Shown here one piece after another: positions 1 to 64,000 of a stretch of 64,000 nucleotides of DNA. The notes under the pieces were generated by a model, which had not been told where the DNA came from, searched no databases, and saw only the letters and a list, made by a program, of their open reading frames with translations. The position numbers were made by a program, and so were the translations under genes. How positions within the stretch are numbered: the first letter of the stretch is position 1; every line of letters begins with the position of its first letter. The stretch comes from Nevskia sp. (lineage in GTDB: Bacteria; Pseudomonadota; Gammaproteobacteria; Nevskiales; Nevskiaceae), in contig JAQGNU010000089.1 in the NCBI GenBank assembly GCA_028291645.1, positions 1-64,000 on the forward strand, in the 5' to 3' direction.

Positions 1-1707
1 GAACTGTTGGCGCGCGACTGGCGCACTGATGGTACCTCCGGCTATGTCTTCATGAATGAAGTCGGCGCGCTGTTGCACGATCCCGCCGGCGAAGCGCCGT
101 TGACGCAGTTGTGGGTCGAGCGCTCCGGCAGCAGCAGCGGTTTCGAAGACGAGGAGCGCAGTGCGCGACGCCGCATTCCGCAGGAATTGCTGGCCGCCGA
201 CTTCAATGCCTGCGCGCATGCGCTACATGCGATCGCGCGCAGCGAGGCGAAGTCGCGCGACTGGACGCTGGGTGCGATCCGCCGCGTGCTGACCGAACTG
301 CTGGTGCATTTTCCGGTGTACCGCACCTATGCCGATGCGCGCGGCCGCAGCCGCGAAGACGCCGCGATCATGCTGCGGGTGGTGGTCGAGGCGCAGCGCA
401 CTTGCCGTCCGGGCGAACGCGCGCTGGTCGAGTTGATCGATCGCTGGCTCGGCGGCGAAGCGCCGCAGGCCGCGTCGGGCGCGACGGCGGTGCGTCTGCG
501 TCTGCGCGCACTCGCACGCTTTCAGCAGCTGACCTCGCCGGTGGCGGCGAAATCGGTCGAAGACACCGCGTTCTACCGGCATGGCCGCCTGCTGTCACGC
601 AACGAAGTCGGCGCCAACCCAGGCCAGTTCACGCTGAGTGCCGATGCGTTCCATCAGCTCTGCAGCGAACGCCTGCGGCGTTATCCGCTGGCGATGCTGG
701 CAACGGCGACGCACGATCACAAGCGCGGCGAAGATCTGCGCGCAAGGCTGGCGGTGCTGAGCGAAATGCCGCAGGCCTGGACGAGCGCCGCGCGCCGCTG
801 GAGCGAGTTGAACGCGCTACTGAAACCGCAGCACGACAGCGTCAAAGGCCCAGATGCGACCGACGAATACATTCTTTACCAGATGCTGGTGGGTGCCTGG
901 CCGCTGAACCTGCAGGCCGACGACGCTGAGGGTCTGCAAGATTTAAGCGAACGTCTCGCCGCCTGGCAGGAAAAAGCGGTGCGCGAAGCCAAGCGCCGCT
1001 CCGGCTGGATCGAACCGAACCTGGCCTACGAATTGGCCTGCAAGGAATTTCTGCAGGCGCTGCTCGATCCCGCACGCGCACCCGGGTTTTTGCGCGAGCT
1101 GCAAGCCTTCGTCGAGCGCATTGCCGTCGCCGGTGCCGTCAACAGCTTCACGCAAACGCTGCTGCGTCTGACCACGCCGGGCGTGCCGGATCTGTATCAA
1201 GGCACCGAGTTGTGGGATTTCAGCCTGGTCGATCCGGACAATCGGCGGCCGGTCGATTTCGCCGCACGCGCCGCCGCCTTGGCCGAGCAGCTGCCGCTAA
1301 GCACTCTGCTCGAAGGCTGGCGCGACGGCCGCTTCAAGCAGCGCTTGATCGCGCAGACCTTGCGTGCACGTGCTGCTGCACCCGAACTGTTCGCACGAGG
1401 CGTCTATCTGCCGCTGAAAGTCCGCGGCACGGCCGCGGCGCATGTACTCGGATTCGTACGCGCGCACGGCGATCGCGCGCTGCTGGTTGCGACCAGCCTG
1501 TATCCCTCGGCCTTGCTGGGCGATGCAGCCATGCCGGCGATCCCGCCGCAGCGCTGGGCCGATACAGTCCTACTGATGCCGCCGCATCTGCGTCAGCGGC
1601 GCTGGCACAACGTCCTGACCGATGCGGCGCTCGAACCCTCCGGCGCCGAGCTGCGCATTGCGCAGCTGTTCGCCGAACTGCCGGTGGCGATACTGGTCGG
1701 CGGCTGA
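1..1707 (+). CDS. treY: Maltooligosyl trehalose synthase, C-terminal part (5' end outside window)
   Basis: ORF is open to the window edge (E-L-L before the called start); contains TTPGVPDLYQGTELWDFSLVDPDNRRPVDF typical of TreY (GH13). Confidence 0.93.
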   Translation, partial: ELLARDWRTDGTSGYVFMNEVGALLHDPAGEAPLTQLWVERSGSSSGFEDEERSARRRIPQELLAADFNACAHALHAIARSEAKSRDWTLGAIRRVLTELLVHFPVYRTYADARGRSREDAAIMLRVVVEAQRTCRPGERALVELIDRWLGGEAPQAASGATAVRLRLRALARFQQLTSPVAAKSVEDTAFYRHGRLLSRNEVGANPGQFTLSADAFHQLCSERLRRYPLAMLATATHDHKRGEDLRARLAVLSEMPQAWTSAARRWSELNALLKPQHDSVKGPDATDEYILYQMLVGAWPLNLQADDAEGLQDLSERLAAWQEKAVREAKRRSGWIEPNLAYELACKEFLQALLDPARAPGFLRELQAFVERIAVAGAVNSFTQTLLRLTTPGVPDLYQGTELWDFSLVDPDNRRPVDFAARAAALAEQLPLSTLLEGWRDGRFKQRLIAQTLRARAAAPELFARGVYLPLKVRGTAAAHVLGFVRAHGDRALLVATSLYPSALLGDAAMPAIPPQRWADTVLLMPPHLRQRRWHNVLTDAALEPSGAELRIAQLFAELPVAILVGG

Positions 1708-1828
1708 TCCGCGCTACGGCACCGCAGCCTGAACTGCGTCGTATGCTAGCGCCGTGGCGCATCACAAACAAAATGAAAACGTTTTATTTACTCCAGCCCC
1801 TTTTGCTTTATCTACCCGCACAAGCGAG

Positions 1829-2416
1829 CTACGGACTGCACTCGACGTGATTCACGCGGATGCCGACCCAGCTTGAGTTTCCAGAGATGCGTATCTTGTC
1901 GCTGGCGCACGGCAGAAATGTGAGACGAGATGCCGGGTAAGAAAACTGATCTACATGCCCATCAATGGTGATTTTCATCCACTGAAGCGAACTCGTCCTT
2001 CCGGAAAAATTGTGGACGCCGAGAAAAGGAACGTCGAGGACTACATTCGTCGAGGGTAATAACGAGGATAGAAACACCGTGGATTTCGAGATGCCCGCGT
2101 TACCAGCTCCCAAAAATATTACGTACCAAAAAAGCCCCGATAAGGCCACAAATACCGACGCTTTCGTCTTTCCAAATTTCGCATAGAGTTCAACCATCTT
2201 CCTCCGTCCGAGTACATCTCTTGAATCACGGGAAGATGCGAGTGCCAAAAACCATCCACCGACCGTCAACGCCGGAATCCAAATATTCGCTAATGTGCGA
2301 ACCACGCTCGAAGCGATAAAAGGGATTCGCCCACTAATCAATGCACCTACTATTCCCCAGCAACTAAGGATGATTACAGCGGCAATGAAGCAGCGAATGG
2401 CGAGCTTATCTTTCAT
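1829..2416 (-). CDS. Hypothetical membrane protein
   Basis: 195-aa ORF with hydrophobic segments in a locally AT-richer region. Confidence 0.6.
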   Translation of the reverse strand: MKDKLAIRCFIAAVIILSCWGIVGALISGRIPFIASSVVRTLANIWIPALTVGGWFLALASSRDSRDVLGRRKMVELYAKFGKTKASVFVALSGLFWYVIFLGAGNAGISKSTVFLSSLLPSTNVVLDVPFLGVHNFSGRTSSLQWMKITIDGHVDQFSYPASRLTFLPCASDKIRISGNSSWVGIRVNHVECSP

Positions 2417-2636
2417 GTTTAATATTATTATTCACATTGAAAAAGTGAAAAGTGGTCGGAGTAAATAACCATAGATTACCGATTACTTAGATTACTCCGA
2501 GCGCCTTTTCGCATCGAGCGGATTCAACAAATGCCGTGTCGCGCGATCATTTGATCATGTCGGCCGAGCCGAGCGTAACATTGCATCCGGCTCGGCCGGG
2601 TAGGCTGGTGCTGCAGGCCTTCGACGGGGAACGCAG

Positions 2637-3704
2637 ATGTGGCCGGATATGCGCATACAAGATTTGCTCGGCATCGAACTGCCGATCATTCAGGCGCCGA
2701 TGGCGGGGGCGAATGGAACGGCGATGGCGATTGCGGTGGCGCAAGCTGGCGGTCTCGGTTCGCTGCCCTGTGCAATGCTGAGCGTCGAACAGTTGCGCCA
2801 GCAATTCGCCTCGATCCGGCGGGCGACGCCTAAGCCGATCAACCTGAATTTCTTCTGCCATCGCGCGCCGACTGTCGATGCCGCGCGCGAGGCGCAGTGG
2901 CAGCAGCAACTGGCGCCGTACTATCGCGAACTCGGTATCGATGCGGATGCCCCCATTGCGAGCGCGAGCCGCGCGCCATTCGATCAGCGCTATTGCGAAC
3001 TGGTCGAGGAACTCAAGCCCGAAGTGGTCAGTTTCCATTTCGGTATGCCGGACGCAGTGCTGCTCGATCGCGTGCGTGCGAGCGGCGCGAAGGTTCTTTC
3101 GTCGGCGACGACGGTCGCGGAAGCGCGCTGGCTCGAAGCGCGCGGTTGCGATGCGGTGATCGCGCAAGGTGCCGAAGCCGGCGGCCATCGCGGCATGTTC
3201 CTCAGCACCGACGTTGCCACGCAGATCGGTACGTTTGCGCTATTGCCACAGATCGTCGACGCGGTGCGCGTGCCGGTGATCGCGTCCGGCGGCATCGCCG
3301 ATGCGCGCGGCATCGTCGCTGCATTCGCGCTCGGCGCCGCCGCGGTGCAGATCGGCACCGCGTATCTCCTCACGCCCGAAGCGACGATCTCGCCGGTGCA
3401 TCGCGCCGCCTTGCTGCAAGCGCAGGACGATCAGACCGCGCTGACCAATCTGTTCAGCGGTCGGCCGGCACGCGGCATCGTCAATCGCCTGATGCGCGAA
3501 CAGGGACCGATCAGCGACAAGGTTCCGGACTTTCCGCTCGCCGGCGGCGCGCTCGCGCCCTTGCGCGCGAAAGCCGAGCCGGCCGGCTCGGGCGATTTCA
3601 TGTCGCTGTGGTCGGGTCAGGCGGCGCGGCTGGCGGTGGCGATGCCCGCAGGCGAATTGACCCGCAAACTCGCAGCGGAGGCACTGGCACAGTTGCAGCG
3701 CTGA
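2637..3704 (+). CDS. Nitronate monooxygenase / 2-nitropropane dioxygenase family
   Basis: QAPMAG start, GAEAGGHRG and IASGGIADARGI FMN-binding TIM-barrel motifs. Confidence 0.92.
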   Translation: MWPDMRIQDLLGIELPIIQAPMAGANGTAMAIAVAQAGGLGSLPCAMLSVEQLRQQFASIRRATPKPINLNFFCHRAPTVDAAREAQWQQQLAPYYRELGIDADAPIASASRAPFDQRYCELVEELKPEVVSFHFGMPDAVLLDRVRASGAKVLSSATTVAEARWLEARGCDAVIAQGAEAGGHRGMFLSTDVATQIGTFALLPQIVDAVRVPVIASGGIADARGIVAAFALGAAAVQIGTAYLLTPEATISPVHRAALLQAQDDQTALTNLFSGRPARGIVNRLMREQGPISDKVPDFPLAGGALAPLRAKAEPAGSGDFMSLWSGQAARLAVAMPAGELTRKLAAEALAQLQR

Positions 3705-3794
3705 CTCACTCGTTACCATTGCGCGGCGGCACTGAGCGCGCCGAAGATATGCGGGCCGCTGTTCCCATCGATCAACCCACACCAGAACGAACTC

Positions 3795-5357
3795 ATGGAT
3801 AACGCACTGCTGATCGGTAAAGGCCCCAACCCCGCAGACCCGCAGCAGTGGCTGCTGGCGCAGTATGCCAATCGTCATGGACTCGTCGCCGGCGCCACCG
3901 GCACCGGCAAGACGGTGACTTTGCAGGCGCTCGCTGAAGGTTTCTCTGATCTCGGTGTCGCGGTGTTCGCAGCCGATGTCAAAGGCGATCTGTCCGGCAT
4001 CTCGCAGGCCGGGACCTTGAAGCCGAAGCTGAGCGAACGCGCGCAGACCGTCGGCCTCGATGGCTATGCAGTGCAGGCCTATCCGGTGGTGTTCTGGGAT
4101 GTGTTCGGAAAATCCGGCCATCCGGTGCGCGCGACCATTTCGGAAATGGGACCGTTGCTGATCGCACGTCTGCTGGATGTGTCCGACGTGCAGCAAGCGG
4201 TGCTGTCGCTGGTGTTCAAGTATTGCGACGACAACGGTCTGCTGCTGCTCGACCTGAAAGATTTGAAGAGCGCGTTGAGCTACGTCGCGCAGAACGCGAA
4301 GTCGCTCGGTGCGGATTACGGTCTGGTCACCAGCGCTTCGGTCGGCGCGATCCAGCGTGCCTTGATCCAACTCGAATCGGATGGCGCCGATCATTTCTTC
4401 GGCGAGCCGGCGCTCGATCTGAATGACCTGATGCGCACCGACCTCAGCGGCAAGGGCGTCATCAACGTGCTCGCCGCGGATGTGCTGTATCAAAAGCCGC
4501 AGCTCTACGCGACCTTCCTGTTGTGGCTGCTGGCCGAGCTGTTCGAGAAGCTGCCGGAAGCCGGCGATCTGGACAAACCCAAGCTGGTGTTCTTCTTCGA
4601 CGAAGCGCATCTGCTGTTCAACGACGCGCCGAAAGCGCTGGTGCAGAAAGTCGAGCAGGTCGTGCGCCTGATCCGCTCGAAAGGTGTCGGCATCTATTTC
4701 GTCACGCAGAATCCGCTCGACGTGCCGGACAGCGTGCTGGGCCAGCTCTGCAATCGCGTGCAGCACGCGCTGCGCGCGTTCACGCCGCGCTATCAGAAAG
4801 CGGTCAACTCCGCCGCCGAAACCTTCCGTGCGAATCCGAAGCTGAACGTATCCGAAGTGATCCAGCAGCTCGGCGTCGGCGAAGCGCTGGTGTCGACGCT
4901 CGGCGAGGGCGGTGTGCCGAACATCGTCGAGCGCGTGCTGGTGCGTCCGCCGCGCTCGCGCATCGGCGCGATCACGCCGGAAGAACGCAAGGCGGTGATG
5001 AGCCGCAGTCCGGTCGCCGGCAAGTACGATCAGACCGTCGATCGCGAATCGGCCTACGAAAAACTCGGCGGACGTGCGCAAGCCGCGGCGACTTCGAATG
5101 CGGCGCCCGCCGCAGCGGATGCAGCGCCCGCCGATGCCGACTGGCATCAACAGGCCGAAGCCGCCTGGGGACATGGCAGCGCGAAATCGGCACCACCACC
5201 TGCACCTCCGCCGGCGCGCGAAGCGCCGCGCGGTCGCCAGCAGCAGACCGTGCTCGATGCCGCGCTGAAGAGCGCGGCGCGCAGTGTCGCGTCGACGGTC
5301 GGACGGCAACTCGGTCAGCAGTTGCTGAGGGGATTGCTGGGTTCGATCAAGCGCTGA
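3795..5357 (+). CDS. HerA-like / DUF853 ATPase (YjgR-like)
   Basis: Walker [10 protein letters not shown], Walker [29 protein letters not shown]. Confidence 0.92.
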
Positions 5358-5438
5358 ATCCTTCAGGGATGACGGTGGTCTGTCCGCGAAGTAGAACAGT
5401 GCCTTGCGCCAGCAACTGATGGCGCCTGCGCGCTCGAT

Positions 5439-5777
5439 CTACGTTTTACCCAACAGCCACGAGATACCAAGCACCGCTACGACAACCCCAACGACGAGCG
5501 CCACGCCTGCGGCGATCCGCAGGTATGAGAGATCTTGTCGCGTGTCACCAAATCCGAGCTCGTCTTGACGCCCGCTTCGACGCCTTTTTGAGTGGAGCCG
5601 GTCAGAGATCGCCTCACCCAATATGTATAGCGGAGGCCCGAAGGTTATGAACGCGATCCAACCGCGAGCTGTATGCGGAACCTCTGGCCAGAATTGAAGC
5701 GCCAAGATCGCTGCAATGAATAGCCAAGCTATGGCTATCGCAAGAGCAACGCCGCCAATCTTGACGATTGTGCTCAT
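5439..5777 (-). CDS. Hypothetical small membrane protein
   Basis: 112-aa ORF with three hydrophobic stretches. Confidence 0.55.
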   Translation of the reverse strand: MSTIVKIGGVALAIAIAWLFIAAILALQFWPEVPHTARGWIAFITFGPPLYILGEAISDRLHSKRRRSGRQDELGFGDTRQDLSYLRIAAGVALVVGVVVAVLGISWLLGKT

Positions 5778-5882
5778 GCTTCTAGGCCGTCGAATGCTTG
5801 CATTTGCAGTCAGCTTATTTAAAGCAAAGGCGGAGGCCGAATTGTTGCACTTATTTTAGAACTTCCAAGCGCGCGCACTCGC

Positions 5883-7919
5883 TCATTTCTTAGCGTTCGA
5901 AGTCGATGTCGACGCATCCAGCGCCATCTTCGCAAACCGCGGATCATCCCGAATCGAATCCCAGATCGGGTCCAGTCGCAGCAATGCCGGATTGAGTCCC
6001 GCGGGAATTTGCAGCAGCTGTGGCAGCAGCGCGATCGCGGTGTCGCGATTGCCGGTCTGCGTGTAAACCTGCGCGAGCGCGATCTGCGCCACCGGCCCCT
6101 TGATCGCATCGTTGCGGTTTTTCTCGACACCTTGTGTCGCCGCCTTCTGCGCGGCGACCGCATCGCCGAGTCCGGCATAGGCCAGCCCGAGCGTTTGATA
6201 GCCGACGATCTCGGTGTGCTCCATCGCGTCCGGACTCTGCTGCAATACATGGATCAGGCGTTCGAAGCTGCGCTTGGCAGCGTCGCCATCGCCCGACCAT
6301 TTCTGTGCATAACCGAGATACACCAGATTCTGCAGGTCGCGCCCGACCAGTCGCGCGTCGTCGGACGGCAGCGAGGCCTGCAGCAGCTGTACCAGTTCAC
6401 CGTAGCGGCGGCGGTACATCAGTTGCGAGATGCGTGTGAGGCCGTTGACTTCATGCACATCGACTTGCGCCTTCGTCAGCAGCGACTCAGCGGTGTCGAG
6501 ATGGCCGAGGTTCTGTTCGATCTGCGCGAGGCAGGCGAAGGTGTTGGGTTCGTCGGGCGTGATCTGCAACGCGCGGTTGAGCAGCGCGCGCGCTTCGTCG
6601 AAGCGGCGCACGTAGTTGAACCCTTCGCAGCCAGCCGGCGCGATGATGCTGACGTTGCGCGGATCGCGGTCGATCGCCGTTCGGACATGCGCGAGCGCTT
6701 GATCCCAGTGGCCGAGCCGGCGTTCGACCAGGAACATCGAATGCAGGATCAGCGCATCGTTCGGCTGCTTTTCCAGTGCGAGCCGGAAATCCTCGAGCGC
6801 GCCGGGATAGTCGTGTTCCACGCGATAGAGGTAATAGCCGTGCGCGAGCAGCGCCTCGGCGAGGTCGGGCTGCAGCCGGCGCGCGGTCTCGGCGGCTTCG
6901 CGTACGGCCGCGGCGTTGCTGCGCGGCTGGTCGAGACCGTCGAAATAGAAAATGCTCATGCTGATCGCGGCCTGCGCCCAGGCCAGTGCGAACGCAGGAT
7001 CGAGCCGCACCGCTTCGAGGAAGTCGCCGACAGCGCTCGATGCAGATGCAAACGAGTACGACGCGGCGACGCGCGCGCGACCGCGCAGATAGGCTTCGTA
7101 GGCTGCAGTGTTGGTGGTCGGCTTAGCTGCAACCGCGGCCTTCTCGGCAGTGCTCAGTTTTGCGTTGAGCGCATCGGCCACGGCTTGTGCGACCTCGCCT
7201 TCGACGCCGAAAATGTCGTCGAGCTTGCGGTTGTAGCTCTCCGCCCACAGGTGTTCGTCGGTCGCCGCGCGGATCAGCTGCACGTTGATGTGCACCGCGG
7301 CGCCGGCCTTCTGCACGCTGCCTTCGAGGATATTGGCGACGCCGAGCTGGCGCGCGATCTCCGGAATGTTGCCGGGCGCGCTGCCGTAAGCTTGGGTCGA
7401 GGTGCGCGACACCGCGCGCAGCGCGCCGATCTTCGAAATCTTGGTCAGGATTTCGTCCTGCATGCCGTCGGCGAAGAAGGCGTTGTCGGGATCGCGGCTC
7501 AGGTTTGCGAACGGCAGCACGGCGATGGATTTGTCGTCGCCGCCGTTGAAATTCGCCAAGTGCGCGGTCTTGTTCAGCACCAGCTTGTCCGCCAGCAACA
7601 GCACCACTGCCAGCCCCAGCACGACGCTGATCCAGCGGTCCAGCTTGCGGCCGGTCTGGCGCGTGATCGATGCATCGGCGGCAATTTCGCTTTCCAGCTT
7701 CAGGCCTTGCGGCGTCAGCTCGTAGAACCAGGCGAACAGCAGTGCGGCCGGAAAGCCCAGCGCGATGGCGATCACGACAATCCGCACGACCCCGTTGGGA
7801 ATATCGAAAAACGGCAGCACCTGTGTGGCGATCTGCACCAGCAACCAGCCGCCGGCCGCATAGAACGCAGCCACCCGCAGCACATTGCGGCGCCGCAACT
7901 CCGATATGAAAAACTGCAT
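5883..7919 (-). CDS. TPR protein with N-terminal membrane segments and TolB/FlgO-like domain
   Basis: MQFFISELRRRNVLRVAAFYAAGGWLLVQIATQVLPFF, SIAVLPFANLSRDPDNAFFADGMQDEIL, then TPR-like repeats. Confidence 0.85.
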   Translation of the reverse strand: MQFFISELRRRNVLRVAAFYAAGGWLLVQIATQVLPFFDIPNGVVRIVVIAIALGFPAALLFAWFYELTPQGLKLESEIAADASITRQTGRKLDRWISVVLGLAVVLLLADKLVLNKTAHLANFNGGDDKSIAVLPFANLSRDPDNAFFADGMQDEILTKISKIGALRAVSRTSTQAYGSAPGNIPEIARQLGVANILEGSVQKAGAAVHINVQLIRAATDEHLWAESYNRKLDDIFGVEGEVAQAVADALNAKLSTAEKAAVAAKPTTNTAAYEAYLRGRARVAASYSFASASSAVGDFLEAVRLDPAFALAWAQAAISMSIFYFDGLDQPRSNAAAVREAAETARRLQPDLAEALLAHGYYLYRVEHDYPGALEDFRLALEKQPNDALILHSMFLVERRLGHWDQALAHVRTAIDRDPRNVSIIAPAGCEGFNYVRRFDEARALLNRALQITPDEPNTFACLAQIEQNLGHLDTAESLLTKAQVDVHEVNGLTRISQLMYRRRYGELVQLLQASLPSDDARLVGRDLQNLVYLGYAQKWSGDGDAAKRSFERLIHVLQQSPDAMEHTEIVGYQTLGLAYAGLGDAVAAQKAATQGVEKNRNDAIKGPVAQIALAQVYTQTGNRDTAIALLPQLLQIPAGLNPALLRLDPIWDSIRDDPRFAKMALDASTSTSNAKK

Positions 7920-8000
7920 CCCCGTCCCCTTTGATGGGGCTACTGTAGCGGTAACCGCATTCCGGTTGTGACTTTGGGCCGCATCGCGCGGCCGAACGGG
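7903..8000. repeat. Duplicated leader/promoter block, copy 1
   Basis: ~98 bp aligning to 9878..9975 with about 5 mismatches; spans the start codon of the TPR gene ending at 7919. Confidence 0.9.
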
Positions 8001-8032
8001 GCGACGCCCCCCTTTAGCTCACAGCGAAGCAC

Positions 8033-9817
8033 TCACGAACACGGCGTATCGAGCTTGAGCTGGCGACAGACGGCTGCAAAACGCGGATCGCTTTTGTAAT
8101 CGAGCAGGAACGGCGTTACCAGCAGCTGCGTCAGTCCGGAATCGCGGATGGCGTAGGCCTTGTCGAGCCATTCGAACATCCGCTGCGGATCCTTGCGCAG
8201 CGCATAGACCACGGCGACCTGGAACGCGCCGGTCACGCCGTCGCTGGTGATGAAGCGCTGCAGCGCCTGGTCTGCACCGGCGCTGTCGCCGCTGCGCTGC
8301 TGCGCCAGTGCACGTGCGTAGTTGCGCCAGAAACCCTCAGGCTCGCGCTCGGCATCGCGCAATGCGGCGGCAGAATCCCCGCGCAGCAGATCGACGGTGA
8401 CGAGATAGGCGTATTGATGCGATGCCGTTGGCTGCAGTTCGATGGCTTTCTGCAGCGTGGCGGCGGCCTCGTCCAGCTGACCGCGGGCCATCAGGATGCG
8501 TGCCAGGTTCAGATACGGCGGAACCACCAGCGGATCGAGCGCGATCGCCTTGCGCGTAACGGCATCCGCTTCGCTCAGCCGGCCTTCCGCAGCGAGCAGA
8601 TAACTGAGTGCGTTCTGCATTACCGAGTCGGTCGGCGCCAGCTCAACGGCGCGCCGGATTTCGACGCCCGCTGCCGGCAGGTCGAGATCCGGGGTCATCA
8701 ACACCCAGCCGAGTGCTTCGTGTGCTTCGGCGAGATCCGGTGCCAGCGCCAGCGCCTGCTGCGCCGCCGCGCGTGCGCGGGCATAGCCGTCGCCGACTTC
8801 ATCCGCATCCAGCCAGATCGCCGCCATGCCGCGCCAGATCCACGACAAGCGCGCATAGGCCAGCGCGTAACCGGGATCGAGCTGGATCGCCTGGTTGTAG
8901 TAATCCAGCGCCTTGCGGTAGTCCTCGAGCGTAAAGCGCCGACGGAAGAAATCGCCTTGCAGCAGGGCGTTGTAGGCGCCGAGGTTGGCGGTCTTGTACG
9001 CAGCCTGCGCCCGCTCGGTACTGCCGAGCAGACGCAGCTTGAGCTGGCTTGCCACCGCTTCGGCGATCTCGGTCTGCACGGCGAAGATGTCTTTCAACTC
9101 GCGATCATAGGTCTCCGACCATAGCTGATGGCCGTCATCCGCCTCGACCAGTTCGGCGACGATGCGCACGCGTTCGCCCTGCTTCAGCACGCTGCCTTCG
9201 AGCAGTTGCGCCACCCCGAGCTTCTGGCCGATGGTCTTGCTGTCTTCACTGCTGTTCTTGAAATGGAACGACGAACTGCGGCCGACCACCTTGAGCTTGG
9301 GAATCTTGGCCAGCACCGCGATCAGCTCTTCGGAAAGGCCATCGGAAAAATACTCGTTGGCCGGATCGCCGCCGGTATTCACCAGGGGCAGTACTGCGAT
9401 CGAGGGATTACTGTCCGCAGTGCGGTGCGCCGGCCGCGGCACCCAAGCCATGCGCTCGGCCGCGAGGTAAGCCAGTGCAATGAGCAACAGTCCGCCGAGC
9501 ATGACGTTGAGGCGGCGGTCGATGGGGCGTCGCCCGATACGGGTGGCGGCCGCTGCGCCGCTTGCCGGCACCTGCGCATCGGTCCGCACGATACCCTGCG
9601 GCGTGACATCGAATATCCAGGCGAGCACCAGCGCAACCGGAAACCCGGCGATCACCGTCAATACCAATATCTGCTGGACGACGTCGCCGATATGAAAGAT
9701 TGGCAGCACCTGCGTGACCACCTGCACTAGGAGCCAGCCGGCAACGCAGTACATCGCGCCGACCTTGTAGACGTGGCGACGCTGCAGTTCGGCGAAGAAC
9801 GACGGCTTGACGCTCAT
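8033..9817 (-). CDS. TPR protein with TolB-like domain, paralog of 5883..7919
   Basis: Start set at MSVKPSFFAELQRRHVYKVGAMYCVAGWLLVQVVTQVLPIF; SIAVLPLVNTGGDPANEYFSDGLSEELI; TPRs. The ORF track start at 9994 appears too far upstream. Confidence 0.85.
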   Translation of the reverse strand: MSVKPSFFAELQRRHVYKVGAMYCVAGWLLVQVVTQVLPIFHIGDVVQQILVLTVIAGFPVALVLAWIFDVTPQGIVRTDAQVPASGAAAATRIGRRPIDRRLNVMLGGLLLIALAYLAAERMAWVPRPAHRTADSNPSIAVLPLVNTGGDPANEYFSDGLSEELIAVLAKIPKLKVVGRSSSFHFKNSSEDSKTIGQKLGVAQLLEGSVLKQGERVRIVAELVEADDGHQLWSETYDRELKDIFAVQTEIAEAVASQLKLRLLGSTERAQAAYKTANLGAYNALLQGDFFRRRFTLEDYRKALDYYNQAIQLDPGYALAYARLSWIWRGMAAIWLDADEVGDGYARARAAAQQALALAPDLAEAHEALGWVLMTPDLDLPAAGVEIRRAVELAPTDSVMQNALSYLLAAEGRLSEADAVTRKAIALDPLVVPPYLNLARILMARGQLDEAAATLQKAIELQPTASHQYAYLVTVDLLRGDSAAALRDAEREPEGFWRNYARALAQQRSGDSAGADQALQRFITSDGVTGAFQVAVVYALRKDPQRMFEWLDKAYAIRDSGLTQLLVTPFLLDYKSDPRFAAVCRQLKLDTPCS

Positions 9818-9894
9818 GGCGTCGCCTGTGCGATCGGAAATCCAGATGCACTCGCGCGGATCGCGCGCCGCATCATCGATATGAAAAACCGCAT
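9814..9894 (-). CDS. Putative 26-aa upstream/leader ORF (MRFFISMMRRAIRASASGFPIAQATP)
   Basis: ATG at 9894..9892 aligns with the start codon of the paralog (MQFFIS); its TGA overlaps the ATG at 9817 (ATGA). Confidence 0.4.
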   Translation of the reverse strand: MRFFISMMRRAIRASASGFPIAQATP

Positions 9895-9975
9895 CCCCGT
9901 CCCCTTTGATGGGGCTACTGTAGCGGTAACCGCATTCCGGTTGTGACTTTGCGCCGGATCGCGTGGCCGAGCGGG
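9878..9975. repeat. Duplicated leader/promoter block, copy 2
   Basis: See copy 1; shares GCGGTAACCGC palindrome and CCCC-N6-GGGG hairpin. Confidence 0.9.
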
Positions 9976-10011
9976 TCTGCGGACATCCGTGCAAGCCGCG
10001 ACTTTTCAGCC

Positions 10012-13000
10012 TCAGCTCGTGGGATTTGAATCGTGCCCAATGCGTCGTCGATGGATAAGGAAGTAAGCGGCGGGCAAGAGCAACATCGAAAGAATCGGTG
10101 CGGTGATCATGCCGCCGACCATCGGCGCCGCGATGCGGCGCATGACCTCGGCGCCGGTGCCGCCTCCAAACATGATTGGCAGCAGGCCGGCGACGATCAC
10201 CGCGACGGTCATCGCCTTCGGGCGGACGCGCAGGACTGCGCCCTCTTCGATTGCTTCGGTCAAGTCGGCCTCGGAATGGAATCGATCGGTCCGGCGCCGC
10301 TTCTCGATGGCTTGATCAAGATAGATCAGCATGATCACGCCGAACTCGGCCGCGACACCCGCCAGCGCGATGAAGCCGATCGCCGAAGCGATCGAGAAGT
10401 TGTAGCCGAGGACATACAGCAGCCACAAGCCACCGACCAGTGCGAACGGCAATGTCCCCATGATCAACGCCGCGGAGACGAAACTGCGGAAGCTCAGGTA
10501 GAGCAACACGAAGATGATCAGCAGCGTGAATGGCACCACCAACTGCAACTTCTTGGTCGCCCGTTCCAGATATTCGAACTGTCCCGACCAGGCGATCGAA
10601 TAGCCCGGAGGTAGTTCGACCCGTTCGCTGACGAGCTTCCGCGCGGCGCTCACGTAAGAGCCGAGGTCTCGACCGCTGATGTCGACATAGACCCAGCCGT
10701 TGAGCCTTGCATTCTCGCTGCGCAGCTGCGGTGGTCCATCGGTGACGACGAGATCGGCAACTGCGCCGAGCGTGGTGGTCGCACCCGCTGCAGTGACGAT
10801 GGGCAGCACGCGCAGCTTGTCGATCGAGTCGCGCAATTCGCGCGGATAGCGAATGTTGATCGGGAAGCGCTGCAAGCCCTCGACAGTCTCGCCGACATTT
10901 TCGCCGCCGATGGCGAGCGCTACGACTTGCTGTACGTCGGCCAGACTCAAGCCGAAGCGCGCCGCACGCACGCGGTCGATATGGATCTCGACATAGCGAC
11001 CGCCCTGGACGCGCTCCGCATAGGCGGATCGCGTACCCGGCACGTCCTTGAGCACGGTTTCGACCTGTTCGCCAATGCGCTCGATGACCTTCAGATCAGG
11101 CCCCGCGATCTTCACGCCGACCGGACTCTTGATGCCGGTCGACAGCATGTCGATGCGATTGCGGATCGGCTGCACCCATAGATTGGCAAGGCCCGGAATG
11201 TTCAGCGCCGCATTCATTTCGTTGATCAGCTGATCCTGGGTCTTGCCGCTCGGCCACTCGGAGCGCGGCTTGAAACGGATCGTGGTTTCGAACATTTCCA
11301 GCCCTGCCGGATCAGTCGCGGTTTCGGCGCGGCCGACCTTGCCGAACACGCGCTCGACTTCCGGAAACTGCATCAGCATCTTGTCGGTCTGCTGCAGCAG
11401 TTGTGATGCCTTGTCGGCGGAAAGACCCGGCAATGCCGACGGCATGTATAGCAGATCACCTTCGACCAAGGGCGGCATGAATTCGCTGCCAAGATTGGCG
11501 ATGGGGACGACGCTCAGCAGCAACAGCAGCGCGGCGATCAGCAGTGTGGTTTTCGGAAAGCGCAACACCACGCTCAGCAGCGGACGATACAGCGCGATCA
11601 ACATCCGATTGAGCGGATTGCTGCGCTCATCGGGGATGCGGCCGCGGATGAAATAGAACATCAGCACCGGAATCAGGGTGACGGCGAGTCCCGCTGCAGC
11701 GGCCATCGAATAGGTCTTAGTAAACGCCAGCGGCCCGAACAGCTTGCCTTCCTGCGCTTCCAGCGTGAACACCGGCACGAAGCTCAGCGTGATGATCAGC
11801 AGGCTGAAGAACAGCGCGGGGCCGACTTCGGCCGCGGCATCGCCGATCAGCTTTGTCTGCTCGGCAATCGTCGGCTTGCGATCCGGATGCGCGTGATTCC
11901 AGGCTTCGACATGCTTGTGCGCGTTCTCGATCATCACCACCGCGGCGTCGACCATCGCGCCAATCGCGATGGCGATGCCGCCGAGCGACATGATGTTGGC
12001 GTTGACGCCTTGCCAGTTTATCACCGAGAAGGCCGCGACGATGCCAAGCGGCAAGCTGATGATGGCAACCAGCGCCGAGCGCAAATGGAACAGGAACAAT
12101 GCGCAGACCAGTGTGACGACAACGAACTCCTCGATCAGCCGGTCGCGCAAGGTGGCTACCGAGTTATGGATCAGTTCGGAACGATCGTAGGTCGGCACAA
12201 TCTCCACGCCTTTCGGAAGGCCTTGCTGCAGGCTTGCGATCTTCGCCTTCACCGCATCGATCGTCTCCAATGCATTCTTGCCGGCGCGCATGACGATGAC
12301 GCCGCCGACCGCTTCGCCCTTGCCGTCGAGTTCGGTAATGCCGCGGCGAATCTCCGGACCGATCTGAATCCTGGCGACATCGCCCAGCAGAATCGGCGTA
12401 CCACTCGCGCCGAGACCGACAGGCACCGTGCGGAAATCGTCGAGCGTTCTCAAATAGCCCGTCGCCCGTACCGCGTATTCCGCTTCGCCCAATTCCAATA
12501 CAGAGCCGCCGGTCTCGTTGTTCGAATCGCGCAGCGCCTGCTTGACCTTATCGATGCCGATGTTGAGGGCACGCATGCGATCGGGATCGAGCACGACTTG
12601 ATATTGCTTGACCAGGCCGCCGACGCTCGCGACCTCGGCCACGTTCGGCACGCTCTTCAGTTCGTACTTGAGAAACCAATCCTGCAGCGCACGTAGCTGC
12701 GAGATGTCGTAGTGACCGCCGCGATCGACCAGCGCGTACTCGTAAATCCAGCCGACGCCGGTGCCATCCGGCCCCAGCGTCGGCTTCGCCGACGGCGGCA
12801 ATCGACCGGTGACCTGATTGAGATACTCAAGCACGCGTGAGCGCGCCCAGTACAGATCGGTCTTGTCGTCGAAGATGATGTAGACGTAGGAGTCGCCGAA
12901 GAACGAATAGCCGCGCACCGTGCGTGCGCCGGGCACCGACAGCATCGTCGTCGTCAGCGGATAGGTCACCTGATCCTCGACCACCTGCGGCGCCTGGCCG

Positions 13001-13161
13001 GCGAACTCGGTGCGGATGATCACCTGGGTATCGGACAAATCGGGCAGCGCATCGAGCGGTGTCGATAGCGTTGCGTGCACTCCCCAAGCCGTGAGGATCA
13101 GTGTCCCCATGAGTACCAGGAAGCGGTTCTGGATCGACCAGCGAATCAGGGCGGCAAGCAT
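10012..13161 (-). CDS. cusA: CusA/CzcA-family heavy-metal RND efflux pump
   Basis: 1049 aa; [42 protein letters not shown] transmembrane architecture. Confidence 0.95.
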
Positions 13162-13162
13162 G

Positions 13163-14470
13163 TCAGCGCGCCTCGCTCGGTGCCGGCATCAGCTTGTGAT
13201 CGGTAAAGCTTGAAGCACCATCGGGGCCACCGAGGTTCTCGAAAGCACCGCGCAGGTTCGCTTCCGAATCGATCAGGAACTGACCCGACGCCACGACCTG
13301 TTGTCCGCGACTTAAACCTTCGACGATTTCCGACTTGCCGGCGTACTCGGCGCCGACGCGCACCAGCGTCGGCTGGAAGTGACTCGCATCGTCGGCGATG
13401 ACGACGACGCTGCGTGCGCCGGTTTTGATGACCGCCTCGGTCGGCACCATCAGAACCTGCTCTTTGGGTGTGCCCAGTAAACGCACGCTGGCGAACATGC
13501 CCGGACGCAAATGTTGGCCGCTGTTCTTGATGACCAAGCGCAGTTTCAGCGTGCGGGTCGCCGTGCTCAGTTCCGGATAAAGGAAATCGACGCTGCCTTC
13601 GAAACGTTCTTCAGGCAAGGCCGGCACTTCGGTGGTCGCGCGATCGCCGGCCTTGATCCAGGCCGCCTGCGTCTCCGGCACGTCGACATTGATCCAGACG
13701 GTGTCGAGGGCAGCCAACTGGAACAGCATCGTTCCAGGCTGTACGGCTGCGCCCTGGCGCACACCGAGTTCCATCACATAACCGTCGACAGGCGCGTAGT
13801 AGCCGATGCGTCGCTCGGCCTGCCGCGTCTGTTCAACGCGGGCGATCTGCGCTTCGGCGAGACCGAACAGCTGCAAGCGCTGATGTGCCGCATGGATGAG
13901 ATTCGCATCGCCCGAGCCGAGTGCGATGACGAATTCCTGCTGCGCGGCGAGCAGCTCGGGCGAATACACGCTGGCGAGCAGTTGTCCGCGTCGCACCGGA
14001 TCACCGACCGCGCGCACCGCCAATTGCTCGACCCAACCCGAAGCACGCACCTGTACGGCTTCGATGCGACGCTCATCGATGGCGACGGTGCCAACCGTAT
14101 CGACCACTCGTGCGAACTGGCCCTGCTCGACCGAGGCCAGTCGCACGCCGAGGTTTTGCACGACGCGCGGATCAATTGCGACGGCGCCGGCAGTCGCAGT
14201 GCCGCCCGCGGTATCTGCCTCAGGCATCCGCGGCACCAACTGCATGTCCATGAACGGCGACTTGCCGGCATGGTCGAAATGCTGGTTCGGGACCATAGGG
14301 TCGTACCAGTACAAGGGCTTGTGATCGCCGGGGGTGGTGTCGACGGGTGCCGATGCGGCGGTGTGATCGGGCGCAAGCAAAGCGTGCCGGTGATGAATCA
14401 ACACGTAGCCCAACACAGCGCTGCCGATCAGCAGTACGCCCAACAATGGCAGCTTGAATTTGCGATTCAT
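13163..14470 (-). CDS. cusB: CusB-type periplasmic adaptor with N-terminal heavy-metal-binding segment
   Basis: [29 protein letters not shown] and membrane-fusion-protein layout; adjacent to cusA. Confidence 0.93.
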
Positions 14471-15849
14471 CGGGCGGCTCCGAATGTGGCGGTGAAATAT
14501 TGAAGGCGCACTTGGGCGCGCGCGGTTTCAACGGCGAGTGCAAGGCCTTGCAACTGCGTGTCCAGCAGACTGCGCCGCGCCAGAAGTACGGCATCGAAGC
14601 TGCCGCGGCCCGCGGCGTAAGCACTTTGTGCCGCGGCGATGCGGCGTCCTGCATCGGGAATGATGTCGCTGTCGAACGTCGTGGTGCGCTCACGTCCGTG
14701 ATGCCAATCGATGTAGTCCTCGGTCGCCTGCGCGTGAAGTTCGCGCTGTGCATCGGCTTTGCGATCGCGGGCGGCGTCGGATTGCTTCAGTGCGGCTGAG
14801 AGATCGCGGTCCTGGCGATTTCCGGTGAACAACGGCAGGTCCATCGAGACCTGGATACCGGCAAAGTCCGAATACGCCGCTCGGTAGCCGAAGTAGCCTT
14901 CGATCGAGAAGTCGGATTTGTACGCCTGACGTGCGAGTTTTACGTCGGCTTCCGAAACGTCTACCTGCTTCTCAAGACCCGCAACCATCGGATGCCGATC
15001 TACGGCTGCAGTGAGCAAGGGAAACTCGACCGGTGCCGGAATCGCATCCAGATCGCCCGCGAGCGGACGACGGGCCGCATCGCCAATCCAGCGCGACAGC
15101 GCGGCGCGCAGCCGTTCAACGTGATGAACCCAGTCCTGTTCTTTGTCGTTGACCAGGCCCGCCTCGACCCTGGCCGCGAGCCAGTCCGCCTGTGACGCAC
15201 GGCCACTGCGGTAATCGCTCTCCAGCGACTGCAACTGCAGCGCAGATTCCTCAGCGAGCGCGTGCGTCAACCTCAGTGCATGTTCGGCCTCGAACACATC
15301 GAGCCACGCCAAAGCCGCATCGCGGCCGATCTCGCGGCGATTGTCTTCCAGTCCCAGACGACCGACCGCAGCTTCAAGCCGTTTACGTTCGCCCTTGAGG
15401 CGTCGCTTATCGGCCCGTGGGAAGTCCTGGCTGAGCCCCACCGAGAACATGGTGAAATTGTCGTCGCGCACGCTGAAGGATTCGCGCGTATCGACCGGCA
15501 AATCCTTGATGCCGGCAATGAGCTTCGGGTCCGGCAACTGCGCGGCCGACACTGCGAGTTCTTCGTCGGCTGCGATCGATGCTTCGCGGCCGCTCAGCAG
15601 AGGCTGATCGGTCAGCGCCAATGTGCTGGCATCGCCAATCGATAGCGGCGTGCCCGCGCCGATCGCCGCCGCGTCGAATGGATGCTCGTGCGCGAGCGGA
15701 TCGGTCGGCAGATTGGCGGCTTGGGTCGAGACCGTGAGCAACACTGCGAAGACAAACAGACACGGCCGCTGCAACGGCGCATGCCGCATCGATGGATGCT
15801 GAAACATTGGGGGGTGCCTCTTAACGATTCGATGGTCGGGTTCGGCCAC
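14467..15849 (-). CDS. TolC-family outer membrane efflux protein (CusC-like)
   Basis: Position in operon; EAxLxxxxxxxxAQLPDPKL and paired helical repeats; 4-bp overlap with cusB. Confidence 0.88.
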   Translation of the reverse strand: MAEPDHRIVKRHPPMFQHPSMRHAPLQRPCLFVFAVLLTVSTQAANLPTDPLAHEHPFDAAAIGAGTPLSIGDASTLALTDQPLLSGREASIAADEELAVSAAQLPDPKLIAGIKDLPVDTRESFSVRDDNFTMFSVGLSQDFPRADKRRLKGERKRLEAAVGRLGLEDNRREIGRDAALAWLDVFEAEHALRLTHALAEESALQLQSLESDYRSGRASQADWLAARVEAGLVNDKEQDWVHHVERLRAALSRWIGDAARRPLAGDLDAIPAPVEFPLLTAAVDRHPMVAGLEKQVDVSEADVKLARQAYKSDFSIEGYFGYRAAYSDFAGIQVSMDLPLFTGNRQDRDLSAALKQSDAARDRKADAQRELHAQATEDYIDWHHGRERTTTFDSDIIPDAGRRIAAAQSAYAAGRGSFDAVLLARRSLLDTQLQGLALAVETARAQVRLQYFTATFGAAR

Positions 15850-15905
15850 GGCGGCCGAACGCGGGAACAGCTGCGGCTCAAATCAAGAGCCGCCAGACCA
15901 TCGAT

Positions 15906-16343
15906 CTACAAGCGCAGTCGCGCTGTCAGCAGGTATTGCGGGCGAACCCGATATTGATCGCTGCCGGGGCGTGCATAGAGCGGACGCCGATCGCCGCTGT
16001 CGAATGCCGCTGGCCGGAAGTGTGATTCGATTGCGGCGACCGGCAATGATTCGATGGAGCCGTCACGCGCGGGATATCCCAGGGATGCCGTCGCGGTCGC
16101 GTGACTCAGCGGGGCATCAGTCGACGTCACCACTTCGCAGCATGGATGCCCGACGACGCTCTCCGGGCATTGATCCTTGCTGTCGCTGGGGCAGCAGCAA
16201 TGCGCCATCGCAGCGCCCGGCATCATCGCGCAGGCAAACGCAGTCCTGGCCTGAGCCGTCAGGCTCAGCAGAATCATGAGTGCTGCAATGAAACGACGGA
16301 ACCGCATGGTTAAATCGATCGATCCTGTGCTGAAGCGCGCCAA
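15906..16343 (-). CDS. Small Cys/Met/His-containing secreted protein upstream of the cus genes
   Basis: Signal-peptide-like MRFRRFIAALMILLSLTAQARTAFA followed by CAMMPGAAMAHCCCPSDSKDQCPES. Confidence 0.6.
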   Translation of the reverse strand: MARFSTGSIDLTMRFRRFIAALMILLSLTAQARTAFACAMMPGAAMAHCCCPSDSKDQCPESVVGHPCCEVVTSTDAPLSHATATASLGYPARDGSIESLPVAAIESHFRPAAFDSGDRRPLYARPGSDQYRVRPQYLLTARLRL

Positions 16344-16582
16344 GCCCGGTTAGGCGTGGTGCGTAACTCTATCGTGAATCAGTTCCCTAAAAATTTCTCC
16401 GTCTCCGGGTCCAGTTGTCATGCCCAATCGTCCGATTTCCAGTGGGCTCGAGATTGATGGCGCCTCAATACTAAGGTCTGGACCCAGGTCCAGAGTCAAG
16501 TCGGAACTGCTCCGAAGCCATGTCACGCGCTCGCGTTGCGGATCGAAGCCAGCCGCTCGCGACCAATCGATATAGGCGCCGA

Positions 16583-17089
16583 TCAGGCTTCCAGCGCGAA
16601 TAGCGGCGCCGCGCTGCGCGCTTCCAATGCGAGCAGTTGTCGCTTGCGTTCGAGTCCGCCGGCATAACCGGTGAGGCTGCCGTCGGCACCGACGATGCGG
16701 TGGCAGGGCACGATGATGCTGAGCGGATTGCGTCCGGTCGCGGTGCCGGCGGCACGCACGCTGTCGGCGCGACCGACACGGCGCGCCAGTTCGCCGTAGC
16801 TGATGCGTTCGCCGTAGCCAACCGTCGAGATCGCCGACCACACCGCTTGCTGGAACGCTGTGCCGACGGCAGCCAATGGCAGCTCGAAGTGCTGCAGCTT
16901 GCCAGCGAAATAAGCCTTGAATTGTGCCGCGGCGTCGTTCAACACGGCATCGTTGGCGGTTTCGCGCCAGTCCGCTGCAATCGTCGGGAAATACTTCTGA
17001 TCGACGAAGTAGGTGCCGCTGAGTCCTTGCGCATTTGCGACCAGCAGCATCGTGCCGAGTGAGGTTTCGCAGTTTCGATAGTTGCTCAT
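16583..17089 (-). CDS. ogt: Methylated-DNA--[protein]-cysteine S-methyltransferase
   Basis: Active-site motif IIVPCHRIVGADGSLTGYAGGLERKRQLL. Confidence 0.95.
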   Translation of the reverse strand: MSNYRNCETSLGTMLLVANAQGLSGTYFVDQKYFPTIAADWRETANDAVLNDAAAQFKAYFAGKLQHFELPLAAVGTAFQQAVWSAISTVGYGERISYGELARRVGRADSVRAAGTATGRNPLSIIVPCHRIVGADGSLTGYAGGLERKRQLLALEARSAAPLFALEA

Positions 17090-17114
17090 GATCGTCCTCT
17101 TTAGTTTAAAAGTT

Positions 17115-18548
17115 TCAGTGTCCGCGCTGCCACAGGTGCATCACCGCGTAGGCGCGCCACGGCCGCCAGGCCTCGGCGGCGGCGAGCGCCTGCTTCGGCG
17201 TGGTGCCAAGCCCAAGCGCGCGCAGTACGCCGAGATCGCTGTGCGGAAAGGCGTCCGGCCAGGCCAGCGCACGCATCGCGATGTACTGCGCGGTCCATTC
17301 GCCGATGCCGGGCAGCGCGCGCAATTTCTCCAGCGTGCTGGCGACGTCGGCACCTGGCGACAGCACCAGTTCGCCGCTCGCCAGCGCGTTCGCCAGTGCC
17401 AGGATCGAACGCGCGCGTGCGGCGATGATGCCGAGCGCAGCGATGTGGTCGACCGTGCAGCTGGTGATGCGTTGCGGTGTCGGGAACGTCGTCGTCAGAT
17501 TTTCGAACGGCGTTTCGAGCTGGGTGCCGAACGCGGCAGCGAAACGTCCCGCCAGCGTGCGCGCGGCGGCCACCGAAATCTGCTGGCCGAGCACCGCGCG
17601 CACGCTCATCTCGAACGCATCGAACGCGCCCGGCATGCGTAGGCCGGGATTGCGAGCGAGCGTGCCGAGCACGGCGGCGATCTGATCCGGATGCGCCGAC
17701 AGATCCATCAGTTGCTTCACCCGCGCCAGTACCGGCGAGGCGACGCGCGCAAGACTGTCGGCGAGACGCACGCGTAGCGCGTGCTTGCACGGCACCGGCA
17801 TTACTTCGATCCAACCGATGTGCGACTGCGCATCGCGCTGCAGATGCACGACGCGCCGATACGTGTTGTCGTCGACCGCCTCGACGCCGAGCACGCAGCG
17901 CGCGCCGAGGAATTTCAGCAGCGCCGGCCAGTCGTATGGCGGCCGATAACTCAGTTCGAAGCTCAGCGTCTGCGGCAGCGCTTTACTGCTGCGCGACTTG
18001 CGCAGCTGTCCGGGATTGAGCCGGTAGCGCTGATGGAACAAGGCATTGAAGCGCCGCAGACTGCCGAAGCCGCTGGCGAAGGCGACCTCGGTGATCGGCA
18101 ACTGTGTGTCCGTCAGCAACCGCTTCGCCAGCAGCAGGCGCTGCGTTTGCGCGTAGGCCACCGGTGCGACGCCGAATTCGTTTTGAAATACGCGGCGCAG
18201 ATGACGATCGGTGACCCCGAGCTGTGCAGCGATGGCGTCGAGTCCGTCGTCGGCGAGCGCGCCGTCCTCGATCAGGCTCGCCGCCGCCTGTGCCAGACGA
18301 TGGCTCGCATCGACGCTGGCATTGCCCGGCGCCAGTTCCGGCCGGCAGCGCAGGCAAGGCCGGTAGCCGAGCGATTCCGCCGCCGCCGCGCTCGGAAAAT
18401 AGCGGCAGTTTTGCGCCTTCGGCGTCTTCGCCGTGCAGATCGGCCGGCAGTAAATGCGGGTCGACGATACGGCGACGAAGAAGCGTCCGTCGAAGCGCGC
18501 GTCGTGCGCCTTGACGGCGCGATAGCAAGTGGTCGGGTCGAGTTGCAT
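17115..18548 (-). CDS. alkA: Ada Zn-binding + AraC HTH + AlkA DNA-3-methyladenine glycosylase fusion
   Basis: N-terminal FFVAVSSTRIYCRPICTAKTP...CLRCRPE Ada motif; AraC HTH; HhH-GPD (LPGIGEWTAQYIAMRAL). Confidence 0.94.
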   Translation of the reverse strand: MQLDPTTCYRAVKAHDARFDGRFFVAVSSTRIYCRPICTAKTPKAQNCRYFPSAAAAESLGYRPCLRCRPELAPGNASVDASHRLAQAAASLIEDGALADDGLDAIAAQLGVTDRHLRRVFQNEFGVAPVAYAQTQRLLLAKRLLTDTQLPITEVAFASGFGSLRRFNALFHQRYRLNPGQLRKSRSSKALPQTLSFELSYRPPYDWPALLKFLGARCVLGVEAVDDNTYRRVVHLQRDAQSHIGWIEVMPVPCKHALRVRLADSLARVASPVLARVKQLMDLSAHPDQIAAVLGTLARNPGLRMPGAFDAFEMSVRAVLGQQISVAAARTLAGRFAAAFGTQLETPFENLTTTFPTPQRITSCTVDHIAALGIIAARARSILALANALASGELVLSPGADVASTLEKLRALPGIGEWTAQYIAMRALAWPDAFPHSDLGVLRALGLGTTPKQALAAAEAWRPWRAYAVMHLWQRGH

Positions 18549-18712
18549 GGCGCTATTAGACGCTCATCCGTGGATGTCGTCTCGCCGTTTTCGGACTTCG
18601 GAATCGTGGGCTTGTATGAATAGCAGTAGTGTGCGCTCCGCGCACAATGTGATGTGTACGTGGAGGAAGAGCGCTCGCTACGTTCGCTGCTAGGGGAAAC
18701 CTGAAAAGCATC

Positions 18713-18796
18713 GTCATGTCCGCGAAGGCGGGCATCCAGTTCTGGCGTGATCAGCGAAGTGAAAGAACGCTGGATTCCCGCCTTCGCGGGAATGAC
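18713..18796. repeat. REP-like inverted repeat
   Basis: GTCATGTCCGCGAAGGCGGGCATCCAG (18713..18739) vs reverse complement of 18770..18796, 24/27 identical. Confidence 0.85.
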
Positions 18797-18901
18797 AGAA
18801 ATATAGCGTGCTCTTCGCGCACGAATTGGATGTGTACTATTGGGCAAGGTCGTGCGTGAAGCGCACGCTACGCTTCCTACATCAGGGCGCTCTGCGAAAT
18901 C

Positions 18902-19696
18902 ATGCGTAAAGCTGAGGTGGATTTACCGATACTCCGCAAGCATGCGGAAAGACTCCACCTGACGGCTGACCGCGTATTGGAACGCGGGCTCAAAGGTGGA
19001 GTTTCCGATCACTTCGGCTTCATGTTGTTCAGCTTTCTAGTAAAGCAGCAAGAGCATGTTAGGTCGGTGCTTGTGTTGACCGACGCTGGGCAATATAGCG
19101 ATACGGCGTCGATTGCTCGAATCATGATCGAGGGGCTCTGCACATTGCTGTGGTGTGCCGCAGAACCTCAAGAGCGAGCATTGCAATGGAGAGCTTATGC
19201 CCTTGTTTCGGATTGGAGCGTGCTTCAAAAGAGGAAGGCTGCTGGCCAAGTTGTTGATCCGGATGTAGAGCAAGATTTGCGTGAGCGGCTCGCAGAATAT
19301 GGCCCAAAATACTTTACTAAGGCAGCTCGGAAAGGCGGGGCCGATACGCTCGATTTTCCCTACCAAAATACTTGGCATTTGAACGAAACCGGTCAGCCCA
19401 TAGGCAAAGGAACACTATTCGATTCGGTTCGTGGAAAGGAACTCTACTCTCTGTATGAAGATTTCTCGCAATGGATTCATTGGACACCCGCAGGACTAGG
19501 AGTACGAATTGAACATCAAGAAGATCGCACCTTTTACAATCCAAACGCATATTCAACCGCAGCGCAGGCACTAGCTGCCGCGGTTCAATCGATGTTGCAA
19601 ACCCTCGAATTGGTGTACGAACATTTTCGGATAGACAGTGAGCCAAGCCTAAAGACCCTCCAAGCCGAATATCTCAAGGATTTCCTGCCATCCTAA
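18902..19696 (+). CDS. DUF5677-like hypothetical protein
   Basis: 264-aa ORF; ARIMIEGLCTLLWCA pattern resembles DUF5677 proteins; low-GC relative to neighbours. Confidence 0.6.
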   Translation: MRKAEVDLPILRKHAERLHLTADRVLERGLKGGVSDHFGFMLFSFLVKQQEHVRSVLVLTDAGQYSDTASIARIMIEGLCTLLWCAAEPQERALQWRAYALVSDWSVLQKRKAAGQVVDPDVEQDLRERLAEYGPKYFTKAARKGGADTLDFPYQNTWHLNETGQPIGKGTLFDSVRGKELYSLYEDFSQWIHWTPAGLGVRIEHQEDRTFYNPNAYSTAAQALAAAVQSMLQTLELVYEHFRIDSEPSLKTLQAEYLKDFLPS

Positions 19697-19847
19697 AGTG
19701 TTGTCTCGTAAGCTCGCAGGTCGGAATGGCGCGGCGTTCCGCGGCATTTCCTTTGGTCATATTCCGACTTTCGCGGCTCGCCGATGGCGATCGTCGGGTT
19801 ACGCTTCGCTAACCCGACCTACTTGTACTGAACTCTCTTCATAAATC

Positions 19848-19985
19848 CCCTCTCCCCCGTGAACGTGGGGGAGAGGGCCAGGGAGAGGGGGTGTCTGAGC
19901 ACGCACTACCGTCCGGTGTTGAGACGATGCACGCCGGCGCCCCTCTCCCTAACCCTCTCCCCGCTACGCGGGGCGAGGGGACTTC
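19848..19985. repeat. Paired CCCTCTCCC REP-like palindromes
   Basis: CCCTCTCCCCCgtgaacgtgGGGGAGAGGG and GCCCCTCTCCCTAACCCTCTCCCC in opposite orientation. Confidence 0.8.
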
Positions 19986-20004
19986 CGTTGATTTCAGTTC
20001 GCGG

Positions 20005-22656
20005 CTAAGGCGAATCCTGCACGCCGGTCAGTTCGATCACGCTTTCCTTCGCGGCAGCGATTTCGCTGTCGTGGAACGGGAAGCGGTACCACTGCTTCTG
20101 CGAATACGCCTGGGTGAAATCCTTGTAGTGCGGATTGGCCGGATCGGTCGATTGCGAATAGGTCAGGAAGCCTTCCGCGTGCACGCCGCCGTCATCCCAG
20201 GTCACCGTCTGGATATAGCTGTTGCCGTAGTTGACGCCGTAGCCGGCGTTGGTGAGCCCGTCGGTGTCGGCCACCGTGAACGCGCCGATCGCACCTTCGG
20301 CACCGAAGATCGGAATGCTGGCGTCGTTGACGCCGGAATGCTGCACCTCGCCGTAGGTCGCATTGAACTCGATGCCGTTCGCCTGTATTTTGCTCTGTGC
20401 ATCGTGCAGCGCCTTGCGCACCGCGGACGAGCCGGTATCGAGATCGCGCGGCGTATCGACCGGATCGTTGATATCGAACGGCGTCTTCCAGTAGTTGCCG
20501 GAAATCGCGTTGATGTTGGTCCAGAACTCCTGCCATTCCGGCATGCCGATCGAGGTCAGGCTGGCGGTCTTGTCCCACTGGCCGATCGAAGCGCAAATCT
20601 GCGCGACGTTGTAGACGCCGGCTTTCGGGCAGAGGTTTTCCAGCACCGCTTGCTGCGCCAATACGCCGCTGTAGACCTGCGCAGATAGCACGATCTGCTG
20701 CAGGTTTTGCAGGTTGAACAGTTTGCCGGGCAGGCCATCGTCGCCGGCCAGGCGGTGCTGGATCTGCAGCAGGCCTTGGCGCGTGCGCAAGGAGCGCGGC
20801 GTGCCTTCGTCGCCGATGATGCGTGCAAAGTCGGTGACCGGCTGAAGCGGATTGGTCAGCCAGTAGCTATCGTTCATGTTGGCGACGAAATCCGGTCGCT
20901 CCAGTGTCGGCAGATGCGAAGGTCCGAAGATGCCGGGTGCCGGCGCATCCGCATCGGTGTCCCACTGGCAGTCGGTGCGGCCGCCTTGCAGGATCGGCAG
21001 ACCCGGCATCAGCGAGTTCACCAGCACGCCGTTGATCGGCGGCTTGCACGCGGCGGCTTTCGCGTCCGATACGTTCGGCACCACGGTGATGTCGCCGTAG
21101 TACGCATCGCCGCCGGGACCGGAGGCCACCGTGTTGACCCACGGTGTGCCGAGCACGCTCTTATGCAGCGCCTTGAACTCGTCGAAGCTCTGCGCCAGAT
21201 TCCAGCGGAAATACTGGTTGATCAGGCGGCTGTTCTCGAGGTTGGCATCGCGCAACGTGAAGCCGACCAGGTTGTTCCAGCCCAGCACCGGCACGCCGCC
21301 GAGCTTGATCTCCAGCATCGGACCGTACTGCGTCTTGTACAGCGTGCGCGTCTGCGTCGTCACCGTCTTGCCGTCATCGCTGAGCACGTCGACCGACAGC
21401 GGTATCGCCGTCATGTCGGTGCTCTTGCCGTCGTACAGATACTGCGTCGGTTTCAGCGGATTCAGCGCGAGTTGATACAGCGAGAAGCGATACGCGGTCG
21501 AAACCGTGTGGCTCCAGGCCAGATGATCGTTGAAGCCGATCAGGATCAGCGGCACGCCGTACAGCGAGACGCCCTCGATATCCATCTTGCCGGGAATCGT
21601 CAGGTGCGCCAGGTACAGACGCTCGGTGCCGGTCCACGGAAAGTGCGGATTGCCGTAGATGATCGGCTCGCCGCCGGTGGCCTCGGTACCGAGCGCGTAC
21701 ATATTGCTGCCGAACTTCTTTGCGCGCAGACGCGCGAACGGCTGATCGGTCGGCTTGGCCTTCGCCAGCGCGGCCTGTTCGGCCGCCGGCGTATCGGCGC
21801 TGCCCTTGGCGCCGAGCAATGGCGGGGTGGCGGTGGCGATTTCAGTGGTCAGCGCAGACGAACTGGCGATCACCGCGAGACGCACATAGCGTCGATAGAC
21901 ATCGTTCTCGTCGATCTCCTGCAGCCACGGTGCGGTTGCGCATCTGGCCTGGCGACCGGGATGCTGGCCCGCCTTCAGTTCGCGGATGTAGCGGTTGAAG
22001 CCATCGCGATAGCCGAGCCCGATCAGTTTCACTTCCGGCGCCGCCGCGTTCTTGAAGTTCTGCACGGCGGCATCGTCGGCGACCAGCTTCCAGAAGAAAT
22101 CGCTGTCGACGTTGTTGGCGGTCACCGGTACTGCCGGAATCGAATAGTTGCCGCTGCCGCCGAAGTAGCGCGCGCGCTCGCCGCGGATCGCGATGTAGTC
22201 TTCCATCATCGTGCACAGATCGTCCTCGGCGAACGCATAGCCGTAGCCGTAGCCGAGGCTGCCGAAGTCGTTGGCCTTGATGTGCGGGATGCCGTAGGTG
22301 GTGCGCGTAACGGTGACGTCGTAGCTGGCGCCGCCGCTGGTCCCACCGGAAGTTCCACCCGAGGTACCGCCCGAAGTGCCGCCGCCGGAGGTTCCACCCG
22401 AGGTACCGCCGACAGTGCCGCCGCTGGTTCCGCCACTAGAACCACCGCTGCTGCCACCGGTCGAACCGCCGCTGCTTGCGCCGGTCGTAGTGCCGCCGCT
22501 GGTGCCGCCCCCTGTGCTGCCGCCGCTGGAACTGCCGGAAGTGCCGCCGCCGGTTCCGCCGCTGCTACCGTCGTCGGACGACGAGCCGCCGCCGCAAGCC
22601 GCCAGGGTCAGCGCCAGCAATACCGGCGCGACCCGGCCAAGATGCCGAATGTTCAT
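20005..22656 (-). CDS. Penicillin/AHL acylase-family Ntn hydrolase, predicted lipoprotein
   Basis: Lipobox LTLAACGGGSS; TTYGIPHIKANDFGSLGYGYGYAFAEDDLCTMMEDY; putative autocleavage FGSNMYALGTEATGGEPIIYGNPHFPW. Confidence 0.88.
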   Translation of the reverse strand: MNIRHLGRVAPVLLALTLAACGGGSSSDDGSSGGTGGGTSGSSSGGSTGGGTSGGTTTGASSGGSTGGSSGGSSGGTSGGTVGGTSGGTSGGGTSGGTSGGTSGGTSGGASYDVTVTRTTYGIPHIKANDFGSLGYGYGYAFAEDDLCTMMEDYIAIRGERARYFGGSGNYSIPAVPVTANNVDSDFFWKLVADDAAVQNFKNAAAPEVKLIGLGYRDGFNRYIRELKAGQHPGRQARCATAPWLQEIDENDVYRRYVRLAVIASSSALTTEIATATPPLLGAKGSADTPAAEQAALAKAKPTDQPFARLRAKKFGSNMYALGTEATGGEPIIYGNPHFPWTGTERLYLAHLTIPGKMDIEGVSLYGVPLILIGFNDHLAWSHTVSTAYRFSLYQLALNPLKPTQYLYDGKSTDMTAIPLSVDVLSDDGKTVTTQTRTLYKTQYGPMLEIKLGGVPVLGWNNLVGFTLRDANLENSRLINQYFRWNLAQSFDEFKALHKSVLGTPWVNTVASGPGGDAYYGDITVVPNVSDAKAAACKPPINGVLVNSLMPGLPILQGGRTDCQWDTDADAPAPGIFGPSHLPTLERPDFVANMNDSYWLTNPLQPVTDFARIIGDEGTPRSLRTRQGLLQIQHRLAGDDGLPGKLFNLQNLQQIVLSAQVYSGVLAQQAVLENLCPKAGVYNVAQICASIGQWDKTASLTSIGMPEWQEFWTNINAISGNYWKTPFDINDPVDTPRDLDTGSSAVRKALHDAQSKIQANGIEFNATYGEVQHSGVNDASIPIFGAEGAIGAFTVADTDGLTNAGYGVNYGNSYIQTVTWDDGGVHAEGFLTYSQSTDPANPHYKDFTQAYSQKQWYRFPFHDSEIAAAKESVIELTGVQDSP
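22325..22605 (-). repeat. Gly/Ser/Thr tandem repeat region within the acylase CDS
   Basis: Encodes repeated GGTSGG/GGSSGG units right after the lipobox. Confidence 0.85.
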
Positions 22657-22761
22657 CACTCCTCCTGAGTCAAGATGCGGTCTATCGCCGCTTCCAGTCC
22701 CCAGCATACGACGGCGCGGTAAGCTTTAACAAAAGCGCCTTCGCTCCTGATCCAACACCTT

Positions 22762-24861
22762 ATGAAATTCGCTCTCATGCTCGTGCTTGCCAGTCTTACC
22801 GCCGTGCCCGCGTTGGCGCAGGATGCCGACGATCCTTACCTGTGGCTGGAAGATGTCGGCGGCGACAAGCCGCTCGAATGGGTCAAGGCGCAGAACGCCG
22901 TCAGCAGTAAGGAACTCGAAGCATCAAAGGACTTCGCGCCGATCCACGATCGCCTGCTGGCGATGCTCGATTCCGACGCGCGCATTCCTTACGTCAGCAA
23001 ACAGGGCCAGTGGTTCTACAACTTCTGGCGCGATGCGCAGCATGTGCGCGGCCTCTGGCGCCGCACCTCGTTGGCCGAATACCGCAAGCCGGAGCCGCAG
23101 TGGGAAACGGTACTCGATCTCGATGCGCTGTCGACCGCCGAGAACGAGAACTGGGTCTGGCACGGCGCGTCCTGTCTGTATCCGCAACGCGCGCGCTGCC
23201 TGCTGAACCTGTCGCGCGGCGGTGGCGATGCGGTCGTCGTGCGCGAGTTCGATGTCGTCAGCAAAAGCTTCGTCAAGGGCGGCTTCGAACTGGCCGAAGC
23301 GAAGAGCGATGTCAGCTGGCGCGATCGCGACAGCGTTTACGTCGGCACCGATTTCGGCAAGGACACCAAGGGCGGTGCGCTAACCACCTCGGGCTACCCG
23401 CGCATCGTCAAGCTGTGGCATCGCGGCACGCCGCTGACCGCGGCCGAAACGGTGTTCGAAGGGCAGAGCAGCGATGTGGCGGTGCAGGCGATGGTCGACA
23501 ACGAGCCCGGCGGCTTCCATCGAGAATTCATCGTGCGCGCGATGACGTTCTACACCAACGAAACCTATCTGCGCGAAGCCGGCAAGCTGATCAAGCTCGA
23601 CGCGCCCGACGATGCCGAGCCCGGCACCTGGCGCGAGCAGATCACCGTGAAGCTGCGTACTGACTGGACCACCGGCGGCAAGACTTATCCGGCCGGTGCC
23701 TTGCTGGCGATGGACCTGCAGCGCTTCTTGAAGGGCGAGCGTGCATTCCAGTTCCTGTTCACGCCGGGTCCGCGCACTTCGCTGGACAGCATCACCAGCA
23801 CGCGGCATCACCTGATCGTCAACGAACTCGACAACGTCCGCAGCAAGCTTTACGTGCTGACGTTCAGCAAGGGCAAGTGGTCGCGCAAGCCGCTGCCGGC
23901 GCCCGAGTTCGGCAGCATCGGTGCGACCGCCGTCGACGAGGATCACAGCGACGACTACTTTCTCACCGTCACCGATTTCCTGACGCCGACCAGTCTTTAT
24001 CTCGCCAGTCTCGACGGCAAGGACCAGAGCAAGCGCGAATTGCTGAAGCAGTTGCCGGCGTTCTTCAATGCCGACGGTCTGGAAATCTCGCAGCACGCGG
24101 CGACGTCGAAAGACGGCACCCAGGTGCCGTACTTCCAGGTCGCAAGGAAAGGCGTCGTGCTCGATGGCAGCAATCCGACGCTGCTGTACGGCTACGGCGG
24201 TTTCGAAGTGTCGATGACGCCGAGCTACAGCGGCGGCATCGGCAGCGCCTGGCTCGAGAAGGGCGGGGTTTACGTGCTCGCGAATATCCGCGGCGGCGGC
24301 GAGTTCGGGCCGAACTGGCACGAGTCGGCGATCAAGCAGAATCGTCAGCGCGCCTACGACGATTTCATTTCGATTGCCGAAGATCTGATCGCGCGCAAGC
24401 TGACCACGCCGAAACATCTCGGCATCCAGGGCGGCAGCAACGGCGGCCTGCTGATGGGCGTGATGCTGACCGAACGTCCCGAGCTGTTCGGCGCAGTCGT
24501 CTGCCAGGTGCCGCTGCTCGACATGCGCCGCTATAACAAGTTGCTCGCCGGTGCCTCATGGATGGGCGAATACGGCGATCCCGACAAACCCGAGGAATGG
24601 GCCTGGATCAGCCAGTATTCGCCGTACCAGAACGTGGTCAAGGACAAGATCTACCCGCGCGTGCTGTTCCTGACCTCGACGCGCGACGACCGCGTGCATC
24701 CGGGTCACGCACGCAAGATGGCGGCGAAGATGGCAGCGCAGGGTCACGACCTGCTGTATTACGAAAATATCGAGGGCGGCCACGGCGGTGCGGCCAATAA
24801 CAAGCAGCAGGCTTACATGAGCGCGCTGGCCTTCACGTTCTTGTGGAAACAGTTGCGCTAA
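22762..24861 (+). CDS. Prolyl oligopeptidase family serine peptidase (S9)
   Basis: Nucleophile motif LGIQGGSNGGLLMG; DPYLWLEDVGGDKPLEWVKAQN N-terminus; IEGGHGGA. Confidence 0.95.
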   Translation: MKFALMLVLASLTAVPALAQDADDPYLWLEDVGGDKPLEWVKAQNAVSSKELEASKDFAPIHDRLLAMLDSDARIPYVSKQGQWFYNFWRDAQHVRGLWRRTSLAEYRKPEPQWETVLDLDALSTAENENWVWHGASCLYPQRARCLLNLSRGGGDAVVVREFDVVSKSFVKGGFELAEAKSDVSWRDRDSVYVGTDFGKDTKGGALTTSGYPRIVKLWHRGTPLTAAETVFEGQSSDVAVQAMVDNEPGGFHREFIVRAMTFYTNETYLREAGKLIKLDAPDDAEPGTWREQITVKLRTDWTTGGKTYPAGALLAMDLQRFLKGERAFQFLFTPGPRTSLDSITSTRHHLIVNELDNVRSKLYVLTFSKGKWSRKPLPAPEFGSIGATAVDEDHSDDYFLTVTDFLTPTSLYLASLDGKDQSKRELLKQLPAFFNADGLEISQHAATSKDGTQVPYFQVARKGVVLDGSNPTLLYGYGGFEVSMTPSYSGGIGSAWLEKGGVYVLANIRGGGEFGPNWHESAIKQNRQRAYDDFISIAEDLIARKLTTPKHLGIQGGSNGGLLMGVMLTERPELFGAVVCQVPLLDMRRYNKLLAGASWMGEYGDPDKPEEWAWISQYSPYQNVVKDKIYPRVLFLTSTRDDRVHPGHARKMAAKMAAQGHDLLYYENIEGGHGGAANNKQQAYMSALAFTFLWKQLR

Positions 24862-24996
24862 GCCTTCCCAAGAGGGTGCTTACCGCATCGGAACAGGCGC
24901 AGGTTGCAAACAGCAGGGCACCGTCGAAGTTCGCTCTATACTCTCCCACGCAGCTTCATAAAAAAGTCATAGAAGCACAGTGCGAGGAGAGGGACG

Positions 24997-26961
24997 ATGC
25001 GAGGACTACGTACCGGCGCGGCCGGAATGTTGGCGCTGTTGCTGGTGGCCTGCGGCAGTTCCTCATCGGCGGATGGAAACGTCTTCGATAAACCGACCGG
25101 CGTCTGCGCCAGCCCGACGCCGGCTGGCGCGGTCGATCAGACCATCACCGAAAACATTCCTTCGGATTTCGATCCGACGGCGAATCCGGCGCCGACCACG
25201 ACGATCGCGTTCAGCGTGCTGCTGCCCAAGCGCTGCCCCGGCGATGTGTTCCCGCTGGTGCTGCAAAGCCATGGCTACGGCGGCAATCGGCTGAAGACCT
25301 TGGCGCCGGACGGCACGCTGCATCCGCAAGATCCGCATTTCGATTCGATCGACGAACTGGTGCAGGCGCTGCCGTATCACGGCTATGTCGTCATCAGCTA
25401 CGACGAGCGCGGTCATGGCGATTCGACCAATGCCAATGCGCGCATCATCGATCCGCGGGCCGAGGTGCAGGATGCGATCCACATTCTCGACTGGGCGTAC
25501 GACAACGCGGCGACTTACAACATCCAGACGCTGCCGCATTCAGGCATCGACAAAGACCTCGACGTCGGCACCATCGGCTACAGCTACGGCGGCGGTTTCG
25601 AGATGCCGCTGGCGGCGCTCGATGCGCGCATCAAGACGATCGTGCCGAACGGCACCTGGAACGATCTGCTGTACAGCCTGCTGCCGGGCGATGCGGTGAA
25701 GCTGTCGTTCGATGGACTGCTGTGCCTGCTGGCGACGACTGCGTCCACTTCCGCGCCGATTCCGCTCGGCGTGCACAACACGCCGCTGGTGGCGACGCTG
25801 TGCAATACCGTCGGCGTGCAGAGTCTGCTGCTCGCATCGACGATCCGCACGCGTACCGATCTGGTCAATGCCATGGCGCGGCCGACGGCGATCCCGCGCA
25901 GCGTCGCCGCAAGCGAACTCGATCCGTTCTTCTTCACGCATAGTGCGGCGTATTTCGAGCAGCAGGAAAAAGCCGGACAGCCCTGGGGTTTCGGCGAGTC
26001 GGCAGCCAAGCTGCGCAAAGTGCCGGCGCTGTTCCTGCAGGGCAATCGCGACACGCTGTTCAATCTCAACGACGCCTACTTCAACTACAGCTATTTCAGC
26101 GGCACCGGTGCGGACGTGCGCATGCTGACTACCGAAGGCGGCCATATGAATCCGCTCGCCGCGCAGTTGCAGGGGCCGGCCAATTGCGGTTCGGTGCAGG
26201 GCGTCAGCGCGATCCTCGCGTGGTTCGACGACAAGCTCAAAAGCAAAGGCTCGTCGATCGTCGATGCGATTCCGAAAGTCTGCATCTCGGTGGCGGATAC
26301 GCCGGCGGTGTCGATCGTCTCGACCACCTACACCGGCACCGATGTCGGCGTTGCGCTGAACGACTATCCGATCGGTTCGCTCAGCGGCAGCGGCGCGGTG
26401 CCGACGTCGATGCCGACGCTCAGCGCCAATGTGCCGCTCGGTACGATCAACCCGGTGTTCGTGCCGGTGACGACGATTGCCGGCGACAATGAAGTGATTG
26501 CCGGTTCGCCGCGCATCAGCAAGCTCACGGTGACGCAGGGCCAGCCTGCGATCCAGACCGCGGTGGCTTACGTCGGCGTCGGCATCCAGCGCGGCAACTC
26601 GACCTTTCTGGTCGACGACGAAGTCACCGGCTTCGTCGCCGGCGATCACAGCAACAATCGCAGCACCAACGACACGGCAGTGCTGCTGCCGGGTATCGGC
26701 GAGCAATTGCAGAAAGGCGATGTCGTCGGCCTGCTGTTCTATCCGCAGCACGTGCAGTACGCGGCGATCGTCAGCGCCAACCTGGTGCCGGGTGCGATCA
26801 GCGTGATCGACTACGCGCTCGGCGTCAGCATTCCGCCGATCACCTCCGCGTTGAATCTTTCGGCACTGGCGCTGCCGAATCCGTACTCGGTGACGATCAC
26901 CGATCTGCAACTGCCGATTTTCGTGCCGGGGCAATATGCAGGCAGTCGCTTGCTGAAGTGA
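24997..26961 (+). CDS. Predicted lipoprotein with alpha/beta-hydrolase (X-Pro dipeptidyl-peptidase/S15-like) domain
   Basis: LLLVACGSSS lipobox; GTIGYSYGGGFEMPLAALD nucleophile elbow. Confidence 0.82.
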   Translation: MRGLRTGAAGMLALLLVACGSSSSADGNVFDKPTGVCASPTPAGAVDQTITENIPSDFDPTANPAPTTTIAFSVLLPKRCPGDVFPLVLQSHGYGGNRLKTLAPDGTLHPQDPHFDSIDELVQALPYHGYVVISYDERGHGDSTNANARIIDPRAEVQDAIHILDWAYDNAATYNIQTLPHSGIDKDLDVGTIGYSYGGGFEMPLAALDARIKTIVPNGTWNDLLYSLLPGDAVKLSFDGLLCLLATTASTSAPIPLGVHNTPLVATLCNTVGVQSLLLASTIRTRTDLVNAMARPTAIPRSVAASELDPFFFTHSAAYFEQQEKAGQPWGFGESAAKLRKVPALFLQGNRDTLFNLNDAYFNYSYFSGTGADVRMLTTEGGHMNPLAAQLQGPANCGSVQGVSAILAWFDDKLKSKGSSIVDAIPKVCISVADTPAVSIVSTTYTGTDVGVALNDYPIGSLSGSGAVPTSMPTLSANVPLGTINPVFVPVTTIAGDNEVIAGSPRISKLTVTQGQPAIQTAVAYVGVGIQRGNSTFLVDDEVTGFVAGDHSNNRSTNDTAVLLPGIGEQLQKGDVVGLLFYPQHVQYAAIVSANLVPGAISVIDYALGVSIPPITSALNLSALALPNPYSVTITDLQLPIFVPGQYAGSRLLK

Positions 26962-27011
26962 GCTTGGCCGGATTGTCGCGGCGCGAATGCCTTGCGGATG
27001 ATCCGTTTGCA

Positions 27012-27042
27012 GACCACGGCGCGTGCAATGCGCGCCGTGGTC
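27012..27042 (+). terminator. Strong hairpin downstream of the hydrolase gene
   Basis: GACCACGGCGCG-tgcaatg-CGCGCCGTGGTC, perfect 12-bp stem; no long U tract. Confidence 0.6.
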
Positions 27043-27333
27043 TTCGGCACATCTGCAGACCCTGCTGCAGCGCGTAAAGAAGCGTAAAAGCGCTGCGATT
27101 CCGCGGCACTAGCGGCTTCATTCAGGTGTCATTCATCTGCCTGGATCGAAGCTCACGTCAGCGGTGTGATGCGGTGACTGCAATGGAGCGGCGTCGATGA
27201 AGCGCGCGGACTTTCTGAACACGAGCTTACCAACGGGCCTTGCCGATGTCGGTACGCTGCGGCTGGCTCGTCTTCAGATCAATCCGCCGCTGCGTTGCGG
27301 CATTGCGAATCTTTCCAGCGTGAGCAGGCAGCC

Positions 27334-28056
27334 ATGAAACATCTCTCGATCATTCCAGCGGCCGGTGTGTTGATCGGCGCGCTGATGTTGCTGGCGCCGC
27401 TCGCGGCCGCGGCGCATACGCGGGTGGGTGTTGGCATCGGCATCGGCGTACCGGGGCCTTACTACGGATCGCCCGGTTATTACTATCCGCCGCCGGCGTA
27501 TTACTACGGTCCGAGCTACTACTACCCGCCGCCGGAAGTGAGGTATGAAGCGCCGCCGGTCATCGTGCAGCAGGCGCCCGCCGCATTCTGGTACTACTGC
27601 CCGCCGGCGCGCGCTTACTTTCCGTACGTGAAGGAATGCCCGAGCGGCTGGCAGGCGGTGGCGGCGCAGCAGCAGCCGGCGTCGACCCATCTGCAAGCGG
27701 CGCCGGCACCGGCGGGCCGCGTGACCTACCGCCTCGGCGACGTGCTGTTCGCGACCGGCCAGTCCGAACTGCAGGCCGGCGCGATGGGCACGCTCGATTC
27801 GCTGCTGGCATCGATCAACAAAGAGCCGAATCGCCGCATCGTCATTGAAGGGCACACCGACGCCACTGGCCGCGGTGCCGATAACCTCGGCCTGTCGCAA
27901 CGCCGTGCCGATGCGGTGAAGCAGTACCTGGTCGCGCATGGCGTGCCGCCGAACCGCATCACCGCGGTCGGCAGAGGCGAGGCCGGTCCGATCGCCAGCA
28001 ATGCGACGGTCGACGGGCGGCAGCAGAATCGCCGCGTCGACATCATCGTCAGTTAA
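27334..28056 (+). CDS. OmpA-family protein with N-terminal Tyr/Pro-rich region
   Basis: C-terminal OmpA motif IVIEGHTDATGRGADNLGLSQRRADAVKQYLVAHGV...RVDIIVS; signal peptide. Confidence 0.85.
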   Translation: MKHLSIIPAAGVLIGALMLLAPLAAAAHTRVGVGIGIGVPGPYYGSPGYYYPPPAYYYGPSYYYPPPEVRYEAPPVIVQQAPAAFWYYCPPARAYFPYVKECPSGWQAVAAQQQPASTHLQAAPAPAGRVTYRLGDVLFATGQSELQAGAMGTLDSLLASINKEPNRRIVIEGHTDATGRGADNLGLSQRRADAVKQYLVAHGVPPNRITAVGRGEAGPIASNATVDGRQQNRRVDIIVS

Positions 28057-28065
28057 CGAGGCGAC

Positions 28066-28683
28066 ATGCCCATCCATTCGCAATTCAATTTGAAGAAAGT
28101 GCTGCTCGTAGCGACTGCGGCTGCGCTGCTTGCGGTTCCGCTCAGCAGCTTTGCGCAGCGGCATGGTCCTGGTGGCGGTGGTTATCACGGCGGTGGCGGC
28201 TATCACGGCGGCGGTTACTACGGACGTCCCGGCTGGGGCGGCCACTATCCCGGTCCGGGTGGCTGGCATGGCGGCTACTGGTACCACGGCGGCTACGGTG
28301 GCTACGGCGGACGTGTCGGCTGGTGGTGGGTCGGCGGCAATAACTGGTATCTGTATCCGGCGCCGATCTACCCGTATCCCGACTATGCGCAGCCGCCGGC
28401 GACGGTGCTGCCGTCGCCCGCAGCGCCGCCGCAGGGCGCCGCGGCACCGCAATACTGGTACTGGTGCAGCGCGCCCGAGGGTTACTACCCTTACGTCAAT
28501 CAATGCAGCGTCGCCTGGCAGCCCGAAGTCGCGAGTGCGCCCGATCAGCAGGATGAAGCAGCCGATGATGCAGAGTCGGATGCAGAGTCGGATGATGCGC
28601 CGCCCGCGCCTGATCAAGCGGGCGCACCGCTACAGCCGATGCCGCCGCCGCGATCCTCCGTCCCCATCGCACCGCCACCTTGA
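28066..28683 (+). CDS. Gly/Tyr/His-rich secreted protein
   Basis: Signal peptide, GGGGYHGGGGYHGGGYYGR repeats, C-terminal YWYWCSAPEGYYPYVNQC motif. Confidence 0.7.
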   Translation: MPIHSQFNLKKVLLVATAAALLAVPLSSFAQRHGPGGGGYHGGGGYHGGGYYGRPGWGGHYPGPGGWHGGYWYHGGYGGYGGRVGWWWVGGNNWYLYPAPIYPYPDYAQPPATVLPSPAAPPQGAAAPQYWYWCSAPEGYYPYVNQCSVAWQPEVASAPDQQDEAADDAESDAESDDAPPAPDQAGAPLQPMPPPRSSVPIAPPP

Positions 28684-28715
28684 ACACGCACCTCGTCGTC
28701 TATCGGAGTTTTGAG

Positions 28716-29207
28716 ATGAATCGCCCCCTGTTGATCTGCTGCAGCCTTGCCGCTGCGGGACTGCTGTCCGCTTGTGTCGAGATGCCGTACGAGCCGACCG
28801 TTGCGGTGATGCCGGCGCCGTACAAACCGTTCGAAGTGTTCCAGGCCGAAGACCAGATGTGCCGCGGCTATGCGCAGCAGCAGATCGGCGGACAGCAGGC
28901 GGGTGCCGCCGCCAACAACGACACCGCGACCGGTGCAGTCGCCGGTGCGGCGATCGGTGCGGCGTCCGGTGCGGCGATCGGCCAGTCCGGTGCCGCGGCT
29001 GGCGTCGGCGCGGGGATCGGATTACTGGCCGGTGCCGCGGTCGGCAACGACTACGGCAATCGTTCGGCCGGCTATCTGCAGTACCGCTACAACCTGACCT
29101 ACCAGCAGTGCATGTATTCGAAAGGCAACCAGGTGCCGAACTTCGCGCCGCCAGCGTCGATGTCGCCACCGCCGCGCTATCAGCAGCAACCGCGCGCGCC
29201 GGGCTAA
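28716..29207 (+). CDS. Glycine-zipper family lipoprotein
   Basis: AAGLLSACVEM lipobox; AVAGAAIGAASGAAIGQSGAAAGVGAGIGLLAGAAVG. Confidence 0.8.
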   Translation: MNRPLLICCSLAAAGLLSACVEMPYEPTVAVMPAPYKPFEVFQAEDQMCRGYAQQQIGGQQAGAAANNDTATGAVAGAAIGAASGAAIGQSGAAAGVGAGIGLLAGAAVGNDYGNRSAGYLQYRYNLTYQQCMYSKGNQVPNFAPPASMSPPPRYQQQPRAPG

Positions 29208-29309
29208 AAAAGCATTCGTCTCTTGGTCGCGGCAGTCGGCCGAGGTAGCCCTCGGCCGAACGTGCAGGCGTTGCGGCATCGATCAGATAAAAAAACCTAG
29301 AATCGTGCA

Positions 29310-30071
29310 ATGAACCTGCAAGGCAAAGTCGTCGTCGTTACCGGTGCGGGCCAGGGCATCGGCCGCGCAATCGCCGTTTCGCTGGCCGCGTCCGGCGCGC
29401 AGCTCGCACTGATTGATCTGAACGCTGAAGCGCTCGAAACCTCATGCCGTGCTTGCATGGAACACGGCGTGCGGGCGCAGGCATATCTCGCCAACGTTGC
29501 CGATGAAGCAGCGGTGCAGCAGGCTTTCACCGACATCGAGCGCGATTTCGGCCGGCTCGATGGCCTGGTCAACAACGCTGGCATCCTGCGCGATGCACTG
29601 CTGGTGAAAGTCAAGGACGGCGCCGTCGTCGGCGCGATGAGCCTGCAGCAATGGCAGGCGGTGATCGACGTCGATCTGACCGGCGTGTTCCTGTGCGGAC
29701 GCGAAGCGGCGTCGCGCATGGTGCGGCTCGGCAATGGCGGCGTCATCGTCAACCTGTCCAGCGTGTCGCGCCACGGCAACCCCGGCCAGTCGAACTACAG
29801 CGCGGCCAAGGCCGGCGTCGCCGCGATGAGCGTGGTGTGGGCGAAAGAACTGGGACGCTACGGCATCCGCGCCGGCAGCGTCGCGCCGGGCTTCACCCGC
29901 ACCGAAATCCTGTCGGGCATGAAGCCGGACGTTCTGCAGAAAGTGCTGGCGCCGGTGCCGTTGAAGCGACTCGGCGAAGTCGAGGAAATCGCGCAGGCGG
30001 TGCACTTCATCTTCGACAACGACTTCTTCACCGGACGCTGCATCGACATCGATGGCGGCTTGAGTCTCTAA
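29310..30071 (+). CDS. SDR-family oxidoreductase (FabG-like)
   Basis: VVVTGAGQGIGRAIAVSLAASGA, NNAGIL, YSAAK catalytic motif. Confidence 0.93.
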   Translation: MNLQGKVVVVTGAGQGIGRAIAVSLAASGAQLALIDLNAEALETSCRACMEHGVRAQAYLANVADEAAVQQAFTDIERDFGRLDGLVNNAGILRDALLVKVKDGAVVGAMSLQQWQAVIDVDLTGVFLCGREAASRMVRLGNGGVIVNLSSVSRHGNPGQSNYSAAKAGVAAMSVVWAKELGRYGIRAGSVAPGFTRTEILSGMKPDVLQKVLAPVPLKRLGEVEEIAQAVHFIFDNDFFTGRCIDIDGGLSL

Positions 30072-30335
30072 GAGCTCATAACAAAATGAATCACGCCTGC
30101 GTTGTTTCCAAAATTGTGCGGGGCAAGGCGCGAGCCGCGGAGCATAGTCGTTCTATGGTCAAGGCTCGCAACGCAGCACCGTGCAATTTTGGAAACAACC
30201 CGAAGGGACGGGGCCATTTTTGCGCATTGCGGCGTCTCTCGTCGCGCCCATGGAACAACCATGCGCGCTCCTCGTTTCTTGCACTGCGCAAAAATGACCT
30301 CCGTCGCAGGTGCGATTCATTTTGTTATGAGCTCT
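30071..30335. repeat. 265-bp element with 31-bp terminal inverted repeats and two internal hairpin arms
   Basis: 30071..30101 vs reverse complement of 30305..30335 (29/31); 30101..30121 vs 30179..30199 (19/21); 30211..30230 vs 30281..30300 (17/20). Confidence 0.93.
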
Positions 30336-30477
30336 AAGGCTTTGCGGTGCCTACTGGAAATCGGCGCGTCAAATCGGTAGCGTGAGCACAGCGGTCCGGC
30401 ATTAGCCGTCGCCGGGGAAAGTGAAGGAAACGTTGCAGAAACCTCACAAGAATTAAAACAGACAAGGGCCGGTTTGC

Positions 30478-33447
30478 ATGCGATCACTATTGGCACTGCT
30501 GCGCCGCTTCCGGATCAGCCTCGCGGTCATCACTGCGCTGTTGCTGATCTACGCACTGCTCGGCTTCCTGCTGGTGCCGCATTTGGCGCGCTCGGCGATT
30601 CAGCAGCAGCTCGCCATCGACGGCCGCCAGCTCACGATCGGCAAATTCCGTTTCAATCCGTTCAGTCTCGAAGCCAACATCGAAGCCTTTGCGTTGAACG
30701 ACGACAAGGCTGCACCGATCGTCGCATTCAAATCGCTGAAGGTGAACGTCGGCGTTTTCGCGTCGATCTGGCGGCGCGGTCTGGTGCTGCAGGAAGTCAA
30801 TCTCAACGGGCCTTACGTCTCGCTGGTGCATGAGGTCGATGGCTCGATCAATCTGATCAAGCTGGTGCCGCCGTCGAAGGCGCCGCCGCAGCCGCAGACC
30901 GCGCCCAGCGCGCCACCGCGCATCCGTATCACCACGCTGGTGGTCGACGATGGCAAGGTCGACATCAAGGATCTGGCGCGGCCGCAGCCGTTCGCGACCC
31001 GCTTGAGCCCGATCCGTTTCAGCCTGAAGGATTTCCGCACCGAACTCGGCCACGACAACGCCTATCAGTTCAGCGGCACCGCGCTGAGCGGCGAACACAT
31101 CGACTGGTCCGGCGGATTCACCGTGCAGCCGCTCGGTTCGACGGGTCAATTCGCGCTGAAGAATCTGCAGGCCAAGACCATCGATGCCTATCTGCAGACC
31201 CAGCTGCCGATGCGGCTGGTGTCCGGCGTCGGCGAGTTGAACGGCAGCTACAAGCTGAGCTTCGATCCGGCACTGGCGCTGGATGTCGCGCTGCCGGCGC
31301 TGACGGTGCGCGACTTCGCCGTTGCCGAACGCGGCGCCAGCAGTGGCGAGCCGCCATTGGCGATTGCCGAGTTAGGCGTGCAGGGCGTGGCGCTGTCGCT
31401 GGCGCAGCGCACGGTCACGGTCAAGAACGTCGATATCAAGGGCGCGCACGTCAATGCGCAGCGCGACAAGGACGGCAGTCTGAGCCTGATGCGGCTGCTG
31501 TCTGCGCCGAACAGCAAAGCGAAGTCGCCGCCACCACCGGTGCAGGTCGCAGCACCCGCAGCGGCGGCGTCGCCACCGGCGACGAAGGAAGCCGCCTGGC
31601 GTATCGGTGTCGACAGCATCAAGCTCGATGCCGCCTCGATCGCGCTGGACGATCGCGCGGTGACGCCGGCCACGCACTTCGTGTTGAACCCGATCAACCT
31701 CAGCGTTGGCGGCTACAGCAGCGACACCGACGCCAAACTGAAGATCGAGGCCGATCTCAAGCTCGAACAGGGCGGCCAGCTGGGCGTCAACGGCGATCTG
31801 CAACTGCAGCCGCTGAGCAGTGCGATGACGGTGACGCTGCAAGGCTTCGAACTACCGCTGCTGCAGCCTTACCTGACGCCACTGACCGGCCTGACGCTGA
31901 AGTCCGGCAAGTTCGGCGGCAAGGGGCAGCTGCATTACCTCGCCAAGCCGAACGCGCCGATGCAATTGAGCTTCGCTGGCGACGTCAACATTGCCGACTT
32001 CGTCGGCAAGGATCAGGCGCAGCAGGATTTCATCAAGTGGCGCCAGCTCGATGTCGTCGGCATCGACTACCAGCAGACGCCGCAGAAGCTTGCGATCGAT
32101 CGCATCGCGCTGAGCGTGCCGTATGCGCGCGTCGTCATCGAGCAGGATCGCTCGCTGAACGTGTCGCACGTGATCAATCCCAAAGGCGATGCGGCGGCGG
32201 CACCGATGCCTGCAGCGCCGTCGCCGGCCAATCCGACTAGTAAGGGCAAGCCGCAGCCGAAAGCCGCTACTGTTGCTGTAGCGGCGAAACCGATGGCGAT
32301 GCGCATCAACACGATCAGCATCGACAAGGGCAGCGCGAATTTCGCCGACCGCTCGATCGAGCCGCAGTTCGCCACCGCGATCGTCGGCCTGGTCGGCAAG
32401 ATCACCGGACTGTCGACCGACCCGGCCTCGCGCGCCAAGCTGCGTATCGCCGGCAGCGTCGACAAATATGCGCCGGTGCTGATCAGCGGCGAGATCAATC
32501 CGCTGGCGGCGACCAAGTATGCGGATGTGAGCTTGAGCTTCCGCAACATGGATCTGACCACGTTCAATCCCTACTCGGGCCGCTTTGCCGGCTACAACAT
32601 CGTCAAGGGCAAGCTCACCACCGAGCTGAAGTACAAGATCCAGGATCGCAAGCTCGACGCGCAGCACCACGTCATCGTCGATCAGCTCGAATTCGGCGAG
32701 GCCACCGGCTCGAAGCAGGCGGTGCCGCTGCCGGTGCGACTGGCGGTGTCGCTGCTGAAGGATCGCCACGGCGTGATCGACATCGAATTGCCGGTCAGCG
32801 GCAGCCTCGACGATCCGACCTTCAGCGTCGCTCCGATCATCTGGAAAGTGTTCGTCAACCTGCTGACCAAGGTGGTGACTGCGCCGTTCGCGGCGATCGG
32901 CCGGCTGTTCGGCGGCGGCGATGAACTCTCATACGTGGATTTCGCCGCGGGCTCCGCGAGCCTGAGCGAAAGCGAGGCCGGCAAGCTCGGCAAGCTGGCG
33001 TCGGCACTGGTCGAGCGTCCGCAGCTGCGGCTCGACGTGCCGCTGGCGGTGGCCGAAGCGCAGGACCGCAAAGCGCTGGCGCAGGCGGCGCTGGATAAGT
33101 TGTTGCCGCCGGCGCAGCTGAACGCCACCGCGAAGGATCGTCTGAAAGCGCTCGAACGCGTGCATCGCGATCTGCTGAAGAAGTCGCCGAGCTATCCGGA
33201 TGCGACTTCCGACAATAAGGATGAAGTGATCAAGAGCCGCACCGAATTCGTCCAGGCCGCTTTGATCGAACGTCTCGCGCCGGACGCGGCGGCCCTGCAG
33301 GCACTCGGCAAGGAACGCGCGCAGGCGGTGCAGGCGGCGATACTCGGCAACAGCGGCGTCAGCGCCGAGCGCATCTTTGTTGTCGCCGGCAGTGATTCGG
33401 CCGCGACCGATTCCGGCGCTGTGCGCATGGCCTTGAAGCTGGAATGA
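30478..33447 (+). CDS. AsmA-like / DUF748 domain protein
   Basis: 989 aa, N-terminal TM segment, repeated VDDGKVDIKDLA / IDKGSANFADRSI motifs of DUF748. Confidence 0.85.
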   Translation: MRSLLALLRRFRISLAVITALLLIYALLGFLLVPHLARSAIQQQLAIDGRQLTIGKFRFNPFSLEANIEAFALNDDKAAPIVAFKSLKVNVGVFASIWRRGLVLQEVNLNGPYVSLVHEVDGSINLIKLVPPSKAPPQPQTAPSAPPRIRITTLVVDDGKVDIKDLARPQPFATRLSPIRFSLKDFRTELGHDNAYQFSGTALSGEHIDWSGGFTVQPLGSTGQFALKNLQAKTIDAYLQTQLPMRLVSGVGELNGSYKLSFDPALALDVALPALTVRDFAVAERGASSGEPPLAIAELGVQGVALSLAQRTVTVKNVDIKGAHVNAQRDKDGSLSLMRLLSAPNSKAKSPPPPVQVAAPAAAASPPATKEAAWRIGVDSIKLDAASIALDDRAVTPATHFVLNPINLSVGGYSSDTDAKLKIEADLKLEQGGQLGVNGDLQLQPLSSAMTVTLQGFELPLLQPYLTPLTGLTLKSGKFGGKGQLHYLAKPNAPMQLSFAGDVNIADFVGKDQAQQDFIKWRQLDVVGIDYQQTPQKLAIDRIALSVPYARVVIEQDRSLNVSHVINPKGDAAAAPMPAAPSPANPTSKGKPQPKAATVAVAAKPMAMRINTISIDKGSANFADRSIEPQFATAIVGLVGKITGLSTDPASRAKLRIAGSVDKYAPVLISGEINPLAATKYADVSLSFRNMDLTTFNPYSGRFAGYNIVKGKLTTELKYKIQDRKLDAQHHVIVDQLEFGEATGSKQAVPLPVRLAVSLLKDRHGVIDIELPVSGSLDDPTFSVAPIIWKVFVNLLTKVVTAPFAAIGRLFGGGDELSYVDFAAGSASLSESEAGKLGKLASALVERPQLRLDVPLAVAEAQDRKALAQAALDKLLPPAQLNATAKDRLKALERVHRDLLKKSPSYPDATSDNKDEVIKSRTEFVQAALIERLAPDAAALQALGKERAQAVQAAILGNSGVSAERIFVVAGSDSAATDSGAVRMALKLE

Positions 33448-33624
33448 GCGCAGCGCGTTGCGCCGACTAACGGCAATGAGGTTCGTCGAAACGGCAAGCT
33501 TATGCTACTGATATTTCTGACATCGCCAAATCAAATATCTGATATGAAAATCTGTCGAAGGCTCAAGTAAAGCTGGGCTTGTTGTTTCCAACGGTTTGAG
33601 GAAGCGAACCGTTGCCAAGGGCAA

Positions 33625-34239
33625 TCATGAGGTTGGGCGATTCTTAGGCAGTGGCAATCTATATTGGCAACTGGTCCATTTCGCAGCGGGGCCAAAGAAC
33701 TTTCTCGATAGCTTATCCGCGGATAACCGGCCCATTATCTGAACATGCTTCAAGACCTTTAAGACCAGCCGTTCAAATCGGCGTAGTTCAGGCATCCCCT
33801 CGCAAACAAGATGAGAGGTGTAGCAGTCGAAACCGAGCTTTTGCTTTGTTTCCCGGCCGACGATCAAATAAATGTGAGCGCCTTCATGTTCATCTGATAC
33901 AGCATGAGCAAAATGTTTGTTCCGCAGCCCGCGTATATTTTCGTGAGTATTGAGATCCGTCTTCGAAATTCGAGGCACTTCTTCAATCCGGAGTCTCAGC
34001 CGCTTGCCTGTAGCGAAGGAACGGAGATACATCGTTACGGCGTAGACGAATAGTGCCTCGATATGAATGACAGATAAATCGTCCGGCGGACGGACTGACT
34101 TAAAGTCAAGATGTTTATTTATCTCGATAACCTCAATGATGGATTTATGTGCTGCATCCAGATTTGACTGCAGCAGAAACCAAGCCTCGGCATCAGCTTT
34201 GTCCGAATCATGGAACTTGTAGGCAATAGGTCTCTTCAT
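33625..34239 (-). CDS. Hypothetical protein (accessory-like)
   Basis: 204-aa ORF in a lower-GC block; no motif recognised. Confidence 0.55.
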   Translation of the reverse strand: MKRPIAYKFHDSDKADAEAWFLLQSNLDAAHKSIIEVIEINKHLDFKSVRPPDDLSVIHIEALFVYAVTMYLRSFATGKRLRLRIEEVPRISKTDLNTHENIRGLRNKHFAHAVSDEHEGAHIYLIVGRETKQKLGFDCYTSHLVCEGMPELRRFERLVLKVLKHVQIMGRLSADKLSRKFFGPAAKWTSCQYRLPLPKNRPTS

Positions 34240-34265
34240 CGATCTTCTGGGAAGTCTTCACCCGG

Positions 34266-35630
34266 TCACTGCTTCAGGAGCAAAGATTTGTCAACACGGC
34301 CGCGACCTTCCTTGAGCACGTAGCCGGGAATTTTCTCCGGCTCGATCCCGAACCACAGGTAGATCTCGCTCAGGATGCCGAACGCTAATTCGTCCGACCG
34401 AAAATTGCTGCTTGGAACCTTCACCGTCTTATGCATCGTGTGGTTCGGCGCGATGTGGGCTTCTCTAAGGAAGCTATTAGGTCCGTAGGGCCGCAGGATG
34501 CGCGGCGGGTCTCCGGCCATGCTGTAGAACTCGGCGCGGAACACGATACTGCTAGGCTGTTCCTGGGCGTCGTTCAGGACGTGGTTGTAGAACTCCGTGA
34601 AACTCAGCACCGATTCCACCAGTGCAATCGAGTTGATTGTCCCGTCGTGGTGCCGACCCCATCCGAGGTACTGCTCATCGGCCGCCGCGGCGAGCACCAA
34701 CATGCCGTCCCGGTATAAATCGATGACCTTCACCGTGCCATTGGATACACGGATGCACTCGCCGGCCTCAATCCGTGGCGAGTCCAGCGTTTGCATGTTC
34801 CAGCCGGCGTCGCGGGAATCAGGTGGATTCTCCAGCAACCTACGAATGCTGCCGTTCGTCTTCAGCCAAATGCTTCGCAGCGACATTGACGGCTCCGGCA
34901 CTGCTGCCAAGACCAACGCAGGATTGCCGCGCAGTGTGCCGAAATCCAGAACGTGCTCAATACGCTGCTGCGCCAACTCAGTGGAGTGCTTGCGCATGGT
35001 GTCCTGTTGCCTTGCGGCCAGAACATTTGCCAACAGCAACTCGATCGCCGCGAAACGCTCGTCAATTGTCCGTTCATATGACAAGCCAAGATTTAGGTAC
35101 TTGTGCAGTTCCTCGACGGTCAACGGCAGATTCTTATCGCCCTTACGTTCTGCATAACCAAACAGAGTCTCCACGACCTTGGCGCCGTCGATCACCCTTT
35201 TAATTAGAAAGGGCTTCGCAGAGGCTTTTTGCGGGGGCACCCGCACGACTACGAAACCCTTGGCGGCATCCGCCGGAGCAGACGGAATCCACTCGATCGA
35301 AAGGCCCTGCACATCCGGAAACACCCACGAACGAACGATGCTCCCGTATTGGTCGGTGTTCACCAGATCGCGATCGAGCGGGTGAAGGTCCACGACCTCA
35401 TCACCAAAACTCGTCGTGCTCTTGGCGGTTCTGATGCCGATAATTACGTAGCCACCCTGATTGTTGGCGAACGCAACAACGTCCTTAGCCAACTCGCGCT
35501 TGCCGGCGTCCTCTGCGACTTTATAAGGCTGTTTCTTGCAATCCAGCACATCGTTTTCGACCTGGCCAACCAGTTCGTGGAAAGCGCAGCGCTGGATGAT
35601 TCCCTCTAGATCGTTTGCGGACAGCGGCAT
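34266..35630 (-). CDS. Schlafen/AlbA_2-domain putative nucleic-acid-binding protein
   Basis: N-terminus ENDVLDCKKQPYKV...ELAKDVVAFANNQGGYVIIGIRT typical of AlbA_2. Confidence 0.8.
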   Translation of the reverse strand: MPLSANDLEGIIQRCAFHELVGQVENDVLDCKKQPYKVAEDAGKRELAKDVVAFANNQGGYVIIGIRTAKSTTSFGDEVVDLHPLDRDLVNTDQYGSIVRSWVFPDVQGLSIEWIPSAPADAAKGFVVVRVPPQKASAKPFLIKRVIDGAKVVETLFGYAERKGDKNLPLTVEELHKYLNLGLSYERTIDERFAAIELLLANVLAARQQDTMRKHSTELAQQRIEHVLDFGTLRGNPALVLAAVPEPSMSLRSIWLKTNGSIRRLLENPPDSRDAGWNMQTLDSPRIEAGECIRVSNGTVKVIDLYRDGMLVLAAAADEQYLGWGRHHDGTINSIALVESVLSFTEFYNHVLNDAQEQPSSIVFRAEFYSMAGDPPRILRPYGPNSFLREAHIAPNHTMHKTVKVPSSNFRSDELAFGILSEIYLWFGIEPEKIPGYVLKEGRGRVDKSLLLKQ

Positions 35631-35744
35631 ACGCGGCGGCAGTTGTAGCGGGCCTACAGCTTAGTCCGACCTAACTGGCCGCGCATTGCAGGTTTTGCTG
35701 TTTCTATATCAACGCGCTCGTGAGCGGATAAGTAAGGCCGGAGC

Positions 35745-36311
35745 TCAACTCTTCAGCATGTCCTTCTTCAGGCTGTCCTGCACCGGGTGCGATCCCAGCC
35801 AGATCTTCAGTAAGGCGCTCGACAGATCGGCACCGGCGACCGCTTCTTTCTGCTGACCGTTGTAAGTGATGCGCGTGCTGCCGTCGGCGCCGAAATCGAG
35901 ATTCAGAACGTCGCCTTTCTTGACCGCGCCGACTTCCTTGAAGCGCGCGTCGAGTTGCCTGATCTTCGGCTGCAACTGCTGCAGTTCGGCTTTCGATACA
36001 TTCGCTTCGAGACCTTCGTGGAAAGCGTTCTGCAAGGTATCCGCATCGAGATCGCGCTTCATCACCAGCGCCACGCGGCGCGGCGCCTTGTCGTTGATGA
36101 TGGCGTTGGCGTCGCTCGATTTCGCCGGCAGATAGAGGCCCAGCACGTAGACATCGGCGAGGCCGAACTTGGTGCGCAAGCCGGCGCCGTTCAATACCAG
36201 CTGCTGACCGCCGACGCTGGCAGTGTCCTGCAGCGTCACGCCCGCGACCTGCGCGGCCAGTGCCGGTAAACTCGCAGCCGCCAGCAGCGCGGCGATCCAT
36301 CTTGCGTTCAT
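35745..36311 (-). CDS. Chalcone-isomerase-like domain periplasmic protein
   Basis: Start set at MNARWIAALLAAASLPALA; LNGAGLRTKFGLADVYVLGLYLPAKSSDA. Confidence 0.85.
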   Translation of the reverse strand: MNARWIAALLAAASLPALAAQVAGVTLQDTASVGGQQLVLNGAGLRTKFGLADVYVLGLYLPAKSSDANAIINDKAPRRVALVMKRDLDADTLQNAFHEGLEANVSKAELQQLQPKIRQLDARFKEVGAVKKGDVLNLDFGADGSTRITYNGQQKEAVAGADLSSALLKIWLGSHPVQDSLKKDMLKS

Positions 36312-36411
36312 GTCATCCTCCAGGAATTGTTGGTCTGTTGCGCCATCAGCGCGTTGGCAATGTATGGCGCCGTAGTTCATAGACACTGAGTTTTCCGCGA
36401 GCGTTCCTGCG

Positions 36412-37062
36412 ATGACCGAGCCTTCCCACCGACGCAGTCCACGCGCCCAGCCGCTGCCGGCGATGCTGCAGCAGCTCGGCCTGGCGCCGGACCGGCTTGC
36501 GCCGCTGCAGGCCTATCTGGCCGAACTGGCGAAATGGAACCGGGCTTACAACCTCACCGCGATCCGTGATCCGGCCGAGATGGTGACGCGGCATGTACTC
36601 GATTCACTGGCGGTGCTGCCGCATCTGCCTGGGTCTTCGCTGCGGCTGCTCGATGTCGGCAGCGGCGGCGGCATGCCGGGTCTGGTGCTGGCGATCGTGC
36701 GGCCGCAATGGCAGGTCACCGTGCTCGATGGCAACGGTAAGAAAGCGCGCTTCCTGCGCCATGCGGTACGCGCGCTGGGCCTCGGCAATGTCGAAGTCGC
36801 GGAGGCGCGCGTCGAGGACTGGCAAGCGCCGCAGCCGTTCGATTGCATCATCAGCCGGGCGTTCGCCGCGCTCGCCGAATTCGTCGCTTTGAGCGAGCAT
36901 TTGCTGGCGGCGGATGGCCGCTGGCTGGCGATGAAGGGTAAAGTGGCGCCCGCGGAACTCGCAGCGCTGCCGGCCGGCAGGGCGATCGAGGCGATTCATC
37001 CGCTGGAAGTTCCAGGCCTTGCGGAAGCGCGCAGCCTGGTCGTCGTACGGCGCAGCCAGTAA
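36412..37062 (+). CDS. rsmG: 16S rRNA (guanine527-N7)-methyltransferase
   Basis: WNRAYNLTAIRDPAEMVTRHVLDSLAVLP, LLDVGSGGGMPGLVLAI. Confidence 0.96.
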   Translation: MTEPSHRRSPRAQPLPAMLQQLGLAPDRLAPLQAYLAELAKWNRAYNLTAIRDPAEMVTRHVLDSLAVLPHLPGSSLRLLDVGSGGGMPGLVLAIVRPQWQVTVLDGNGKKARFLRHAVRALGLGNVEVAEARVEDWQAPQPFDCIISRAFAALAEFVALSEHLLAADGRWLAMKGKVAPAELAALPAGRAIEAIHPLEVPGLAEARSLVVVRRSQ

Positions 37063-37069
37063 AAACAAC

Positions 37070-37855
37070 ATGACCCATATCATCGCCGTCGCCAACCAGA
37101 AGGGCGGCGTCGGCAAGACCACCACCGCCGTCAATCTCGCCGCCTCGCTGGCCGCGACCAAGCGCCGCGTGCTGCTGGTCGATCTCGATGCGCAGGGCAA
37201 TGCGACGATGGGTGTGGGTGTCGATAAATACAAGTTGAAGGTGACCACGCGCGACGTGCTGCTGGAACAGGCGCCGACCGCCGACGGCATCCAGTTCCTG
37301 TCGGCGCTGGGCTTTTCGATTCTGCCGGCGAATGCCGACATGACCGAGGCCGAAATCAAGCTGCGCGAAATGGCCGCGGGCGATTTCGCGCTGAAGCTGG
37401 CCTTGGAACAGGTCGAGGGACAGTTCGACTACGTCCTGCTGGATTGTCCGCCGGCGCTGTCGAAACTCACCGTCAACGCCTTCGTCGCCGCCGACGGCGT
37501 GCTGATCCCGATGCAGTGCGAGTATTACGCGCTGGAAGGTCTGACCGCGCTGGTCGATACGATCCAGAAGATCAAGCGCGTGATCAATCCGAAGCTGGAG
37601 ATCGAAGGTCTGCTGCGCACCATGTTCGATCCGCGCAACAACCTGTCGAACGACGTGTCGGCGCAGCTGCTGCAGCATTTCGGCGACAAGGTCTATCGCA
37701 GCATCGTGCCGCGCAATGTGCGTCTGGCGGAAGCGCCCAGCCACGGCCTGCCGGCGATCAGCTACGACCCGCTGTCGGCCGGCGCGAAAGCTTATCTGGC
37801 GCTCGCCGGCGAAGTGCTGCGGCGCCACGACGGCGGCCAGATTGCACTGGACTAG
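37070..37855 (+). CDS. parA: Chromosome partitioning ATPase ParA
   Basis: MTHIIAVANQKGGVGKTTTAVNLAASLA deviant Walker A. Confidence 0.96.
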   Translation: MTHIIAVANQKGGVGKTTTAVNLAASLAATKRRVLLVDLDAQGNATMGVGVDKYKLKVTTRDVLLEQAPTADGIQFLSALGFSILPANADMTEAEIKLREMAAGDFALKLALEQVEGQFDYVLLDCPPALSKLTVNAFVAADGVLIPMQCEYYALEGLTALVDTIQKIKRVINPKLEIEGLLRTMFDPRNNLSNDVSAQLLQHFGDKVYRSIVPRNVRLAEAPSHGLPAISYDPLSAGAKAYLALAGEVLRRHDGGQIALD

Positions 37856-37970
37856 AAGCAGTCTCCGGTTGCCTGTTTCGAGTTTCCAGTAAAAGCGTCG
37901 AAAGCAGGAATGTTGCATCTAAGTTAGCTTCTCACTGGAAACCGGACACTGGAAACTGGAAACTGCCGTC

Positions 37971-38438
37971 ATGTCCTACGTCGAAAAGAACCTGCTGCCC
38001 GGCGAAACCATCGTCCATAAAGGACGCGTGCACTGGATCGTTTACGGCAAAAGCATCGGCCTGATCATCGTCGGCCTGTTGCTGATGTATCCCTGGAGCC
38101 AGGACGCGGGCTTCAGCAAGCTGTGGATCTTCGGCGCGGTGGCGCTGCTGCTGGCCGTCGTCGTCGCGATTCCGGCGGCAATCCGTGCGCTGACGACGGA
38201 ACTGGTGGTGACCAGCCGCCGCGTCGTCGCCAAACGCGGCATCGTGCGCCGCGATACGTTCGAGATGCTGCATCGCAGAGTCGAGAGCATCTCGGTGCAT
38301 CAGAGCATCGCCGGCCGATTGCTCGGCTACGGCACGCTGGAGTTGCACGGCACCGGCGGCGGACTCGAAACGATTCCGACAGTGGCCGATCCACTCGGCT
38401 TCCGCAATGCCGCGATGGCGCAGTCCGACGCCGCTTGA
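37971..38438 (+). CDS. Bacterial PH-domain (bPH2-like) membrane protein
   Basis: Two TM segments then TTELVVTSRRVVAKRGIVRRDTFEMLHRRVESISV. Confidence 0.82.
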   Translation: MSYVEKNLLPGETIVHKGRVHWIVYGKSIGLIIVGLLLMYPWSQDAGFSKLWIFGAVALLLAVVVAIPAAIRALTTELVVTSRRVVAKRGIVRRDTFEMLHRRVESISVHQSIAGRLLGYGTLELHGTGGGLETIPTVADPLGFRNAAMAQSDAA

Positions 38439-38550
38439 GCATCGCGTCCGCCAACCAACAGTCCGCACAGAGAAATGAGTCGATGAAGCTGCAAAGTCAG
38501 ATCGAGCGCAGCGCGCGGTGCGCGCCGCACGTGTGCAGAGGCGTCCGCGC

Positions 38551-39393
38551 ATGAGCGTTAAGAAACGTGGATTGGGCCGCGGACTGGACGCGCTGCTCGG
38601 CAGCGTCTCCAGTTCCGCCAACGATCCGCCGGAAGAACTGCGCGAACTGGCACTCGACAACCTGTCGCCGGGCCGCCATCAGCCGCGCCGCAATTTCGAT
38701 CCGGAAGCGCTGCAGTCGCTGGCCGATTCGATCCGCGCGCAGGGCGTGGTGCAGCCGATCGTCGCGCGCGAAGCCGGTGGCGGACGCTATGAGATCGTCG
38801 CCGGCGAACGCCGCTGGCGTGCGGCGCGCATGGCCGGTCTGACGACGATTCCGGCGGTCGTGCGGCAGATGCCGGACCAAGCGGCGATGGCGATCGCGCT
38901 GGTCGAGAATATTCAGCGTGCCGATCTGAATGCACTGGAAGAAGCGGAAGCCTTGAAGCGCCTGATCGACGAAGTCGGCCTGACGCACGAGCAGACTGCC
39001 GAGGCGGTGGGTCGCTCGCGTGCCGCGGTCAGCAATCTGCTGCGCCTGATGGATCTGCATGCCGACGTGCAGGCCTTGCTGCGCGACAACAAACTGTCAT
39101 TGGGTCATGCCAAGGTGTTGCTGGCGGTGGCGGTCGATCGGCAACTGGCGCTGGCGCGGCAAATCATCGAGCAGCAATTGTCGGTGCGCGAGACCGAGCG
39201 CCTGATCGAAGGCTTGCCGAAGAAGGCAGCGGCCCAGCCGAAAGCCAAGGCCGCAGCAGTGCAGGATGAGGAGTTGAGCGCACGCCTGGGCTTGCCCGTG
39301 CAGCTGAAGAAAAACAGCCGCGGCCGCGGCCGCATCATCGTCAGCTTCAGGAATCAGGCGGAACTCGATCGCCTGCTGTCGCGTTTCGGCTGA
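38551..39393 (+). CDS. parB: Chromosome partitioning protein ParB
   Basis: GLGRGLDALLG, IVAGERRWRAARMAGL, ENIQRADLNALEEAEA. Confidence 0.96.
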   Translation: MSVKKRGLGRGLDALLGSVSSSANDPPEELRELALDNLSPGRHQPRRNFDPEALQSLADSIRAQGVVQPIVAREAGGGRYEIVAGERRWRAARMAGLTTIPAVVRQMPDQAAMAIALVENIQRADLNALEEAEALKRLIDEVGLTHEQTAEAVGRSRAAVSNLLRLMDLHADVQALLRDNKLSLGHAKVLLAVAVDRQLALARQIIEQQLSVRETERLIEGLPKKAAAQPKAKAAAVQDEELSARLGLPVQLKKNSRGRGRIIVSFRNQAELDRLLSRFG

Positions 39394-39531
39394 CGCCGAC
39401 GCTGCAGCCCAACATGCAGCCAAGTATTTAGGGCGTTTAGATTGACCTGCTCTCCGCACGCCCGTTAAAATGCGGCCCCCCGCGAACGCCGTGCCCTGAG
39501 AATCTTGGGGCTCGGCGGCTGGACTGACGAC

Positions 39532-40828
<1,297 letters not shown>

Positions 40829-40875
40829 AGCGCTTTCAAACATTTCATTCATTTCGATCACCCTTTAACGATTGA

Positions 40876-41181
<306 letters not shown>

Positions 41182-41220
41182 AGCCATTCCGGTTCCTTTC
41201 TCCGGACGGAGTAGCAAGCG

Positions 41221-41691
41221 ATGGATTTAAACGCAACGCTGATTGTTCAGAGCTTCACCTTCCTGGTGTTCGTGGCGCTGATGTGGCGTTTTCTTTGGCC
41301 ACCGATTCTTGGCGCAATGCAGACGCGGCAAGCCAAGATCGCCGAAGGGCTGTCGGCCGCCGAGCGTGGCGAGAAGGCACTGAAAGACGCGGCCAACAAG
41401 AGCGAAGGCGAACTGAAGGCGGCGCGCGCGCAGGCGCAGGAAATCATCGGCGCGGCCAACAAGCAGTCGGCCCAACTGCTGGAAAAGGCCAAGGCCGATG
41501 CGGAAGCCGAAAAGGCCCGCATCCTGGCGGCCGGTCGTTCCGAGGCCGAGCGCGAAATCGCGCAGGCCAAGGAAGCGCTGCGCAAGCAGGTCGGTGATCT
41601 GGCGGTGGCCGCTGCCACCAAGATCCTGAAGCGCGAGATCGACGCCAAGGCGCATGCCGACGTGCTCAGCGAACTGGCGGCGCAAGTCTGA
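41221..41691 (+). CDS. atpF: F0F1 ATP synthase subunit b
   Basis: N-terminal TM + coiled coil; operon position. Confidence 0.96.
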   Translation: MDLNATLIVQSFTFLVFVALMWRFLWPPILGAMQTRQAKIAEGLSAAERGEKALKDAANKSEGELKAARAQAQEIIGAANKQSAQLLEKAKADAEAEKARILAAGRSEAEREIAQAKEALRKQVGDLAVAAATKILKREIDAKAHADVLSELAAQV

Positions 41692-42227
41692 TGGCCGAGC
41701 TGCAATCCCTCGCGCGGCCCTACGCCAAGGCGGTGTTCGAACTCGCACGCGAGACGAATGCGCTGCCGGCCTGGTCGCAGACGCTGGCGACGTTGGCGTT
41801 GACCGCCAGCGACGCGCAGGTGGTGGCCGAGATCGGCAACCCGCGCTTCTCGCGCGGCGACGCCGCCAAGCTGATCATCGGCGCGCTCGGCGAGCGGCTC
41901 AATGCGCAGGCGCAGAACTTGGTGCGTCTGCTGGCCGAAAACCATCGCATCGCGCTGCTGCCGGCCCTAGCTACCGAATTCGAAGCGCTGAAAGCGGAAG
42001 CCGAGAAGCGCGTCGAAGTCGACATCACCACTGCCAGCGAGATCGACAGCGCGCAGAAGCAGTCGCTGGCGAGCGCCATCGGCAAGCGCCTGTCGCGTGA
42101 AGTGGAAGTGACCTGGAACACCGACGCCAGTCTGATCGCGGGTGCGGTGATCCGCGCCGGCGATCTGGTCATCGACGGCTCCGTGGCGGATGAATTGACC
42201 CAGCTGCGCCATTCCTTAGTTAGTTAA
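41691..42227 (+). CDS. atpH: F0F1 ATP synthase subunit delta
   Basis: ARPYAKAVFELA; operon position. Confidence 0.96.
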   Translation: MAELQSLARPYAKAVFELARETNALPAWSQTLATLALTASDAQVVAEIGNPRFSRGDAAKLIIGALGERLNAQAQNLVRLLAENHRIALLPALATEFEALKAEAEKRVEVDITTASEIDSAQKQSLASAIGKRLSREVEVTWNTDASLIAGAVIRAGDLVIDGSVADELTQLRHSLVS

Positions 42228-42234
42228 CTCTTAA

Positions 42235-42256
42235 GCGGGGCGCCGACGCGCCCCGC
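42235..42256 (+). other. Perfect 9-bp-stem tetraloop hairpin between atpH and atpA
   Basis: GCGGGGCGC-CGAC-GCGCCCCGC. Confidence 0.85.
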
Positions 42257-42291
42257 CCATTTAAATATTGGGCGAACCGAGTAAAAAGCTT

Positions 42292-43848
42292 ATGCAACAA
42301 CTCAACCCTTCCGAGATCAGCGAACTGATCAAGGCCCGCATTCAGAACTTCGAAGCGGCCAGCGAAGCGCGCAACACCGGTACCATCGTGTCCTTGCAGG
42401 ACGGCATCGTCCGCATTCATGGTCTGAGCGATGCGCTGCAGGGCGAAATGCTCGAATTCGCGTCGAACGAAAAAGGCGAAGCCACTTTCGGCCTCGCGCT
42501 GAACCTGGAGCGCGACTCGGTCGGCGCGGTGGTGCTGGGCGACTACAAGCATCTGAAGGAAGGTGGCACGGTGAAGACCACCGGCCGCATTCTCGAAGTG
42601 CCGGTCGGCGAAGCGCTGCTCGGCCGCGTGGTCGATGCGCTCGGCCGCCCGATCGACGGCAAGGGCCCGATCGCCGCCAGCGGTACTTCGCCCATCGAGA
42701 AAATCGCACCGGGCGTCATCACCCGCAAGTCGGTCGACCAGCCGGTGCAGACCGGTCTGAAGTCGATCGACGCTATGGTGCCGGTCGGCCGCGGCCAGCG
42801 CGAACTGATCATCGGCGATCGTCAGACCGGCAAGACCGCGGTCGCGATCGACGCCATCATCAACCAGAAGCACACCGGCATTAAGTGCATCTACGTCGCC
42901 ATCGGCCAGAAGGCCAGCTCGATCGCCAACGTCGTGCGCAAGCTCGAAGAGTTCGACGCGCTGGCACACACCATCGTCGTCGCCGCTACGGCTTCCGAAG
43001 CGGCCGCGCTGCAGTTCATCGCACCGTTCTCCGGCTGCACGATGGGCGAGTATTTCCGCGACAAGGGCGAAGACGCGCTGATCGTGTACGACGATCTGTC
43101 GAAACAGGCGGTCGCCTATCGCCAGGTGTCGCTGCTGCTGAAGCGTCCGCCGGGCCGCGAAGCCTATCCCGGCGACGTGTTCTATCTGCATTCGCGCCTG
43201 CTGGAGCGCGCCGCCAGAGTCAATGCCGAATACGTCGAGAAGCACACCAATGGCGCCGTCAAGGGCAAGACCGGTTCGCTGACCGCGCTGCCGATCATCG
43301 AAACCCAGGCCGGCGACGTTTCCGCATTCGTGCCGACCAACGTCATCTCGATCACCGACGGCCAGATCTTCCTCGAAACCGATCTGTTCAACGCCGGTAT
43401 CCGCCCCGCGATCAACGCCGGCATCTCGGTGTCGCGCGTCGGTGGCGCCGCGCAGACCAAGGTCATCAAGAAGCTCGGCGGCGGCGTGCGTCTGGCGCTG
43501 GCGCAGTACCGCGAACTTGCGGCCTTCGCACAGTTCGCCTCGGACCTCGATGAAGCCACGCGCAAGCAGCTCGAACGCGGCACCCGCGTGATGGAGCTGA
43601 TGAAGCAGAAGCAGTACGCGCCGCTGTCGGTCGGCCAGATGGCCGGCACGCTGTACGCGGTGGAGAAAGGCTTCATCGACAAAGTCCCGGTCGAACAGGT
43701 GCTCGAGTGGGAAGCCGGCCTGCACCAGTTCCTCGGCAGCAGCCACAAGGAATTGCTGGGCAAGCTCGACAAGGGCGACTGGAACGATGGCCTCGACGCC
43801 GAGCTGAAAGCGGCGATGGAAGCCTACGTCAAGCAGTCCGCGATTTAA
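42292..43848 (+). CDS. atpA: F0F1 ATP synthase subunit alpha
   Basis: [19 protein letters not shown]; start set at [10 protein letters not shown]. Confidence 0.98.
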
Positions 43849-43873
43849 GTTTATGAAACCGCAGCGCGAGCTT

Positions 43874-43963
43874 GCCCTCACCCTAACCCTCTCCCAGAGG
43901 GAGAGGGGATTCATTCTTTTGCCTCTCCCTCTGGGAGAGGCCGCGCGCAGCGCGGGTGAGGGC
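43874..43963. repeat. REP-like composite palindrome between atpA and atpG
   Basis: GCCCTCACCC ... GGGTGAGGGC outer inverted repeat enclosing CCTCTCCCAGAGGGAGAGG and its exact reverse complement CCTCTCCCTCTGGGAGAGG. Confidence 0.93.
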
Positions 43964-43965
43964 TA

Positions 43966-44826
43966 ATGGCCGGCGCAAAAGAGATCCGCACCAAGATCAA
44001 GAGCGTGAAGAACACGCAGAAGATCACGCGCGCGATGGAAAAAGTCGCCATGTCGAAAATGCGCAAGGCGCAGGAACGCATGGTCGCCGCGCGCCCGTAC
44101 GCGGAGAAGATTCGTCGCACCGTCAGCCATCTGGCGCAGGCGAATCCGGAGTACAAGCATCCGTACATGCTGGAGCGCGAGGTCAAGCGCGTTGCCTTCA
44201 TCATCGTGTCGTCGGATCGCGGGCTGGCGGGTGGACTCAACACCAACTTGTTCCGCGCGCTGATCCGTGCGATCCGCGACTGGAAAGAGCAGGGCGTGGA
44301 ATCCGAGTACGCAATCATCGGCAACAAGGGTGTGGCGTTCTTCAAGCGCGTCGGCGGCAAGGTGGTGGCGCAGGTCACGCATCTCGGCGACAAGCCGCAT
44401 ATCGACCAGCTGCTCGGCACCATCAAGGTCGTCACCGACGCCTATCGCGAAGCTTCGGTCGACCGCGTATTCCTGGCGTCGGCGCAGTTCGTCAACACGA
44501 TGACGCAGAAGCCGCATATCCGTCAGCTGCTGCCGGTCGAGCCGATCGAAACCAAGAATCTGCCGGAGCACTGGGATTACATCTACGAGCCGGAAGCGGT
44601 CGACCTGCTCGACACCGTGCTGGCGCGTTACGTCGAGGCGCAGGTGTATCAGGCGGTGGTCGAGAACGCCGCCAGCGAACAGTCCGCGCGCATGGTGGCG
44701 ATGAAGTCCGCCACCGACAACGCCGGCAAGATCATCAGTGGCTTGCAACTCGCCTACAACAAGGCGCGCCAGGCCAGCATCACCAAGGAACTGGCGGAAA
44801 TTGTCGGCGGCGCCGCCGCCGTTTAG
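43966..44826 (+). CDS. atpG: F0F1 ATP synthase subunit gamma
   Basis: [36 protein letters not shown]. Confidence 0.97.
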
Positions 44827-46281
<1,455 letters not shown>

Positions 46282-46305
46282 GGCTCATTCGCGCACGAGA
46301 GACCC

Positions 46306-46725
46306 ATGGCAACCATCAGCGTCGATATCGTTTCGGTAGAAGGGCAGATCCATCACGGCGAGGCCGCGATGGTGTTCGCGCCGGCCGAGATGGGCGAACT
46401 CGGCATCCTGCCGCGTCACGCGCCGCTGCTGACACGGCTGAAGCCGGGCGCGGTGCGCGTGCGCGATGCCGATGGCACCGAGCATTCGTTCTTCGTCGGC
46501 GGCGGCATACTCGAAGTGTTGCCGCACCTGGTCACGGTGATGGCCGACATGGCACTGCGCGCCAAGGATTGCGACGAGAAGGCGGCGGCGGCGGCCAAGG
46601 CACGCGCCGAAAAGATGATGGCCTATGCCAAGACCGAAACCGACATTGCGCGCGCGCAGTTCGAGATGATTCAGGCCCAGGCGCTGGCCGAGTTCCTGCA
46701 GAAGGCCAAGAAAGGCCACACCTGA
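46306..46725 (+). CDS. atpC: F0F1 ATP synthase subunit epsilon
   Basis: VSVEGQIHHGEAAMVFAPAEMGELGILPRHAPLLTRLKPGAVR. Confidence 0.97.
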   Translation: MATISVDIVSVEGQIHHGEAAMVFAPAEMGELGILPRHAPLLTRLKPGAVRVRDADGTEHSFFVGGGILEVLPHLVTVMADMALRAKDCDEKAAAAAKARAEKMMAYAKTETDIARAQFEMIQAQALAEFLQKAKKGHT

Positions 46726-46750
46726 GCGTGGCCTGATCGCGGCGCCGACC

Positions 46751-47266
46751 TCAGGCGCCGTGCGTCACCAGCAGCCAGGCGCTGCGACTGCCGGAAAGAA
46801 TCAGCGTGATCATGCCGGTAAATAGCAGCGTCCAGAAGATGTCGACGCGTGTCGTCCCAAGCAGCAGCAAAGCACCTGCAATCAGCAGTGCAGCATTTCC
46901 GAGCAGTGACAGGATCAGGCGCTGCATGACCGGTCCGCGCGAATGCGGCGTCGGCGCAGCACGCACGACGGCGATCACGCCGCGCAGCACGCGATGGCCG
47001 CCAACGATGCCAACCACCGCGAGAAAGCCGCCGATCTGGGTCGCCGAGTAAGGCACCTGCATGAGCAGCGATACCAGCAGCACATTGAGGAAGTCGGCGA
47101 AGGTCTGGCGCGCCAGGGTGCGCATGCCAACATCGCCGGCCGCGCCGAGCAGCTCCGGTTTGAGCGTCATCGCGACGAATACCAGGCCGACCAGACCACC
47201 GCTGACTTGCGCGGTCGAGCTGAAGAACGACAACCAGTTCTCGCTATGCAGGCTGCTGATTTCCAC
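46751..47266 (-). CDS. Hypothetical membrane protein, probable GTG start
   Basis: Multi-TM ORF; start inferred at GTG 47266 (VEISSLHSENWLSFFSSTAQVSGGLVGLVFVAMTL), as more upstream sequence would run into glmU. Confidence 0.65.
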   Translation of the reverse strand: MEISSLHSENWLSFFSSTAQVSGGLVGLVFVAMTLKPELLGAAGDVGMRTLARQTFADFLNVLLVSLLMQVPYSATQIGGFLAVVGIVGGHRVLRGVIAVVRAAPTPHSRGPVMQRLILSLLGNAALLIAGALLLLGTTRVDIFWTLLFTGMITLILSGSRSAWLLVTHGA

Positions 47267-47388
47267 CCGAATCTCCGATGTGCCGCGAGCCGCATGGTCG
47301 CAACTGCGCCGGCGCGCGGCAAGCCGCAGCAGCGGATTTGTCCGGCTGATCCTATGATGATGCCTGTCCGTGCAGAGGCTGATCGAGG

Positions 47389-48774
47389 ATGACGATGCAG
47401 GCGTCCATACACGCGGTGATTTTGGCGGCGGGCCAGGGCACGCGCATGCGCAGCGCACTGCCGAAGGTGCTGCACCCGGTCGGCGGCACACCGATGCTGG
47501 GCCGCGTGCTCGCGGCGGCGCAGGCGGCAGGGGTCAACCATAGTCATCTGGTGCTGGGTCATGCTGCGGAGCAGGTGCGCGCATGGCTCGCTGCGCAGAG
47601 CGGTTTCGATGCGGCGACGGTGGTTCAGCCGCAGCAGCTGGGTACTGCGCATGCGGTGCAGCAGGCGCTGCCGGAGATTCCGGACCATGCGCTGGTGGTG
47701 GTGTTGTACGGCGACGTGCCGCTGGTTACGCCGGCGACGATTCAGGCGCTGATCGCCGCGGCCAAGGTCGGCTTGGCGCTGGTCACGGTCGAAGTCGTCC
47801 AGCCACACGGCTATGGCCGCATCCTGCGCGACAGTGCGCGGCGCATCACCGGCATCGTCGAGGAACGCGACGCCAGCGCAGCCGAGCGCGCGATCCACGA
47901 AATCAATACCGGCCTGCTGGCCGCACCAGCGAAGCGGCTCAAGCGCTGGCTGTCGAAAGTGAAGAACGACAATGCCAAGGGCGAGTTCTACCTGACCGAT
48001 GTCGTCGCGCTGGCGGCGAGCGATGGCGTCGAAGTCGCCGCGGTCGCGGCGGCCTCGGCCGACGAAGTCGAAGGCGTCAACGATCCGCTGCAACTGGCGC
48101 AGGCCGAGCGGCGCCTGCAGCAGCAGCAGACTGCGCAGCTGCAGCGCGACGGCCTGTTCCTGGCCGATCCGGCGCGCTTCGAATTGCGTGGCAGTCTCAA
48201 GATCGGCCGCGACGTGCGCATCGATGTCGGCTGCGTGCTGGAAGGTGCAGTGGAGTTGGGCGACGGCGTCGTCATCGGACCGTACTGCGTGCTGCGCAAT
48301 GTGCGTCTCGGTGCCGGCACGCGCGTCGATGCGCACTCGGTGCTGGACACTGCGGTCGCCGGCAGCAACTGCCGCATCGGTCCGTTCGCGCGGCTGCGCC
48401 CCGGTGCGCAACTGGCCGATGAAGTGCATATCGGCAACTTCGTCGAGATCAAACAGAGCACGCTCGGCGCGGGCGCCAAGGCAAATCATCTGGCCTATGT
48501 CGGCGATGCCACCGTCGGCGCCCGCGCCAACATCGGCGCCGGCGTCATCACCTGCAACTACGACGGCGTCGACAAGCACCCGACCGTGATCGGTGCGGAT
48601 GCCTTTATCGGCAGCGATTCGCAGCTGATCGCACCGGTAACGATCGGCCAGGGCGCCTACATCGCGGCCGGCTCGACCATCGTCCGCGACGTGCCGGATC
48701 AGGCGCTCGCGGTGGCGCGGGCACGCGAGCAGAAGATCGTGCCGGACTGGCGGGCGCGCAAAAAGGACCGCTGA
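47389..48774 (+). CDS. glmU: Bifunctional UDP-GlcNAc diphosphorylase/glucosamine-1-P acetyltransferase
   Basis: VILAAGQGTRMRSALPKVLHPVGG; left-handed beta-helix hexapeptides; NYDGVDKHPTVIG. Confidence 0.98.
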   Translation: MTMQASIHAVILAAGQGTRMRSALPKVLHPVGGTPMLGRVLAAAQAAGVNHSHLVLGHAAEQVRAWLAAQSGFDAATVVQPQQLGTAHAVQQALPEIPDHALVVVLYGDVPLVTPATIQALIAAAKVGLALVTVEVVQPHGYGRILRDSARRITGIVEERDASAAERAIHEINTGLLAAPAKRLKRWLSKVKNDNAKGEFYLTDVVALAASDGVEVAAVAAASADEVEGVNDPLQLAQAERRLQQQQTAQLQRDGLFLADPARFELRGSLKIGRDVRIDVGCVLEGAVELGDGVVIGPYCVLRNVRLGAGTRVDAHSVLDTAVAGSNCRIGPFARLRPGAQLADEVHIGNFVEIKQSTLGAGAKANHLAYVGDATVGARANIGAGVITCNYDGVDKHPTVIGADAFIGSDSQLIAPVTIGQGAYIAAGSTIVRDVPDQALAVARAREQKIVPDWRARKKDR

Positions 48775-48884
48775 GGAGCTGTCTTCGCAGAGTGCTTCAA
48801 GCCCGTGATCGTGTTTCGCGCAAAGCACGCGAACAACGCAAAGACTGTCAAGAAGCGAATTTGCTCAGCGCCTGTCCTCAAAAA

Positions 48885-49006
48885 TCCCCTCTCCCACTGG
48901 GAGAGGGCTAGGGCGAGGGGCGATCTCGCTGATGTGGATGTGCTTCGTAACGACTGCGCCCCTCATCCGGCCCTCCGGGCCACCTTCTCCCGGCGGGAGA
49001 AGGGAC
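48885..49006. repeat. Paired REP-like palindromes between glmU and glmS
   Basis: CCCCTCTCCCactGGGAGAGGG and CCTTCTCCCggcGGGAGAAGG. Confidence 0.85.
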
Positions 49007-49116
49007 AGCAGTCGATCGTTCTACTCTTTGAGGACGGCTTCTAAGGTCTGCGTAAGCTGGTCGGGCGATAATAACGACCAAACGCGGGAATCCCCGTCTC
49101 AGAGGAACGCTTTGCC

Positions 49117-50949
49117 ATGTGTGGAATCGTCGGCGCGGTCGCCCAGCGCAACGTCACCCCGATCCTGATGGAAGGCCTGCATCGGCTTGAGTATCGCGGC
49201 TACGATTCCGCCGGTATCGCCGTGGTCGCCGCCGATGGGCATCTGTGTCTGCAGCGCGCGGTCGGCAAGGTTGCGCAGCTCGAAGCCAAGCTGCTGAGCC
49301 ATCCCTGCCCCGGCACCAGCGGCATTGCGCATACGCGCTGGGCCACGCACGGCGGCGTCACCGAGGCCAATGCGCATCCGCATGTATCGCGCGGCCGTCT
49401 CGCCTTGATCCACAACGGCGTCATCGAAAACTACGAAGGGCTGCGCAGCGAAGTGCTGGCGCTCGGCTACGAGCTGGCGTCGGCCACCGATACGGAAATC
49501 GTAGCGCATCTCATGCATCACGCGCTGACGCAAGGCCTCAGCTTGCGCGAAGCGGTACGTTCGGTGCTGGCACGCTGCACTGGCGCCTATGCAATGGCGG
49601 CGCTCGATGTCGTGGACCCGAAGCGGATCGTGCTGGCGCGTGTCGGCAGTCCGCTGGTGATCGGTCTCGGTATCGGCGAAATGTTTGCAGCCTCGGACGT
49701 CGCCGCGCTGCTGCCGGTGACCAATCGCTTCATCTATCTCGAAGAAGGCGACTTCGCCGAGATCACCCAGGACGCCGTCGAAGTGTTCGATGCGGCCGGC
49801 CGGCCGCTGCAGCGCACCGTGCATGAAATCAGCCTGCATGCCGATGCCAGCGAGAAAGGCGGCTACCGGCACTTCATGGTCAAGGAAATCTTCGAGCAGC
49901 CGGCGGCCTTGATTGCGACGCTGCAGGGACGCATCGCCGGCGACCACGTGCTGCCCGCTTCGCTGGGTTCACGCGCCGAAGAGCTGCTGGCGCGGACGCG
50001 CCTGGTGCATATCGTCGCCTGCGGCACCAGCTATCACGCCGGTCTCGTCGCCAAGTATTGGATCGAGACGCTGGCGAAGATTCCCTGCCACGTCGAGATC
50101 GCCAGCGAATACCGCTATCGCGATGTCGTTGTGCCGGACGACACGCTGTTCATGACGCTGTCGCAGTCCGGCGAAACCGCCGACACGCTGGCGGCATTGC
50201 GCTCCGCGCGCGCGGCCGGCTATCTGGCGCTGCTGACCGTCTGCAATTCCGCGCAAAGCTCGATGGTGCGCGAATCCGATCTGGTGATGCTGACCCAGGC
50301 CGGTGCCGAGATCGGCGTCGCCTCGACCAAGGCCTTCACCACTCAACTGCTGGCGCTGCTGGTGTTTACGACGATGCTGGCGCGCACGCGCGGCCTCGAC
50401 GCCGCGCGCGAACGCGAGATCGTGCGGCAGTTGCAGACGGTCGCGGGTGCGGTCGAACGCACGCTGATGATGGAACCGGTGATCCGCACGCTGGCCGAAG
50501 CCTTCGTCGAAAAACATCACGCACTGTTCCTCGGCCGCGGCCCGATGTATCCGATCGCGCTCGAAGGCGCGCTCAAGCTCAAGGAAATTTCCTACGTCCA
50601 CGCCGAAGGCTACGCCGCCGGCGAACTCAAGCACGGCCCGCTGGCGCTGATCGACGAAACCATGCCGGTGATCGTCGTCGCACCGAACAACGAGTTGCTC
50701 GACAAACTCAAGTCCAATATCCAGGTGGTACGCGCCCGCGGCGGCCAGCTGTTCGTGATCGCCGACCAGGCCACCGGCCTCAAGGCTGAACCCGGCACCG
50801 TCATCATCGACATGCCGCACGCCGAACCGCTGGTTGCGCCGATCGTCTACACCGTGCCGCTGCAGTTGCTGGCGTATCACGTCGCCGTACTCAAAGGCAC
50901 CGATGTCGACCAGCCGCGCAATCTGGCGAAGTCGGTTACGGTGGAGTGA
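49117..50949 (+). CDS. glmS: Glucosamine--fructose-6-phosphate aminotransferase
   Basis: MCGIVGAVAQRNV; C-terminus DVDQPRNLAKSVTVE (attTn7 target). Confidence 0.98.
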   Translation: MCGIVGAVAQRNVTPILMEGLHRLEYRGYDSAGIAVVAADGHLCLQRAVGKVAQLEAKLLSHPCPGTSGIAHTRWATHGGVTEANAHPHVSRGRLALIHNGVIENYEGLRSEVLALGYELASATDTEIVAHLMHHALTQGLSLREAVRSVLARCTGAYAMAALDVVDPKRIVLARVGSPLVIGLGIGEMFAASDVAALLPVTNRFIYLEEGDFAEITQDAVEVFDAAGRPLQRTVHEISLHADASEKGGYRHFMVKEIFEQPAALIATLQGRIAGDHVLPASLGSRAEELLARTRLVHIVACGTSYHAGLVAKYWIETLAKIPCHVEIASEYRYRDVVVPDDTLFMTLSQSGETADTLAALRSARAAGYLALLTVCNSAQSSMVRESDLVMLTQAGAEIGVASTKAFTTQLLALLVFTTMLARTRGLDAAREREIVRQLQTVAGAVERTLMMEPVIRTLAEAFVEKHHALFLGRGPMYPIALEGALKLKEISYVHAEGYAAGELKHGPLALIDETMPVIVVAPNNELLDKLKSNIQVVRARGGQLFVIADQATGLKAEPGTVIIDMPHAEPLVAPIVYTVPLQLLAYHVAVLKGTDVDQPRNLAKSVTVE

Positions 50950-50970
50950 GCTGAATGGGCGACGGGTGCT

Positions 50971-51088
50971 TGTTGATTTGAAACAATAAGGTCTGTCGAG
51001 GCGAAATGACGCCCGTCAAAAATGCGGACGTAACAAGTTTATTTTGTTAGGGCCTATCGGCGATAAGCAAATTTGAGAAGGTCTGTCG
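50971..51088 (+). mobile_element. Candidate Tn7-like transposon end at attTn7
   Basis: TGTTGATT terminus 22 bp after glmS stop; ACAATAAGGTCTGTCG at 50983..50998 and AAGGTCTGTCG again at 51078..51088, resembling TnsB sites of Tn7 (ACAATAAAGTCT). Confidence 0.6.
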
Positions 51089-51335
51089 CTGTTTCTTGCA
51101 AACAAAGCCGCACATTCCCGGCGTCAAACGGTGACGGATCGCCAGAAATATTCCCGACCCAGAGGCAGCTGGAGCTAAATACGACTGCTGCTGTCCGTCA
51201 GCTATGTGCCAGGAGCGGACGTACGCAATTGGAGCTGCAGAAACAGAAACGAAGTGCTCTCTCGAGGGAGCGACCAGGTATGCTGTCCGTGATGTGAAAT
51301 CAACGCGGTGACGCTGAAATGAAGAACAACGCTAA

Positions 51336-52364
51336 ATGATTACACGAGGCCACTATATCGGCGAGGTGATCGATGAGCTGTCCGCGCTCGCGGAGCAGGT
51401 GAAGCTCCGGAACCGCCTGGGACTGACCGATCTGACCGTATATTCCGAGAACTTTTTCAGGGACATTCTTAATGTTGTTCTGAACATTGACCTGAAGAAC
51501 CTCAACGCAGATCGATCCAATGAACCAGGCCTCGATCTAGCCGACTTGCGCGCACGTAAAGCCTTTCAGATCACGTCATCCGCTACCAGCGAGAAGGTTA
51601 ATCACACGCTGGAACGGATAACTGACGATCATCTTTCGACATACGACAAGATCATCGTACTAGCGATCGGAAAAAAACAGAGCAAGTACACACTAGATCC
51701 CGCAATGGCCACTCGTTGCCGCTTCAATGATGGCGATATTTGGGATATTTCGACGCTGGCTCGGTTGGCAGTGGATCTTGAAATTGAGCGGCTGAACCAG
51801 TTGGTCCAGGTGATTCGTGACAACGTGCTCCGCGTCCGAGTAGAGCTTGAAGTACCGGACGATACTGGCCGCTTTCCCACCAGTGGGTTCGACCGGTGGG
51901 AGCCGCGGCCTGCCCCGAAGATCGGAAGCGGGGATGCCTTCGTTCTTTTTTGCCGCGACGGTACGGGGGAACTGCCAATTCAAGACGAGAAAAATATTCG
52001 TAGCAGCATCCAGAAGCTTGCCAAAAAGTTGGCCAGAACCCCGCGACTGACGCGGGAGTTTCTAGCGATGCTTTACGAACTAAAGGAGTCGAAGAAGACC
52101 AGGAGGAGCGACGGAGACCACATCCTGCTGGGCAAAGTTGAGCGCGAATATCTCGGGCGTGATCTGAAAGGAGAAATCGGTATCCTGGAACACGAGGGAT
52201 TCGTGTCTGTCTCTGCAGAAGACGTCTACGACATGGGGCTTCCCGAACTCATTCTTTCAATCTCTCCAAACGAGGATCTGAATGGCCCGTTTTCGGACTT
52301 TATGAAAGCAAAAAATATGAGCTATCGAAAAGTCATAGGCAATGCAGATCTATCAGCTTTCTAG
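51336..52364 (+). CDS. SMEK-domain-containing protein (putative conflict/defence gene)
   Basis: LGLTDLTVYSENFFRDILNVVLNIDLKNLNADRSNEPGLDLADLRARKAFQITSSATSEKVNHTL resembles the SMEK N-terminal domain. Confidence 0.78.
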   Translation: MITRGHYIGEVIDELSALAEQVKLRNRLGLTDLTVYSENFFRDILNVVLNIDLKNLNADRSNEPGLDLADLRARKAFQITSSATSEKVNHTLERITDDHLSTYDKIIVLAIGKKQSKYTLDPAMATRCRFNDGDIWDISTLARLAVDLEIERLNQLVQVIRDNVLRVRVELEVPDDTGRFPTSGFDRWEPRPAPKIGSGDAFVLFCRDGTGELPIQDEKNIRSSIQKLAKKLARTPRLTREFLAMLYELKESKKTRRSDGDHILLGKVEREYLGRDLKGEIGILEHEGFVSVSAEDVYDMGLPELILSISPNEDLNGPFSDFMKAKNMSYRKVIGNADLSAF

Positions 52365-52703
52365 TCCGGGGGAGGGTTAGCTACGACTCGCTCGGACGCG
52401 ATGAAATTCGAGAGCAATCTAATAAGCATGCTGTGTCGCCTGCCAGTCACTGAGATTGCGAGTGCCGCTCACCGCTAACCTAAGCTTGGACGACCGTCCG
52501 CTCCGGGCTGTGAGCACCCGTCGTTTAGCTCTATGGTTCGCCCCGCTGATCGCCATCCACGTACAACCATCGCCCCTCCTCCCGCACGAAGCGGCTGGGC
52601 TCATATATCCGCATGGAATTGGACTCCAAACAGCAGTGCTACTCAAATACGAGGGACGTCGGTTCCGCGCGACCACGCCGGTATGGTGCGCTGCGCTTCC
52701 ACG

Positions 52704-52841
52704 TCTCGCTCGCGCCGCGCTCAGACCGGCGCAGGCACCAGGCGCAGGCGGGTGATTTCCGAAGGCGCAAAGAAGCGCAGCGGCGGTCCCCAGTAGCCGG
52801 TGCCGCGGCTGGTGTAGATCAATAGCTGGTTGAGGCGTTTG
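52704..52841 (-). pseudogene. 3'-terminal relic of a metallophosphoesterase gene (39 codons + stop)
   Basis: 138 bp, 9 mismatches to 55373..55510; minus strand encodes [39 protein letters not shown], identical to the intact protein's C-terminus. Confidence 0.93.
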
Positions 52842-53165
52842 TGCCGCGACGAAGATGCGCTTCGAGACCGGATCGCATTCTGGCGGCGTGGCTTTCCATC
52901 GCACCAATCAATCGATGCTCACGTGTCGTATGGCGTTGAATCGGTGACGTCTCGATGTCGCAGCGGCTTGGCTGCGTACAACAGATGCTTAACGTAAGAG
53001 TCAAAAATATTTTCGAGCTGACGCCGCTATCGTTCTTATCTCTCTATAAGGTGATGTTAAGTAATGAATCATAAGATACTCGGTTGTATCGACAGTTAGC
53101 ATTCAAAAAAGATTTTCATTGCGTCTTAGTCGATAGAAATAAACTCCAGTAAATACTGGCGTCCA

Positions 53166-53201
53166 CGTCAATAAATAGATCTTCTATTAATCGTATTGAC
53201 G
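53166..53201 (+). other. AT-rich two-tier hairpin in non-coding region
   Basis: CGTCAATA-AATAGA-TCT-TCTATT-aatcg-TATTGACG. Confidence 0.7.
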
Positions 53202-53306
53202 GCGCCCATGCGCCTCTCTGAGCAAGCCGATGCTGCTCTGCGATGGATTAAAAAAAATTAACTAAGACATCTGTTGTTGTCGCGCGACGTTGACCCCCTC
53301 CTATCT

Positions 53307-53322
53307 ATTGACCACGGTCAAT
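53307..53322. promoter_or_regulatory. 16-bp inverted repeat, candidate operator upstream of porin
   Basis: ATTGACC-AC-GGTCAAT. Confidence 0.45.
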
Positions 53323-53642
53323 GCGGTTTAGAAATCACGCACGCATATTCGTATGCGGCGCTGTTGCTGTTGGTCTGTTTCTTCAAATTAGATGCGCCAA
53401 TTGAAACGTCCTAAGGGAGGTAGGAAGACGGGTCAGTCATTAGCAATGACGCAGATGGCGCACAACGTCGAAGGCCGTCGAATTAGCAGCGCTTATTTTT
53501 GACGTTGCGTAGATCAACCGGCTTTACCCGCTTGTCGTTGTAGTTCCGCAGTGGCTTGAGTGCGTGACGATCCGCTCGATGCGGCGCACGTACAGGGTGT
53601 CTGCGTGCCCGGTTTCAAAAAAATCATATGAGGAGATTGAGG

Positions 53643-55241
53643 ATGAGATTACTTCTAAAGCGTTTGTGCATTGCTTGCAGCATTGCCTGTTATGTTGCAG
53701 TCGCAGGCTATGCAAGCACCGTGGTAGCTGATGACGGCACCAAACAGGAAATCGACACATTAAAGAAAGAGGTCGATGAGCTGACGACCAAAATTAATAA
53801 GCTCTCGACCGAACAGCAGTCTGCGGCGGCACCACCGACCAAGACTGTTAAATCTGATGAATCACGACTCCAAGGCTTTCTGGATTTTCTCAAAAGCAAT
53901 GAGTTTTACGGCAACATCGATGTCTCCGTCGACGACGCCACCAAGGGCTTGAAACACAGCTATTCGGAGGGCGGTCCGGGTGGACCACCGACGGCGCCAG
54001 TCGGAAAACTGGGATGGCTGCCTGGGATTTCCACCAATGCCACCTACTTTGGAGTACGTGGCGTGCACGCGCTGGGAAGCAGCGTCAATCTGGTGTACCA
54101 ACTCGAGACCCAGGTTGACGTCACCGCGATGCCAGGCACCAGCAATAACAACTCGAGCAGCAGTTCCGTGGTGAAAGGTGGCTTGGCCTCGCGCACTAGT
54201 TATCTCGGCTTCGCGAGTCCTTGGGGAGCGATCAAGGCGGGCAAGGGATATGCACCTTACAAAACCTCCACCGACCGGATGAACCCGTTTAACGCGATGC
54301 TCGGCGACTACTCGATCATCATGGGGAATACCGGCGGTGATAACCGGGTTGAGTTCGGCGGCTACCTGGATCACTCAATCTGGTACGAGTCGCCCAAGAT
54401 GCACGGCTTCTCCTTCAATGTCTTGGTCGCGCCAGGTCAAAACCGTGCTGGTGATGACGGCAACATCGCGCAGGGAGAGTCTGATTGCACCGGTGGCAAC
54501 GTACCCGGTAGTGGCGCACTGCCGCCGAGTTGCAATGACGGCTCGTTCGGGACTGCTTACAGCGCCAACCTCGCCTACGAAGGTGCAAAATCGTTCCCGC
54601 TTTACGTAACGGCAGCCTATGAACTACACCGAGACGCCAATCGCATCAGCGACGTCGCGGGGCCTGATCCGAGCAATCCAAACAGTAACGTCGTTCCGCT
54701 CGATCCGCGTGATGTCGGCAACGAATGGGCTGCAAAAATTGGCGTGCAATATATTTTTCCGACACGAACAACAGTTAGCGCAATCTGGGAGAACCTGCAC
54801 AGACAGATACCGGAAGCCTTGCAGTTCCAGAACGAACGCTCGCGCCGCGGCACTTGGCTGGCTGTGACACAGGGCCTCACCGACAAGGACACGCTTAGCC
54901 TTGGTTGGGCACATGCCGGCAAGTCACCTGGCGATCCGGGGCAACACAACTCGCCGACCGGATTCAGTCCCGACAATGAGGCCAACATGTTTAGCGTTGC
55001 GCTCAAGCACTCGGTAGACAAGCAAACCACCATTTACGGCAACTGGGCATTTACGGCGAATCAATCCGCAGCGCACTACGATCTCGGCGCAGGCCCTCAT
55101 GGGCTTAAGACCGACTGCCACGACGCAAGCACGCTCGCCGCTTTTGACCCCACCACCGGCACGGTGACCGGCGACGGTCCGCGTTGCTTCGCCGGCGGAA
55201 AACTAATGGGCGTTTCGGTCGGTGTGAACTACAAATTTTAG
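53643..55241 (+). CDS. Gram-negative porin
   Basis: Signal peptide, N-terminal coiled coil, YFGVRGVHALGSSVNLVYQLETQVD, C-terminal GVSVGVNYKF ending in F. Confidence 0.88.
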   Translation: MRLLLKRLCIACSIACYVAVAGYASTVVADDGTKQEIDTLKKEVDELTTKINKLSTEQQSAAAPPTKTVKSDESRLQGFLDFLKSNEFYGNIDVSVDDATKGLKHSYSEGGPGGPPTAPVGKLGWLPGISTNATYFGVRGVHALGSSVNLVYQLETQVDVTAMPGTSNNNSSSSSVVKGGLASRTSYLGFASPWGAIKAGKGYAPYKTSTDRMNPFNAMLGDYSIIMGNTGGDNRVEFGGYLDHSIWYESPKMHGFSFNVLVAPGQNRAGDDGNIAQGESDCTGGNVPGSGALPPSCNDGSFGTAYSANLAYEGAKSFPLYVTAAYELHRDANRISDVAGPDPSNPNSNVVPLDPRDVGNEWAAKIGVQYIFPTRTTVSAIWENLHRQIPEALQFQNERSRRGTWLAVTQGLTDKDTLSLGWAHAGKSPGDPGQHNSPTGFSPDNEANMFSVALKHSVDKQTTIYGNWAFTANQSAAHYDLGAGPHGLKTDCHDASTLAAFDPTTGTVTGDGPRCFAGGKLMGVSVGVNYKF

Positions 55242-55372
55242 TTAGGCGAAAGAGACCCGCGGCTGGGCATATTCAGCGATCGTGATCTGAACTCGGTCTG
55301 ATCCGTTTCGCTGCATGCGCCCAGCCGATGGGCCTAACCAATGGTTGTCCACTTTTTCGCAGGAACTCTCCA

Positions 55373-55510
55373 TCTCGTTCGCGCCGCGCTCAGACCGGCG
55401 CCGGCACCAGGCGCAGCCGCGTGATTTCCGAAGGCGCAAAAAAGCGTAGCGGCGGTCCCCAGTAGCCGGTGCCGCGACTGGTGTAGATCAATAACTGGTT
55501 GAGGCGCTTG
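55373..55510 (-). repeat. Direct repeat copy 2 (3' end of intact metallophosphoesterase)
   Basis: Pairs with 52704..52841 at constant offset 2669, no indels. Confidence 0.93.
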
Positions 55511-56547
55511 AGTCCAGCGACGAAGGGTTGCTGCATGCGGACGAAGAAGTTCCAGGGCAGGAACTGGCCGCCGTGGGTATGCCCGGAAAGTTGTACGTCG
55601 AAGCCGGCGGCGGCGGCCGCTGCTGCAGAACGTGGCTGGTGCGCCAGCAAAACTTTGACCGACGTCGGCTCTGTGCCGCTGGCAGCCGCAGCCGGATCAC
55701 TGCGGTGCGCGGCATCGTGATGATGCGCGGAATAGTCGGTGACGCCGCCGATCAACAAGCGCTCGCCGTCGTGTTCGATCACCTTGCCTTCGTTGAGCAG
55801 CACGCGCAGACCCAGACGGCGCCACTCCTGTACCCAGGCATCGGCGCCGTGGTAATACTCGTGGTTGCCGGTCACGCAATAAGTGCCGTGGCGCGCGCGC
55901 AACTCCGACAAGGGTGCGACGTGCGTGCGCAGCTGATCAACGCTGCCGTCGACGATATCGCCGGTGATTGCGACCAGATCTGCGCCGAGGCCGTTGACGC
56001 GGCGAACGATGGCATCCAGGTAATTGCGCTTGATCGTCGGCCCGACGTGGATGTCGCTCAACTGCACGATGATGAAGCCCGAGAGTGCCGCGGGCAGGCC
56101 GGCGATCGGCAGATCGATATGCACGACCTCGGCGAGTCGGCGCGCGTTCAACAGACCGACCAGGCTGATCATCAGGCTGAGTCCGACCACCGCCTGCGCC
56201 GAAGCGCGCTGCAAATACGCCAGGTCCAAGGTGCCGGGCTGCAGGAAATTCCAGGCCGACAGCAGCGCGAGCAGCACATCGCGCAGCAGAGACGACACCA
56301 GCAAGCTCGAGAACAAACCCATTGCGAGATAGCCCACCCAGGCCAGTGCATCGGCGGCCCGCGTCGGCAAATTGCTAAGGCGGACGAGCAGCGGGGCCGG
56401 CGCCAGCACAGCGGAGGCGAACAGCGCTGCCAAGGCGAGACCGGTTCCGAGCGGACCGAGCGCCAGCGCGGGCAATAAACGCCAGGCGACGTACCCATGC
56501 AACGCCAGATTTAATAGGGTGACGATCAGCAAGGGGTTTCGGCGCAT
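55390..56547 (-). CDS. Metallophosphoesterase, YkuE-like membrane protein
   Basis: VQLSDIHVGPTI, AITGDIVDG, YCVTGNHEYYHGADAW, SGHTHGGQFLPW. Confidence 0.92.
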   Translation of the reverse strand: MRRNPLLIVTLLNLALHGYVAWRLLPALALGPLGTGLALAALFASAVLAPAPLLVRLSNLPTRAADALAWVGYLAMGLFSSLLVSSLLRDVLLALLSAWNFLQPGTLDLAYLQRASAQAVVGLSLMISLVGLLNARRLAEVVHIDLPIAGLPAALSGFIIVQLSDIHVGPTIKRNYLDAIVRRVNGLGADLVAITGDIVDGSVDQLRTHVAPLSELRARHGTYCVTGNHEYYHGADAWVQEWRRLGLRVLLNEGKVIEHDGERLLIGGVTDYSAHHHDAAHRSDPAAAASGTEPTSVKVLLAHQPRSAAAAAAAGFDVQLSGHTHGGQFLPWNFFVRMQQPFVAGLKRLNQLLIYTSRGTGYWGPPLRFFAPSEITRLRLVPAPV

Positions 56548-56669
56548 GCACTCAATCTTGTACGGCGCCGGTGAAATTCAAGTGGCTGCGGAACGATCGC
56601 TACTACTGGTTCTTCTTTTCAGACCATCGCATTAACCGCGCTGACTGGAGGTTCAACTCGCAGGCGCAC

Positions 56670-56906
56670 TCAACCCGGGAATTTTTGCGGACTGCTATTG
56701 ACGGGTGCGTTGATGCGCGCGCTGACCGTCGGCGTCGGCAAGCTGTTCGCGGGGGCGAGCAGTGCATCGAGCGGCAGGGCTTGGGACTGCGCCGGCTGGT
56801 GCCAGATGATCTGGGCAGTGCACAAGTAAAGAACGATTGCCAAGGGATAGAAGCCCGCCGCGGCGAAGATATAGGACCTCGGCACCAATGATTTCATTGC
56901 CATCAC
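56670..56906 (-). CDS. Small hypothetical membrane protein
   Basis: 78-aa ORF with one hydrophobic segment. Confidence 0.4.
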   Translation of the reverse strand: MMAMKSLVPRSYIFAAAGFYPLAIVLYLCTAQIIWHQPAQSQALPLDALLAPANSLPTPTVSARINAPVNSSPQKFPG

Positions 56907-57408
56907 TCACTCACTCCAAGCGCCTTCGAAAAGGCTGATCGACGCCCGTATTCGCTGCAGTCCAGAGATCGCGGCAGCACGCCGAACAGCGCGTTCGGCT
57001 GGGCCGCTGAAGACTTCGCGGGATCGCGTCCTGAATAGGCGGGAACCAACACTGGCGCGCATGTTAGTTACCGGTAAGTAACATGTCAAGTTGAGCAACT
57101 TCGCGCAGGCATCCACGGTCAAAATATCCGCGGGTGGCTGCGGGATCGCGGCGCTGCACGCGGCGCGATTTGAGTTGCGCATGCATTTTCCGCGGGGCTA
57201 TCCAGTGCAAGGGATCGCGCGGTTTGTAGACGGCGGCCGGAGCAAAGAACATCATCTGCGTTCAGGTTCATTCGCATTGAATGCGTCGATCAAGGCCGCT
57301 ATCGTTTGCGCAATCCCATCGCGGGGCATTTGGCCGAGGGTCGCTGATCGCGGGTTCTGGCCGCTCCGCTGCGTCGTTGTGTTGTTGTCTGTGGCAAGGA
57401 GAAAGTCG

Positions 57409-58113
57409 TTGCGAGCTTTAGCTGCCTTTATCGTGTTGTTCTGCTCGGCTTGCGCCAGCTATGTCACTCCGGGCGGGCCGGTACACTTCGCAGACATCAA
57501 TCGCGCCGATATCGCCGCGCTTGCGTCGCGCCAACCGTCTCCGCATTTCCCGGTGAACATCGCGGTGGTGCGCGTGCAAGCGCCGCAATACAAATCCTAT
57601 TCGTCGGAAAGTTATGGCAGCGGTCGTTTCAGTGTCGTGACGACGCAGGAATTGCTGACAGAAGAGCAGTTGCAAGCACTGTCGAAGTGGCCTTCGGTGG
57701 CCGCTGTCGTGCCGGTCGATCGTCTGCTGCTGCCGGCGAAACTGGATTCGCTGGACGACTTGCGGCTGGCGGCCGCGAAGCTTCAAGCCGACGTGCTGCT
57801 GATCTACACCGTCGATACCTCATTCGAGATCAAGGGGCGCGGCTATGGTCCGCTCAGCGTGATTTCACTGGGCCTGATTCCCGATCGCGATGCCTACATC
57901 ACGTCTACCGCTGCGGCCGTCTTCACGGATGTCCGCACCGGCTTCACCTATGGCGTCGCGGAAGCGACGGCCAAGGCGTCCGACCTGAGCAATGCGTGGG
58001 GCTCCAGCGACGCCGTCGATAAAAAACGGCTGGAAGCCGAGCATCAGGCCTTCGCTTCGCTGCTGACGCAGGCGGAAAAAACCTGGACCAGCATCGCGCA
58101 GCAGTATCGATAA
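57409..58113 (+). CDS. Predicted lipoprotein, TTG start
   Basis: AAGGAG-7nt-TTG; LRALAAFIVLFCSACASYVTPGG lipobox; the ORF track start at 57091 looks too long. Confidence 0.7.
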   Translation: MRALAAFIVLFCSACASYVTPGGPVHFADINRADIAALASRQPSPHFPVNIAVVRVQAPQYKSYSSESYGSGRFSVVTTQELLTEEQLQALSKWPSVAAVVPVDRLLLPAKLDSLDDLRLAAAKLQADVLLIYTVDTSFEIKGRGYGPLSVISLGLIPDRDAYITSTAAAVFTDVRTGFTYGVAEATAKASDLSNAWGSSDAVDKKRLEAEHQAFASLLTQAEKTWTSIAQQYR

Positions 58114-58309
58114 GTCGCCAGCTGACGAGACGACCCAGCGGCCACTGGTGGCGGCGATGCCGCCGCTGAATGAGGTGGGCCGCAAGCCGCGCGCGGAACT
58201 TCGCATGCCGAACGGTGCGAACTTCGCGGGCGCAGCGTCACTCCAACGCAAGACTAGGCTGCTCCCATCAGTTTCCGATCAGTTTCCGAATAGATCTCGA
58301 AGTATTGCC

Positions 58310-60889
58310 ATGCTCGTACGTCGTCTCTGCTTACTTTTCGCAATCCTGCTGGCGGCATCGGCGCACGCAGCACCGGCGCCGTTCGACCTTTCCGGCCCGA
58401 CCCTCGACGTCGTCATCACGCGCGGCGCGCAGATTCTTCCGGCTTCGGAAGTGCCTAATCTCGCGGTGGGCGACCGCATCTGGATAAAAGCCGATCTGCC
58501 GTCGACGCAGTCCGCCAACTACTTGATGGTCGCTGCATTCTTGAGCGGCTCGACCAATCCGCCGCCCGAGAGCTGGTTCTTCCCGTGCAAAACCTGGACC
58601 GGCAAATGTGCACGCGAAGGCCTCAGCGTGACGGTGCCGCCGGGCGCGCAACAGGTGATCGTGTTTCTGGCGCCCGAGACCAGCGGCGATTTCCGCACGC
58701 TGGTGAGCGCGGTGCGCGGGCGTCCGGGCGCATTCGTGCGCGCGTCGCAGGATTTGAACCAGGCGGCGCTCGACCGCTCGCGGCTCGATCACTATCTGTC
58801 GACGATCCATCAGCTCGACAGCACCGATCCATACAAATTGAAGGATGTCGCGCCCTTGCTTGCGCGCAGCCTGGCGATCAAGGTCGACGAAAAATGCCTG
58901 GACCGGCTGGCGGAACTGCAGGCGCCTTGCCTGATGTCGGGTCAGGAATCGCTGATCCTCAACGACGGGCACAGCACTTCGATCGTGCAGGCGCTGACTG
59001 CGGGGCCCGGCGCCGATCTGGTGATGGAGGCCAGCGTGACGCCGCAACTGGGTTTTGGAATCTACAGTCCGTATATCGCATCGGTGATCGATATCGCGCG
59101 CATTCTGGATTCCTTTCGCACCGCGCAGTATCAATACATTCCGGCGCTCGCCTCGCAGCGGGGCGACAAGCTGGCGCTGACGCTGAACGCAGCGCCTTCG
59201 TTTCACGATCCCAAATCGGTCTTGGTGATCGCGCTGCCGGCGGTGGAACAATCGCTGTTGCCGCCCCTGCATGCGGTGAACCCGACCGAGATTTACTGCG
59301 CCAGCCGCACGGCGCTGGTGCTGCCGGTCGAAGGCGCGCCGCTGGTATTTTCCACCGGCTATGCGCATGACCTCACGCTGAGCGTGACCGGCATCGACGG
59401 CAAGACCATCAACCTGCCCGCCAAAGCCGATGGTGCGCAAGGCGGCTACATCGTCGACACGTCCAGGCTGAAGTCCGCCACGCTGGGCGAGACCGTGCAT
59501 GCCTCGCTGCAGGGTTATTGGGGCTTCGAGCCCTACGCAGGGCCCGGCTTCCAGTTGCGCAATGCGCATGCGAAAGCCTGGGTGCTGGCGGACGGCGACG
59601 AAGATGCACTGATCGTCGGCCGCCAGGATACCGTGCACCTGCAGGCCGACAGCGTCAGCTGCGTCGACGGCATCATGCTCAAGGATCCTGCCGGCAAAGA
59701 GCTGCAGGCGGAGTGGAAAGCGGTCAAGCCCAATCAAGTGGAAGTGAAGCTGCCGCTGCAGGACGCGCAGCCCGGCGCGATGACTTTGCTGATCACCCAA
59801 TACGGCGTCAGCCAGCCGCAGCTGGTTCCGCTAAAGACTTTTTCCGCCGCCGGACGTCTCGACGCGTTCTCCATCCACGCCGGCGATAGCCAGGGAATTC
59901 TGAAGGGCGGCCGCCTCGATGAGGTCGCCAGTCTGTCGATTGGCAACATTGTGTTCCTGCCCGGTGCGCTGTCGACGCGGGCCGGCAGCGACGCACTGCC
60001 GATGATCGCGCAAGACGCGCAAGCGGTGGCGAGTCTGAAGCCGGACCCGACCGTCGTCGCCAAAGTGACGCTCAAAGATGGGCGCGTCGTTGCGCTGAAT
60101 GCATCGGTGGATGCGCCGCGTCCGCGCGTGAGCTTGATCGGCAAGAGCGTACAGGCCTCGCACGCCAGCGGCGACAGCAATATCCAGCTCGCGAACCAGG
60201 ACGAGTTGCCGCAGGACGCGAGGCTGACGTTCTCCGTGCGTGCGCAGTCGCCGTCGACATTTACGCGTGACCAGACCATCGAAATCGCGACCGCGGACGA
60301 GTCGTTTTCCGCCAGCCTGAGCCTCAGCAACGGCGGCATCACGCTGGGCGACGCGCGGGTGGCGGTGGCGACGCTCGATCCCGCCAAGGCATTTGGATCG
60401 TCCGCGTTCGGGCCGCTGAAGTTCCGGGTTCTCGCGAACGCGGTCGCCGGCGACTGGCAGCCGCTGGCCACGCTGGTGCGCTTGCCCGCCCTGAAGGATC
60501 TCAAGTGTCCGGCGACGCCCGAACTGGCCTGCAGACTTTCCGGCTCCGGCCTGTTCCTGGTCGATTCCGTATCCAGCGATCCGCAGTTCGAGCATGCGGT
60601 GCAGGTTCCGGATGGCTTCCCGGGATCTACTCTGCCGGTACCGCGCCCCAGCAATGGCCGGCTCTACGTCAAGCTGCGCGACGATCCGTCGGTGGTCAAC
60701 ACCGTCGCGCTGGAGGCCCAGCAGCTGCCCCCCTCGGCCGACGAACTCGCGCGCGCGGCGGCCACGCAGGAGGCCGCGAGCCCCAAACCCGAGACTATCG
60801 GCGGCGCAAACCCGCCAGCGGCAGGCGGCGCCGCGTCGAGTCCCGCCGCGCCCGTGCCGCCGCCCGCAGCGAGCAGTCCGCCGCAGTAG
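58310..60889 (+). CDS. Large secreted protein of unknown function
   Basis: Start at MLVRRLCLLFAILLAASAHAAPA signal peptide; 859 aa with Pro/Ala-rich tail; no family recognised. Confidence 0.75.
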   Translation: MLVRRLCLLFAILLAASAHAAPAPFDLSGPTLDVVITRGAQILPASEVPNLAVGDRIWIKADLPSTQSANYLMVAAFLSGSTNPPPESWFFPCKTWTGKCAREGLSVTVPPGAQQVIVFLAPETSGDFRTLVSAVRGRPGAFVRASQDLNQAALDRSRLDHYLSTIHQLDSTDPYKLKDVAPLLARSLAIKVDEKCLDRLAELQAPCLMSGQESLILNDGHSTSIVQALTAGPGADLVMEASVTPQLGFGIYSPYIASVIDIARILDSFRTAQYQYIPALASQRGDKLALTLNAAPSFHDPKSVLVIALPAVEQSLLPPLHAVNPTEIYCASRTALVLPVEGAPLVFSTGYAHDLTLSVTGIDGKTINLPAKADGAQGGYIVDTSRLKSATLGETVHASLQGYWGFEPYAGPGFQLRNAHAKAWVLADGDEDALIVGRQDTVHLQADSVSCVDGIMLKDPAGKELQAEWKAVKPNQVEVKLPLQDAQPGAMTLLITQYGVSQPQLVPLKTFSAAGRLDAFSIHAGDSQGILKGGRLDEVASLSIGNIVFLPGALSTRAGSDALPMIAQDAQAVASLKPDPTVVAKVTLKDGRVVALNASVDAPRPRVSLIGKSVQASHASGDSNIQLANQDELPQDARLTFSVRAQSPSTFTRDQTIEIATADESFSASLSLSNGGITLGDARVAVATLDPAKAFGSSAFGPLKFRVLANAVAGDWQPLATLVRLPALKDLKCPATPELACRLSGSGLFLVDSVSSDPQFEHAVQVPDGFPGSTLPVPRPSNGRLYVKLRDDPSVVNTVALEAQQLPPSADELARAAATQEAASPKPETIGGANPPAAGGAASSPAAPVPPPAASSPPQ

Positions 60890-61130
60890 CAGCTCCATCA
60901 GGCCCGATCGAGCAGCTGCATCTATTTCCGCAAAATTCGCGCGCCAGGCGACGCCAGGCGCCATCCCAGCGCATCGATATGGGATCGAATTGCGCGTAAA
61001 TGCTTGTTTGTGGTGCTATCCCCGAGCGAAAAGCAAGTGCGCGGGCTCAAGGGATGGTATGGTGCGCCGCCGTATTGCCTCGAAACTTGGCTGAACAGTT
61101 AGCCCCGCATCGAGGCAGGAGACATCGTAA

Positions 61131-62987
<1,857 letters not shown>

Positions 62988-63059
62988 AGCGATGATTGCG
63001 GCGGCTCAGCGTCAGCTGACGACGCGAGTAATGGCGTAGCCGGTCGCGAGTGATCGAAC

Positions 63060-63081
63060 GGGTGCTGTTTAAGCAGCACCC
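63060..63081 (+). terminator. Hairpin downstream of rpoD
   Basis: GGGTGCTG-tttaag-CAGCACCC perfect 8-bp stem. Confidence 0.5.
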
Positions 63082-63171
63082 GGTGCGACGGTGGGGGCGC
63101 TACGCGACGCCCACAGGCCTTGGCAAAGTTCCTGCAACAATGGCCAGACCGACCGACAGCACCAGGCGCGC

Positions 63172-64000
63172 ATGCAAGCGGACGAGATTTTGAACCCAGA
63201 CGACTACGGCAGCCCTGCGGCCTATGTCCGCCTGGGCGGTCGCGGCACTGTCGATGGGTCTGCGGAAGTTGGCAGCGACGCGAAACCGTTCGTGCTCGAC
63301 GATGGTCTGATCAGGACTCTGCACTTCACCACGGCTTTCGTGCAGAGCGAGATGAACATTGGCCAGCCCGACATGCTCATCTTGCGTTACACGCGCAAGA
63401 TGATGGCCTTCCTATTGTTCTGTCCGCGCCCTGAGCATGTGATTATCGTCGGGCTCGGCGGCGGCTCCTTGACCAAGTTCTGCTACCGCCAGCTGCCGCG
63501 CGCACGGATTACCACGGTTGAAATCGACGAAGACGTGATCAAGTGGGCGCACTTGTTCCAAGTCCCGGTCGATCGCCAGCGCATCAGCATCGTTCATGCC
63601 GATGCGACTGAATACTTCGCGGCAACCGAGGAACGCGCCGATGTCATCCTGGTCGACGGCTGCGATGCACACGGCACCGCGCCGGTATTCTGCAACGAGT
63701 CTTTTTACCGGAATCTGCGTGCACGATTGCGTCCGCGCGGTGTGCTGGTGGTGAATCTGGTGGGCTCGGCCGAAGTCGTCAAGATTCATCAACACTTCAT
63801 CGCGGCCGTGTTCGCCAGTCGGCTGGTGGTGCTGGATGTCAGCAACGAAGGCAACCGCGTGGCGTTTGCGTTCAACGATCCCTGGCGTCCGCCGGACTGG
63901 GTGGACATGCATCGCGACGCGAAAAGACTGCTGCGCCGCCACGGCCTCGATTTCCCCGCCTTTGCCCGCAAGCTGCAGCGCAGCTACGAGCGCCAGGCGA
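63172..64000 (+). CDS. Spermidine-synthase-like methyltransferase-fold protein (3' end outside window)
   Basis: Open frame from ATG 63172 to the window edge, absent from the ORF track: MQADEILNPDDYGSPAAYVRLGG...VIIVGLGGGSLTKFCYRQLPRARITTVEIDEDVI...ADVILVDGCDAHG. Confidence 0.88.
   Translation, partial: MQADEILNPDDYGSPAAYVRLGGRGTVDGSAEVGSDAKPFVLDDGLIRTLHFTTAFVQSEMNIGQPDMLILRYTRKMMAFLLFCPRPEHVIIVGLGGGSLTKFCYRQLPRARITTVEIDEDVIKWAHLFQVPVDRQRISIVHADATEYFAATEERADVILVDGCDAHGTAPVFCNESFYRNLRARLRPRGVLVVNLVGSAEVVKIHQHFIAAVFASRLVVLDVSNEGNRVAFAFNDPWRPPDWVDMHRDAKRLLRRHGLDFPAFARKLQRSYERQA

Follow-up and report, generated by a model that had tools for sequence, protein, structure and literature searches.

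The stretch of DNA that we analysed (the window) comprises positions 1-64,000 of contig JAQGNU010000089.1 from Nevskia sp. (GCA_028291645.1). On its minus strand lie, in this order, a cusA-type efflux gene (10012-13161), one copy of a short repeated block (copy 2), gene 2, the other copy of the block (copy 1), and gene 1 (Table 1). Both proteins have a hydrophobic N-terminal region, then TPR repeats that score above Pfam's curated cut-offs. The first-pass annotation had called them TPR/TolB-like. The TPR part of this description holds, and the TolB-like label is unconfirmed, because Pfam reported no TolB or other N-terminal domain in either protein. As had been claimed, the proteins have diverged beyond the block: they are 35% identical over 482 columns.

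Table 1. Features of the leader copies and the two TPR genes, in positions of the window
Feature	Positions	Strand	Remarks
Copy 1 of the block: putative promoter and 5'UTR of gene 1, with its first 10 codons	7890..8000	-	93% identical to copy 2
Copy 2: counterpart of copy 1 in front of gene 2, with the relic start of another paralog	9865..9975	-	
Core of 61 bases, identical in both copies	7916..7976 (copy 2: 9891-9951)	-	
Overlapping dyads AACCG-gaatg-CGGTT and GCGGT-t-ACCGC	7948..7967 (copy 2: 9923-9942)	-	directly upstream of the probable -10
TACAGTAG, probable -10 of copy 1	7940..7947	-	assigned by positional conservation
TACAGTAG, probable -10 of copy 2	9915..9922	-	
Relic short ORF, MRFFISMMRRAIRASASGFPIAQATP-stop, 26 codons	9814..9894	-	TGA 9816-9814 overlaps the gene 2 ATG (ATGA)
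Gene 2: N-terminal membrane region and TPR protein, 594 aa	8033..9817	-	Pfam TPR matches
Gene 1, 678 aa: a mosaic paralog, of gX type up to residue ~118 and of another subfamily beyond it	5883..7919	-	

The block is a two-copy repeat

The block had been described as about 98 bp long with about five differences, and we counted exactly 5 mismatches between 7903-8000 and 9878-9975. It extends to 111 bp with 8 mismatches. The longest identical run is 61 bases, which has P ~0.011 if the 8 mismatches are placed at random. This unbroken core hints at constraint. It could reflect selection or a second, shorter conversion, instead of recency alone.

One stem of the block (CCCC-atcaaa-GGGG) was also said to lie just before the start codon. 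Only for gene 1 (ATG at 7919) is the start codon that follows the real one; the likely start of gene 2 is at 9817.

A search of the organism's own genome (a draft of 3.83 Mb in 234 contigs, 91% complete) found these two copies only; the next-best match was a chance hit of 16 bp. A dispersed repeat is thereby ruled out, as there are no copies at unrelated genes. In the relatives that we searched, the only convincing match was to the start-proximal 43 bases, at G006:C480. Among the loci examined, no comparable leader duplicates were found before other paralogs inside one genome.

Copy 2 contains the relic start of another paralog

The relic start in copy 2 is at ATG 9894 (MRFFIS...), and the likely start of gene 2 lies 77 nt beyond it. 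The relic reads ATGCGGTTTTTCATATCG, and its first codons match, at the DNA level, those of gene 1 (ATGCAGTTTTTCATATCG) and of gX, a gene from the G006 genome. In G006, gX is complete and lies directly upstream of the ortholog of gene 2, with a GTGA overlap, so that this genome has the arrangement leader-gX-gene2. The start region of gX resembles that of gene 1.

In another genome (G001), the ortholog of gene 1 (L055 / L090, G001:C207) is preceded by a relic of its own, MRSFIRELRCRNVLRTAAFYGAAA-stop. This relic also ends in an ATGA overlap, and its leader contains TACAGTAG and aligns to copy 2 with 76% identity over 50 nt.

The overlapping stop and start codons (ATGA) are an arrangement for translational coupling. 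Of the 81 family genes that we examined, roughly one in three has this 4-base overlap between its start and the preceding reading frame, and the relic ORF ends on the start of gene 2 just as in many internal genes of the arrays. Unlike in the usual case, the upstream partner here is a relic of 26 codons and not a working gene, and the coupling is putative.

The 44 nt between the first codons of the relic and gene 2 have no significant match to the 3' end of gX or of a deleted paralog. (They contain GATCCGCGC, a DPR-like motif.) A search downstream of gene 1 for a remnant of gene 2 found none.

Gene 1 is a mosaic

The first ~118 residues of gene 1 group with array-head genes (C51 of its own genome, and genes of G006 and G001). 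Residues 4-118 are 80-89% identical to gX from G006, and a search with that segment gave 85% identity to C51. From residue 119 onwards, gene 1 is closest mainly to G001:C207, G017:C11, and G006:C34; over the first 120 residues, these share only 42-65% identity with it. Correspondingly, the trees for the N-terminal and C-terminal parts of gene 1 conflict. The AU test rejects placing the N-terminal part with the orthologs of the C-terminal part (p 1.45e-5), and it rejects placing the C-terminal part with gX (p 1.8e-9). In this mosaic gene, a gX-type 5' end sits on the body of another paralog.

A gX-type gene is the candidate donor of the 5' part. The grouping of gene 1 with gX is itself not strongly supported (56 in one N-terminal tree and 84 in another). 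We found no close strain of this Nevskia sp., and the closest N-terminal relative has no more than 85% identity.

The genes themselves are far older than the copying of the leader. Gene 2 has orthologs in G012, G017, and G006 (61-64% identity). It and the body of gene 1 have distinct sets of orthologs in other genomes, with identities of 61-67%, as compared to 35% between the two. The orthologs of gene 2, and most orthologs of the C-terminal part of gene 1, are without a recognisable leader. That the leader was copied recently, and was not inherited from the common ancestor of the paralogs, is well supported by these comparisons.

The leader most likely contains a promoter

The motif TA[AC]AGTA (TAMAGTA) is found 28-34 nt before the start codon in all four array heads with a gX-type N-terminal part (4/4), and it is present in both relic leaders as well. 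It is also found ahead of unrelated genes of the same genome, as expected for a -10 element. (We rejected TAMAGTAG as a family-specific motif: it has 25 sites genome-wide, several of them before unrelated genes.) In this same genome (G000), there is a strong asymmetry between TAMAGTAG, with these 25 occurrences, and its reversed control, with 312. Although TACAGT is conserved in position, we found no consensus pair of -10 and -35 hexamers (sigma-70, spaced by 16-18 nt); a scan of the leaders for consensus promoters returned no promoter, and a good -35 is not visible. The assignment of the -10 therefore rests on its positional conservation. Most likely, the block is a promoter (TACAGT) together with a 5' end, and the promoter is likely shared by both genes, possibly with an operator dyad.

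The three motifs that had been reported within the block are indeed all present in both copies, on the minus strand. They are GCGGTTACCGC (7958-7948 and 9933-9923), AACCGGAATGCGGTT (7967-7953 and 9942-9928), and CCCCATCAAAGGGG (7939-7926 and 9914-9901).

Inverted repeats that differ from each other adjoin the probable -10 in the window (7948-7967) and in the L109, L084, L125, and L076 leaders. Elsewhere in the same genome, a TAAAGTA site around position 1500 of L156, on the reverse strand, lies between the arms of a 10-bp inverted repeat (AAGGTGAACC / GGTTCACCTT), and this looks like an operator over a -10.

The 5' parts of these paralogs are homogenised within genomes

We compared 60 paralogs, drawn from the genus and from one related genome, using the N-terminal 80 residues and 2000 label permutations. 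In the N-terminal part, two paralogs of one genome resemble each other more than do paralogs of different genomes (identity higher by 0.085; 0 of 2000 permutations), and fourfold sites show this excess as well (1 of 2000). No same-genome excess is seen in the C-terminal part (1909 of 2000 and 211 of 2000). Because the silent-site excess is confined to the N-terminal part, it speaks against an explanation by protein constraint or codon bias alone.

In several pairs from G002, the N-terminal residues are 94-97% identical and the bodies are 29-37% identical, with identity falling near residue 100. Individual loci at which the first ~100 codons are homogenised, on bodies that belong to old and distinct subfamilies, include L045, L121, L098, L031, and L067 in G002. 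The same homogenisation, with a sharp drop near codon 100, occurs at L058 and L074 in G012 and at L055, L079, and L049 in G001.

We suggest that the front ends of these paralogs have been exchanged repeatedly within the family while the remainder diverges, and that the present locus is one visible case. More tentatively, and with some doubt on our part, the TPR arrays of the genus may form a cassette system, in which a 5' module that bears the promoter (promoter, membrane anchor, and about 100 codons) is repeatedly recombined onto varied TPR bodies. Our literature search found no publication that deals with these TPR proteins in this group.

Alternative explanations

The first-pass annotation favored a shared regulatory leader with mutually exclusive hairpins, conserved since the paralogs diverged. 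As a cis-regulatory RNA, such a leader would control both genes (by acting as an anti-antiterminator or by sequestering the start site) and would be kept by selection. In its favor are the core of 61 identical bases, given the 8 mismatches in the remainder of the block, and the overlap of CCCC-ATCAAA-GGGG with the probable Shine-Dalgarno sequence AAGGGG. Nevertheless, we consider it improbable. Besides the orthologs being mostly without the leader, the leaders fold no better than shuffled sequences (z-scores between -0.8 and +0.5: -0.02, 0.48, 0.11, and -0.77), and they have no Rfam family match and no terminator-like sites. The two overlapping hairpins are upstream of the probable -10, so they are probably outside the transcript. 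If TACAGT is the -10, the CCCC/GGGG stem would straddle the transcript start, and this stem is not conserved in the leaders from G006, C51, or G001. The block does resemble attenuator or riboswitch leaders in having short inverted repeats upstream of a start codon; unlike them, it has no excess stability, terminator, or family match, and its overlapping repeats probably lie upstream of the transcript. The dyads might instead act in the DNA: a regulator would bind next to the -10, and selection on the operator and promoter would keep the core identical. In 5 of 6 gX-type or related leaders, the -10 (TAMAGT) is directly adjoined by a perfect dyad of 4 bp or more, as compared to ~17% of random positions and 5 of the 22 other TAMAGTAG sites in the genome, and the arms differ in sequence between leaders yet remain complementary. 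But this test (P ~0.0007) is post hoc and involves six partly related leaders, short GC-rich dyads are common, and the variable dyad sequence means that no single regulator is implied. We view an operator as possible but rather unlikely. It would be compatible with copying of the leader, whatever the mode of copying.

Adjacent paralogs with a common leader could also result from a plain, recent tandem duplication of the whole gene, from gene 1 to gene 2, with fast divergence of the proteins afterwards. This is barely credible given the separate orthologs of the two genes, and the ortholog trees refute it. An assembly artefact has slightly more to recommend it, since the genome is a draft in 234 contigs and an exact repeat of 61 bases could mislead an assembler. 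However, the flanks of the two copies differ, both genes are intact, and a comparable relic and similar mosaics are found in genomes that were assembled separately. We consider an artefact very unlikely.

A model for the history of the locus

We think it quite probable that the promoter and 5'-end module of the array-head paralog gX was copied in this lineage, by homologous recombination or by tandem duplication. Copying is supported by the start and first codons in copy 2 that match gene 1 and the G006 gX, by the position of gX directly upstream of the gene 2 ortholog in G006, and by the separate relic in G001. The AU rejections, the within-genome excess in the N-terminal part only, and TAMAGTA in the gX-type heads support it as well. 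The mosaic nature of gene 1, the relic start, the restriction of the block to two copies, and the recurrence in relatives are shown by our data. Of the two earlier proposals for this block, gene conversion or a shared leader, the first stands in substance, as copying by recombination or duplication within the paralog family, of which gene 1 is itself a mosaic member; the second does not stand as an RNA-hairpin leader. Conversion acting directly between these two genes is only a candidate route.

According to the copying model, one copy of the gX module would now head gene 1, as the leader and ~118 codons joined to a body from another paralog. In the other copy, upstream of gene 2, most of gX would have been deleted, leaving the leader, the start codon, and ~10 codons. 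In one order of events that would fit, leader-gX-gene2 was duplicated in tandem, after which the first gX was lost and the second was fused with the body of gene 1. If TACAGT is the -10, then transcription would start near 7935 and 9910. Gene 2 may be translated partly by coupling, via the ATGA overlap of the relic ORF, and both genes would be under one shared regulation through the block.

Gene conversion between adjacent paralogs has been described for PE_PGRS17 and PE_PGRS18 of mycobacteria (PMC1762029). As in our case, tandem bacterial paralogs swap one stretch and the remainder stays distinct. Unlike in PE_PGRS17/18, the exchanged stretch here includes the promoter and a relic start, and such exchange is seen repeatedly, in different arrays and genomes of a TPR family. 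Multiple conversions have been reported between the bacterial release-factor genes RF1 and RF2 (PMC4530459). These too are ancient paralogs with converted segments. In our case, the segment is the 5' part of membrane/TPR genes together with the DNA upstream of it, and the paralogs group strongly by genome.

Taken as a single locus, this is ordinary evolutionary tinkering. What looked like a conserved regulatory RNA becomes a traceable record of promoter transfer between paralogs, in a family whose 5' part, unlike its TPR part, shows concerted evolution inside a genome. If the cassette reading is true, then expression and anchoring would be kept uniform among the paralogs of a genome while the part that senses or binds diversifies, and deletions that pass the head promoter to the next gene would be part of the same process. 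The family may be of use for studying how bacteria hold many paralogs under one control while altering binding.
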